From the NCBI GenBank assembly GCA_035939775.1, contig DASZFO010000180.1, positions 1-44,529 on the forward strand: DNA of 44,529 nucleotides, in the 5' to 3' direction. The stretch comes from Pirellulales bacterium. Lineage in GTDB: Bacteria > Planctomycetota > Planctomycetia > Pirellulales > DATAWG01. Made by a program: the position numbers and the translations under genes. The notes under the pieces were generated by a model. That model had not been told where the DNA came from. It was given only the letters and a program-made list of their open reading frames with translations, and searched no databases. This document shows, in pieces, positions 1 to 44,529 of the stretch (the first letter of the stretch is position 1; each line of letters opens with the position of its first letter).

Positions 1-1
1 C

Positions 2-691
2 GTGCTGGCCGCCGACGATTTGGACCCGGCGAAATTGCCGGCGCTCTTGGACGAAGTGCGGCAGGCCCTGAAGGATGAAGATCTCGACGCCCGACACGTG
101 CGGATCGCTTCGGCCACGGTGCGGATGATCAACCGCGTGCCCGACGACGATCTGGCCGCGAAGAGCTACAAGGAATTCGGCGAAATGTGGTCGAAAAGTG
201 ACGATCAAGAGTTGTCCGCATACGGCCGGCGGATCGCCAAGGGGACTCGTCCGCCGAGCCTCGTTGGCAAGCCGCTCGAGATCGCCGGCACGACGCTCGA
301 CGGTGCGAAATTCGATCTCGCCGAATACAAAGGAAAAGTCGTGGTCGTCGATTTCTGGGCCACCTGGTGCGGGCCATGCCGCGCCGCGCTGCCGGGGCTG
401 ATGAAAACCTACGAACGATTTCACAGCCAGGGCTTTGAGGTCGTCGGTGTCAGTCTCGATTCCGATCTCGACGCCTTGGGCAAATTCCTCGACGAGAACA
501 AGCTCCCCTGGATCAACCTCATGGGAGAAAAAGACGGCGACGACCTGAAATTCCCGCTCGCCGAGAAATACGAAATCCAAGCCATCCCGAGCATGTTTCT
601 CGTCGGCAAAGACGGCAAAGTGATTGGCCGAGATTTGTCGGAGAAGGAACTTGAGAAGAAACTTGAAGAGCTGGTCGGCGGCAATAAATGA
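2..691 (+). CDS. TlpA-family thioredoxin-like protein (5' end outside window)
   Basis: This is probably an extracytoplasmic thiol-disulfide oxidoreductase of the TlpA/ResA/AhpC-TSA type. About 85 residues of helical N-terminal extension are visible, then a thioredoxin fold from about residue 88. The fold shows the active-site motif FWATWCGPC (CxxC at residues 123-126), the VVGVSLD strand and the cis-Pro loop IPSMFLV. The reading frame is open to the window edge, so the GTG at position 2 is only the first visible codon and the signal peptide would lie upstream. Long N-terminal extensions before a TlpA domain are common in planctomycetes. A related protein with a damaged active site lies at the other end of the window (41957-43888, -). 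The fold assignment is firm; the redox partner is unknown. Confidence 0.85.
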   Translation: MLAADDLDPAKLPALLDEVRQALKDEDLDARHVRIASATVRMINRVPDDDLAAKSYKEFGEMWSKSDDQELSAYGRRIAKGTRPPSLVGKPLEIAGTTLDGAKFDLAEYKGKVVVVDFWATWCGPCRAALPGLMKTYERFHSQGFEVVGVSLDSDLDALGKFLDENKLPWINLMGEKDGDDLKFPLAEKYEIQAIPSMFLVGKDGKVIGRDLSEKELEKKLEELVGGNK

Positions 692-766
692 CGAATGATC
701 GGGTCTTGAAATTGGAGCGAACCGCGAGATCGGAAATCAAACTCTTCGGTTCCTGTTGCCAACCGC

Positions 767-1804
767 TCAAGTCGACGCCGATGTTTTCACGGCCAGCACG
801 CCGTCGAGCGGTGAGGGCGTGCGGCAGCCGGTAACCGTCGCGAAGCCGACGCGGAGGAGCAGCAACTCGTATTCACCGAGCGTGCGCTCGCGGCCTTCGG
901 TGCAAACCAGCATGTTGATATCTTGCAGCCGCGCCCAGCTTGGGCCGGCCTTGTTGTCGTCGAGCAGTTTTTCGGCGATCAAGAGTGCGCCGCCGGTGGG
1001 AAGCCGATCGTGGATTTTGACGAGCAGTTTGAGGATTTTCTCTTCCGTCCAGTCGTGAAGAATTCGGCCCAGCGCGAAGAGATCGCCCTCGGGAAGCGGA
1101 TCGGCAAAGAAATCGCCCGCCTCGATCGTGATGCGACCGGCAACGGCAGACGCTCCGACGACCTCGCGCGCGAGCGGCACGGCTTCGGGCAGATCAAAAA
1201 CGACGGCTTCGAGCTGGGGCCAGCGCTCGCAGGCGGCGATCGCCAAGTGCCCCGTCGCGCCGCCCAAATCAACCAGCTTGCGGAAGTGGCCGAGATCGAA
1301 GGCCGAGACGACTTGCGGGGAACTGATCCGTCCGAAGCCGTGCATCCCCATCAGAAACTCGCGCTTGGCCGATTCATCGCGGAAGAAGTGCGAGAAGATC
1401 GGGCCGTCCCAGCCGAAGGTTTGCGTCCAGCGTGGAGTGCCCTCGCGAATTGCATCCTCAAGATGCGACCAAAGCTGCCACATCACCTCGTTCGAACGGT
1501 TGATATACCCGGTCAACCGGCGCGGGCTGGTTTTGGTGAGGTAAGCGGTGGCGACCGGCTCGTTTTCGTATCGGTCGTCAGCGCGATGCACAAGCTTGAG
1601 GCCGATGCAAGCGTCGAGCAGGCGCTCCAGCGAGTCCTGGTTTGCATCGAGCGCTTTCGCAAGCGCGGCGGCAGACTTCGGCCCGGCAGCCAACTCGTCA
1701 AACACGCCGAGCGAAACGGCCGCGAACATCACCTTCGAGCGGCGAAAAGCCGTCAGAAGTTCAAGCACGACAGATGGATCGGCAACGGAAATGTCTTCGG
1801 CCAT
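767..1804 (-). CDS. SAM-dependent O-methyltransferase (COMT/hydroxyindole type)
   Basis: A 345-aa methyltransferase with the two-part build of the caffeate/acetylserotonin O-methyltransferase family. The N-terminal winged-helix dimerisation domain covers about residues 10-90 (SLGVFDELAAGPKSAAALA). The C-terminal Rossmann fold carries the SAM-binding glycine motif VDLGGATGHLAI and the acidic strand AVVFDLPEAV. Near the end, GRILHDWTEEKILKLL matches the catalytic His/Asp-Glu region of this family. The ATG at 1804 is preferred because an upstream in-frame start would add ten residues that look nothing like the family. It stands alone between two plus-strand genes and its substrate cannot be read from context. 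Confidence 0.85.
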   Translation of the reverse strand: MAEDISVADPSVVLELLTAFRRSKVMFAAVSLGVFDELAAGPKSAAALAKALDANQDSLERLLDACIGLKLVHRADDRYENEPVATAYLTKTSPRRLTGYINRSNEVMWQLWSHLEDAIREGTPRWTQTFGWDGPIFSHFFRDESAKREFLMGMHGFGRISSPQVVSAFDLGHFRKLVDLGGATGHLAIAACERWPQLEAVVFDLPEAVPLAREVVGASAVAGRITIEAGDFFADPLPEGDLFALGRILHDWTEEKILKLLVKIHDRLPTGGALLIAEKLLDDNKAGPSWARLQDINMLVCTEGRERTLGEYELLLLRVGFATVTGCRTPSPLDGVLAVKTSAST

Positions 1805-2080
1805 GCCGCCATCGTAACGCCAAGTGGCCAACACTGCCAGCGTCGCAGTGCTGGCAGCGCTGCCGATCAGCGGCGGGGTTGCTGGGTGGAAGTTGTCGGA
1901 AATAATGTGTTCTCAGGCGCGCGGCGGTTTTCGCCTCGAAACGTTACTATAAGGACAGTCGGAGCGAGGGCTCCCAACTGCCAGTGCCCGGAACCGCAGG
2001 CGAAAAGGTAGAAAGACTCGCCGGACGACTGCAATCAGAACGCCAGTCGTCCGTTGAGATTAGGCGGGGGGGAGAAGAGG

Positions 2081-2707
2081 ATGTCGGTCAGGATGTTGAA
2101 CGATCAGACGGATGCCGATCCAGCCGAACTGTTAGCGCTGGCGCGGCGCGGAGACGACGCGGCGCTGGGAAGCCTGCTGGCCGTTTATCGGCATTACTTG
2201 GCGGTGTTGGCAAGCACGCAAATCGGCCGGCGGCTCCAGGGTAAAGCCGACGCCTCCGATCTGGTCCAAGAAACCTTCCTGGAAGCCCATCGGCATTTTG
2301 CCAACTTTCGTGGTGCGACCGAGTTTGAATTCTCCGGCTGGCTTCGCAGCATCCTCGCCGGTCTCATCGCAAACCACGTCCGCCATTATTTGGGAACGAA
2401 ACGGCGCGATGCCCGCCTCGAGCGCGCCTTGGCAGTGCAGCTCGACGACATGTCCGATACGCTCGATCGCGGACTTGCCGCCGACATCAAGACGCCGAGT
2501 CAGGAAGCCGTCAACCGTGAGGCCACCATGCGGCTTTCCAAGGCGCTCGATCTGCTCCCGCCACATTATCGCCGAGTGATTCTGCTGCGGCAGCTCGAAG
2601 GTCTGCCGTTCGCGCAGGTCGCCGAGCAAATGGGAAGGTCGGTGGAAAGCGTCGAGAAACTTTGGGTTCGCGCACTGGCGCAACTTCGAGAGTCGTTGGG
2701 AGAATAA
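2081..2707 (+). CDS. ECF-type RNA polymerase sigma factor
   Basis: A 208-aa sigma-70-family factor of the extracytoplasmic-function type. Region 2 is visible around DLVQETFLEAHRHFANF and the following WLRSILAGLIANHVRHYL. Region 4 (PPHYRRVILLRQLEGLPFAQVAEQMGRSVESVEKLWVRAL) is a typical helix-turn-helix that would contact the -35 element. The length suits a two-domain ECF factor with no extra module. The start at 2081 follows GGAG (2071-2074) with a 6-nt spacer, better than the upstream in-frame ATG at 2054. No anti-sigma factor was recognised next to it. The gene downstream encodes a secreted protein only 63 bp away, so the two may be cotranscribed. Confidence 0.88.
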   Translation: MSVRMLNDQTDADPAELLALARRGDDAALGSLLAVYRHYLAVLASTQIGRRLQGKADASDLVQETFLEAHRHFANFRGATEFEFSGWLRSILAGLIANHVRHYLGTKRRDARLERALAVQLDDMSDTLDRGLAADIKTPSQEAVNREATMRLSKALDLLPPHYRRVILLRQLEGLPFAQVAEQMGRSVESVEKLWVRALAQLRESLGE

Positions 2708-2770
2708 GGAGAGCCATTAGGCGTAGTTCGACAGGGGCAATTGCCGTCCGCATTGCGGGAGGAGCCTGGT

Positions 2771-3613
2771 ATGAAGCGACTGATACTACTCGCGTCGTTG
2801 CTATTTTCGGTAAACTCGGTCATCGCGGCCCCGCCGCGATCAGCCGGATTTTCCGGCGGCGGGCGCGGCGGCGGCAGCATCGCAATCGCTCGCGGAGCAG
2901 CTCCGCAATTTGGCGGAGGGAGCGCCGGCGGCCGCTTTCAGAATTCGATCGCGCGCTCATCCGCGACCGGCAACTCGTCAGTTGGATCGACGACTTCCGG
3001 AACGACAAGTTCGGGAACCACCACATCGGGCACGTCGACTTCGTCGGGCGGATGCATGAACGGCGGTTCGTCGCCGACAACAACCAATTCGACCACGGCG
3101 GCGAATGCGATAACCAGTGGCACGACGACAACCGGGGCGGTCACTGCGGCCAGACTGTTGGCGAGCGGTCTGTTCCGGTTTGGCGGAACTCTATCGAGCG
3201 GTTCCTCTGGCAGCGGCGCTATCGCGTCGAGCCGCTACGGGAGTAGCAACGGCAGCGATCCGACCGCCGCGCAGACGGATTCAACGTCGGCCGGGGCGTT
3301 CGGATTCGCTGCATCGCCCACGCGAGCTGCTAACGCGCGGTCTACGACCACTTCGACGCCCGTCCCCCAGCTCGCGGCGTCGCCGGCGTTGGATTTGCCA
3401 TCTCGAACTTGGACCGCCTTAGGCGACAGCGGCGATACTCTCATCGAAGCTCAATTCGTCGGCCGTCTCGACGGCAACGCGGTTCTCAAAACGAGCGACG
3501 GCCACGTGAGGCTCGTCGCACTCGACCAATTGAGCCCGCCTGATCAAAGTTATGTAGCGAAACAAACGGATTACAAGCCCCGTCGCGTCCTGACAGCGGT
3601 CGCTCAGAATTGA
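2771..3613 (+). CDS. Secreted Gly/Ser/Thr-rich protein with C-terminal SHD1-like domain
   Basis: A 280-aa protein starting MKRLILLASLLFSVNSVIAA, a clear Sec signal peptide, so the mature protein is exported. The middle is low-complexity Gly, Ser and Thr with many SSGTTTSGTS-like stretches. Residues about 215-268 (RTWTALGDSGDTLIEAQFVG, then LDGNAVLKTSDGHVRLVALDQL) match the pattern of the SHD1 (SLA1 homology domain 1) module that planctomycetes attach to many secreted proteins. The start at 2771 is chosen for the GGGAGGAG box just upstream; an in-frame start at 2741 would put ten polar residues before the signal peptide. It follows the ECF sigma gene on the same strand. Function is unknown. 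Confidence 0.7.
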   Translation: MKRLILLASLLFSVNSVIAAPPRSAGFSGGGRGGGSIAIARGAAPQFGGGSAGGRFQNSIARSSATGNSSVGSTTSGTTSSGTTTSGTSTSSGGCMNGGSSPTTTNSTTAANAITSGTTTTGAVTAARLLASGLFRFGGTLSSGSSGSGAIASSRYGSSNGSDPTAAQTDSTSAGAFGFAASPTRAANARSTTTSTPVPQLAASPALDLPSRTWTALGDSGDTLIEAQFVGRLDGNAVLKTSDGHVRLVALDQLSPPDQSYVAKQTDYKPRRVLTAVAQN

Positions 3614-3628
3614 TTCGGCCTTTGGGCA

Positions 3629-4147
3629 TCAGATTTCGCGCACGGTCTCTGATAAGAACCAGGTCCGGCGCTCTGTCTGGTCAATCCAGACTTCAATCAT
3701 GCTGGTCGTTGCGACATCGTTGTGCCGCTCGCAGACCTCATGGGCCGAGCGCAAGGATCGTGTCAGCTCTTGGTTGTCGCCGGAAAGCTCCGTTAGCATT
3801 TCGCTCGGAGCCACGAAGTCCTCGTTGTTGTCTTTCAAACGTTGGTGCTCGGAGATATCGCTAATGGAGTGGAGCGTCGTTCCTCCGATCTTGCGTGCTC
3901 GCTCCGCCAGGTCATCGGTCATGGCGAAGATTTGTGTCGCGTGCTCGTCGAGGAGGAGGTGGTAGTCGCGAAAATGCCGCCCACTCATGTGCCAGTGGAA
4001 ATTCTTTGTCTTCATGTAAAGCGCAAATACATCGGCCAGCAATTGCCGCAGCTCGTTCGAGATCTCCTCGACTGCATCGTGGCTGAGATCGGTTGGAGTT
4101 GCTAAGGCACTTCTTCCCTTCGCTCGATTCAATTCACGCGTTGCCAT
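3629..4147 (-). CDS. dps: Dps-family DNA-binding ferritin-like protein
   Basis: A 172-aa ferritin-like protein that would form a 12-subunit shell, oxidise ferrous iron with peroxide and protect DNA during starvation or oxidative stress. The family signature runs from NFHWHMSGRHF to RARKIGG. The inter-subunit ferroxidase ligands fall at H51, H63, D67, D78 and E82, the numbering known for E. coli Dps. The N-terminal tail is short and basic (MATRELNRAKGR), as in Dps proteins that bind DNA. The start at 4147 has AAGGAG upstream and excludes a 43-residue extension reading into the neighbouring tRNA fragment. It is the last host gene before the integrated element. Confidence 0.93.
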   Translation of the reverse strand: MATRELNRAKGRSALATPTDLSHDAVEEISNELRQLLADVFALYMKTKNFHWHMSGRHFRDYHLLLDEHATQIFAMTDDLAERARKIGGTTLHSISDISEHQRLKDNNEDFVAPSEMLTELSGDNQELTRSLRSAHEVCERHNDVATTSMIEVWIDQTERRTWFLSETVREI

Positions 4148-4214
4148 GGCTTTGTTCTCCTTGAAAATGTGCGCCCGGCGATCCGTATCCTCAAAAACGA
4201 CGTCAGCACCCGGA

Positions 4215-4267
4215 TGCGAGAGCCGGGATTTGAACCCGGACGGGTTGCCCCACTGGATCCTAAGTCC
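4215..4267 (-). pseudogene. Displaced 3' half of tRNA-Leu(UAG) = attL end of the integrated element
   Basis: Read on the minus strand, this stretch has half of the anticodon arm (GGACTTAGGATCCAG), a short variable arm (GGGGCAACCCG), a perfect T arm (CCGGG, TTCAAAT, CCCGG) and the acceptor strand CTCTCGC plus A. There is no 5' half. The sequence upstream does not offer the required GCGAGAG acceptor strand, and only 3 of 5 anticodon-stem pairs form. The missing acceptor strand is the one on the complete tRNA-Leu at 21349-21430. Joining that 5' half to this 3' half gives a canonical leucine tRNA. It is therefore read as the original chromosomal 3' half pushed aside by integration. Confidence 0.8.
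4252..4267 (+). repeat. attL core: 16-bp direct repeat
   Basis: ACTGGATCCTAAGTCC is identical at 4252-4267 and 21386-21401, and identity stops sharply on both sides. In both places it is the anticodon stem-loop segment of tRNA-Leu(UAG), a common crossover target for tyrosine integrases. The two copies define an element of about 17,134 bp. Confidence 0.8.
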
Positions 4268-4292
4268 TTCACGCATCGTTAGGCTAGCCCCT

Positions 4293-4391
4293 TGGAGTTT
4301 ATTCTAGCCGAGAAAACAGCGATCAACAGCCCTGTGCTGGTTCAGCAGATTCCGCCAACTTCGGCAAGTCGTGGAGTTTTTTTGGAGTTTC
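4293..4391 (+). promoter_or_regulatory. Left arm-type integrase-binding sites (TGGAGTTT motifs)
   Basis: TGGAGTTT occurs at 4293-4300, 4372-4379 and 4383-4390. The last two are 11 bp apart, one helical turn, inside a 21-bp block (4371-4391) that is repeated exactly at 21263-21283. The block starts 104 bp inside the left core and its partner ends 103 bp inside the right core. In the excised circle the two would flank the attP core symmetrically as direct repeats. This fits arm-type binding sites of a heterobivalent tyrosine integrase. The repeat is seen directly; the binding is inferred. Confidence 0.55.
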
Positions 4392-4628
4392 GGACACTCC
4401 GGGGGTCGGCACCGCCGCTCCGAACGATCGCCCGGCGTGAAGGCGCCAGTGAAGCGTTGGACGCGGACACAATCGGGACGACCCAAACATCGACCCGAGC
4501 TGTCGGCGCTCGCTGCGGCACAAACTGAGCTATCGTTTTTTGACCGATTCGACGCCGGAGCGGCTGAACCGGTGACGTTGCCGCCAATTCGCCGCTTTTG
4601 CTATGCTTGGCCGCAGGAGGGCAAACCA

Positions 4629-4865
4629 ATGGCCAAAAGTCAAAAGTCGATCCGGATGAAAGCAGCGGCAGCGCCAAAGCCGATGCGCCTCAGCACTCGC
4701 GAGAGCCTGGCGGACCGCAAGGAAGCCGCGCAGATCGAGCTGATCGAAGCACAGGTGAAAGAAACTCTCGCCCATGCAGAGGAGCGGATCGCATACGCGG
4801 AAATGAACCGCGCTCAAGCCGAAAAAGATCGGGAAGAAACGAAGCAGCTCCGCCGCCAGCGCTAG
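4629..4865 (+). CDS. Small charged coiled-coil protein of the element
   Basis: A 78-aa protein, basic in the first third and then a continuous charged helix of mixed Glu, Lys, Arg and Ala (from ESLADRKEAAQIELIEAQVK onward) that should form a coiled coil. No catalytic motif is visible and no family is recognised. The ATG at 4629 has GGAGGG upstream; the in-frame codons before it read through the att region and are not protein-like. It converges with the HTH/zinc-ribbon gene on the other strand and their stop codons overlap. It is the first gene inside the left end of the element. Confidence 0.55.
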   Translation: MAKSQKSIRMKAAAAPKPMRLSTRESLADRKEAAQIELIEAQVKETLAHAEERIAYAEMNRAQAEKDREETKQLRRQR

Positions 4866-5335
4866 CCTTCACCGCGCTCGATCTTGGCTCGCTTGATTTC
4901 CTCGAGCCGCGCGACTTCATCGGGAAGAAGTTCTAGCTTGAGCGGATCCACCTTTGCGATCGCCTGGACGGCATGATGCTTTCGGTCGGCCCGCGGCAGG
5001 CGCTGGGCGCCGATGCGAAGTTGTTTTGCCTTGTCGATCATGGCGCGGTTTGCGTCGAGTGTGCGATGAGCCGCGGCCAGTCGGCACGTACGGCAGGGTG
5101 TGATCACGATCCGGCGGCCGCAGGAGCAGCGTATCGGCCGGCGGAGCCGCTTCTCGCCTGGCCCCAGCTCGAGGTCTTGCTCACATACGATCTGCCAAGC
5201 TGTCTGCCGGCTGATCGTGATCGACCAGCCGTCGAGGAACGCGGCAATCTGGCGTGAACTGGCGCCAGCAGCGGCGAGCCGGCGGACCACTTCGCGGACC
5301 GGTTTGGCAGTCGCAGGTCGGCCGACTCGGGCCAT
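4862..5335 (-). CDS. HTH plus zinc-ribbon DNA-binding protein (paralogue 1)
   Basis: A 157-aa protein with an N-terminal helix-turn-helix of resolvase/transposase type (VREVVRRLAAAGASSRQIAAFL, residues 13-34, and a second helix around SRQTAWQIV). Four cysteines at 70, 72, 81 and 84 in RCSCGRRIVITPCRTCR suggest a zinc ribbon. The C-terminal third is a charged helix. A second protein of the element (10920-11267) has the same order, an HTH followed by a zinc ribbon ending in PCRTCR, so the two are paralogues. The gene is divergent from the recombinase-ATPase gene, 466 bp away. It may be a transcriptional regulator or a directionality factor; no closer family is recognised. Confidence 0.65.
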   Translation of the reverse strand: MARVGRPATAKPVREVVRRLAAAGASSRQIAAFLDGWSITISRQTAWQIVCEQDLELGPGEKRLRRPIRCSCGRRIVITPCRTCRLAAAHRTLDANRAMIDKAKQLRIGAQRLPRADRKHHAVQAIAKVDPLKLELLPDEVARLEEIKRAKIERGEG

Positions 5336-5666
5336 CTATCGCCTCGTCGCGGGGCGGTAATTCCGAACTCGACCCCGTCGCGAGGCCGCTTCCAGCATTC
5401 ACGCAGTCATTCAGCATATCCGGGAATCCGTCCCTGTTTCGCCACCAAATGCTCGGTAAATTACCACCGACGCCAGCGAAACCGCCGTGCGACTTCCTCT
5501 CAAAATGCGGCAAGGGCATAGCTCCGGGCGGGAAAAAAACGCATCGTCTCGGCGTCGCCATGAGGCGCTCTTGCGAAGTTGTTGACGGTCGCCGCGTCGT
5601 TATGGCAGAATGCCGGCACTTAAACCGAGGCCGAAAGGCTTCAGATTCGGAAGACGACGATGATTC
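5336..5666. other. Divergent intergenic region between HTH/zinc-ribbon and recombinase-ATPase genes
   Basis: Most of this stretch shows no credible gene. A 161-residue open frame (5254-5739, +) has unstructured composition and overlaps the opposite-strand gene. Near the right side there is a promoter-like pair (5582-5611) and a small hairpin, AGGCC-GAAA-GGCTT, at about 5628-5641, which would be the first structure of the recombinase-ATPase leader. Divergent regulation of the two flanking genes is plausible. Confidence 0.4.
5582..5611 (+). promoter_or_regulatory. Candidate sigma-70 promoter for recombinase-ATPase gene
   Basis: TTGACG (5582-5587) and CAGAAT (5606-5611) are 18 bp apart, with 5 of 6 and 4 of 6 matches to the -35 and -10 consensus. 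Initiation near 5618 would give a leader of about 185 nt that includes the three-way-junction structure before the ATG at 5802. The hexamers are read by eye and planctomycete promoters are poorly defined. Confidence 0.3.
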
Positions 5667-5764
5667 AAAGGGCCGCAACCCTCGTGAACCGTGCGCTTGC
5701 CGTGAGGCGGCGCGGGTGCTTTCCGAAGCGCCTAAGTAGCGATTCACGAGGGCTGCGGCTTTTT
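5667..5764 (+). ncRNA. Structured leader A: three-way-junction palindrome before recombinase-ATPase gene
   Basis: The outer stem pairs 5672-5688 with 5743-5759: 16 of 17 pairs with one A-C mismatch. It can be extended by AAAGG against TTTTT (5667-5671 with 5760-5764). Inside are two hairpins. The first (5689-5715) has stems GCGC and GCC capped by a GTGA GNRA-type tetraloop. The second is a perfect 7-bp stem (5715-5732) with loop TCCG. The single-stranded joint is TAAGTAGCG. A further 5-bp hairpin (5768-5783), a GGAAAGGG box and the ATG at 5802 follow. Leader B at 19932-20013 has the same plan. It could be a regulatory leader RNA, an attenuator (strong stem then five T) or a folded single-stranded DNA site. 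Confidence 0.5.
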
Positions 5765-5801
5765 GCTGCGCTGTTGTTAGCGCGACGGAAAGGGCGCCAC
5801 G

Positions 5802-8800
5802 ATGATCGCCCTCAACTCTGCCGCATTCTCCGCGGCCGAACCTTGCGACCGGCAACCGCCGGCCGAAGAATCCGCGCCATGCTCGCCCATCGCGCCCGCC
5901 CGCGATGCCCGCGGCCTGTCCCCTTCCATGCCGTTGTCGGAGTTTTTCGACGTCTACTTCACGCCCGTCTTCCTCGCCGGCGGCCGCAAGGCGGATGGCA
6001 CGATTCGCGAATACGAGCAAACGCTGAAATTCTGGCGACTCCTCACGGATGATCCGCCGCTCAATGAGATCGACACGCTCGTGTTGACCAAGTTTTTCGA
6101 CAGCTTCCGCCAACGGACTGGAAAAAGCGGTCGCGGGAAACTCGCCAGCAACACGGTCCGCAAGCACGCTATTGCCCTTCAGGCAGTGCTCGACAGAGCC
6201 GGGCCGTTTAGACGCGACAGTAGAAACAGCCGCAACGCGGAGCTGCTCGAGCGCGTCCCTCTCGTCGAAAAGCCTGGCATCCAGATCAAGGAAATCAACG
6301 ATTGCATGACGCTTGCGGAGATCGGCCAGTTTCTGGACGGCTGCGATCTAGCCAAGTCGCCGCGCGGCCTGAATATCTCGCCCTGCGATTTTTGGCGGGC
6401 GATGGTGACTGTGATCTACAACTGCGGCCCGCGAATTGGCACCTGTATGGGGCTTCGCTGGTCGTGGCTCGAAAAGGACGAGCACGCGCAATGGTTCGCA
6501 ATTCCGTCCATCGCGGATAGCTGCATCGGAACCAGCGCAAACAAGTCGAAGCGTCACTTCAAGATGTACGTTAACAGGCACGCCTCGGCGGCGCTGCAGA
6601 TCGTGCGCGGCTGCTGGGAAGGCCGATCGCCGCGCATCGACCCCGACTTCGTATTTCCGTGGCTCGGCACACCGAAGGCCCTTCAAGTCATGCGGAGGCG
6701 GATCCTTGCGGGGCTGGACATTGTGCCCGCGCGGCAAGAGATTCTTGGCTTCCATTCCGTGCGGAAGGCGGCCGCGACGGCCATTTCGCAGATCAATCCC
6801 GCCGCGACTGCCGCCTTTTTGGGGCATCGGACTCGCGACATTGCACTTAACCATTACGTCGATAAGAGCGTGCTGCTCGATGCGATCGAGAAGCTGCCGC
6901 AGCCGGCGAGCGCGTTCGATCGTCATCCGCAGCGGCTATTGCTGAGCGAGCGCGGGACCGCCGTGCTATGGAAATGGGAGCGACTGATCGACACGAACGA
7001 CCGACGGCGCGCCGAGAATCCGGCAGTTAGTGACCAGGAGATTCTGGACGCCTACCATTGGCGCTATCCCCACCTGCCGACGGCCACGCTTGAGCAGCTC
7101 AGAAATGCGCGCCGACCGTCGGCCAGGCTAAGGAGCGGGATGCCAGCAGCTTCGCAATGTGACGGGCTGACAGGCGGTAGCGAGCCGACGGTTCCCGAGA
7201 CGCCGGCGACCGTGGAAGCATCGCCGCCGCGGCCATCGTCGGAACCGACGACGAGTACCGCATCGCCAACCACGGTGCTGCTCGATCGGCACTGGCCACA
7301 GTCGCCGATCGAGATCATCGGCCCGCAGCTCCGGATCGCCGACGGCTTGTCGTTGCCGCCCGAAGCCGTCACGCAGACCTTTGCCATCTTGGCAAAGCGC
7401 GGAGTCGGCAAAACCCACACGGCAACAGTGCTCGCCGAGGAAATGCTCAAGCTCGGGCAGCAGATCATCGTCTACGATCCGACCGGGGCTTGGCACGGGC
7501 TCAAGAAATCGGCCGACGGAAAGGGACCAGGCCTGCCCGCGGTAGTGTTCGGGGGCGAACACGCCGACGTGGAGATCCACGATCCGGACTATTCGGGCGC
7601 CCTTATTGCGAGCACGATCATCGACCAGCGAATCTCCGCGGTGCTTGATTGCAGTCTGCTCCGCGGAAATGACCGAAGCACGTTCCTGGCCGATTTCTTC
7701 GAGACGGTCTACCACGGGAACCGATCGCCGCTGCATCTTTTCTTGGATGAGGCGCAAACGATCGTGCCGCAGCGGCCAAAGGGAGGAGCTGAAGGGACGC
7801 GACTTTCCGTCGCCGTGGAAGACTGTTTCTTGCAAGGCCGCCGCCGCGGAATTGGCGCCACGATCATCAGCCAGCGGCCGGCACTCGTCAGCAAGGCCGT
7901 TACCACACAATGCGAGGTACTCATAGCAATGCGAATGGTCGGCGCCCTGGACCGGCGGGCGATTCAGGAATGGATCGCCGTTCACGCTGAAGATTCTCAG
8001 CGGGCCCGCGCCATGATCGCCAGCCTACCGTCGCTCGGCATTGGTGAGGGCTGGGTTTGGTCCCCCGGCTGGCAAGACCTATTCCATCGGGTAAAGTTCC
8101 GCCTGAGGGAAACGCTGGATACATCCGCCACGCCGACGCCGGAAATGACGATGCTCGAGCGGAAGCCATCAGCGCCGGCGGACCTGGCCGCGATCGCCGA
8201 GCAGCTCCGCCAGGCGGCAACACAGAAAGCCGCCGGCCGCGAGCATTCCGCGCCAAATACTCGAAAGACGCCGCCCGCACCTGTAGGGAACGGCCTCCAT
8301 GCCGTTCCGGGAACTGCTCGCCATCACCGGCGAGGGCGGCCGACATCGCCGCGGCCAGCGATAGGCGATCGACTGCCGGCCGCGCCGCAATTGGATCCAC
8401 CCTCGTCGCCCCCGGCGAGCCTGCAGGCGCGATCGATCTTTTCGCGGATTGCATCCGCAGCCCGTAGCGCGATGGCCAGCATCGTCGGCCGCGGCGATGC
8501 ATCCAGGAAGCCGGCAGAAGGAGGCGAACGGAGGTGGCGCGATTGTCGTATTACCGAATTGTTTGAAGCCTGGTTCCGCCCGTTGCTGTTGCGGGGAAGG
8601 ACGCACGCCAGCGAGATTGAATCGTTTGCCGAAGCTGTCGCGCTTTGGACAGAGCTGGGCGACGATCTTCCAATCCGGAAAATCGACGAACGATCAATCG
8701 AGAAATATCGGCGTGGGCTCCTCACTGCGACGCACCGCATAGGGCTATTCGCCGGGGAGGGCCTGCCCGCCGAAGCTCGGTCGCATCATCTGCTTTGCAT

Positions 8801-8834
8801 TAGAACCCTGCTCAATTCCTGTCCGCGGGATTAA
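5802..8834 (+). CDS. Tyrosine recombinase fused to HerA/DUF87-type ATPase, with second core-binding domain
   Basis: A 1010-aa fusion in one uninterrupted frame. Residues about 44-130 are a SAM-like core-binding domain. Residues about 165-370 are a tyrosine-recombinase catalytic domain with all expected residues: R211 (GPRIGTCMGLRW), a Lys in NKSK (about 248-250), H318 and R321 (FHSVR), H342 (FLGH) and Y352 (NHY). A Pro/Thr-rich linker (about 455-495) leads to an ATPase of about 500-765 residues resembling HerA/DUF87 or VirB4-like motors. It shows Walker A AKRGVGKT (531-538), Walker B LHLFLDEAQ (645-652), basic GRRRG (679-683) and a sensor-like IISQRPA. After another linker, residues 915-1010 repeat the core-binding domain without a catalytic part. 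The ATG follows a GGAAAGGG box. A DNA-strand-exchange enzyme coupled to a DNA-translocating motor is the natural inference; this architecture is not one I know. Confidence 0.8.
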   Translation: MIALNSAAFSAAEPCDRQPPAEESAPCSPIAPARDARGLSPSMPLSEFFDVYFTPVFLAGGRKADGTIREYEQTLKFWRLLTDDPPLNEIDTLVLTKFFDSFRQRTGKSGRGKLASNTVRKHAIALQAVLDRAGPFRRDSRNSRNAELLERVPLVEKPGIQIKEINDCMTLAEIGQFLDGCDLAKSPRGLNISPCDFWRAMVTVIYNCGPRIGTCMGLRWSWLEKDEHAQWFAIPSIADSCIGTSANKSKRHFKMYVNRHASAALQIVRGCWEGRSPRIDPDFVFPWLGTPKALQVMRRRILAGLDIVPARQEILGFHSVRKAAATAISQINPAATAAFLGHRTRDIALNHYVDKSVLLDAIEKLPQPASAFDRHPQRLLLSERGTAVLWKWERLIDTNDRRRAENPAVSDQEILDAYHWRYPHLPTATLEQLRNARRPSARLRSGMPAASQCDGLTGGSEPTVPETPATVEASPPRPSSEPTTSTASPTTVLLDRHWPQSPIEIIGPQLRIADGLSLPPEAVTQTFAILAKRGVGKTHTATVLAEEMLKLGQQIIVYDPTGAWHGLKKSADGKGPGLPAVVFGGEHADVEIHDPDYSGALIASTIIDQRISAVLDCSLLRGNDRSTFLADFFETVYHGNRSPLHLFLDEAQTIVPQRPKGGAEGTRLSVAVEDCFLQGRRRGIGATIISQRPALVSKAVTTQCEVLIAMRMVGALDRRAIQEWIAVHAEDSQRARAMIASLPSLGIGEGWVWSPGWQDLFHRVKFRLRETLDTSATPTPEMTMLERKPSAPADLAAIAEQLRQAATQKAAGREHSAPNTRKTPPAPVGNGLHAVPGTARHHRRGRPTSPRPAIGDRLPAAPQLDPPSSPPASLQARSIFSRIASAARSAMASIVGRGDASRKPAEGGERRWRDCRITELFEAWFRPLLLRGRTHASEIESFAEAVALWTELGDDLPIRKIDERSIEKYRRGLLTATHRIGLFAGEGLPAEARSHHLLCIRTLLNSCPRD

Positions 8835-9040
8835 TATGGACACGTGAACACTATGAATCACAACGCGACTTTTCATCCAGAAATCCGACCGCGACCCTCC
8901 GGCCGCCGGGCATGTCGCGGGTCCTTTCCGGGGCCCCCCCGTCCGCGCGCGGCTGGAAAGCTGCGTTTTTTTTGCGCGAAACACTGAGAAAATTAGTTTC
9001 TTCTTCTTCTCCCCAGCTCCTTTTTCTTCCGAGGTGACCA
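8835..9040. other. Intergenic gap with GC-rich hairpins
   Basis: No gene is seen here. GACCC (8894-8898) and GGGTC (8918-8922) could form a small stem, and a run of eight T follows at 8965-8972. The stretch just before 9041 is a pyrimidine tract and then GAGGTGACC, which can act as the ribosome binding site for the next gene. Confidence 0.3.
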
Positions 9041-9565
9041 ATGCCGAAGCGCAGTTCGAAACCCCAGAGCGCGCCGACCAGGCCACGGCCGACTAAAGCC
9101 GAATTCGCAAGCGCGCTCGGGATTTCACCGCGTCAGGTTCAGAACCATTTCGCCGCGGGCTGCCCGAGGACTTCGATCGCCGCGGCCAGGCGCTGGCGGG
9201 CGGAGAATATCCGACTTGGCGAAAAGCGTTCAGGATCCAAGAGGGGCCGCGCCGAGATCATCGCGCTTGGAATCGCGAAGCTATTTGAGGAAGTCCGCGG
9301 CAGCAAACTCGCTAATCAGATTGCGGAAGGCAATACGATCCCGCTCGCCGAGGCTGAACGGTTCTTGTCCGAAATGAATCTGCGAATCAAGTCGCGGTTG
9401 GAAGCCATCCCCGATGAACTCGAGATGGGGTTCCCTCCAGACCAGCGGATTGAGGCAAAACGCAAATTGCAGGACGCTATCCGAGCGTTGCTGCACGAAA
9501 TGGCCGACCCAAACTTCTTGAGGAAGCCGCTCCCGAAGGTCCGCAAGTCGCGTAAGAAGAAGTGA
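9041..9565 (+). CDS. HTH protein resembling phage terminase small subunit / DNA-packaging protein
   Basis: A 174-aa basic protein. Residues about 18-55 (TKAEFASALGISPRQVQNHF, then a Cys-Pro turn and RRWRAEN) read as a MerR/Nu1-like helix-turn-helix, as in small terminase subunits that recognise packaging sites. The rest is helical, charged and ends in a Lys/Arg-rich tail (KVRKSRKKK). No large terminase subunit was found in the element, so a packaging role is not confirmed by context. A plain transcription factor is equally possible. The ATG at 9041 is preceded by GAGGTGACC. Confidence 0.5.
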   Translation: MPKRSSKPQSAPTRPRPTKAEFASALGISPRQVQNHFAAGCPRTSIAAARRWRAENIRLGEKRSGSKRGRAEIIALGIAKLFEEVRGSKLANQIAEGNTIPLAEAERFLSEMNLRIKSRLEAIPDELEMGFPPDQRIEAKRKLQDAIRALLHEMADPNFLRKPLPKVRKSRKKK

Positions 9566-9623
9566 TTTTTTCGAGGATTTCAGGGCTTTTCCGAGTGAAT
9601 AGCAGTTTGTAATTTGATTGCAT

Positions 9624-9698
9624 CGGGTCGCCGCTAGCTACGGCTCAGGTCCGTCGCGTCCGCGTGGAGCATTCCCCACGTGGCGCGTCGGCCGCCCG
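9624..9698 (+). repeat. Palindromic leader C before the degenerate recombinase
   Basis: 9624-9633 pairs with 9689-9698 (9 of 10). Inside, 9655-9687 forms a long hairpin: CGTGG against CCACG continued by further GC pairs with a bulged T. A weak ACGG/CCGT hairpin precedes it. The start codon of the recombinase-like gene lies 14-24 bp downstream. The plan resembles leaders A and B, but the tetraloop and joint sequences are not shared, and GC-rich DNA forms such stems easily. Confidence 0.3.
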
Positions 9699-9721
9699 TC
9701 GAAGACTAAGGAATGCCTCTT

Positions 9722-10885
9722 ATGCCGGGCGACGGCGAAAACGATCAATTCCTCGAGGGGCGGAAGCTAGATTCCGCGCGCACAACCGGTTTTCAGGTAC
9801 CGGCGACGGAGCCGCAAGAAGCGCGCGCGCATGGCTCCGACCCGAACGATCTCGATCAACCCGCGCCAATCATCTCCTTTCCGTCGCCGGCCACAAGGTA
9901 CATCGATGCCTTGCCCGCGAGAGGTTACCGCAACGCCTTGTCCATCTTCTATGGGGCGTTCTTCAGGCCGTGGGTTCTGATCGACCGCGGAGTACCTGAA
10001 TCAGAGATCGAAGAATATGGCGAATCGGTTCGGCTTTGGGAGCGGCTCAGGTGCGAGCAGGATCTCGATCGGATCGATCGCCGCGCTATGTCGCTCTTCC
10101 GCGACCGCCTCGGACCAGAGCTCGAGCGGTGCGAGGGCGAACCGCCGGATCCCTCGCTAATCGAGAAGCACATTGACAAGATCGCGACGATCCTCGACGT
10201 GGCCGGCTACGCCGACGGACGCAAAGGTGAACGGACCGAATGGGCCAGAAAGCTCCTCAACGAAATCACGATGGTCCCGCGTCCGCCGACGGTGCCCGAA
10301 TCGGTCGTTGTCGCCCATCGCGAACACGTCCTGCTTTTTGCCGAGGCCGCGGCGACCGCCCGCGAGCCGACGGCAATCGGAATTGAGCCGGCCGCATTCT
10401 GGCGGGCACTCATTGCGGTCCTCTACAACACGGGCATTCGGATTGGCGCGGCGCTTCGCCTTGAAAAAAGTTGGATCGCCGAAGACGAGTCGGGCAAAAC
10501 GTGGATCCGAGTTCACCTCGGCCGTTGGGATGACGATCGCCGGCTTGGCGCCTTGAACCCTCCGCTCATCTATCTGAATTGTGAAGCGTGCAAAGCCACG
10601 AAAGCGCTCGACGTCGCCGTTGCCCCAGACATGGACGCGGATCTGCTCGTTCCCTGGCGGCACAGCCCATCGTTTCTGACGACGATCAGAGCGGAGATTC
10701 TCGCGCGATCGAGGATCCCCGCCGAGGCGCGTCTCGTTGGATTTAACGGTTTTCGCGCCCCGATCTTCGAGCTAATGCGGCGCGATTGTTGGATCGATCA
10801 TTATCCGATCCACGGGCAGGAGCGGCTTCGAGCCTGGACGGCCATGTGCGATGCCATTCCGCCGCTGGGCTTTGAATTCAAATAG
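9722..10885 (+). CDS. Catalytically degenerate tyrosine-recombinase-like protein
   Basis: A 387-aa relative of the recombinase-ATPase protein. Its core-binding segment (IFYGAFFRPWVLIDRG through SVRLWERL) aligns with both core-binding segments of that protein. The catalytic domain keeps the first arginine (YNTGIRIGAALRL, R240 counted from this start) and the strand of the HxxR box. That box reads GFNGFR, with Asn in place of His, and the LGH box and nucleophilic Tyr cannot be found before the protein ends. It should bind DNA but not cleave it. The ATG at 9722 is preferred to 9713 because AAGGA lies at a workable distance. An HTH/zinc-ribbon gene follows 34 bp downstream. Confidence 0.65.
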   Translation: MPGDGENDQFLEGRKLDSARTTGFQVPATEPQEARAHGSDPNDLDQPAPIISFPSPATRYIDALPARGYRNALSIFYGAFFRPWVLIDRGVPESEIEEYGESVRLWERLRCEQDLDRIDRRAMSLFRDRLGPELERCEGEPPDPSLIEKHIDKIATILDVAGYADGRKGERTEWARKLLNEITMVPRPPTVPESVVVAHREHVLLFAEAAATAREPTAIGIEPAAFWRALIAVLYNTGIRIGAALRLEKSWIAEDESGKTWIRVHLGRWDDDRRLGALNPPLIYLNCEACKATKALDVAVAPDMDADLLVPWRHSPSFLTTIRAEILARSRIPAEARLVGFNGFRAPIFELMRRDCWIDHYPIHGQERLRAWTAMCDAIPPLGFEFK

Positions 10886-10919
10886 CGGAGCTACGAGCAC
10901 TTTGAAAGGAAGCGAAGCC

Positions 10920-11267
10920 ATGCCGCAGAAAAAGCATTGTTGCCGTCCTCCCGTTCCCCGTGCCATCGCCGCGATTGCCCGCGAACTGGCAATTTCCGGC
11001 GGCTTGTCACAACGCCAGATCGTCATGCAGCTCAAGAAGCGATCCATATCGATCTCGCTCGCGACAATTCAACGGATTCTCGCCGGCACGCGTCTATGCG
11101 ACAGCCTGCCAGAGGACGCAGAATTGCCGCTCCCGCGCCCAGACGAACTGAGGGCCGGTGAAAGCTGGTGCGCTCCGCCGCAGCGCTGCCCGGATTGTGG
11201 TGCCCTGATCTTGATAGAGCCGTGCCGCACATGCCGAGTGCGACGGCTGGCGATGAGGGGGATCTGA
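10920..11267 (+). CDS. HTH plus zinc-ribbon DNA-binding protein (paralogue 2)
   Basis: A 115-aa protein with an HTH (VPRAIAAIARELAISGGLSQ then RQIVMQLK and LATIQRILAG) and a C-terminal zinc ribbon with cysteines at 90, 93, 102 and 105 (RCPDCGALILIEPCRTCR). It shares the terminal PCRTCR and domain order with the 4862-5335 protein. It starts 34 bp after the degenerate recombinase, with GAAAGGAAG upstream, and its stop codon overlaps the next ATG (TGATG). The three genes 9722-12142 therefore look like one operon. It is a probable DNA-binding partner or regulator; the exact family is not recognised. Confidence 0.65.
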   Translation: MPQKKHCCRPPVPRAIAAIARELAISGGLSQRQIVMQLKKRSISISLATIQRILAGTRLCDSLPEDAELPLPRPDELRAGESWCAPPQRCPDCGALILIEPCRTCRVRRLAMRGI

Positions 11268-12142
11268 TGGCGTTGCCCCGTCGCAAATCCGCTACGGCAA
11301 AGACGCACAAGGCGCCGCAACCCGCGCCGCCCGCTTTCGAACTATCAGCGGCGTCCGAAATGCTCGAGCAATTGACGGAGACGTTTCGCGATCTGCGCCT
11401 CTGGGCGCGCGAGACGATCAAGCCCAAGGATCCCGAATTCCCTTTGGACGATCGACCGGAGCCGATCATCTGGCCCGACGGGCATTCTCCGCTTGGTATG
11501 CCGCTTTCCGCCCTCACTTTGACTGAACAAGGCCAGACCTTCTATGGCCTGTTCTTTTCCTCCTTCGAAGATTGGGATTCGATCCAGGCCGCGATCGAGA
11601 GCAACGCCAAAATGATTCGCCGTGCGGCCCTGGCCGGCAGCGGGCCGATGCGCATCGGTGCAATCTCCGAGCGATCGGCGCACGAGGTGGCGTTGCGATT
11701 GCTTGATCCCTTCGACCGTTTGCGCAGCGCACAGAATCATCCGAATGCCCGCAAGATCGCGTGTGCCGAAACGCTGAAGCCTGGCATGTTGCCGGATGCG
11801 CTGATCGGCCTGGTTCACAAGAACATTTGGCCGGAGGCATACGCCCTTCCCGAACGAATTGCAGAGGAGCGCGAGCGATGGCTCGATCAGGATCCCGGGG
11901 CCCACCCGAAAGCAAAAAGACGTGGTGGGCGGAAAACTGACGCGCTTATGCTCACGTTGATCGAGGAAAATCCGGACGCGGCGGGCTGGTCGCAGCGCGA
12001 CTGGAGGAAGGGGATTTGGGATAGATTTCAGGTTTCCCGTGCATTGTCGACCATTGGCGATACAAAGGTTTGGAAAGAGCAGGAGCTGCTCAGATTCGAT
12101 TTGCAGGCCCAACGGGCTCAGGACCGCCGACGTCGCTCATAG
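11267..12142 (+). CDS. Hypothetical protein of the element (291 aa)
   Basis: The start overlaps the previous stop codon, indicating translational coupling with the HTH/zinc-ribbon gene. The N-terminus is basic and Ala/Pro-rich. A helical middle follows with an aromatic stretch (LTEQGQTFYGLFFSSFEDWD). The C-terminal part (GWSQRDWRKGIWDRFQVSRALSTIG) resembles a winged-helix or HTH segment preceded by a basic linker (KAKRRGGRKTD). That build would suit a DNA-binding adaptor, but no family is recognised. The gene ends just before a strong terminator. Confidence 0.55.
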   Translation: MALPRRKSATAKTHKAPQPAPPAFELSAASEMLEQLTETFRDLRLWARETIKPKDPEFPLDDRPEPIIWPDGHSPLGMPLSALTLTEQGQTFYGLFFSSFEDWDSIQAAIESNAKMIRRAALAGSGPMRIGAISERSAHEVALRLLDPFDRLRSAQNHPNARKIACAETLKPGMLPDALIGLVHKNIWPEAYALPERIAEERERWLDQDPGAHPKAKRRGGRKTDALMLTLIEENPDAAGWSQRDWRKGIWDRFQVSRALSTIGDTKVWKEQELLRFDLQAQRAQDRRRRS

Positions 12143-12156
12143 TTTGATCTTCAAAT

Positions 12157-12192
12157 AAGCGGCGATTTTCGTCGAGAATCGCCGCTTTTTTT
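12157..12192 (+). terminator. Rho-independent terminator
   Basis: AAGCGGCGATT (12157-12167) pairs perfectly with AATCGCCGCTT (12177-12187) around a 9-nt loop and runs straight into a T tract. It lies 14 bp after the stop of the 11267-12142 gene and would close the recombinase-like/zinc-ribbon operon. Confidence 0.75.
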
Positions 12193-12258
12193 GCGCGCCC
12201 GGTCGCGCGCCCGGTTGTGTCTACCGGTCGGGCGCGCGGCTTTATAGAGGATGAATTT

Positions 12259-12453
12259 GTGGCAAACCCGAAAGATGATGAGCAGCTCGACCAAAGCCCG
12301 GCCACGCTGGTCGCGATCGCCCGCGCCGCCCATATCGCCGGCGACCAGGACCTCGAGCGCGCCGCAAGAAGGCAGCTCGATCAGCGGTTCGCGATCAAAA
12401 TCCAATTCGGCATATCGCTCGATCGGTCGCGATTAAGGGGGCCTTTGGCGTGA
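12259..12453 (+). CDS. Small hypothetical protein
   Basis: A 64-aa helical protein (VAIARAAHIAGDQDLERAARRQ) starting at a GTG with AGAGGATG just upstream. Its stop overlaps the GTG of the next gene, which supports it being translated. No motif beyond amphipathic helices is visible. Low complexity and short length keep the confidence moderate. Confidence 0.5.
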   Translation: MANPKDDEQLDQSPATLVAIARAAHIAGDQDLERAARRQLDQRFAIKIQFGISLDRSRLRGPLA

Positions 12454-12728
12454 AGCTCGACGCCAGCGATATTACCGACTTGAAACCGCTAATCGAGACG
12501 GTCGCCCGAGCGGCGGTTGACGAGATTCGCCGCGATGAGGCTGCGCTCGATTCGCGACGCCTGGCCTACCCGGAGGCCGAGGCCGCGGCGATCCTGGGCG
12601 TGCGGAAGCACGTGCTGGGGGCGGCCAGGCGAGCTGGACTGCTCCAGGCTTCCCGGCTGGGAAAGCAGACGCTTTACTCGCGCGACGAGCTGCTCCGATT
12701 CCTCCGCGATGGAGGCGTCGACCGGTGA
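12450..12728 (+). CDS. Excisionase-like helix-turn-helix protein
   Basis: A 92-aa protein whose residues about 38-88 (AYPEAEAAAILGVRKHVLGA, then ARRAGLLQASRLGKQTLYSR and DELLRFL) fit the MerR/excisionase-type HTH_17 domain. A helix-turn-helix is followed by a small wing with a basic turn, and a final helix that positions the motif. Such proteins bind att-site arms and direct excision, or regulate transcription. The start GTG overlaps the preceding stop. In an element with arm-like att sites, a recombination directionality role is a reasonable inference, although the gene lies about 7 kb from the integrase. Confidence 0.6.
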   Translation: MKLDASDITDLKPLIETVARAAVDEIRRDEAALDSRRLAYPEAEAAAILGVRKHVLGAARRAGLLQASRLGKQTLYSRDELLRFLRDGGVDR

Positions 12729-12886
12729 TGCTCGATCATTGCCAACGACTACTTAGGCGAGAGGATCCACCCGCGCCGCTATAGGGCAAGCGCGCGTTTC
12801 ACAAAGGAGATGGACCGCCGCGGCGTGGAGGCAACCTCGCGGCCAAACAACAGAGAGGAGGAATTGAAATCGCCGAGGGGCCGGGA

Positions 12887-12918
12887 TTTGCCCCTTTGCC
12901 CCTTTGCCCCTTTGCCCC
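12887..12918 (+). repeat. Octanucleotide tandem repeat (TTTGCCCC x 4)
   Basis: Four perfect copies of TTTGCCCC lie between a strong ribosome-binding site with a TTG (GGAGGA at 12857-12862, TTG at 12864) and the ATG at 12922. Eight is not a multiple of three. In the present state the TTG frame is out of register with the downstream gene; five or two copies would put it in register. Confidence 0.8.
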
Positions 12919-12921
12919 TTT

Positions 12922-14157
12922 ATGGCCGCCAAATCATCCACGCAGGAGCAAATTGCCGTTCGCCGTGTCTTGCGGCCCGGCGCGCTCGAGGTGCCACGCG
13001 GCATTTTCGTCAGCGAGAGCATAACCTGGCAGCCGCGGTGGCTGTGGATCGCGCTTTGGAATCTCGCCGGACGTCGAGCGGGGACTGTCACGACCAGCAA
13101 GATCGAACTGGCCGGCTTGCTCAAACGCAACGAGTTGCGATCGATCGACCATTACATCGAACACTTGGAAGCCGCCGGGGTGATCGAATCCCGCAACGAA
13201 CCGCACGGGCTACTTTGCCTGTACGTGCATGACCCCGACCTTGCCGACCCTTTGTATGCGAGCCGTGGCCGTTCAAGTGGCCGGTTGCTGTTCGACAAAT
13301 TCTTCTCACCGGACGACGCGCCCATGCTGGTAGAACTCCCCGCGCCGATTCTCGCGGCCAGCACAACTCGCATCGAAGATGGCGCGGCGTTTTCACCGGG
13401 AAAAACGCCGCGGGTGGCAACAACCATTACCGGGGAAAACGCCGTGCCATTGACTCCGCCACCAGCGCTAGAATCGACGGTCGACGAAACTCCCAAACGG
13501 GTTGCGCCAAAATATGGCCATCCGGCCACGGCGAATCTCCCGGTAAAAACGCCGGCACGGAATTCGCTTTTTGGAGGAGGAGGAGGTTTGAAATTCAAGA
13601 TACCTCCTCCTCCGTCACCGAGCGGGCTGACGCCGAAATTGCTGGAAGCGAAGCTCCAATCGATCGGACTGGCGCTAGCAAAAATGGCCGTTAGTTCGGC
13701 GATCGACGCGGGGTTGAGCCTGTCGGAAATCGCGTGGGCCATCGCCTTTTGGGACGCCAACAGGCCGGCATGGGAAGTGGGCGTCCTGTATCATCGCTTC
13801 GTCGAGGTCAGAAACCCACGACTCCGAGTCGATGAGGGCTGGCCAAGGCCCTCGACCGCATGGACGAAGGCACACACCCGCCAGACCGACGCCACAATTG
13901 GCCGCCGCGCGGAGCATGAGCGCGATCGGAAGCGCGCCGAATCGGAGCGCGAGATCGCGGCGGACCTTGAGCGCCGGCTCGGTCCGATGCTTGACGGGCT
14001 CAGTCCGGACCGGCTCAACGAGCTGGCAGCCGAGCGGCTCGCCGGCCAACCGATTCTCGAGAGACAATTTCGGCGCCACGGCGTGCGATCCGCACTTGTT
14101 CGTGAGCGACTTCTCGCCGCACTCGCCGATCGGGAGGTGACCGCCGATGCGACGTAG
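12922..14157 (+). CDS. Winged-helix protein, possible replication/primosome-like protein
   Basis: A 411-aa protein. Residues about 12-110 (VLRPGALEVPRGIFVSESIT through LLKRNELRSIDHYIEHLEAA) read as a winged-helix domain similar in style to phage replication-initiator or helicase-loader N-termini. A Pro/Thr-rich, poorly conserved linker containing GGGGG follows. The last 170 residues are helical and strongly basic/acidic (RRAEHERDRKRAESEREIAA). The ATG at 12922 lacks a clear ribosome-binding site. A strong one lies 60 bp upstream at a TTG in a different frame, separated by an 8-bp repeat array. It may be expressed in a phase-variable way. The function is not certain. Confidence 0.55.
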   Translation: MAAKSSTQEQIAVRRVLRPGALEVPRGIFVSESITWQPRWLWIALWNLAGRRAGTVTTSKIELAGLLKRNELRSIDHYIEHLEAAGVIESRNEPHGLLCLYVHDPDLADPLYASRGRSSGRLLFDKFFSPDDAPMLVELPAPILAASTTRIEDGAAFSPGKTPRVATTITGENAVPLTPPPALESTVDETPKRVAPKYGHPATANLPVKTPARNSLFGGGGGLKFKIPPPPSPSGLTPKLLEAKLQSIGLALAKMAVSSAIDAGLSLSEIAWAIAFWDANRPAWEVGVLYHRFVEVRNPRLRVDEGWPRPSTAWTKAHTRQTDATIGRRAEHERDRKRAESEREIAADLERRLGPMLDGLSPDRLNELAAERLAGQPILERQFRRHGVRSALVRERLLAALADREVTADAT

Positions 14158-14162
14158 CTGCA

Positions 14163-14261
14163 ATGATCTTGACTCCGCGACCGGCCTTCGTAGCAATGTC
14201 CGACGTGGAAGACAATCTCGAGGACGATGAGGAAGACGATCTCGACGGCTTCCTTGTCTGA
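14163..14261 (+). CDS. Possible acidic microprotein
   Basis: A 32-codon frame (ATG 14163, or 21 codons from ATG 14196) ends in an acidic run, MSDVEDNLEDDEEDDLDGFLV if the shorter start is used with its last residue included. It fills the gap between the winged-helix and S49 genes in the same direction. No ribosome-binding site is evident and it may be chance. Confidence 0.25.
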   Translation: MILTPRPAFVAMSDVEDNLEDDEEDDLDGFLV

Positions 14262-14272
14262 AAGGTGAGCGC

Positions 14273-15181
14273 ATGATCGCAATGAGCAACGACGTTGAAC
14301 TGCCGGCGGCTTTGTTGGCCGCGGCGGAAGCCTTTTCGTTCAGCGAGGCAAACCTGATCGCGGCGCCGCGGATCGAGCAGTACTTCGGCCCGTGGGCCGT
14401 CGAAGAAATCCAGTTTCAGGCGGCCGTCAACGTGCTCAAGCGGATCGATATTCGCGCCCACGTCGCAGATTCGCTGGCCTCGAGCACGAACCGACAACCG
14501 CCCCGCGCCGCTCGCCGAACCTACAGCATGGCCGGATCGACCGCAATCGTCCCACTCAGCGGCGCGCTGATGAAGGCCGAGTCGAGCTTGAACCTTTCGA
14601 CGTCGACCGTGTTCGCCCGCCGGCAGGTCCGCCAGGCGGCCGCGGACGAAGGCGTAGCGGGGATTCTGCTCGTGATCGATTCGGCCGGCGGTACCACCGC
14701 CGGCACAAGCGACCTGGCTGCCGATGTAGCGCGGGCCGCCAAGAGCAAACCGGTTTTGGCCTACTGCGAAGATCTATGTGCAGCGGCCGCGTATTGGATC
14801 GCCAGCCAGGCCACGAAGGTTTTCGCCAACGCGACTGCGATCGTGGGCAGCATCGGGAGCTTCATGGTGATCGAAGATTCGAGCCAACGCGCTGAGAATG
14901 AAGGCGTGAAGGTCCACGTCATCCGGGCCGGAAAGTTCAAAGGGGCCGGCTGTCCGGGGACTCCGATCGATGAGGAGTTTCTAGAAAACTGGCAGTCGAT
15001 CATCGACAACCTCAACGAGCATTTCCTGCGTGCCGTGGCCGCGGGCCGTGGGCTGTCGCCCGAGGCGGTCCGCGAGCTGGCCGACGGCCGCGCCCATCTC
15101 GCGGCGACCGCTCAAGCGAAGCGGCTGATCGACGGCGTGAAAACGATCGATGAAGTGCTGGCCATGTTCCCCAAAAAATAG
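14273..15181 (+). CDS. S49 (SppA/phage capsid protease-like) family protein lacking the expected serine
   Basis: A 302-aa S49 peptidase homologue. Recognisable parts are ILLVIDSAGGTTAG (residues 131-144), KPVLAYCEDLCAAAAYWIAS (159-178), TAIVGSIGSFMVI (188-200) and RAGKFKGAG (218-226). S49 enzymes of phages cut scaffold and capsid precursors; SppA degrades signal peptides. In the family the nucleophile lies in (A)S-x-x-Y-W. Here that position (about residue 171) is Ala in CAAAAYW. The basic Lys region is kept. Activity is therefore doubtful. No signal peptide is visible, which fits the phage type. The start follows AAAGGTGAG. Confidence 0.75.
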   Translation: MIAMSNDVELPAALLAAAEAFSFSEANLIAAPRIEQYFGPWAVEEIQFQAAVNVLKRIDIRAHVADSLASSTNRQPPRAARRTYSMAGSTAIVPLSGALMKAESSLNLSTSTVFARRQVRQAAADEGVAGILLVIDSAGGTTAGTSDLAADVARAAKSKPVLAYCEDLCAAAAYWIASQATKVFANATAIVGSIGSFMVIEDSSQRAENEGVKVHVIRAGKFKGAGCPGTPIDEEFLENWQSIIDNLNEHFLRAVAAGRGLSPEAVRELADGRAHLAATAQAKRLIDGVKTIDEVLAMFPKK

Positions 15182-15252
15182 GCCACCGAATGGCGGCAAA
15201 CACCAAATCACAGTTTCCAGTTTTCCACCCAAAGCCAGAGGAGAGAGTGATC

Positions 15253-15522
15253 ATGCCCCAGAATTTTCGCAACGCCGGCGCGGGCGATGCCACCGCCAGA
15301 TGGGACGAAGCGCGGTTCGCCGAAGCCGAAAGGATCCGCAACACGCCGGCCGGCCGGCGGATGAAGGACCACGAAGTAATGGCACAAGCGATCTGCAACT
15401 TGGTCGAAAGCGACCCCGAGCTGCACCAGGCCATGCTAGCGGCCGCGCCGTCGGACTATGCGCGGCGAGTCGCGTCCAAACAGCGCCGGAGCGAACAGAC
15501 CGTTTTACGACGATACGCGTAG
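15253..15522 (+). CDS. Small hypothetical protein downstream of S49 gene
   Basis: An 89-aa protein from ATG 15253, which has GGAGAGAG upstream; an in-frame ATG at 15190 would add 21 residues. It is helical and charged (RWDEARFAEAERIRNTPAGR, then EVMAQAICNLVESDPELHQAML). The size and place after a capsid-protease-like gene could fit a decoration or scaffold function, but nothing in the sequence proves this. Confidence 0.5.
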   Translation: MPQNFRNAGAGDATARWDEARFAEAERIRNTPAGRRMKDHEVMAQAICNLVESDPELHQAMLAAAPSDYARRVASKQRRSEQTVLRRYA

Positions 15523-15534
15523 CGGAGGGGTGAG

Positions 15535-15579
15535 CCGAGCGCCGGCGCAGGTTGCACGCAGCGGCCGCCCGGCGCTCGG
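15535..15579 (+). repeat. Perfect 11-bp inverted repeat
   Basis: CCGAGCGCCGG (15535-15545) and CCGGCGCTCGG (15569-15579) are perfect reverse complements around a 23-nt GC-rich loop that can itself fold. It lies 13 bp after a stop codon and about 60 bp before the next start. No T tract follows, so it may be a factor-dependent terminator, an mRNA stabiliser or a planctomycete-type palindrome. Confidence 0.5.
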
Positions 15580-15637
15580 TATGGCGGGGAGCCGCGAAGT
15601 TGACCACGTTTTCAAATCACGTTTTCGGAGGATCAAC

Positions 15638-16231
15638 ATGAATAAGAGTGCGAGTATCGACCCGATCAAGGCAATGCGTGACGAGCACGACGCCAAAAAA
15701 GAGGCGGCCGAGCGGGCGGTCCATCAGGCGATCGGCGATCTTGAGGACGGGAAGGCGGTTGACCCGAAGCACCTCACACGCATCGCGAATGATGCCGGTC
15801 TATCGCCGGATCAATTGGAGGAATTGCGATCCAAGGAAAAAGAGCGACGGCGGCTGGTAGCGCTGGTGGCGACGAAAGAGGAATGCCTGAAGGAGAGGGC
15901 CGCATTGATCGAGCGGGCCGGCAAGCTGCGCACCGAGAAGCGGGAAGTGGAGAAGCGGCAGGAACAAGAGCTGCGTGATTTCGACCATCGGATTGGCGAG
16001 ATTCAAAGCAGCTCGAGCGAACTGAGCGCGCGTCTTCTCGCGATTACCGACGCCGAGATGAAGCTCGCGAACTCCCCCAAGCGGCCTGAGTCGCCGCCAA
16101 AGTCGTTTGCGCAAAAGCAGAAAGAGGCGACCGACAAGCTATTGCAGGAAAGGGGCGAGGTGCTGGACAAGGCGGCGGACCGGGAGCACAAGATCCGGGA
16201 AGAGCAGCTCCGAAGCGGCCGCAGAGGCTGA
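15638..16231 (+). CDS. Coiled-coil protein, possible scaffold-like or structural protein
   Basis: A 197-aa protein that is almost entirely charged helix, with long heptad-like stretches (ELRSKEKERRRLVALVATKE, then KLRTEKREVEKRQEQELRDF). A second segment, KQKEATDKLLQERGEVLDKA, lies near the C-terminus. The ATG at 15638 has CGGAGGATCAAC upstream. Position between S49 and morphogenesis-like genes is where phages often keep scaffolding proteins, so that role is possible. No major capsid protein follows it. Confidence 0.5.
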   Translation: MNKSASIDPIKAMRDEHDAKKEAAERAVHQAIGDLEDGKAVDPKHLTRIANDAGLSPDQLEELRSKEKERRRLVALVATKEECLKERAALIERAGKLRTEKREVEKRQEQELRDFDHRIGEIQSSSSELSARLLAITDAEMKLANSPKRPESPPKSFAQKQKEATDKLLQERGEVLDKAADREHKIREEQLRSGRRG

Positions 16232-16337
16232 AGTCGGATTTGTGCCGCGAGCAGCTCGTGCCTTCGCCACGGCGACCGCGGCGGCGCCCCTCGGCCACGC
16301 AACACGCAGAGGGCTTTGATTGGAGAGGATGATTTGA

Positions 16338-16727
16338 ATGCCCGAGGTGCCATGGATCCCGCGAACGTTACTCGTCTTTACCGGATGGCCATTTGTCGCG
16401 GCGGGCTTGGCCGTGCATCGCGGCTTGGATATCGAGGCGATCGAATGGCAGGGATTGTTTGTTAGTGACCTGGCCGAGTTGACGCCGCTGGCTTGCAGCG
16501 CGATCGGCCGCGTAACCCGGTTTCGGTTCGGTCGGTACCGCGATGCGATGGAGTGTTTTTGGCCCCGCCCGACGACCATCTTCCTCGATTCCTACTACAT
16601 TGCTGAGCAGACGCGGATCCTGGAACGGATGGCGGCGAATCAGGAGAACGGCACAACGACAACGATCCTCGACCACGGGGAAGCATCGCAGGCAGTGCAA
16701 ACTCCCGCCGTACGCGCGGGCCGTTGA
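16338..16727 (+). CDS. Hypothetical protein with hydrophobic N-terminus
   Basis: A 129-aa protein with GGAGAGG upstream. The first 25 residues (WIPRTLLVFTGWPFVAAGLA) are hydrophobic but lack the basic start of a signal peptide. The centre has regular alternation of hydrophobic and charged residues (TRFRFGRYRDAMECFWPRPT). No family is recognised. It sits in the run of small same-strand genes between the coiled-coil and morphogenesis-like genes. Confidence 0.45.
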   Translation: MPEVPWIPRTLLVFTGWPFVAAGLAVHRGLDIEAIEWQGLFVSDLAELTPLACSAIGRVTRFRFGRYRDAMECFWPRPTTIFLDSYYIAEQTRILERMAANQENGTTTTILDHGEASQAVQTPAVRAGR

Positions 16728-16761
16728 CGCCGCGGAAAAGTGAACCTAACGGAAAACTGCC

Positions 16762-17376
16762 ATGCCAAATCTCATTATCACAATCTCCATGCCGCAACGG
16801 ATGGAGAATCTGATCAAGCGCGACCACAATCGGATTGCGAAAGAGGCGCTGCGGGCGGTCCTCGAGGAACACCACAAAAAACGGATCCCCGAACATTTCA
16901 AGCCCTACGCCCACGCCAAATACGGCTATCGGAACCGGACGACCAAATACCGCAGCCTGAAGGCGCGGCTGGGCCTGGGCGACGTCGACCTGGTCCTGAC
17001 GGGCGCGACCGAAGCCGAAATGACCAGGAACGCCGAGATCACGATGAGCGGCGCCGCCGAGGGGGCGCAGAAGAGCCTCGGCGGGACGATGACCCTTAAG
17101 TTTCCTTTCGGCTCGAAGATGCAGGCGAGCTATGCGAAGAAGTCGCGCAGCTACACCGGCGGCGGCCCAAAGCGCTACGGCGAACAGCCGAAGCGCGGCG
17201 GCGTCAACTTGGAGGAGATGAGGCGCGAGATTCAGTTCATTCGCGATGACGAGGCGAAGCAGATGGCCAAACAGTTTTTGGCGGAGTATATGAAGCGCTA
17301 CAACGCGCTCGACGCCGCGATTAAGGAAATCGAGTACGCACGCGGCGAGGAGCGCCGCGCGGCGGCGGGCTGGTAG
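16762..17376 (+). CDS. Putative phage virion-morphogenesis-like protein
   Basis: A 204-aa basic protein. The pattern HAKYGYRNRTTKYRSLKARL followed by DLVLTGATEAEM recalls small phage head-tail joining or virion-morphogenesis proteins of the gpG/gp10 type, which have a basic region and then a short LVxTG strand. The second half is Gly/Lys-rich and then helical. The match is to a style rather than to diagnostic residues, so the call is tentative. It is followed closely by the large tail-like gene. Confidence 0.4.
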   Translation: MPNLIITISMPQRMENLIKRDHNRIAKEALRAVLEEHHKKRIPEHFKPYAHAKYGYRNRTTKYRSLKARLGLGDVDLVLTGATEAEMTRNAEITMSGAAEGAQKSLGGTMTLKFPFGSKMQASYAKKSRSYTGGGPKRYGEQPKRGGVNLEEMRREIQFIRDDEAKQMAKQFLAEYMKRYNALDAAIKEIEYARGEERRAAAGW

Positions 17377-17426
17377 TCGCGCGTTCGCGTTTTCAGTCCG
17401 CGTTTTTCAAAAGGAGGTTGCAGCCG

Positions 17427-19436
17427 ATGCCTTCCCGCCAAGCCCCCACGATCCGCGTCTACTTCGACGGCACCGAGCAAAAGTCCGTCCGGGCCATGAA
17501 GGTCCAGCGGTCCGCCGGCGGACATCGTTTGGATCACTGCGTCGTGCGGCAGGACCTGGCCAAGATGAATCCGCCGCATCGGATCATGGATTTCGGCGTC
17601 GAGCAGGCTGCGAAGGTCAAGTGCAAGATCACCGGCCAGCTTCCCGACGGCGGTGATGAGTTCGTCTACTTCGACGGGATCCTCACCCAGACCCGCGTCG
17701 TGATCGACGGCGGGGACGAGGTGCTCGAGTATGTCGGGCAATTGGCCGAGTATCTGTTCGGAGTGCCGATCATCGGCCAATACGTCGGCACTCCGGAGGG
17801 AGACTACACGCCGATCGACGCCCCCCTGGTATTCAACCCCGAGATCGACGGCAGCACATTCGGCAACAAAGACACGGCCGTCACGATCGAGGACTTTCCC
17901 CCGCTCAGCCCGCCGGCGTTTTTGGATCCGGAGGCGCTACGCTCGAACGCCTCGCGGCAGGTCTACGGCGTCGATCCGCTGCCGTCGGGCAAAGCGGCCG
18001 ATCCGGCGCAGCTCTGGAAGCTCTCCGAGGCCGTCGAATACCTCATGTTCGCCGGCAACACCGAGAACGATCAGACGATCGAGAACGCCGGCGACACGGC
18101 CATGGTGGTCGATGACGAGAAGGATCTGGTGCGCGATATTCGCCTGCCGCAGGGACTCTATTTGCCGGCGGCCCTCGACCATCTGCTCGAGCCGCTGGGA
18201 TACAATTGGTTCGTCGCGGCCGATCTCGACGGCAAGGGGCGGACGATCCAGGTTTTCAAGCGCGGCACGGGGACCGACCAGGTCGCCGTCTCGCTCCAGC
18301 GCCCCGGCGACTCGCTCTCCACGGACGTCACCGACCAAGGTTCCGACGCGGCCCGGCTCGATGTGAACTACGATCTGGGCTCGCTCTATAACCAGATCGT
18401 CGGCCTGGGCGATTACGTCGAGATCGAGAGCACGTTCACGCTTTCCCCGGCTTGGAACGATTCGGAGGATTCGACGATCCTCCAGATTCATCTCCTCAAT
18501 CGGAAAAACAAGGGTTTCGACCAGAGCCCTTTCCGCGACGTGGGTAGGCGCTATGTGCTGAACGAGGCCGGCGACTACAACCAACGACGCAGTGGCCTCG
18601 ATACGTTCGACTTCGTGTCGTTTCTCTCCGACCCGGTGCTCGACGACAACCCGGACGCGGCATTGCCCAAACGCCGGAAGTTTCACCCCGCGCTCACGCT
18701 CGGCGCCGATCTGCGGCCGATCGGCAATCCTCAGGGGTGCACGATCGAGTATTACGAGCCGATTCTGGGCGGCCAATCCGGCTGGAAACTGATCAGCGGC
18801 GGAGTGTCGATTCTTCCGACCGAATGCGGGATCTATCTCAATAGCGACGAACTCCCGGAATGGGTTTACCGAATTTACGCAACGACGAAAGCTCCGCCGC
18901 AGGTTCGAATTACTGCAACGGTCCGTTTCGATCTGCGGTTGCGCGGCAAGGCAGAAAAACAGGACACGTCCCCAAATGGCCTCACGCACGAGCTGGTGCT
19001 CGATTGGGCTCATCTATTTCGGTATCGGCAGGTCGATTCGACCAGCCAATACTCCGGCGACATCCAGTCCGGGAATCTCTCGGCCCTGCAAGACGACGAC
19101 ACCGAAGCGATCCAATCCTACTGCGAGCAGATCCGCGACGCTTGGGACATGTTGGCGATCAACGGCGCGATCACGATCGAAGGAGTCGACGACTTCCGCG
19201 CCGACCCGCCCTACGAGATCGGGCAGAGCGTCACGGCTGTCCATGGCCGCAATATCAGCTTGAACGCCCGCGCTTCGGGCGACGGCCGCGGCGAGGCCTT
19301 CCCGCAGATCGTCGGGATCACCTACGACTTCCAGCGCCAGACCACCACGCTCCAGCTCGAGCGCTATCGCGAGAAAGTCCGGTTCTTGAAAGAAGCCCAC
19401 GGCGAGATCACGGAGATCGGACCGCAAGCGCGATGA
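17427..19436 (+). CDS. Putative phage tail/baseplate-hub-like protein (669 aa)
   Basis: A large beta-rich acidic protein with no signal peptide. The N-terminal part (VYFDGTEQKSVRAMKVQRSA through DEFVYFDGILTQTRVVIDGG and LEYVGQLAEYLFG) resembles the front domain of gpD-like tail hubs: a short strand pattern, then a scaffold for repeated beta layers. Later parts have many alternating strands (RLDVNYDLGSLYNQIVGLGD) and a C-terminal region with TYDFQRQTTTLQLERY. The start at 17427 follows AAGGAGG; the TTG at 17418 is too close to that site. If the assignment is right, the element still encodes part of a tail. It could instead be an element-specific surface protein. Confidence 0.4.
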   Translation: MPSRQAPTIRVYFDGTEQKSVRAMKVQRSAGGHRLDHCVVRQDLAKMNPPHRIMDFGVEQAAKVKCKITGQLPDGGDEFVYFDGILTQTRVVIDGGDEVLEYVGQLAEYLFGVPIIGQYVGTPEGDYTPIDAPLVFNPEIDGSTFGNKDTAVTIEDFPPLSPPAFLDPEALRSNASRQVYGVDPLPSGKAADPAQLWKLSEAVEYLMFAGNTENDQTIENAGDTAMVVDDEKDLVRDIRLPQGLYLPAALDHLLEPLGYNWFVAADLDGKGRTIQVFKRGTGTDQVAVSLQRPGDSLSTDVTDQGSDAARLDVNYDLGSLYNQIVGLGDYVEIESTFTLSPAWNDSEDSTILQIHLLNRKNKGFDQSPFRDVGRRYVLNEAGDYNQRRSGLDTFDFVSFLSDPVLDDNPDAALPKRRKFHPALTLGADLRPIGNPQGCTIEYYEPILGGQSGWKLISGGVSILPTECGIYLNSDELPEWVYRIYATTKAPPQVRITATVRFDLRLRGKAEKQDTSPNGLTHELVLDWAHLFRYRQVDSTSQYSGDIQSGNLSALQDDDTEAIQSYCEQIRDAWDMLAINGAITIEGVDDFRADPPYEIGQSVTAVHGRNISLNARASGDGRGEAFPQIVGITYDFQRQTTTLQLERYREKVRFLKEAHGEITEIGPQAR

Positions 19437-19439
19437 AAC

Positions 19440-19613
19440 ATGGAAACGGGAACGGCCAGAGAAGCGGGGGACGTTAAACGCCAGAACGTCGCGGAAGCGC
19501 TCGCGCTCCTTCTCAAGAAATTAGACGATACCGAGCCTGAGATCGACAACTTGCGCCGCGAATTGCGCGAGAAAACGAAGGGGCTTGCGAAACATGGAGA
19601 CGGGCTGGATTGA
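19440..19613 (+). CDS. Small coiled-coil protein (57 aa)
   Basis: The frame reads METGTAREAGDVKRQNVAEA then LALLLKKLDDTEPEIDNLRR and a charged end, a short amphipathic helix with leucine spacing. It begins 4 bp after the tail-like gene and overlaps the following gene by 20 bp, as compact phage operons do. A competing 14-codon frame starts at 19433. There is no known family. Confidence 0.45.
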   Translation: METGTAREAGDVKRQNVAEALALLLKKLDDTEPEIDNLRRELREKTKGLAKHGDGLD

Positions 19614-19806
19614 TCGAACGTGGATTGAAGGCGGCCGAATCCGCGTTGCGGAGAGTGACGAAGTGGTGCATTTCAAGTGGCCCGATTGCACCATCAACCC
19701 GAAAGACTGCGGCCACGGGACGCAGGTTATGTTTCACGTCATCATTGAACGCGGCAAGCGCGGCGCCATCGGAGTGGTGCTCCGGCCGCCGAAAAATGCG
19801 GGATGA
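19594..19806 (+). CDS. Small OB-fold (cold-shock-like) protein
   Basis: A 70-aa protein starting METGWIDRTWIEGGRIRVAE. The order GWI..GGRIRV, DEVVHFKWPDC, GHGTQVMFHVI and KRGAIGVVL follows the five-strand pattern of cold-shock domains. The usual aromatic RNP1 and RNP2 motifs are poorly kept, so nucleic-acid binding is uncertain. It could be an RNA chaperone-like or antitermination-type accessory. It is the last gene before the integrase leader. Confidence 0.4.
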   Translation: METGWIDRTWIEGGRIRVAESDEVVHFKWPDCTINPKDCGHGTQVMFHVIIERGKRGAIGVVLRPPKNAG

Positions 19807-19931
19807 AAACTATTTGACTTTCAAGCGGTCGGCGCCCAGAATGCGGGCCGTCGGCCGCGGTGCCTGATAACACCAAATCCGATCGCCAGCATCGGCACAA
19901 ACGAAGGCTTCTTGATGCCATACCAAATGTT

Positions 19932-20013
19932 CCCAGACCGCCCGTAGCGGGCTTGTCGCAAGGCGAGCCGGCGTCCCCCTTCGGACGCTTATTAGCGCTA
20001 CGGGCGGCCTGGG
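19932..20013 (+). ncRNA. Structured leader B: three-way-junction palindrome before integrase
   Basis: The outer stem pairs 19932-19949 with 19996-20013: 17 of 18 pairs, 12 of them an unbroken run ending at the junction, with one A-C mismatch. Hairpin 1 (19950-19969) is 8 bp with a GCAA tetraloop. Hairpin 2 (19971-19988) is a 6-bp stem. The joint and closing sequence reads TTATTAGCG, against TAAGTAGCG in leader A. A further perfect 7-bp hairpin (20023-20041) and a GGAGGG box follow before the ATG at 20056. The whole 19807-20055 gap shows no gene. Leader RNA, planctomycete palindrome or folded DNA site are all possible. Confidence 0.55.
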
Positions 20014-20055
20014 GGCGTTTGGCCGCGCCCGATCGGCGCGGCGGAGGGTTCCAGT

Positions 20056-21216
20056 ATGAGAGCCTGGCTTTTCCAACCCTACGCGCGAAAGCTCAAGCTC
20101 GGCGCGGAGGATTGCCCCTGGTCGGTCGGCTGGTATGACCCCGAGGGCCGCAAGAAATCAAAATCGGTCGGCTCGAAAAGCGCTGCAGAGAAGCATCGGC
20201 AGAGGATCCAAGGGCAGCTCGCCGCGGGAACTTATGAAGACGTTTCCCGCAAGCGCTGGGATGAATTCGAAGCCGAGTTTGAATCGAAGGTCATGGCCGG
20301 GATGGAAGATGGCACGCGCGAAGCGACTCGGCATGCGCTCAACCATTTCATCAGAATCACCAGGCCGATGAAGATGCAGGCGATCACCAGCAAGACGATC
20401 GCCGACTACATCGCGGCCAGGCGGCTCGAGCCGAAGCATCGGCCACGGCCTGCGAAACGCAACTCTGAGCGACCTCGGCCGGCGACCGGTACTGTCGCGA
20501 GAGTTTCGCCGGCGACAATCAACAAAGAGCTGCGCACGATCCGCGCCACGCTGAACAAGGCCGCCCGCTGGGGATACCTCGCGAAGACTCCGGAGATCGA
20601 GTTTCTCCGGGAACCGGGAAAGCTCCCCATTTACATCCCGCCCGAGCACTTCGCGAAGTTGTACCGTTCCTGCGATTCGGCACGCTGGCCGGCGCAACAG
20701 CCCTATGCCGCCGCGGATTGGTGGCGAGGGCTGTTGATGATGGCCTATATGACCGGCTGGCGGATCGGCTCGCTTTTGGCGGTCCGTTGGGACGATGTTG
20801 ATCTGAAGGCCGCGACCGCGGTTAGTCGGCACGATGACAACAAAGGGAAGCGCGATCAAAAAACTCCCCTCTATCCGATCGTGGTGGAGCATCTCGCGAA
20901 GCTGGTCGGTTTCGATTCCAAGGTCTTCCCTTGGCCCTATTCGCGCCGATCGATCTGGACCGAATTCGAAAAAATCGGGCTGGCCGCCGGTGTCCGACCG
21001 GAGGACCGGAAGAAGCCCCATTACACGTTCCACGATCTCCGGCGGTCGTTCGCCACGATGAACGCGGCGGCGCTCACTCCCGAGGCGCTCACGTGCCTGA
21101 TGGGGCATACCGATCATCAGACCACGCAGAGGTATATTAACCTCGCGGAGCAATTGAGACCGCGCCAATTCAAGCTCTTCGTCCCGCCGACAACCGTGGT
21201 GGCCGACGCCGGCTGA
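20056..21216 (+). CDS. int: Tyrosine integrase of the element
   Basis: A 386-aa site-specific tyrosine recombinase that should catalyse integration and excision at tRNA-Leu. An N-terminal arm-binding-like basic region (residues 1-65) and a core-binding domain (about 66-175) precede the catalytic domain. It has the full active site: R236 (TGWRIGSLLAVRW), Lys 263-265 (NKGK), H326 and R329 (FHDLRRSFAT), H351 (LMGHTD) and Y360 (TQRYINL). It sits 132 bp from the intact tRNA, next to the right-hand arm repeat, in the usual place for an integrase. The start follows GGAGGG. It is only distantly like the recombinase of the 5802-8834 fusion. Confidence 0.93.
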   Translation: MRAWLFQPYARKLKLGAEDCPWSVGWYDPEGRKKSKSVGSKSAAEKHRQRIQGQLAAGTYEDVSRKRWDEFEAEFESKVMAGMEDGTREATRHALNHFIRITRPMKMQAITSKTIADYIAARRLEPKHRPRPAKRNSERPRPATGTVARVSPATINKELRTIRATLNKAARWGYLAKTPEIEFLREPGKLPIYIPPEHFAKLYRSCDSARWPAQQPYAAADWWRGLLMMAYMTGWRIGSLLAVRWDDVDLKAATAVSRHDDNKGKRDQKTPLYPIVVEHLAKLVGFDSKVFPWPYSRRSIWTEFEKIGLAAGVRPEDRKKPHYTFHDLRRSFATMNAAALTPEALTCLMGHTDHQTTQRYINLAEQLRPRQFKLFVPPTTVVADAG

Positions 21217-21262
21217 GCCGTGCTGTTCGTCTTCAAGGTGTCGGTCTGACTACGTCCGCCCG

Positions 21263-21283
21263 GTGGAGTTTTTTTGGAGTTTC
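21263..21283 (+). promoter_or_regulatory. Right arm-type integrase-binding site
   Basis: An exact 21-bp copy of 4371-4391, containing two TGGAGTTT motifs 11 bp apart (21264-21271 and 21275-21282). It lies between the integrase stop and the tRNA, 103 bp from the core. See the left arm entry for the symmetry argument. Confidence 0.55.
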
Positions 21284-21348
21284 AGTCCAGTTCCGGCCGC
21301 CGATCGGACTCGGGCCGAGCCGACTTTCGGCCGGGAAAATCCGGGAAA

Positions 21349-21430
<82 letters not shown>

Positions 21431-21753
21431 AAAGAGTTACGCTGTAATCATTTGAGCATCGTTTGCTCGGGTGTCAATTGGATTGCCCGGCGTCCGGCTT
21501 AAGTCGTTCGCGGCTCGTTATTGTCGCGCTGCCTTCTCCATGCGGACATTGAAGCCAAGTCGCGATGTCGCATGGAAAGTCTCAATTGGCCTGACCTTAC
21601 GATGAGCCGTGTCGTCGCGAATAATAGACCACGCTTGACCGAGCGGCTTCCGCAGCTAAGCTGAAATCTGAGGTTTGCGGCCCGATCGGAGATTCAACGG
21701 GGCTGGGCCGCGAGCGGGCAGAAAAAGCGTTGCAAGCGTTTCCACAGGGTGCG
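21431..21753. other. Intergenic region right of the element
   Basis: About 320 bp with no credible gene on either strand. The sequence just upstream of the tRNA (higher coordinates) should hold its promoter, but no clear hexamers were identified. Nothing else stands out. Confidence 0.4.
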
Positions 21754-22872
21754 ATGAGTCGATTTCGCTTTGAGGTTGCGACGGCGGAGGATGACGCCGA
21801 ATTGCGGCGGGTGCTTGCCGCCACGCCGATGCCGGGACATGTTTCCGTCAGCTATCGTCGCGAACCGAGCTATTTCGCCGCGGCCGCGGTCAGCGGCGGG
21901 TTTCATCAGGTGCTTGTCGTCCGCGACGCCGAGGCTGGCCGAATTGCCGCCTTCATCTCGCGCTCGGTTCGCTCGATGCGGGTCAATGGCCAGCCCGAGC
22001 CGATCGGGTATCTGAGCGCTTTGCGGGCGTTGCCGCAGTACCGTAGCGGCGGCCTTTTGGCGCGAGGCACTGCTTATCTTCGGCATCTGCATTCGGATGG
22101 TCGGGCGAAGCTCTACCTGGCGACCATTGCCGAAGGGAACGACAAGGCAATTAGCGTGTTGACTTCGGGGCGTTCCGTGCTGCCGGCGTTTCATCCGGCC
22201 GGACAGTACTTCGGACTTGCGGTCCCGATCTCAAGACGCCGGCGCCGCGTCAGTTTTTCCGCCGGTGAGACAACGCTGGCCGAAGCTCGGCCGGAAGACC
22301 TGCCGGAGCTTCTCGACTTTCTGCGAATATGGGGACCGCGACGGCAGTTCTTTCCTGAATACGGCCCGCACGATTTTTTTCACGACGAAGCGACGTTCAA
22401 GGATCTGCAACCGAGCGATGTGCTCTTGGCGCGCCGCAACGGTCGGCTGGTCGGCACAATCGGCGGCTGGGACCAACATGGATTCAAGCAATCGATCGTG
22501 GAAGGTTACGGCGCCGCCCTGCAATGGGTTTCGCCGGTTTATAATCTATGGGCGTCGGTGCGCGCGAGGCCGGGGCTCCCGCGGCCCGGTTCAGAGCTGC
22601 GCTATTTGACGGCGGCGATCCCGGTCGTGGCCGACGACGATCCCGAAGTGTTCCTGGCGCTCGCGCGGGCGGTGCTAGCACGAGCCGCGGGGGGCGAGCA
22701 TCAATATTTGATGCTGGGACTGCACGAGCGCGATCCGTTCTTGCCCGCCGCGCGGCGGTTGGGAGGTAGAACGTACGCGGGTCGGTTATACTTGGCTTGC
22801 TGGAATGACGGCGAGGAATTGCGCGAGCGAGTCGACGATCGCCCGCCATACATGGAACTTGGATGCATGTAA
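21754..22872 (+). CDS. GNAT-fold acetyltransferase-like protein
   Basis: A 372-aa cytoplasmic protein with two segments that look like GNAT acyltransferase modules. The first (residues about 1-150) contains RFEVATAEDDAELRRVLAAT and the acetyl-CoA-binding-like PQYRSGGLLARGTAYL. The second starts near TTLAEARPEDLPELLDFL and includes VLLARRNGRLVGTIGGWDQ. The region between is basic (RRRRR). No substrate is evident. The ATG at 21754 is preferred to 21730 because the extra residues are not protein-like. The following gene is 71 bp away on the same strand and may belong with it. Confidence 0.6.
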   Translation: MSRFRFEVATAEDDAELRRVLAATPMPGHVSVSYRREPSYFAAAAVSGGFHQVLVVRDAEAGRIAAFISRSVRSMRVNGQPEPIGYLSALRALPQYRSGGLLARGTAYLRHLHSDGRAKLYLATIAEGNDKAISVLTSGRSVLPAFHPAGQYFGLAVPISRRRRRVSFSAGETTLAEARPEDLPELLDFLRIWGPRRQFFPEYGPHDFFHDEATFKDLQPSDVLLARRNGRLVGTIGGWDQHGFKQSIVEGYGAALQWVSPVYNLWASVRARPGLPRPGSELRYLTAAIPVVADDDPEVFLALARAVLARAAGGEHQYLMLGLHERDPFLPAARRLGGRTYAGRLYLACWNDGEELRERVDDRPPYMELGCM

Positions 22873-22943
22873 CGGGCGACGGGCGTCAGAACACGAACGG
22901 CGCCGTGTTTTGAATGCGCCGACTTCACAACAGAGGGTAGACA

Positions 22944-23684
22944 ATGCGACTTCAGGGGCGTCTGCGGCAGGTTGCCGACATTAGGAAACGCGAGCGAAAT
23001 CAGATGTTCGCTCTGATGAATCGGCATTTTGCCAATGTGCAACGCGCGCAGTTCGACGCCGATTTGGATGAGAAGCGGTGGGCGATTCAAGTGGTCTGTC
23101 CGGCGACAGGCAAAATTCGCGGCTTTTCGACGCAGACGCTGATCGAGCAGCGGTTTGAGGGGCGGCCGATCCTGGCCGTCTTCTCCGGCGACACGATCGT
23201 CGATCCCGGCCATTGGGGGCAGAACCTCGTCGCCCAGGTCTGGACGCAATTCGTATTCTCGTTGTTCGATGCCTATCCCTACGCTGAACTTTATTGGTTC
23301 CTGATTTCGAACAGCTTTCGCACCTATCGCTATTTGCCTGTCTTCTTCCAAGAGTTCTATCCCTCGTTCCGCGAGCCGACGCCCGATTGGGCAGTGCGGC
23401 TGATTGACGCCCTGGCTGGCCCGCGGTATCCGACGGCCTACGACTCGGCGACGGGCGTCGTGCACGGGCATTTGTGGTCCGGCTGCCGGCCGCGGAGCGC
23501 CATCGCCGGAGTGACACCCGAGCGCATGCGCGATCCGCATATCGAGTTCTTCGCCGAGCGAAACCCGGGCTACGTTCACGGCGACGAACTCTGCTGCATC
23601 GCTCCATTGACGATCGAGAACTTCACCATGGCTGCGCAGCGGATCGTCGGGCCATCAAGGGAATTGCTGCCGGTGCGACTCTGA
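22944..23684 (+). CDS. Hypothetical protein, possibly GNAT-related
   Basis: A 246-aa soluble protein with SD-like GAGGGTAG upstream. The stretch VVCPATGKIRGFSTQTLIEQ followed by ILAVFSGDTIVDPGHWGQNL has the strand-strand-loop look of a GNAT acceptor/CoA site. It is rich in aromatic residues (YPYAELYWFLISNSFRTYRY). It follows the GNAT-like gene directly, suggesting a shared modification pathway. No specific family can be named. Confidence 0.5.
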   Translation: MRLQGRLRQVADIRKRERNQMFALMNRHFANVQRAQFDADLDEKRWAIQVVCPATGKIRGFSTQTLIEQRFEGRPILAVFSGDTIVDPGHWGQNLVAQVWTQFVFSLFDAYPYAELYWFLISNSFRTYRYLPVFFQEFYPSFREPTPDWAVRLIDALAGPRYPTAYDSATGVVHGHLWSGCRPRSAIAGVTPERMRDPHIEFFAERNPGYVHGDELCCIAPLTIENFTMAAQRIVGPSRELLPVRL

Positions 23685-23812
23685 TCTAACTCGTCTGGCG
23701 GATGGCGAACCGTCGGTTTGTGTCGAAGATCGCGAGCGCACGTCCCGACGCTGGCAGCGTCGGCGACGATGTCATGCCATGCGTAAGATCTCAACCGACG
23801 CAGGGCGCACGC

Positions 23813-24466
23813 TCACGCCGCCGGCTCGTTCAGTTCCTTGAGCGCGTCAATTGCCTTGGGGCGGGTGGCGGGCCAGAGCCAAGCGGTCTTTAGCCGAAAT
23901 CCGGTCACCGCACTCGATACGAGCCAGCCGTCGAGTTCGGCAATCTGCTCGTAATTCTGCTTGTCGGTAAGAACGTAAAGCTCAACATGTTCCGACATTG
24001 GATCGATCACCCAATACTCGCGCACCCCCGCGGCCTCGTATTCCAAATACTTGATGCGCCAGTCGCGCGCCTCACTCTCGGGGGAAACGATCTCCATGAT
24101 CATGTCGGGTGCGCCCTCGACGTGATTCTCGCGGACTCGATCCGCGCGAGCGTTGGAAACGAACAGAATGTCGGGCTGGCGACGAGTGCGCTGCTGCGCG
24201 AAACGCACTTGCGATTCGGGACCCAATATGATCCCGAGGTCGCGCTGTTCGTTGAAGTCACCTAACAATCGTGCGAGCCAGTGGAACAGCTTCGTATGCC
24301 GGTTGCTCACGGGCGACATCATAAACAGTTCTCCTTCGGCCCATTCGGCGCGGCTGTCTTCCTTGAAGCACCAGGCGACGAATTCATCTTCCGTCATGCG
24401 CTGCTTGGGCACGATAGGCAAATCGAATAATGCCGCATTGGCGAGCGAGTCTTCGTGTGTTGACAT
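23813..24466 (-). CDS. Uma2-family (DUF820) putative endonuclease
   Basis: A 217-aa protein with the restriction-endonuclease-like fold of the Uma2/DUF820 family. The diagnostic pieces are AEWAEGELFMMSPVSNRHT, RRQPDILFVS, MIMEIVSPESEARDWRIKYL and YEAAGVREYWVIDP. The acidic residues and Lys of the PD-(D/E)xK core are kept in the D-ILFV and E-IVSPES segments. AAGGAG lies upstream of the ATG at 24466. The family is abundant in planctomycetes and cyanobacteria, often in many copies, and its role is not established. Confidence 0.88.
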   Translation of the reverse strand: MSTHEDSLANAALFDLPIVPKQRMTEDEFVAWCFKEDSRAEWAEGELFMMSPVSNRHTKLFHWLARLLGDFNEQRDLGIILGPESQVRFAQQRTRRQPDILFVSNARADRVRENHVEGAPDMIMEIVSPESEARDWRIKYLEYEAAGVREYWVIDPMSEHVELYVLTDKQNYEQIAELDGWLVSSAVTGFRLKTAWLWPATRPKAIDALKELNEPAA

Positions 24467-24617
24467 GGCGGAAACTCCTTCATGCTCAGGATATATCGCC
24501 GATTGTAGGCGGGCAACAAGCGGCCGAGGCGTTTGCCATTTTTAAATTCGCCGAAATGAATGAAATTCGCGCAACGCCACTTGCAATGCCTAATCGGCTC
24601 CGATAGAATCACACGAA

Positions 24618-24639
24618 TAATGAGAATGAGTCTCAATTA
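24618..24639 (+). promoter_or_regulatory. Fur-box-like operator before feo operon
   Basis: TAATGAGAATGAGTCTCAATTA is reported here only by position and core: the central GAGAATGAGTCTC is flanked by TAAT and AATTA. The block is a near palindrome matching the AT-rich GATAATGAT-type Fur consensus. It lies 31 bp before the first feoA, where bound Fur-Fe(II) would block transcription under iron-replete conditions. Confidence 0.6.
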
Positions 24640-24669
24640 CCTTAGAGGTTTTCACAAGAAGCCGCTAGT

Positions 24670-24906
24670 ATGAATGAGTTGATTCCCCTCGATCGCCTGC
24701 AATCCGGTGAAGTTGCCCAAGTCGTGGAAATCGTAGGGCGGCCCGAACAGGTTCAGCGTATCAATGAACTTGGAATTCGCGGGGGCGTGGAAGTGGCCGT
24801 TGTCCGCTCCGGCAAACCCTGCATCCTCCGGCTGGCGGGCCAGACGCTCTGCTTCCGCGCTAACGAATTTCTCAATGTGCTGGTCCGGCCCGCCGTGCCT
24901 GCTTAA
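24670..24906 (+). CDS. feoA: FeoA family ferrous-iron transport protein (copy 1)
   Basis: A 78-aa SH3-like FeoA protein that assists the FeoB transporter at the cytoplasmic face. Family pattern: PLDRLQSGEVAQVVEIVGRP, then INELGIRGGVEVAVVRSGKP and LAGQTLCFRANEFLNVLV. It is the first gene of an operon preceded by a Fur-box-like site and is followed with no gap by a second FeoA gene (stop TAA, then ATG at 24907). Confidence 0.9.
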   Translation: MNELIPLDRLQSGEVAQVVEIVGRPEQVQRINELGIRGGVEVAVVRSGKPCILRLAGQTLCFRANEFLNVLVRPAVPA

Positions 24907-25185
24907 ATGTGGAGCGCCGAGCCAAGGCGAATTGTCTCGGCGCAATCGGGTGTTTGGCCAATGTGGCTGAATGAATTGGCGATCGGGGGCAGCGCTCGGG
25001 TGACGCGAGTTACGGGGGCGGACGAGATCAGCACGCGCCTTCTGGAAATGGGCCTCACACCTGGCATCACGCTTGCCGTTCTCGGCGCCGCTCCCTTGGG
25101 CGACCCCATCGAATTGGATCTGCGCGGCTACCGGCTCAGTATTCGCAAGTCGGAAGCCGCCCGCATTGAAGTCGAAGCCTTGTAG
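24907..25185 (+). CDS. feoA: FeoA family ferrous-iron transport protein (copy 2)
   Basis: A 92-aa FeoA paralogue: ELAIGGSARVTRVTGADEIS, LLEMGLTPGITLAVLGAAPL, and GDPIELDLRGYRLSIRKSEA with the classic family ending. It abuts copy 1 and precedes feoB by 35 bp. The first 20 residues are not conserved; translation might instead begin at ATG 24961 (MWLNELAIGG), giving 74 residues. Two tandem FeoA domains before FeoB are known in several phyla. Confidence 0.9.
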   Translation: MWSAEPRRIVSAQSGVWPMWLNELAIGGSARVTRVTGADEISTRLLEMGLTPGITLAVLGAAPLGDPIELDLRGYRLSIRKSEAARIEVEAL

Positions 25186-25220
25186 CGATTGGTCGACAAC
25201 TTGTCACCTCGTTCTCAACC

Positions 25221-27503
25221 ATGCCTGCCACCAGCACGCCAATCAAGACGCTGACGGTGGCCTTGATCGGCAATCCAAACACCGGCAAATCGACGCTGTT
25301 CACGGCATTGGCCGGCGTGCGACAACGGATCGGTAATTATCCGGGCGTGACGGTCGAGAAGAAGTTGGGCCAGATGGAATTCGGCGGCCAGCGGTTCGCC
25401 TTGGTCGATCTGCCGGGCACATACAGTCTCGCTCCGCGATCGCCCGACGAAATGGTGGCGGTCGATGTCTTGCTCGGCCGTCGAAGCGATGTGCCGCCGC
25501 CGGATGTTGTGCTCTGCATTGTCGATGCCAGCAATCTCGAGCGGAACCTGTATCTCGTTAGCCAGGTGCTCGAACTTGGGCTGCCGACGATCGTTGCTCT
25601 GAACATGATCGACGTTGCTTCCGAACGAGGCGTCAAGATCGACGTTGGCCGAATCGCCGAGCGGCTGGGCATTCTGGTGATCGAAGTGCAGGCAAATCGG
25701 CGGCGTGGAATCGGTAAGGTTAGGACCGCGCTTGCCGAGGCGATCGGTCGCCCGCGACGGATTGCCACCAGCCCACTGCCGGCCGCGTTCGGCGCGGAGG
25801 TGACTCGGCTTGAATCCCTGCTCGCCGCCAATTGCCAACCGATCAACGGCGTCTGCCCTTGGCCGAGGTATTTAGTCGAGCGGCTGCTGCTCGATACGAG
25901 TGGTTATCTCGAACAGTCGGCGGTCGCGGGCGGCAATGGCGATTTGCGCCCGGCGCTCGAGGCCGCTCGCCGACGTCTGGCCGAAGCGGACTGTCCTGTC
26001 CCGGCGGTCGAAGCGCTGGCCCGCTACGCATGGATCGGCAAGACTCTCGATGGCGCCGTCGCCCGGCCTGCGGTGCGCACCCTGTCGGCCACGGACCGGC
26101 TCGATCGCATCTTGACTAATCGCATTTGGGGCACGCTCGTGTTTGCCCTGTTGATGCTGGTGGTCTTTTCGTCGATCTTCGTCGCCGCCAAACCGATCAT
26201 GGAAGTGATCGACGGCGGCGTGAAGTGGCTTGGCGAACAAGTCGAGGCGGCCTTGCCGGAAGGAGCGCTCCAATCGCTTTTGTCGAAAGGGATCATCGCC
26301 GGGGCGGGGAGCGTGATCGTGTTTCTGCCGCAGATACTGATCCTGTTTTGCTTCATCGCCATCTTGGAAGATTGCGGCTACATGGCCCGAGCCGCGTATC
26401 TGATGGACCGGCTGATGGTCCGCGTGGGGTTGAGCGGCAAGTCGTTTATTCCGCTGCTTTCGTCGTTCGCCTGCGCGATTCCTGGCGTGATGGCGACGCG
26501 GGTGATCGAGAACCGCCGCGACCGTCTCACGACGATCCTGGTCGCGCCGCTGATGAGCTGCTCGGCTCGATTGCCGGTCTATACGCTTCTGATCGGCGCG
26601 TTCATTCCGAGTCGGACCTTCCTGGGCGGGTGGATCGGGCTGCAAGGGCTGACGCTGTTTGCCATGTATCTGGTCGGGATCGTCACGGCCGTGATGGTCG
26701 CTCTGGCGCTCAAAAAGACGCTGCTTCGCGGGGCCACTCCGCCGTTCGTGATGGAATTGCCGCCCTACAAAATCCCCTCGCCGTCGATCGTGTTGCACAG
26801 GATGTTCGAGCGCGGCTGGTCGTTCGTCCGCCGCGCGGGGACGCTGATTGTCGCTGTGGCAGTGGTCGTTTGGGCGCTGCTTTATTATCCGCACAATCCC
26901 GCGACCGTTTCCGTGGATCTCCAGCAGCAACAGGCTCGTTTGGAAGCGCGATTGGCTTCAGTGGAAGCTGGCGCTGCGGCAGCCGAAGAGCGAGGGGCGC
27001 TCAAGCGAGAGTTGGCGCGGTTTTCGAGCGAGCCCGAGCGCAAGAAGCTCGAAGCAGGCGCCTATCAGCGGCAGAGTTGGCTGGCGTGGATGGGGCATGG
27101 GATCGAGCCGGCAGTACGGCCGCTGGGCTGGGATTGGCGGATTGGCTGCGCGGCAATTGCCTCGTTCCCGGCTCGCGAGGTGGTGCTCGGCACCCTCGGC
27201 GTGATTTATAATCTGGGGGACGATGTCGATATTCACGACAACGAGGGACAAACGCAATTGCAAGCCGAGTTGCAGCGCGCGACGTGGGACGGAACCGAGC
27301 GGCGCGTATTCAATGTGCCGGTCGCGCTGTCGCTCATGGTCTTCTTCGCGTTGTGCGCCCAATGCGCGGCAACGCTGGCGGTGATCAAGCGAGAAACGAA
27401 CAGTTGGGGCTGGCCGATTTTCACGTTCACCTACATGACGGTGCTTGCCTACCTTGGGGCGCTGGCGACGTTTCAGGTGGGAATGTGGTTGACGACGGGC
27501 TAG
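25221..27503 (+). CDS. feoB: Ferrous iron transporter FeoB
   Basis: A 760-aa inner-membrane Fe(II) transporter. The N-terminal G domain has G1 GNPNTGKST (17-25), switch I NYPGVTVEKK (39-48), G3 DLPG (63-66) and G4 NMID (128-131), followed by the helical GDI-like region. The membrane part contains the two conserved Gate regions, recognisable by ILEDCGYMARAAYLMDRLM and SFACAIPGVMATRVIENRRD, and again ASFPAREVVLGTLGVIYNLG near the end. A long charged helix (about 575-615, LQQQQARLEARLASVEAGAA) is inserted between the membrane halves. Length is normal for the family. Confidence 0.97.
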   Translation: MPATSTPIKTLTVALIGNPNTGKSTLFTALAGVRQRIGNYPGVTVEKKLGQMEFGGQRFALVDLPGTYSLAPRSPDEMVAVDVLLGRRSDVPPPDVVLCIVDASNLERNLYLVSQVLELGLPTIVALNMIDVASERGVKIDVGRIAERLGILVIEVQANRRRGIGKVRTALAEAIGRPRRIATSPLPAAFGAEVTRLESLLAANCQPINGVCPWPRYLVERLLLDTSGYLEQSAVAGGNGDLRPALEAARRRLAEADCPVPAVEALARYAWIGKTLDGAVARPAVRTLSATDRLDRILTNRIWGTLVFALLMLVVFSSIFVAAKPIMEVIDGGVKWLGEQVEAALPEGALQSLLSKGIIAGAGSVIVFLPQILILFCFIAILEDCGYMARAAYLMDRLMVRVGLSGKSFIPLLSSFACAIPGVMATRVIENRRDRLTTILVAPLMSCSARLPVYTLLIGAFIPSRTFLGGWIGLQGLTLFAMYLVGIVTAVMVALALKKTLLRGATPPFVMELPPYKIPSPSIVLHRMFERGWSFVRRAGTLIVAVAVVVWALLYYPHNPATVSVDLQQQQARLEARLASVEAGAAAAEERGALKRELARFSSEPERKKLEAGAYQRQSWLAWMGHGIEPAVRPLGWDWRIGCAAIASFPAREVVLGTLGVIYNLGDDVDIHDNEGQTQLQAELQRATWDGTERRVFNVPVALSLMVFFALCAQCAATLAVIKRETNSWGWPIFTFTYMTVLAYLGALATFQVGMWLTTG

Positions 27504-27559
27504 GGACGAAGAACGGGGCTCGGGATTCGGGATTCGAGGACGCGCAAGCGACTGGGTAA

Positions 27560-27760
27560 ATGACTTTTGATTGGCAGAACACCGTCGCGGTCGCACTGGT
27601 TCTTGTGGCGGCTGTCTATCTCGGCTGGCGCGGATGGCGGATCGTCGCGCGCAAAGCCGGTGGCTGCGGGGCATGCTCGAATTGCCCGGCCGACCAATCG
27701 CCGGCCGGAAAGCCGCTTGTTTCGCTGGATGCTCTGTCGCCGCCGAAAGCCAGGCAATAG
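27560..27760 (+). CDS. FeoB-associated Cys-rich membrane protein
   Basis: A 66-aa protein with one N-terminal membrane segment (TVAVALVLVAAVYLGWRGW) and a cytoplasmic CGACSNCPAD motif that could bind iron or a cluster. Proteins of this size and pattern often follow feoB, where they are annotated as FeoB-associated Cys-rich or FeoC-like. It starts 56 bp after feoB and closes the iron operon. Confidence 0.8.
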   Translation: MTFDWQNTVAVALVLVAAVYLGWRGWRIVARKAGGCGACSNCPADQSPAGKPLVSLDALSPPKARQ

Positions 27761-27925
27761 CCAATCGCTGTTGCCTCGAATGCGGCCGAAGCGGTATACC
27801 AGAACCGTCGGTCAGGCGCTATTGTGCCAGACACGCGCGGAGATTCCCGAACTCACCATCGAAAATCACCGTAGCGCTTTCTGGGCTGCGATGTCAGTCG
27901 CCCGCGGATTGTGGAAGGATTGCAA

Positions 27926-30900
27926 ATGCCGGATGAGACAGGTTCAGCGCGATCGGTGAGTGAGGCGCCAAAGGTCCGCCGCGGGCGGAGCGTGTGGCGG
28001 CCCGGCCGGCAGACCGGGGGTTGGTATCGCTCGCGCTGGGTCCGGCGTGGACTCGTCACACTGCTCTTCGTGGCGATGGTGGCCACCCTGATCGTGCTCG
28101 TCTTTCCGCCCCTCTATCATCCCAACGCCCAACTCGTATTCTTGACTGGCGCCGATTATCACCCGCTCCGCGCGCCTCCTGCCGCGTACGCCCTCGAGGA
28201 TTTCGGCGCGCTCGAATCGCTCGACAAGGTGCTCGACAGGCACGGCGCCGAACCCGGTCCGCTACTGCTCGGCCAGATGCGCTCGGCCGGCGCCATGCGC
28301 ACGCTTTCAGAGGACTTGAGCGGTTCGACTCCGGAAAGCGCGGGCGCGCTGATCGTCTACGTGGATGGTCATGGCGTCTCGGACAACGGCACGGCCTATC
28401 TGCTCTGCCGCAACTACGATCCCTCTAATCCAGTCGCCGGCCGCTATCGGCTTCACGACCTGCTGCATCAGCTTAGCGGTTCGGCGGCGGCGGTAAAGCT
28501 GTTGATCCTCGACACAGGCCGAATTGAGGCCGATCCGCGGATGGGAATGCTCATCAACGAGTTTCCGCGGCTGTTGCAGCAAGAGGTCGAGCAAACCGGC
28601 GACCAAAACCTCTGGGTGCTCACCTCCAATGCGATTCTCGAGCGTTCGCACGTCTCGCCGGCACTCGAGCGGTCGGTCTTCGGCTATTTCGTTGCGCTTG
28701 GGTTGCGCGGTGCCGCCGATCTCAATGCCGACAAGGCGATCGACGTCGATGAGCTATATCGCTACGTGCGGGCGAACGTGAGCGCCTGGGTGCGCACGGC
28801 GACGGCGGGCCACGAGACGCAAACGCCGCTCTTGCTCTGGGGCGGAGGGTCGAATTTGAATCCGCCGCATTCCCTGCCGGTGCTGCTGCCGGTTTCCATG
28901 CCGGCTGGCGGCCGGCCCGGCTTGAAACTGCCGGCAGCTTCGGCCAAGTTTCCCGAGGTCGGCGGTGGCATCGCCTCTCCATATACGAACCGGGCGACAC
29001 AAGACTTTGTTCCGGTCGCCGCGAAGAGCCAGAAAAAGGTTCCCGGACTGAAACAAACCCGCAAGGCGGCGAAGACCAACGCCAAAGTCTCCAGGAGAAT
29101 CGACGCGTCGAAAGAAAAGCAGGCGACCGAATCACCGAAAGCCGGAGCGCCCGGTCCGGCCAAGGCTGAACCTTCCGCGCCATCGAATGAAAAGAGCGGT
29201 GCTTCGGCAGAGGGAAAGTCCGCGGGGAACGAGAACAAGGAACCGGGATCGTCAGGCGATGGCCAAGCCGCGCCGGATGAAAAAGAGGGTGCCGGGCCCG
29301 ATGCCGCGGATGAAACGGCCGCCAAATCTTCCCAAGGCAAGCCCAGGGCGCCGTCGCCTCCGCCGACCGCAGGCGGATTATTGGCTCAAGCCTGGCAATT
29401 GCGCGACGACATGGAATCGCCCGGCGACGAACCGCGAGCCCTCGACTACGCCCCGCAAACGTGGCACGAATATCAGCAATGGCTTTTGGCGGAAGAGCAA
29501 CTTTATCGGGCCGGCGACGTCAGCGACCCGAAGGAGATTGCCGCGTCGTTGACGAAGGCGCTGGCGCGGCTGGCCGTCGTTCCGACCCCGCCGCCGCTCG
29601 ACAAGGACCAGCCGCCGGACCTGGCCTCGCGAATCAGTGCGCTGCGGCCGCAACTTCCCGACGGCGTCGATGCTCCCTGGTCGCTTGCGATGGCCCAGTT
29701 TTTTTCCCAGCGAAGCCGCGCGGCGATGTCGCCCGAGGCGATCGACGCGGCGCGAGCGCTCGATCGATTCGCGACGGACGGAACTCCCGCCGAGTTTGCC
29801 GCCTGGATCAAGAAGCTCGGCCCAGCCCTCGATGGATTCTCCGAGGCGCGCTGGGCGCGGCAATTGTCCAAGCTGCAAGGACTCGATTGGCCGGTCGTAC
29901 AGCTTGCCCTGGCGACGCGCCAATTGGGCGAGCAGGTCGTAATCATCTCCCCGACGACGCTTCCCTGGATCCGCGAGCGGTTGGAGGCGGCCGATCGATT
30001 GCGGCTCTCCGGCGAGCGCCGATTGACGGATGCGATTGGCACCGATCGCCAAGCCATCGCCACGCGACTGTTTCGGCAGGCGACCGATCTTTATCACGAG
30101 TCGGCCGACGACATCGCTGTCGTGTCTGGCGCCACGCAACTTCGCAACGACTTGATGAATCGCGCGCCGTTCTACGTCGCTTGGCGAGAAGCTGCCGGCT
30201 GGGAGCCACCCGCTGAGGCCCCGAAAGATGCCGACCTCGTGGCGCTATTCGATCGACTCAGCGAACTCGACGCGACGCTCGCCGCTGCCGATCCAGTTCA
30301 ATTGGAGCATGTGAACAAGCTGGCGGCCGAGCTGGCGACGCTGGCCGACCGAATTGAATCGGGGTCGGCCGAGGCGAACGTCGCGAATTTGGCCGGTCCC
30401 GCACCGGGCGTCGGAAGTGGTTGGCGCATTGAGCTGCTGCTCTCCACGCCGCTCTTAAGCGCTGAATCGCGCGAGCGGCTGCTCGCCGTCGCGGCCGACT
30501 CTGAGGCCAAGCAGGCCGCAAACTATCGCCCGGCGAACGTCGATTCGGTCTTCGACCCGATTCCCGGCGCCACGCCGGCGCGCTGGCAGGCGATCGTCGA
30601 ACGAGCAGAGACTGAAATGGCGCTGGCGCGGCTGGCTGCCGGCCGCGGTCCCGATGCGAGTCGGTTGCTCGACCCGCTCCAAGACGCGGCCGCCGAGTTG
30701 AAGGCCGCCGAGCAGCGCCGCGCGGAATCGGGCCAGTCTGCTGCCATTGAACTAGACGAGCCGCTCTGGCTAGCCTGCCGAAAATTCGGCGGCGCGCTTC
30801 AGGATTTCTACCATAATCTGCCCGGTCAGGTGGAAACGCTCGTCGCCCAACAATCGGATCTCACCGATGCCGGCAAACGGCCCGCGCGGATCTCGGCCCT

Positions 30901-33415
30901 GCGCTCCGCCGCGCGAATGCTGCGCTTGGCCGACGTGCGCGACCAGGCGCAAAGCGCCAGCGCCAATCCGGCCGCGCCGCTGGCGGCGGCTTCGCTCTAC
31001 GACTTACTCGTCTGGCAGAATCAGCGATTGCAGGCTTCACTGGCCGACGCGCCGCCTGCCGACGTCGGCTATTTGGCCGACGCTGCGGCGTCGTATTCCG
31101 CGCAAGCCGATCGAATTCCCTTGCAGCCTGCCACTTCACCAGCAGCCCTGCCGCCGCTGGCCGTCAACGGTTCAACGGCGATCAACCTCACGACCGAGCC
31201 GGAGCAATTGGTCGAGTTGTCGCTCCATTCGAGTTCGGCCGAGCCGACCGACGTTTGGATCGTCTGCCGGTATTCACCCGAGCTGTTGGACGTTCTGGCC
31301 GTCGGCGCGTCGAACGTGTATCACGATCATCTGCTTCGTGCGACGACCAAGAATTCGACCGGCATGCCTTCGGACCAGGACACCGTGCGTCCGGACCGAT
31401 TGTCGCTGCCTGCCACGTTCCAAGTTCGCGCGGGGGGCACGGAGCCGCTGCGGCTCAAAGTGCGCTCGAAAGCCGGGGCGCGGCAAACGACGCGATTGAT
31501 CGTCCAAGCGATTTCAGCCGGCGCCTTCGTGCGGCACGAGACCGACGTCGCGCTACCCGCCCCGCAGACGATCGAGCTGGCCGTCGAGGGAGCGCCGGGC
31601 ACATGGACACAGTCCGACGCTCAGGTCTCGCTCTTTCCATTTCCCAATCGGAAGACCGGCTATCGTTTCAGCTTGATCAACAACGGGCTGACCGATCGTA
31701 GCGTCGACATCGAGTTCCTCGCTCTCGACGCTCGATCCTCGGTTTCGCCTCCGGCCGCCGGGCTGGCGGAGGAAGACGCCGCCCGAATGATGGCGCGGTT
31801 TGGCCCCATGCGCTCGGTTGCCGTGCTGACTAAAGTCTCGGTCCCCGCCGGTGCCAAGCCAGTTCCCCTTCCGTTCCCCGTGCCCGACGAAAAGAAAGCC
31901 GCCGAGCCGGCTAAGCCGCAAGCGAAACTCACTGCGACCGCGAGCGCGGCGCCAGCATCCAAGGCCGCCACTGCGGACGAGCCGCCCGCGCCGCCGCGGC
32001 CCGTGCTGGACCGCGGCTTCCTGGTCGTGGTGACCGATCGCGAGACGCAACTCAAGACGATCACTCGGATCGACATCGAGCCGCAGCGGCCCCGGCGCTA
32101 CGTTCGCCCGCAGGTGGGCTACAATCTCGATCGTGAGACGCTGCAAATTCGCGTCGTTCCGCAAGACAAGGCGCTCTTGCCGCCCGACGGCGTCCACGTC
32201 CATGCGGACATTGCGACACCGCTCCCTCCGGGAACACAAGCGCAGCTCGATGCGGACGTGAAGGCCCCCGATTACGTCGCCAATCTGTTCTGCGAGTTGC
32301 CGGCCGACGCCGCCAAGGTTGTCACCGTACGGCTCACGGTCGATGGCTACCCGCGGGCGTTCGTCTATCATGTGCCCTGCGGGATTCAATCGAGCGATCT
32401 GGCCGAGGAGACAGATCTGCGCGAGGTTCGCATCCTGTCGCCCGCGGCCGAGACAGCATATCGAGCGCCGATCGACAGCATTCCGGTCGATGCCGAGGTC
32501 GATGCGCCGCTCGGCGCGTTTCAGAATCCGGACGACGTTCTGGAAATCGGGATCGACGTGGATCGCGACCGCGACCTGCGCGGGGAGCCGAGCGTGCGGC
32601 TCGCGGCCGACCGACAAGTGAACATCTGGCTGGATCGCGCGGGGCCGGGCGGGCTCATTTCGCTCGACTCAAATGTCGGCGATTTCCATCTCACCGTGCC
32701 GACCCCCGCCTTGCGCAATGCGCGCGTGGACGTGCTCGGCCGGGTCTTTTCCGCGGGCAAGACGGGTTGGAGCGAGCCGGTCGAGATTCTGCTCGACGGC
32801 ACCCCGCCGCGGGTCGAGCGCGTCGAACTCCTGCCGACCCCGGTTGTGATCGGTCCCGATGTCGAGGCGTCGATCTGGGCAACCGACGACAATCTAAGCG
32901 GCGTGGTCAAAATCGAAGTGGGCTTCGACACCTCCGGCCATGGGAAGTTCGACGACACCGTCGAGCCGTTCGAGTTGACCCGTGACGCCACCGGCCGCTG
33001 GTTCGGCAAAATTCCCACCAAGCCGCTCGATCCAGGCACGCTGACGTTCCTGATCCGCGCGACCGACCGGGCCGGGAACGTCAGCGATTACACCAAGGTC
33101 AAAGCTCGTATCATCACCAAGGCCGAGGCCGACGCGGCTGCCGAAGCTCCGAACGCTCGGCTGCAAGGGACTGTCCTGTTCGGCAACGATCCGGTGCCGG
33201 CCGCCGAGATGACGATCTCCTCGGAAAAGGGACCGAAAATCTCCCCAATCACAACCGACGACCGCGGCAACTTCACGTTCGCAGGCCTCCCGCCGGGCAA
33301 ATACAAGCTGGCCGCGAAGGCGGTGCTCCACAACAAGACCCGCAAGATGGAGTTGGACGTCACGGTCGAATCCGCCTCGGCGAATCCGAGGCCGGTACGG
33401 GTGATTCTGAAATAG
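27926..33415 (+). CDS. Giant membrane-anchored protein: caspase-like domain without Cys, Ig-like and carboxypeptidase-regulatory C-terminus
   Basis: 1829 aa. One membrane segment (41-62) follows a basic cytoplasmic N-terminus, so most of the protein is extracytoplasmic. Residues about 68-290 look like a caspase (C14) fold: ALIVYVDGHG (141-150) gives the His, but the usual DxC is LDTGR (195-199), with Gly in place of Cys. A Lys/Pro/Ala-rich linker, a long helical region and beta-rich segments follow. An Ig-like part (VEASIWATDDNLSGVVKIEV) precedes a final carboxypeptidase-regulatory-like domain (LQGTVLFGNDPVPAAEMTIS, DDRGNFTFAGLPPGKYKLAA). The start at 27926 has AAGGATTGCA upstream. Function unknown; a scaffold or sensor role is a guess. 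Confidence 0.75.
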   Translation: MPDETGSARSVSEAPKVRRGRSVWRPGRQTGGWYRSRWVRRGLVTLLFVAMVATLIVLVFPPLYHPNAQLVFLTGADYHPLRAPPAAYALEDFGALESLDKVLDRHGAEPGPLLLGQMRSAGAMRTLSEDLSGSTPESAGALIVYVDGHGVSDNGTAYLLCRNYDPSNPVAGRYRLHDLLHQLSGSAAAVKLLILDTGRIEADPRMGMLINEFPRLLQQEVEQTGDQNLWVLTSNAILERSHVSPALERSVFGYFVALGLRGAADLNADKAIDVDELYRYVRANVSAWVRTATAGHETQTPLLLWGGGSNLNPPHSLPVLLPVSMPAGGRPGLKLPAASAKFPEVGGGIASPYTNRATQDFVPVAAKSQKKVPGLKQTRKAAKTNAKVSRRIDASKEKQATESPKAGAPGPAKAEPSAPSNEKSGASAEGKSAGNENKEPGSSGDGQAAPDEKEGAGPDAADETAAKSSQGKPRAPSPPPTAGGLLAQAWQLRDDMESPGDEPRALDYAPQTWHEYQQWLLAEEQLYRAGDVSDPKEIAASLTKALARLAVVPTPPPLDKDQPPDLASRISALRPQLPDGVDAPWSLAMAQFFSQRSRAAMSPEAIDAARALDRFATDGTPAEFAAWIKKLGPALDGFSEARWARQLSKLQGLDWPVVQLALATRQLGEQVVIISPTTLPWIRERLEAADRLRLSGERRLTDAIGTDRQAIATRLFRQATDLYHESADDIAVVSGATQLRNDLMNRAPFYVAWREAAGWEPPAEAPKDADLVALFDRLSELDATLAAADPVQLEHVNKLAAELATLADRIESGSAEANVANLAGPAPGVGSGWRIELLLSTPLLSAESRERLLAVAADSEAKQAANYRPANVDSVFDPIPGATPARWQAIVERAETEMALARLAAGRGPDASRLLDPLQDAAAELKAAEQRRAESGQSAAIELDEPLWLACRKFGGALQDFYHNLPGQVETLVAQQSDLTDAGKRPARISALRSAARMLRLADVRDQAQSASANPAAPLAAASLYDLLVWQNQRLQASLADAPPADVGYLADAAASYSAQADRIPLQPATSPAALPPLAVNGSTAINLTTEPEQLVELSLHSSSAEPTDVWIVCRYSPELLDVLAVGASNVYHDHLLRATTKNSTGMPSDQDTVRPDRLSLPATFQVRAGGTEPLRLKVRSKAGARQTTRLIVQAISAGAFVRHETDVALPAPQTIELAVEGAPGTWTQSDAQVSLFPFPNRKTGYRFSLINNGLTDRSVDIEFLALDARSSVSPPAAGLAEEDAARMMARFGPMRSVAVLTKVSVPAGAKPVPLPFPVPDEKKAAEPAKPQAKLTATASAAPASKAATADEPPAPPRPVLDRGFLVVVTDRETQLKTITRIDIEPQRPRRYVRPQVGYNLDRETLQIRVVPQDKALLPPDGVHVHADIATPLPPGTQAQLDADVKAPDYVANLFCELPADAAKVVTVRLTVDGYPRAFVYHVPCGIQSSDLAEETDLREVRILSPAAETAYRAPIDSIPVDAEVDAPLGAFQNPDDVLEIGIDVDRDRDLRGEPSVRLAADRQVNIWLDRAGPGGLISLDSNVGDFHLTVPTPALRNARVDVLGRVFSAGKTGWSEPVEILLDGTPPRVERVELLPTPVVIGPDVEASIWATDDNLSGVVKIEVGFDTSGHGKFDDTVEPFELTRDATGRWFGKIPTKPLDPGTLTFLIRATDRAGNVSDYTKVKARIITKAEADAAAEAPNARLQGTVLFGNDPVPAAEMTISSEKGPKISPITTDDRGNFTFAGLPPGKYKLAAKAVLHNKTRKMELDVTVESASANPRPVRVILK

Positions 33416-33488
33416 AAAGTAGAATGTCCCCATTTTCGGCCCCCGCCACGATCAGTCAACCCTGGCCGAGACTCTTGAAACCGGTTCA

Positions 33489-33552
33489 CGTACGTCAGGC
33501 TTTCCAGCCTGACACTTGCGACGGTTTGTCAGCCTGGAAAGGCTGGCTTACG
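33489..33552. repeat. Nested palindromic repeat (planctomycete REP-like)
   Basis: Two 25-nt arms (33489-33513 and 33528-33552) are imperfect reverse complements with 5 mismatches, and each arm is itself a hairpin. The left one is GTCAGGCT-TTCC-AGCCTGAC (33494-33513); the right one is built on AGCC-TGGAA-AGGCT. Either one large or two small stem-loops can form. It lies in the 294-bp gap between the giant gene and the toxin-antitoxin pair. Confidence 0.7.
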
Positions 33553-33709
33553 GCAAAAGGCATCACCAGCCGGCCGAGCAATTGATTGACGCAACTTCTT
33601 CCCGGCGATAGACGTCTTGTGACGCTATCGGTTCGTCTTGCTCCCACCGGGTAATTGCGGTCGGGTTTGTTCCGCCAACCAACCTTTCGGCGCAGAATCG
33701 GGGTGTCGC

Positions 33710-34009
33710 ATGACCTATCAAGGACACATTGAAGACGGCGTGGTCGTATTCAACCAACCGTTATCGCTTCCCGAAGGAACGGAGGTGTTGGTCGAAGTCG
33801 CGGCTCCGGCGCGCGGCCGCGCGACCGCCCCCGAGGACTTCTGGCGTGAAACGTCAATGGCGGAACTTATCAAAGAGCAGGGAGTTGCGCTCGCCCGACG
33901 CTTTGAGGACGTGCTGGGGCAAGGCACGACGCTGTGGGACGACGATCGGCAGTTCGATGAGTTCATTCGCAACATCGGCGACCGCCGCCGCGAAGGAATG
34001 GCATCGTGA
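33710..34009 (+). CDS. Antitoxin-like protein (DUF104/AF2212-type N-terminus)
   Basis: A 99-aa protein beginning MTYQGHIEDGVVVFNQPLSL followed by PEGTEVLVEV. This is the small beta pattern of DUF104-like antitoxins, in which a short strand pair with a G-x-V-x-F turn binds DNA or the toxin. The C-terminal half is helical. Its TGA overlaps the GTG of the PIN-toxin gene, the tight coupling typical of toxin-antitoxin pairs. Confidence 0.7.
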   Translation: MTYQGHIEDGVVVFNQPLSLPEGTEVLVEVAAPARGRATAPEDFWRETSMAELIKEQGVALARRFEDVLGQGTTLWDDDRQFDEFIRNIGDRRREGMAS

Positions 34010-34404
34010 GCACGATCGTTCTCGACACCAACATCGTGTCGTATTTGATGAAGGGGCACGCGCTCGCCGAACGGTACCGGTCGCACTTGGACGGCAAAAC
34101 ACTGGCCGTTTCGTTTATGGCTGTCGCGGAATTGTATGAAGGAGCATGCCGTGCCGATTGGGGTCCGCGACGGTTGGCGCGCTTTGACAATGTTCTGCGC
34201 AGCTACGTGGTCATTCCCGCTTCGCCGAAAACCTGTAAACGTTGGGGGCTGGTCCGCGCGGAGCGTCGAAGTCAACCGATTTCGTGCGAGGACGCGTGGA
34301 TTGCGGCCGTTGCCCTCGTCCATCAATGCCCGCTTGCGACTCACAACGCCGCCGACTTCGCCAACATCACTGGCCGCGAGATCATTACAGAAGCGCGGGG
34401 CTAG
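34006..34404 (+). CDS. VapC-like PIN-domain toxin ribonuclease
   Basis: A 132-aa PIN-domain protein. The metal-binding acidic set is complete: D7 (VLDTN), E42 (AVAELYEG), D96 (CEDAWIAA) and D117 (NAADF). PIN toxins cut RNA, often tRNA or rRNA, when the antitoxin is lost. The start is a GTG overlapping the antitoxin stop by 4 nt. Length fits the family. A large stem with poly-A/T flanks (34421-34476) follows and would terminate the operon. Confidence 0.88.
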   Translation: MSTIVLDTNIVSYLMKGHALAERYRSHLDGKTLAVSFMAVAELYEGACRADWGPRRLARFDNVLRSYVVIPASPKTCKRWGLVRAERRSQPISCEDAWIAAVALVHQCPLATHNAADFANITGREIITEARG

Positions 34405-34420
34405 GCGTTCCGAAATCCGG

Positions 34421-34476
34421 AAAAAGGGGATCAGGACTGATCAGAACGGTTCATTGAATCGTTCTGACCCCTTTTT
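34421..34476. terminator. Bidirectional terminator-like palindrome
   Basis: AAAAAGGGG (34421-34429) and TCAGAACG (34441-34448) pair with CGTTCTGA (34460-34467) and CCCCTTTTT (34468-34476). An 11-nt segment bulges out on the left side. A and T runs at the two ends suit termination in both directions after the PIN toxin gene. Confidence 0.6.
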
Positions 34477-34716
34477 GCTTTCCAATATTCTTTTTGACAA
34501 TCGCTAGCAATCCGGCTATTCTGAGGGCGTGATGGCTGGCGGGCCGTCGCCAATCACATCTTTGCTCTTGCTCTCTGGCCGGCCAGCCTCACGGGTCCGA
34601 CGCGATTTACCTGCGGCGGAATCGGCAGTTTCCGTCGCCGTTTCGTAATAGGGTTCGCTAAGGTCGGGTCGAGATTGCCGATACTCTCGGCAACCCCGCT
34701 ACCCCTCACCCCCGAT

Positions 34717-34741
34717 CCCTCTCCCACAAATGGGAGAAGGG
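34717..34741. repeat. Short palindrome CCCTCTCCC ... GGGAGAAGGG
   Basis: CCCTCTCCC (34717-34725) pairs with GGGAGAAGG(G) (34732-34741) with a minor shift. It lies 27 bp before the start codon of the oxidoreductase gene. Similar palindromes are scattered in planctomycete genomes; regulation of the downstream gene is possible but unproven. The rest of the 34477-34716 gap shows no gene. Confidence 0.5.
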
Positions 34742-34768
34742 AGAATTTGGGATTACGGGAGCATAACG

Positions 34769-36802
34769 ATGGCTCAGGCCACTCTGGCTGATCAGAGCGC
34801 TCTGGCGCTCGGCACGGCCGCCCGCGACGGTTCCCCGGATGTCGCTCTTCACGGCGAAGGGCGCAAGTATCAATATCCCGGCATTCCCACGACGTGCGAC
34901 GGCGCCGAGGCGGTCGTACACGTGGAGATCAACGTCGCCCAGGGGGCCGGCGCGTTTCCGATTACCAGCTCGACCACGATGGGGGGCGGATTCAACGCGG
35001 CCGTGATGAATGGCTACCGCAATCTGTGGGGCGATTCGCTGGTGTTCGTCGAGCCGGAGAGCGAGCATTCGGCCGCTTCGTTCTGCGAAGGGTTCGCCGC
35101 CGCCGGAGGCCGCGTGACGAACTTCACTTCCGGCCAAGGCCTCGTCCTGATGAAGGAGGTGCTCTACACGATCAGCGGCAAGCGGTTGCCGGCGGTGATG
35201 AATATCGGCGCGCGAGCGCTCACCAGCCATTCGCTCAATGTCCATGCCGGTCACGACGACTTGATGAGTGTGGCCGATTGCGGCTGGGGGATGCTATTCG
35301 GCCGCAATGCCCAAGAGGCCGCCGATCTGTGCCTGATCTCGCGCCGCGCCGCGGAGGCCTCGAAGACGCCGTTCTTCAATGTGCAGGACGGCTTTCTGAC
35401 TACACACACCGTCGAGAAGGTGAATCTGCCCGAACTGGAGTTCATGAAGGAATTCATCGGCAGCCCGGCCGAGAAGCTAATCAATCTGCTTGATCCGGCC
35501 AATCCGATCATGTCGGGCGTGGTGCAGAATCAAGATTCGTATATGAAGGGGAAGATCGCTCAGCGCTGGTATTATGATCGGATTGGGCCGGCGCTCGTCG
35601 AGGCCTTCACGCTGTTCGCGGAAAAAACCGGCCGGCGATACGATTTCGTCGAGCCGTATCGCTGCGAAGACGCCGAGTATGTGATCGTCGGCATGGGCTG
35701 CTACATGGAAACGGCCCGGGCGGCCGTCGATCACCTTCGCGAAACGAAGGGGATCAAGTGCGGCTGCCTGACGGTCTGCTGCTTCCGGCCGTTCCCGGCG
35801 CCGCAAATCGTCGAAGCGCTCAGCCACTGCGCGGCGTTCGCTGTGCTCGAGCGTATGGACGACCCACTCTCGACCACCGGCAATCATCTCACCCGCGAGA
35901 TCAAGGCCGCCTTCTGTGACGCGATTACTGGGCAGAACGGCCACGAGCCGATCCTCCGCGTGCCGAAGATTTATCACGGCTCGGCCGGCCTGGGGAGCCG
36001 CGACGTGCGCCCCGGCGATCTGTTCGCCGTCGTCGAGAACATGATCGAAGACGGGCCGGATTATTTCTGCCTCGGAATCGATCATCCGCTCGCGCTCAAG
36101 GTGGCGGAAGATCCCGATCTCCGCGAGCCGGGTTCATTCTCGATGCGCGGGCACTCGGTCGGCGGCTTCGGCTCCGTGACGACGAACAAGGTGATCGCCA
36201 CGATCGCCGGCGACGTGTTCGGCAGAGACGTGCAAGCCTATCCGAAATACGGCTCGGAGAAGAAGGGACTGCCGACGACGTACTATCTCACGATCTCCGA
36301 TCATCACGTGCGGTTGCATAGCGAGTTGGAGCACGTCGAGCTGGTCGTACTGAACGACACGACGGCCCTGTTCAGCGGCAATCCGCTGGCGGGCTTGGTC
36401 CCCGGCGGGGCGATCGTATTGCAATCCTCGCATGCGACGCCCGAAGATGTTTGGAGCCGCGTCCCCGAGCGGCATCGGAGATTCATCCGCGAGAACCGCA
36501 TCCGTGTGTTCTATGCCGACATGGTGCAGATCGCCCGCGAGGTCGCTTCCGTAGCCGACTTGCAGATGCGCATGCAGGGAATCGTGCTCCTCGGGGCGTT
36601 CCTGAAGCTGACACCCTACGGCCGGCAAAGCGGCATGAACGACGAGCAAATCTACGCGGGGGTCGAGAAAGCGCTGCGCAAGTATTTCGGCAAGCGCGGC
36701 GACCGCGTCGTGCAAGACAACATGAAATGCGTCAAACGTGGTTACAGCGAACTGGGCGAAGTTCCTGAGTCTTTGATCCATGCCGCCGTCGCGGCAGGTT
36801 AG
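34769..36802 (+). CDS. Pyruvate:ferredoxin oxidoreductase, alpha-gamma part
   Basis: A 677-aa subunit of a 2-oxoacid:ferredoxin oxidoreductase, which oxidises pyruvate (or another 2-oxoacid) with CoA to acyl-CoA, CO2 and reduced ferredoxin. Domain I (pyrimidine-binding, alpha) is seen in ITSSTTMGGGFNAAVMNGYR and VMNIGARALTSHSLNVHAGH. Domain II follows with YVIVGMGCYMETARAAVDHL and CCFRPFPAPQIVEAL. The gamma domain follows with MRGHSVGGFGSVTTNKVIAT. The first ATG (34730) overlaps a palindrome, so 34769 (MAQATLADQ) is preferred. The partner delta-beta subunit gene follows after 14 bp. Confidence 0.92.
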   Translation: MAQATLADQSALALGTAARDGSPDVALHGEGRKYQYPGIPTTCDGAEAVVHVEINVAQGAGAFPITSSTTMGGGFNAAVMNGYRNLWGDSLVFVEPESEHSAASFCEGFAAAGGRVTNFTSGQGLVLMKEVLYTISGKRLPAVMNIGARALTSHSLNVHAGHDDLMSVADCGWGMLFGRNAQEAADLCLISRRAAEASKTPFFNVQDGFLTTHTVEKVNLPELEFMKEFIGSPAEKLINLLDPANPIMSGVVQNQDSYMKGKIAQRWYYDRIGPALVEAFTLFAEKTGRRYDFVEPYRCEDAEYVIVGMGCYMETARAAVDHLRETKGIKCGCLTVCCFRPFPAPQIVEALSHCAAFAVLERMDDPLSTTGNHLTREIKAAFCDAITGQNGHEPILRVPKIYHGSAGLGSRDVRPGDLFAVVENMIEDGPDYFCLGIDHPLALKVAEDPDLREPGSFSMRGHSVGGFGSVTTNKVIATIAGDVFGRDVQAYPKYGSEKKGLPTTYYLTISDHHVRLHSELEHVELVVLNDTTALFSGNPLAGLVPGGAIVLQSSHATPEDVWSRVPERHRRFIRENRIRVFYADMVQIAREVASVADLQMRMQGIVLLGAFLKLTPYGRQSGMNDEQIYAGVEKALRKYFGKRGDRVVQDNMKCVKRGYSELGEVPESLIHAAVAAG

Positions 36803-36816
36803 GAGAATAAATCGCT

Positions 36817-38769
36817 ATGAGCACCGTGACCAAGCCTTCGTCGATGAACGAGGCCAACGAGCGCGATCCCTTCAATAACAGCAGCTACGGCACGCTCATC
36901 GATGCGCCCTACAAGGACGTCCGGCTGCCGATTCTCGACGTTCATGATTTCAACGACCGGATCATTCGCGGCTACGAGGAAGGGACCGCCGAATGCGGCC
37001 TGCCCGCCGATCTGTCGGTCGCTCGATCGCTGATCCCCGCGGGAACCGCCACACTCCGCGATTTCAGCTACATCGCTCCCGATATCCCCGAGTATTTGCC
37101 GAACAACTGCACCGGCTGCATGGATTGCGTGACGCTCTGCCCCGATACGGCGATCCTCGGCAAGGTGCTCAGCGAAAGCGATTTCGAGACGCGGGTTGGC
37201 GAGATTCCCGATCCGGCCGATCGTGAGCTGTTTCGCAAGCAATGGTCGAAGACCCGCAAGTATTACGAAGGGCCGGCCAAGAAATCGGGCGAAGGGGGCA
37301 TGTTCATGATCATCATCGACCCCAGCAAGTGCAAAGGGTGCGCGGAATGCGTCACCGTTTGCGACGACAACGCGCTGGCGATGATCCCCAAGACCGAGCA
37401 GGTGATGACCGACGTCCGCAAGAGCCACCGGCTATTCAAGCAAATCGGCCCGTCGGACAAGCGCTACGTCAGCGACAATCTGCTGATCGACATGATGCTC
37501 AAGGAGCAGACGCACATTTACACCGGCGGGGCGGGGAGCTGCGCCGGCTGCGGTGAGGGGACCGCGCTGCGGATGATGTGCGCCGCGACCGGAGCGAAGT
37601 ATGGCGATCAATGGGGCATCATCGCCGCCACCGGCTGTAACACGGTTTACACCTCGACCTATCCCTACAATCCGTATCTCGTGCCCTGGACCAACTCGCT
37701 CTTCGAGAATGCCCCGGCGATGGCGATGGGCGTTCGCAGCCGCTGGGACCAGATGGGCTGGCAGGACCGGCCGCTCTGGTGCCTGGGGGGCGATGGGGCG
37801 ATGTTCGACATCGGCTTTCAGTCCCTTTCGCGGCTGTTCGCCTCCGGGATGAATGTCAAGGTGTTCGTGCTCGACACGCAGGTCTATTCAAACACCGGCG
37901 GACAGGCCTCGACCGCCAGCTACACCGGCCAGAACACCAAGATGAGCGTTCATGGATCGAAGACCGCAGGCAAGCAGGAGCGGCGGAAGGAGATCGCTCA
38001 GATCGCGATGATGCACCCTCGGACGTTCGTCGCCCAGACGACCTGCGCTCACGTCAACCATTTCTATCGCTCGGTGCTCGACGCCCTCGAGTTCGACGGC
38101 CCCGCACTTGTCTGTTGCTATACCACGTGCCAGCCGGAACATGGCGTGGCAGACAATATGGCCACCGATCAGGCGAGGCTGGCGGTCGATACGCGGGCAT
38201 TTCCGTTGTTGATCTACGATCCCCGCAAGGGAGACACGATCCGCGAGCGGCTCTCGCTGCAAGGTAATCCGGCGGTGAACGAGGATTGGTGGACAAACCC
38301 GAAGACAGGACAAACGGTCGATTTCGTCGACTTTGCCCGTAGCGAAGGGCGGTTTGCCAAGCACTTCGACAAGGAAGGAAACCCCAGCCCGACGTTGCTG
38401 CGCGGCAAGGAAGACCGGCTCGAAAATTGGTGGCTGCTGCAGGAATTGGCTGGGGTTCGCGGCGCGTCGAAAGCCGCCGCGAAGACGGCGGCTGCGGCCA
38501 GGCCAGCGACGACGAAACCCTCCGCCGCCAATGGCGCGAGCAAAGCGCCGATCGGCGGCAACGGGAACGGCCAGCACGCGGCGGCAGCACCGAAGGTCAA
38601 TTTCAAGATCGGTTCGCGCATCAAGTACAACGACGGCTCGGCCTGGATCGCCGGGATCGTCGAGTCGGTTGAGCCGGCCGTGCTCGTTCTAGATGACGAA
38701 AGCGTCATTCGCACGAATCTCGAGGTGCTTCTGGCCGGAGCAGCCGAAGGATTGATCGTAGGAGGGTAG
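36817..38769 (+). CDS. Pyruvate:ferredoxin oxidoreductase, ferredoxin-beta (TPP) part
   Basis: A 650-aa partner of the preceding gene. Two 4Fe-4S motifs: C98, C101, C104, C108 (CTGCMDCVTLCPD) and C172, C175, C178, C182 (CKGCAECVTVC). The beta domain carries C242, C245 (SCAGCGEG) and C274 (TGCNT), which with a later Cys would bind the proximal cluster. The TPP/Mg site is GDGAMFDIGFQSL (325-337) with the Asn of QVYSNTGGQ (N359). After residue about 545 there is an Ala/Lys-rich linker and an extra beta domain (FKIGSRIKYNDGSAWIAGIV to the end) that standard enzymes lack. In many bacteria all parts form a single 1150-1200-aa chain; here they are two genes. Confidence 0.92.
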   Translation: MSTVTKPSSMNEANERDPFNNSSYGTLIDAPYKDVRLPILDVHDFNDRIIRGYEEGTAECGLPADLSVARSLIPAGTATLRDFSYIAPDIPEYLPNNCTGCMDCVTLCPDTAILGKVLSESDFETRVGEIPDPADRELFRKQWSKTRKYYEGPAKKSGEGGMFMIIIDPSKCKGCAECVTVCDDNALAMIPKTEQVMTDVRKSHRLFKQIGPSDKRYVSDNLLIDMMLKEQTHIYTGGAGSCAGCGEGTALRMMCAATGAKYGDQWGIIAATGCNTVYTSTYPYNPYLVPWTNSLFENAPAMAMGVRSRWDQMGWQDRPLWCLGGDGAMFDIGFQSLSRLFASGMNVKVFVLDTQVYSNTGGQASTASYTGQNTKMSVHGSKTAGKQERRKEIAQIAMMHPRTFVAQTTCAHVNHFYRSVLDALEFDGPALVCCYTTCQPEHGVADNMATDQARLAVDTRAFPLLIYDPRKGDTIRERLSLQGNPAVNEDWWTNPKTGQTVDFVDFARSEGRFAKHFDKEGNPSPTLLRGKEDRLENWWLLQELAGVRGASKAAAKTAAAARPATTKPSAANGASKAPIGGNGNGQHAAAAPKVNFKIGSRIKYNDGSAWIAGIVESVEPAVLVLDDESVIRTNLEVLLAGAAEGLIVGG

Positions 38770-38771
38770 CA

Positions 38772-38788
38772 GGCACACTCCGTGTGCC
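38772..38788. repeat. GGCACAC-TCC-GTGTGCC palindrome
   Basis: A perfect 7-bp stem with a 3-nt loop lies three bases after the stop of the oxidoreductase beta gene. It has no T run, so it may be a processing or stabilising hairpin or a member of a planctomycete palindromic repeat family. Confidence 0.6.
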
Positions 38789-38950
38789 GTCCGCCGTTTC
38801 CGATTCTCCGGTCTTCCGGTGAACGCACGGCATGACTGGTTCCGCGCAGGGTGGAGGCATGTTTTGAGCACATTGCGTCCGTGAGTTCCTCGGCATGGCC
38901 TGGGAACGAAGACACCACTAGCCCACAGCGGCGTCTAAGGAGTGATTCTC

Positions 38951-39241
38951 ATGCACGAGTTCCAGGGTGATTTACTGATCGGTGGAATGCGGCTTAGGCA
39001 AGTTCATGGCGAGCTGGAAGAGGAGCAGCACAAGCGCGGCTCCAAGGAATGGAAGCTCTCGGGACACCTCCATTTGTCCCCGGAGCAGTTGCAGTTAATC
39101 GAGGTAAATCGCGAGTATCGCATCCAGCTCGACGACGGCCGAGCGGCCCAGATCGTGATCTCGCACCTGGAATCCGAAAACGGCGACGAATTGCTCGCCG
39201 ACTTCAAGCCCTCCCACCCGCGCAAGCAGCGGGCGAAGTAG
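38951..39241 (+). CDS. Small hypothetical protein (96 aa)
   Basis: AAGGAG lies upstream of ATG 38951 (MHEFQGDLLIGGMRLRQVHG). The protein is mostly beta, with regular strands (WKLSGHLHLSPEQLQLIEVN, then EYRIQLDDGRAAQIVISHLE), a short acidic stretch and a basic tail. It could be a small scaffold or PilZ-like domain, but no family is certain. It stands alone. Confidence 0.55.
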   Translation: MHEFQGDLLIGGMRLRQVHGELEEEQHKRGSKEWKLSGHLHLSPEQLQLIEVNREYRIQLDDGRAAQIVISHLESENGDELLADFKPSHPRKQRAK

Positions 39242-39733
39242 GTCGGTTCGGTTGTGGGCAGATCCACACAGATGTTCGAAGAAGACCACCGGCGAGCTTT
39301 CCGGCGGACCCGCATCGCATCGATGGACGAAGAGAGTGGAACAAGGAGATTGTGAGAGAACTGCGAGCGATTCAGCGGTCGCTTGACACAACGGCGGCGC
39401 GCTGGCAACATAAAACCATACCCAGCTTGGGTGGTTGTCCAAGTTGCGCCGAAAGGGAGAGGAACGCTAGTCTAGAACCTCTCACAAAGCGACCGCGGAT
39501 TGTCCCCGATTTGCACTGTCGCCATCTCGATTCTCCCTTTTCCTCAAGGGAAGAGGGCCGGGTTGAGAGTGCGGGCACCATCGCCGCGATGGTCGGCAGA
39601 GCAAGTTGGTAACCATCCACTAATCACGGGCCGTTTTGGGAGAGGTTCATTTTTGCGCAGACAGATCCAGCGCGAACAGTTCTCTTCCTTACGCTCAGAA
39701 TGCCCGCAAGGGCACAGCCCTTGGAAATGACTA
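39242..39733. other. Intergenic region with short palindromes
   Basis: No convincing gene is seen in this 490-bp gap. CTCCCTTTTCC (39534-39544) and GGGAAGAGG (39549-39557) make a hairpin resembling the one before the oxidoreductase genes. TGCCCGCAAGGGCA (39702-39715) is another short palindrome close to the next start. Confidence 0.35.
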
Positions 39734-41524
39734 ATGAATTCACTCCCACGCGCCGATCGATCAGGCGGCTGGAGGATGACTCCTGCGTCCATCGCCTCCT
39801 CCGTAATATCGACAGCGCAGCTTAGTCTTCCCGTCGCTACGGTTAACTGTGCCGCCATTGTGTGCTTACTGTTCCTGGTCCTCGGTTCGCGCACGGGATC
39901 CGTCTTAGCCGACATTTACTACGACAGCGATTCCGGACCTCTTCAAGGCCAGGTAATTCCAGGCACTCAGGGAATTACACCAGGGCCCGGCATCGATTTG
40001 AGCGGCTGGAACACACCGGGCCATCAACTCGAATACGCGGACCTTCGCTTTAACCTGGCAGGCGCCACTTTTGCTAACTCCGATCTAAGGTATGCCATGT
40101 TCCAGAATACGACGCTGACCAATGCCAACTTCACCAACGCCGACCTCACAAGCGCTTCCGTTGGGGGGGCGAACTTCAGCGGAGCAATCGTAACCGGGGC
40201 GAAGTTTTTTAACTTCACGAACCTCACCGCGAACCAACTCTACAGCACCGCCAGCTACGCCAGTGGCAACTTGGCGGGCATTGCTTTTGAAGCTAATGAT
40301 TTGTCCGGTTGGAATTTTGCTAGCCAAAACCTTACGAAGGCCGACTTTTTTGGGTCGAACCTGACGGACACTAACTTCACAGGCGCGGTTGTCAACGGAG
40401 CTGCCTTGGATTCCACGAACTTTACCGCCGGCCAGCTCTACAGCACAGCCAGTTTCGCCAGCGGCGACCTGACTGGTGTCGGGTTTGGTAGTAACCTTTC
40501 CGGCTGGAATTTTGCCAATCAGAACCTCACTAGCGCCTCGTTTTTTTCGTTTTCGGCGTCCAATTCCTTTGGCTCGAATCTGACTGGCGCCACCTTTACT
40601 GGCGCAATCGTTAAAGGGGCGGTATTTGACCTCACGAACCTCACCGCGAACCAACTCTACAGCACTGCTAGCTTCGCCAATGGCGATCTGACTGGCATCT
40701 CTCTTGGCGGCGATGACGTTACCGGTTGGAACTTCGCCAATCAGAACCTCACGCAGGCCAAGTTCAATAGCGCAATCTTGACTAACGTCAACCTCTCGAA
40801 CCTCAACCTCAGCGATGCAAGCTTTTATTCCTCGCTTATGACCAACGCAAACCTCGTCAACGCAAACCTTACTAATGCCTTCTTGGATCAAGCGGTCCTG
40901 ACGAACGCCGACCTCGCCAATGCTACTCTCACTAACGCCTTCCTGGGAAATGCCGATTTCACCGGCACCGACCTCCGCAGCGCGACGGGTTGGTCGCCGG
41001 CCGCGACGACCGTCACGCATAACACGATCCGGCCCGATGGGTCGATCCAAGGGTTGGCGTTGATGGCAGGTGAGAAGCTTATCGTCCGAAACAATCCGAT
41101 CCCGATTGCAGTCGCAACGAGCGCCACGCTTGACAATGCAGCGACGCTCGAGTTTTTGCTAGATGCCAATTGGACGTCTCCCATCGGGTTTAGCGCCGGG
41201 CTGAATCCGTCGCTTGCCGGCACGCTGGATTTGGAGATTGCCAGTGGTGTTGATCCCTCCACACTCGTCGGCGATTCATTTCAACTGTTCAATTGGGGTG
41301 GACCGCTGCCGGCGAGGGACCAGTTTTCGATGATTACGACGGAGCCTGGGCTAAATTGGGACTTGTCGAGTCTGTATAGTGCCGGCACGGTCACGTTGAT
41401 GGCTGTTCCCGAACCGTCGGCACTCCTTCTCGCATCGTTCGGCTTGGCCGCCACGGCTGCTTTCGCATCTCGGCGTGCGCTCAGACAGCGCTTGCGACTA
41501 GCGTTGGCGCACGGTTTGAATTAG
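39734..41524 (+). CDS. Pentapeptide-repeat protein with PEP-CTERM sorting signal
   Basis: A 596-aa exported protein. A hydrophobic signal segment (about 35-58, NCAAIVCLLFLVLGSR) follows a rather long N-terminus; ATG 39779 is an alternative start. From about residue 95 to 415 the sequence follows A(N/D)LxxAxF pentapeptides, the right-handed beta-helix fold. Three longer modules of about 60-75 residues repeat the phrase NLTANQLYSTAS...GNL..GWNF..QNLT. A smooth beta domain then leads to the C-terminal VPEPSALLLASFGLAATAAF and basic end, the PEP-CTERM signal recognised by exosortase. It should be a surface or matrix protein. Confidence 0.88.
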   Translation: MNSLPRADRSGGWRMTPASIASSVISTAQLSLPVATVNCAAIVCLLFLVLGSRTGSVLADIYYDSDSGPLQGQVIPGTQGITPGPGIDLSGWNTPGHQLEYADLRFNLAGATFANSDLRYAMFQNTTLTNANFTNADLTSASVGGANFSGAIVTGAKFFNFTNLTANQLYSTASYASGNLAGIAFEANDLSGWNFASQNLTKADFFGSNLTDTNFTGAVVNGAALDSTNFTAGQLYSTASFASGDLTGVGFGSNLSGWNFANQNLTSASFFSFSASNSFGSNLTGATFTGAIVKGAVFDLTNLTANQLYSTASFANGDLTGISLGGDDVTGWNFANQNLTQAKFNSAILTNVNLSNLNLSDASFYSSLMTNANLVNANLTNAFLDQAVLTNADLANATLTNAFLGNADFTGTDLRSATGWSPAATTVTHNTIRPDGSIQGLALMAGEKLIVRNNPIPIAVATSATLDNAATLEFLLDANWTSPIGFSAGLNPSLAGTLDLEIASGVDPSTLVGDSFQLFNWGGPLPARDQFSMITTEPGLNWDLSSLYSAGTVTLMAVPEPSALLLASFGLAATAAFASRRALRQRLRLALAHGLN

Positions 41525-41601
41525 ATTGGCGTGAGCGTTGCGCGATCGTTCTCGCAACGATCTAATGTTACAATCCGCTTGCCGCGCCCGGAGTTCGTCG
41601 G

Positions 41602-41946
41602 ATGGAATTGCAAATTGGGGATGGCGCCGAGCCGGTTTCGCGCGTGGCGCTTGTTGGGATGCTCGACATGGTGGCGGTCGGCCAGGTCGAGACCAAGTTC
41701 CTGGCGGCCACGGTGGCCCGCGGCAAGAATACGATCGTCGATCTCTCCCAGATGGCGTTCATCGCGTCGCTGGGGATGGGGATGCTGGTGAGCGCGCACA
41801 AGGGGCTCAACCGCCGCGGGGCGAAGATCGTGCTCCTCAACCCGCAGCCGGACGTGGAACTCGCGCTCATCACCGCACGGCTGCAAGAGATCTTGCCGAT
41901 CGCCCATAGCGAGCAGGAGGCCGAGCAATTGCTTGCCGCGGCATGA
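41602..41946 (+). CDS. STAS-domain anti-sigma factor antagonist
   Basis: A 114-aa STAS protein of the SpoIIAA/RsbV type. The phosphorylatable serine motif VDLSQMAFIASLGMGMLVSA places the conserved Ser at residue 56. Such proteins bind an anti-sigma kinase when unphosphorylated and free its sigma factor. No kinase or phosphatase gene lies nearby, so partners are elsewhere. It converges with the TlpA-like gene 10 bp away. Confidence 0.88.
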   Translation: MELQIGDGAEPVSRVALVGMLDMVAVGQVETKFLAATVARGKNTIVDLSQMAFIASLGMGMLVSAHKGLNRRGAKIVLLNPQPDVELALITARLQEILPIAHSEQEAEQLLAAA

Positions 41947-41956
41947 GACGGGCCGT

Positions 41957-43888
41957 TCACTTCAGCTTCGCGCGCAGCTCGCCGTCGAGTTCGCTGATGT
42001 GGATCCCGCGGTTGATGACCTTCCCGGTGTCGTCGATGAGGATCATCGTCGGCAGCGTCAGGATGCCAAGCTCGTTGGCATAGCGGCTGTCGAGGCCGCC
42101 CGGCTCGAAAAGTTGCGGCCAGGGGAGGCGATTCCGCGAGAGATAGTCGTCGAGCGCCGCGCGGTCGCCATCGAGGCTCACCCCGATCAATGCGAAGCCG
42201 CTGGCGGCATACCTGGCTTGCAGCTCCTTGAGTTCCGCCAAATCCACCTTGCACGGTTCGCTCGTCGTGGCCCAGTAGTGGATCAGGACGAATTTCCCCC
42301 TGTACTGCGAAAGATCGACCTGTTCGCCCGCCGTGCTCCGCCCGACCAATTCGACCGACTTGCCCACCGAATCGAGTCGGCGGATCGCACCGGCCGCTTT
42401 CTTGGCGACCGCGACTCCGTCGAAATTTCCGGCGATTTCGCCATACCAGTGCTTGGCTTTGTCTTCCTGCCCGGCGAATTCCTCCGCCACTCCGAGTTGC
42501 ATCATCGCATCCGCGGCATCGGGCGCCTTCGGGTGCCGGCCGACGAATTGCTCGAGGCTTTTCACCCATTCGGCCTGCACCTTCGAAAACTCGGGATTCG
42601 GCGCTTGCAGCGCCAGCACGTACTCGGCCGTCAGCTTGCGAAATTCGACGTAGGCCGCCAAATCGCCGTCGGCCGGGTTTTTCTCGAGCGACTGCCCTAG
42701 CCGCGTGAGACGCTCGGTTCCCTTGGGGAAAGTGCCCGATTGGACAGCGGCGCTCACGGTGTCGGCCATCTGGCGGACCCATTGTGCGCGGTCCTTGTCG
42801 CCGATTTCGCTGATTATTTGCTGAAGGTAGTCAGCCCGCTCCTCGTTCAGTTTCGCTTGCGCGTCGCGCGTCCCGGCCTTGCCGATCGCGTCGTCCAAGC
42901 GTTGCAGCTCCTCCAACAGCTTTTGCGTCTTTTCATTCGTGCCGCCGGCGACCGAGTCCGCCGACTGGCCCGCATTCTTAATCGCCGGATTGACGAAGAA
43001 GAAGCCGTTTCCGGCGATTTCCGCCGACTTCGCATTGGCGTCGGGAATCGCCGGAGCATCGATCAGTCGCCAGCATTCGCCGACCTTGATCATCGTGCCG
43101 ATCTGCAGTTGTGCGTCTTTCCCTTCGGTCTCGACGATCGCCACCACATTTTCGTAAACGACGAGGTCGCCCGGGATGCCGAAGGTGCCTGCCGGCACGA
43201 TCCCCGGACGGCTGCCGCCGAAATGGACCCAATTGGATTTCGCCGTGATCGTATTCTGGCGGCGAACCAATTCGGCGAATGCGGCCGGCGCCGCCGCCAG
43301 CTTCTCGGCCAGCTCTTTGCTCTTCGCGGGGTTTAAGGCAAGCAGCTTGAGTTCGCTGGACGTCAGCAGGAGCCGCGCGAAGCGGGCTGGATCGCGATCG
43401 CGGATTGCCATCACCGCCTCGGCGCTCGTCTCTTCGGCCGAGATCATCCGCCACGCGTCGATCTGGCCGTCGGAACTTTTGCCGGCGCCCCAGCGAATTC
43501 CGGCCGTGTTCAGCCAACGGAATTCGTTCGCCTTGCCGGTGAACTTGGTGTCGATGTCGCGATAGACCTCCACACCGTCTTTGTAATAGCTCCAGCGATC
43601 GACAATGTTGTCGCCGTTGGTATCGACGAACTCGCGGAGAATCTTCCCTTGGGCGTCGCGGATCACCCAGCCGGTCTGTCCTTTGTGCTTCTCGGCCTTG
43701 ATGGTGCATTTGGCAGCTTCCTCCGGCGACGGCTGATCGTAATCCACGTCGCGTTGCACGGGCACCAGCTTCAGCGCCTGTTCGGGCGTCGGCGTTGCCG
43801 CGCGCGTCGCGGCGAATCCGCTGGCCAGCGGCCAAGCCAGAATGATCGAGACAACCAACCGCCAACGAGACATCGATTTCACCGCCAT
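41957..43888 (-). CDS. Exported TlpA-like thioredoxin-fold protein with broken CxxC
   Basis: 643 aa with an N-terminal signal peptide (WRLVVSIILAWPLASGFAA). The first 300 residues are beta-rich and include NGDNIVDRWSYYKDGVEVYR, which reads like a calcium-binding-type loop. A helical stretch (about 310-500) precedes a C-terminal TlpA/AhpC-TSA domain (from about 505). That domain has YWATTSEPCK where an active TlpA has WCGPC, so only the second Cys (546) remains and the first is Ser 543. The rest of the fold (FALIGVSLDGD, LPTMILIDDTG) is normal. The start at 43888 (MAVKSMSRW) puts the signal peptide at the front. It may act as a one-Cys chaperone or peroxiredoxin-like protein. Confidence 0.85.
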   Translation of the reverse strand: MAVKSMSRWRLVVSIILAWPLASGFAATRAATPTPEQALKLVPVQRDVDYDQPSPEEAAKCTIKAEKHKGQTGWVIRDAQGKILREFVDTNGDNIVDRWSYYKDGVEVYRDIDTKFTGKANEFRWLNTAGIRWGAGKSSDGQIDAWRMISAEETSAEAVMAIRDRDPARFARLLLTSSELKLLALNPAKSKELAEKLAAAPAAFAELVRRQNTITAKSNWVHFGGSRPGIVPAGTFGIPGDLVVYENVVAIVETEGKDAQLQIGTMIKVGECWRLIDAPAIPDANAKSAEIAGNGFFFVNPAIKNAGQSADSVAGGTNEKTQKLLEELQRLDDAIGKAGTRDAQAKLNEERADYLQQIISEIGDKDRAQWVRQMADTVSAAVQSGTFPKGTERLTRLGQSLEKNPADGDLAAYVEFRKLTAEYVLALQAPNPEFSKVQAEWVKSLEQFVGRHPKAPDAADAMMQLGVAEEFAGQEDKAKHWYGEIAGNFDGVAVAKKAAGAIRRLDSVGKSVELVGRSTAGEQVDLSQYRGKFVLIHYWATTSEPCKVDLAELKELQARYAASGFALIGVSLDGDRAALDDYLSRNRLPWPQLFEPGGLDSRYANELGILTLPTMILIDDTGKVINRGIHISELDGELRAKLK

Positions 43889-44195
43889 CGGGCAACCCTC
43901 GGGGAAGTCGGAACGATTTGTCGAGAAACAGAGAAACGCCGGAAAATGGAACGAGTGCGCGGGCACAGCGCTGCATACTTGTTTCGGCGTGCCGGGGCGG
44001 CGATCATCAACCGCCGCGCGAGTTTTTGCCGATTGCAGCGACTTTTGCGCCCTTGACGGCGAAAGCTGGGCAATCCGGCGAGCCTGCGCGACCCGCCGAG
44101 AGCCGATCCGACGCGCTTGTCGGCGGACTAGCGAGCCGTTAGGATGCGAAGCTGTTCGGTCGCATGTCGATTCGCATTCTCCGGCGAGGCGCATC

Positions 44196-44529
44196 ATGGA
44201 TGCCGCGGCGCAAGATTTTTTACGTAAGATTCTCGAAACCCCTAGCCCTTCGGGCTACGAGCGGCCGGTCCAAGAAATCGTCCGGCAATACGTGGCCGGT
44301 TTCGCCGACCGAGTGACCACCGATTCGCATGGCAATGTAATTGCCGTAAAGAATCCCAGCGGGCCGCTCCGCGTGATGCTTGCCGGACATTGCGATCAGA
44401 TTGGCCTGTTGGTGCAGCATATCGACGCCGAGGGTTATCTCTATTGCCAGACGATCGGCGGCTGGGACCCAATCCAGTTGATCGGCCAACGGATGACGGT
44501 CTGGACGACCGGAGGCGCGATCCCCGGCG
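44196..44529 (+). CDS. M42-family metallo-aminopeptidase (3' end outside window)
   Basis: The first 111 codons are visible, starting MDAAAQDFLRKILETPSPSG. Family signs are the N-terminal ETPSPSGYE motif, the DSHGNVIAV strand and the metal-site segment VMLAGHCDQIGLLV, in which His is the first zinc or cobalt ligand (AHMDEIG in classical members). The next segment, GYLYCQTIGGWDPIQLIGQR, is also conserved. These enzymes are large cytosolic complexes that trim amino acids from peptides. The remaining metal ligands lie beyond the window. Confidence 0.88.
   Translation, partial: MDAAAQDFLRKILETPSPSGYERPVQEIVRQYVAGFADRVTTDSHGNVIAVKNPSGPLRVMLAGHCDQIGLLVQHIDAEGYLYCQTIGGWDPIQLIGQRMTVWTTGGAIPG

Follow-up and report, generated by a model that had tools for sequence, protein, structure and literature searches.

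Whether a site-specific recombinase can carry its own DNA motor in the same polypeptide is the question raised by one locus in the window, as we call the whole 44,529-nucleotide stretch of Pirellulales DNA analysed here. Control of tyrosine recombinases by a DNA translocase is known from FtsK, which acts in trans on Xer enzymes. An earlier note on this DNA had proposed that a single frame joins a complete tyrosine recombinase, a HerA-type ATPase and a second core-binding (CB) domain, a layout for which it knew of no described system. Judging from sequence and structure models, the fusion is a real, intact-looking architecture, unique so far and derived from two known families.

Layout of the fusion gene

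The fusion gene (5802-8834, + strand) encodes 1010 amino acids, arranged according to sequence, profiles and models as CB1, catalytic domain, helical linker, HerA-like ATPase and CB2, with a ribosome-binding-like stretch, GGAAAGGG, just before its ATG. The frame is stop-free throughout, as the earlier note had it, and this was confirmed by ORF calling and by comparison with 30 Markov shuffles of the window, in which the longest stop-free frame was 515 codons. Codon statistics support this frame in CB1, the catalytic domain, the linker helix region and the ATPase, and are neutral over the linker of residues 806-905 and CB2. The recombinase and ATPase calls draw on the agreement of sequence, profiles and AlphaFold models, and the second CB call on profiles. 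Full-length MAFFT alignment placed recombinases onto the ATPase; each half was therefore modelled on its own, and the models describe the halves individually.

The N-terminal half has the hallmarks of the tyrosine recombinase superfamily, namely the R-K-HxxR-H/W-Y set, the characteristic fold and a CB domain. CB1, a SAM-like core-binding domain recognised by profiles, spans residues 44-140 (5931-6221, +) and is followed by the catalytic domain at residues 160-376 (6279-6929, +). PHROG integrase profiles match residues 41-446 (E 9.5e-22), while Pfam Phage_integrase reaches E 4.7e-5 and 23.7 bits, under its curated cut-off of 27.1. When this half is aligned with nine relatives from phages and with the third recombinase of the window, R211, K248, H318, R321, H342 and Y352 are all positioned as expected, and R211, R321 and Y352 are invariant. 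Foldseek matched the fold of this half to XerH, Cre and lambda Int. The catalytic set described in the earlier note thus proved complete, and the recombinase half is, on alignment and model evidence, a tyrosine recombinase with an intact predicted active site.

The second half contains a RecA-like ATPase of the HerA/FtsK class at residues 506-774 (7317-8123, +), identified by DUF87 (E 1e-7, above the Pfam cut-off), the PADLOC HerA profile (E 1e-18), alignment and modelling. The alignment bears out most of the motifs previously read from the sequence, with Walker A (K537/T538), Walker B (D649/E650), R682 and Q691/R692 consistent with the ATPase family and with K537, E650, R682, Q691 and R692 invariant among seven sequences; the first Walker A residue had to be corrected to Ala, as in most members of this family. 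The earlier note had also made its reading depend on a RecA-like fold at residues 500-765, and residues 506-775 were indeed modelled as RecA-like, with pLDDT mostly above 88. The best structural match of this segment is HerA (Z 28; Foldseek E 2e-13), and the RecA-like core scores Z 21-28 against HerA, which together with the profiles upholds the HerA-type identity. Walker A and B, the conserved Arg and Gln and the RecA-like fold, by which the FtsK-HerA superfamily is defined, are all present. The fold of the STIV2 packaging ATPase B204 also matches (Z 20), as does PHROG 2666, named terminase large subunit, although to the ATPase part only (E 1.7e-14); a large terminase combines a RecA-like motor with an RNase-H nuclease domain, and no nuclease family was matched in family searches of the fusion. 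Against the NCBIfam equivalogs for HerA proper the fusion reaches 37 bits versus a cut-off of 970, with a similar shortfall for other equivalogs, and no HAS-barrel family matched the fusion protein. Compared with HerA as it occurs in HerA-NurA and HerA-Sir2 systems, the RecA-like core is held in common and the partner enzymes differ. The evidence from sequence and model indicates that this half is a HerA-class ATPase with intact predicted nucleotide-binding residues.

The two halves are joined by a small helical linker domain (residues 384-447; 6951-7142, +), for which no homologue was found in any relative nor in 197 genomes of the order, and by a Pro/Ser/Thr-rich linker ahead of the ATPase. 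The ATPase domain starts at the same point as in stand-alone members of its family. Their C-terminal region of about 280 amino acids, which ends in two winged helices (by profile in L063, by inspection in the others), is missing; in its place stand a low-complexity linker and CB2, and no winged-helix family was matched in residues 806-1010 (8217-8831). CB2 (residues 916-1010; 8547-8831, +) was proposed in the earlier note and is borne out by profiles (E 1.2e-16), its model being helical but of low confidence. Direct comparison of CB2 with CB1 gave E 1.7e-7. CB2 scores 43.8 bits against L005, a separate recombinase lineage, compared with 17.3 bits against CB1, and is therefore not a simple duplication of CB1; for the same reason, the fusion protein appears from sequence comparison to draw on at least three sources.

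Host element and relatives of the two halves

The fusion gene sits in an element of about 17.1 kb integrated in tRNA-Leu(UAG) (21348-21431, -), as established by tRNA scan and end analysis. The element supplied the 3' half of this gene (21348-21401), and the displaced original 3' half (attL) lies at 4214-4267 (-); when it is joined to the 5' half, the two give a canonical tRNA-Leu that folds perfectly, T stem included. A repeat search found a 21-nt exact direct repeat, GTGGAGTTTTTTTGGAGTTTC, near both att cores, with the left copy (4371-4391, +) about 103 nt inside the left core and the right copy (21263-21283, +) about 102 nt inside the right core; these are candidate arm-type sites. An empty-site comparison through the neighbouring Dps gene found no tRNA in relatives. 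Beside the tRNA lies a separate and complete tyrosine recombinase (20056-21216, +; ORF, Pfam and other profiles), the element integrase, so the fusion is probably dispensable for ordinary integration. A third recombinase (9713-10885, +) is degenerate, keeping the box-I Arg while the His of HxxR is replaced by Asn and the Lys and GH block are lost.

Other genes of the element point to phage. A small-terminase-like gene (9041-9565, +; phrog_57, E 3.5e-18) directly follows the fusion, beginning 206 bp downstream, and an S49 head-maturation-protease-like gene of phage origin lies at 14273-15181 (+; phrog_53, E 3e-63). Profiles also identified an HTH_17 excisionase-like protein (12450-12728, +), and the gene at 12904-14157 (+), probably encoding a replication protein, also occurs close to stand-alone relatives of the recombinase and of the ATPase. 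Profile searches of the element identified neither a portal nor a capsid. From its sequence, the element is best described as phage-derived and tRNA-Leu-integrated. The recombinase cluster is flanked by two small genes (4862-5335, -; 10851-11267, +) that are related to each other and combine an HTH-like part with a cluster of cysteines.

Sequence searches of genomes and viral contigs with the whole fusion or its recombinase returned no relative, and profiles were needed to place each half in its family. The family of the recombinase half consists of integrases from planctomycetes and phages; its tRNA-targeting members (L003, L145, L167, L178-L187) are 28-39% identical to this half, have the same active site and often lie beside a tRNA; a tRNA was found within 1.5 kb of 13 of 29 planctomycete relatives. 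Unlike the fusion, these integrases all stand alone, without an ATPase. The ATPase family is found widely, in phages and actinobacterial plasmids as well as in diverse genomes. Its stand-alone members (for instance L017, L063, MW202482 and NZ_CP084587, from phages and actinobacterial plasmids) are 42-57% identical over the ATPase domain and consist of about 500-600 amino acids, with the ATPase at the N terminus, then the region of about 280 amino acids and no recombinase domain. One of them, phage MW202482, encodes a separate large terminase and a portal.

Fused relatives were found on neither side. The ATPase stands alone at all 128 loci of its family (a total in which a few contigs are counted twice), and among about 45 relatives of the recombinase no fusion to an ATPase was seen. 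We also considered whether the two genes are regular neighbours and rejected this, as any recombinase gene lay within 4 kb at 15 of the 128 ATPase loci and the ATPase was present at none of 11 viral recombinase loci. No second recombinase-ATPase fusion was found in any of the collections searched, and a literature search of incomplete coverage found no tyrosine recombinase with an ATPase domain, both in line with the earlier note's view of the layout as undescribed. That note had added, however, that homologues always encoded as separate genes would point to a local accidental fusion, and every homologue of either half that we found is a separate gene. Since, in addition, the two families do not tend to neighbour each other, the fusion looks, from these sequence comparisons, like a lineage-specific singleton. 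On a phage contig (L108, 2640-4010), a frameshifted integrase, a tRNA fragment and a stand-alone ATPase follow one another, and a fusion could arise from such an order.

A structured leader RNA before recombination genes

The strongest folds for their GC content on either strand of the window lie at 19921-20040 and 5661-5780, with z-scores of -7.3 and -6.0, respectively. They correspond to two T-shaped leader RNAs of one family, identified by fold scan and covariance model, one upstream of the element integrase gene (19923-20022, +) and the other upstream of the fusion gene (5666-5765, +). In both, a long stem with an A.C mismatch is topped by two hairpins and followed by a short unpaired stretch, a further hairpin and a Shine-Dalgarno sequence; the leaders end 34 nt (integrase) and 36 nt (fusion) before the start codon. 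Upstream of the fusion leader is a weak sigma-70-like promoter match (9/12; 5582-5611, +).

A first covariance model, built from two sequences, one window copy and that of a relative (L167, 2758-2857, -), recovered the other window copy and, in five further genomes outside the model, eight more copies (E 1.4e-18 to 4.7e-7). A second model detected copies in 18 of the 257 genomes searched from this order, including the genome of the window, and the family now includes, besides the two window copies and L167, members in planctomycete mobile elements (L201-L208 and L217-L234). Among 22 sequences, both partners vary in 36 of 41 pairs, paired cells amount to 94.8% versus 69.2% in shuffled alignments, and the covariation score is 0.686 versus 0.196 shuffled and at most 0.132 slid; these numbers lean towards structure because the alignments were fitted to the model. 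The independent matches and the effect size nonetheless leave little doubt that the structure is real. A GNRA tetraloop occupies the first hairpin in all 15 members above 60 bits. No Rfam family matched the leader at the gathering score, at which only the tRNA was matched, and the family is apparently previously undescribed. Rfam search, covariation and independent copies led us to reject the leader as a known Rfam family, a plain hairpin or chance. We also considered a folded single-strand DNA recombination site of the attC kind, but the GNRA loops and the steady spacing from ribosome-binding sites make RNA the likelier form.

Most copies of at least 47 bits are followed after 23-40 nt by a start codon with a Shine-Dalgarno-like stretch, the exceptions being L208 (88 nt) and L205 and L218 (none by the same rule). 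Many precede tyrosine recombinase genes or lie within their operons, and in four of eight 10-kb contexts (L210, L211, L213 and L216) two recombinase frames stand near each other behind the leader. In most copies the base stem and a U-tract resemble an intrinsic terminator, but not in the copy at 19923-20022. The simplest guess is that the leader acts as a transcription attenuator or in translational control of recombination genes. In our judgement, it is the better-supported novelty of the window. Independently of the fusion result, a common, covarying leader suggests that mobile elements add an RNA-based layer to the control of their integration genes, a proposal open to direct testing. 

Three side observations belong here. 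In L213, the second recombinase lies next to tRNA-Leu and is closely related to the window integrase (E 5e-141). A longer leader subtype (about 124-128 nt), whose first arm is larger and whose spacing to the start codon is looser, occurs in L208, L221, L222, L224, L225, L226, L227 and L230-L232. Finally, a smaller T-shaped structure with a similar junction (GCCUA...), missed by the covariance models, precedes an HTH gene close to a recombinase in L149 (about 1450-1520, -) and L168 (about 790-860, +).

Possible roles of the fusion protein

Our main reading, to which we assign a probability of roughly 0.4, is that the fusion is a working recombinase with its own DNA motor in cis, a bifunctional enzyme of a phage-derived element analogous to FtsK-XerCD. 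The ATPase would form a HerA-like ring and pull or remodel the DNA of the element; CB1 and CB2, the latter standing where winged helices end the stand-alone members of the ATPase family, may keep the enzyme on its sites. The motor could then bring two sites together or activate strand exchange, with excision or resolution of element multimers as the outcome, much as FtsK acts in trans for XerCD. The structured leader RNA, which the gene has in common with the ordinary integrase, is probably needed for expression. Catalytic and nucleotide-binding motifs intact over 1010 codons speak for this reading, as do the HerA and recombinase folds, a recombinase family that targets tRNAs, clear element ends and a rebuilt tRNA. 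Furthermore, the fusion gene looks maintained, because it and the integrase carry leaders of the same family with an intact covarying fold, and this shared control element argues against a dead relic. Engineered XerD-FtsKgamma fusions are self-activating and recombine alone (PMC5052618), which makes coupling in cis mechanically plausible. On the other hand, they act through local concentration and need no motor, so a tether alone could explain the benefit; the fusion is also a singleton, the stand-alone families do not co-occur, codon statistics are neutral in CB2 and its preceding linker, and the element already has an integrase. More tentatively, we propose the wider picture of a one-chain, ATP-driven site-specific recombination machine, with a HerA motor and two DNA-binding CB domains, under an undescribed leader RNA that planctomycete integrative elements place before recombinase operons.

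The alternatives differ in how much they ask of the single chain. In a neutral or recent accidental fusion, the recombinase would be an integrase, the ATPase would keep the role of its stand-alone family and their union would add nothing. We regard this as unlikely, though several points favour it: the lack of fused relatives in either family, the rarity of a recombinase gene near the ATPase and one phage in which integrase, tRNA fragment and ATPase lie in a row, fusable by deletion. Three in-frame joins, an added linker domain and a CB domain from another lineage nevertheless exceed the loss of one stop codon, and the leader RNA is intact and covarying. The same joins, all in frame across low-complexity linkers and 3 kb free of stops, together with continuous composition, make it highly improbable that assembly or sequencing merely joined separate genes, even in a single draft genome of 384 contigs and with a C-terminal part of neutral codon statistics.

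Two further readings give the protein another task. As a DNA-packaging or transfer motor, the HerA domain, together with the small-terminase-like protein, would load the element's DNA into a capsid or export it from the cell, and the task of the recombinase and CB domains would be to recognise the element or cut at it; the neighbouring small-terminase-like gene, the head-maturation-protease-like gene and the PHROG 2666 and B204 matches fit this. We consider it improbable, as MW202482 has the same ATPase family alongside a separate large terminase and portal, and the element yielded neither portal nor capsid. It seems quite improbable, too, that the protein is regulatory or structural, its recombinase not acting alone but forming a two-recombinase complex with the second integrase, in which the ATPase would be a switch. 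Paired recombinase frames at half of the eight leader contexts and the known two- and three-recombinase modules of the Tn554, RIT and GInt types (PMC3414803, PMC5385486) offer parallels, but a complete active site would be superfluous in a purely structural partner.

Among known systems, FtsK-XerCD at dif comes closest to the recombinase-motor arrangement of our main reading, pairing a tyrosine recombinase with a RecA-like translocase of the FtsK-HerA superfamily. FtsK, however, is separate and membrane-anchored, whereas the fusion is one chain with a HerA-like motor and without the winged-helix gamma domain of FtsK, none being found in residues 806-1010. By analogy, the fusion may work as a cis version of the FtsK-Xer pair, while not being a member of that system. 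As a natural cis fusion, it would make it possible to test what the motor does in synapsis and activation on a single purified protein. More than one tyrosine recombinase per element, as in the window element, is also found in Tn554-type, RIT and GInt modules (PMC3414803, PMC5385486). In RIT and GInt, though, three recombinase genes are adjacent (in RIT with short overlaps), while those of the window, starting at 5802, 9713 and 20056, are not, and no motor domain is reported for any of these modules (PMC3414803, PMC5385486). Another recombinase with accessory domains in the phylum is a 754-aa protein (L194, 925-3189) that by inspection has two tandem CB-like domains and C-terminal winged helices.
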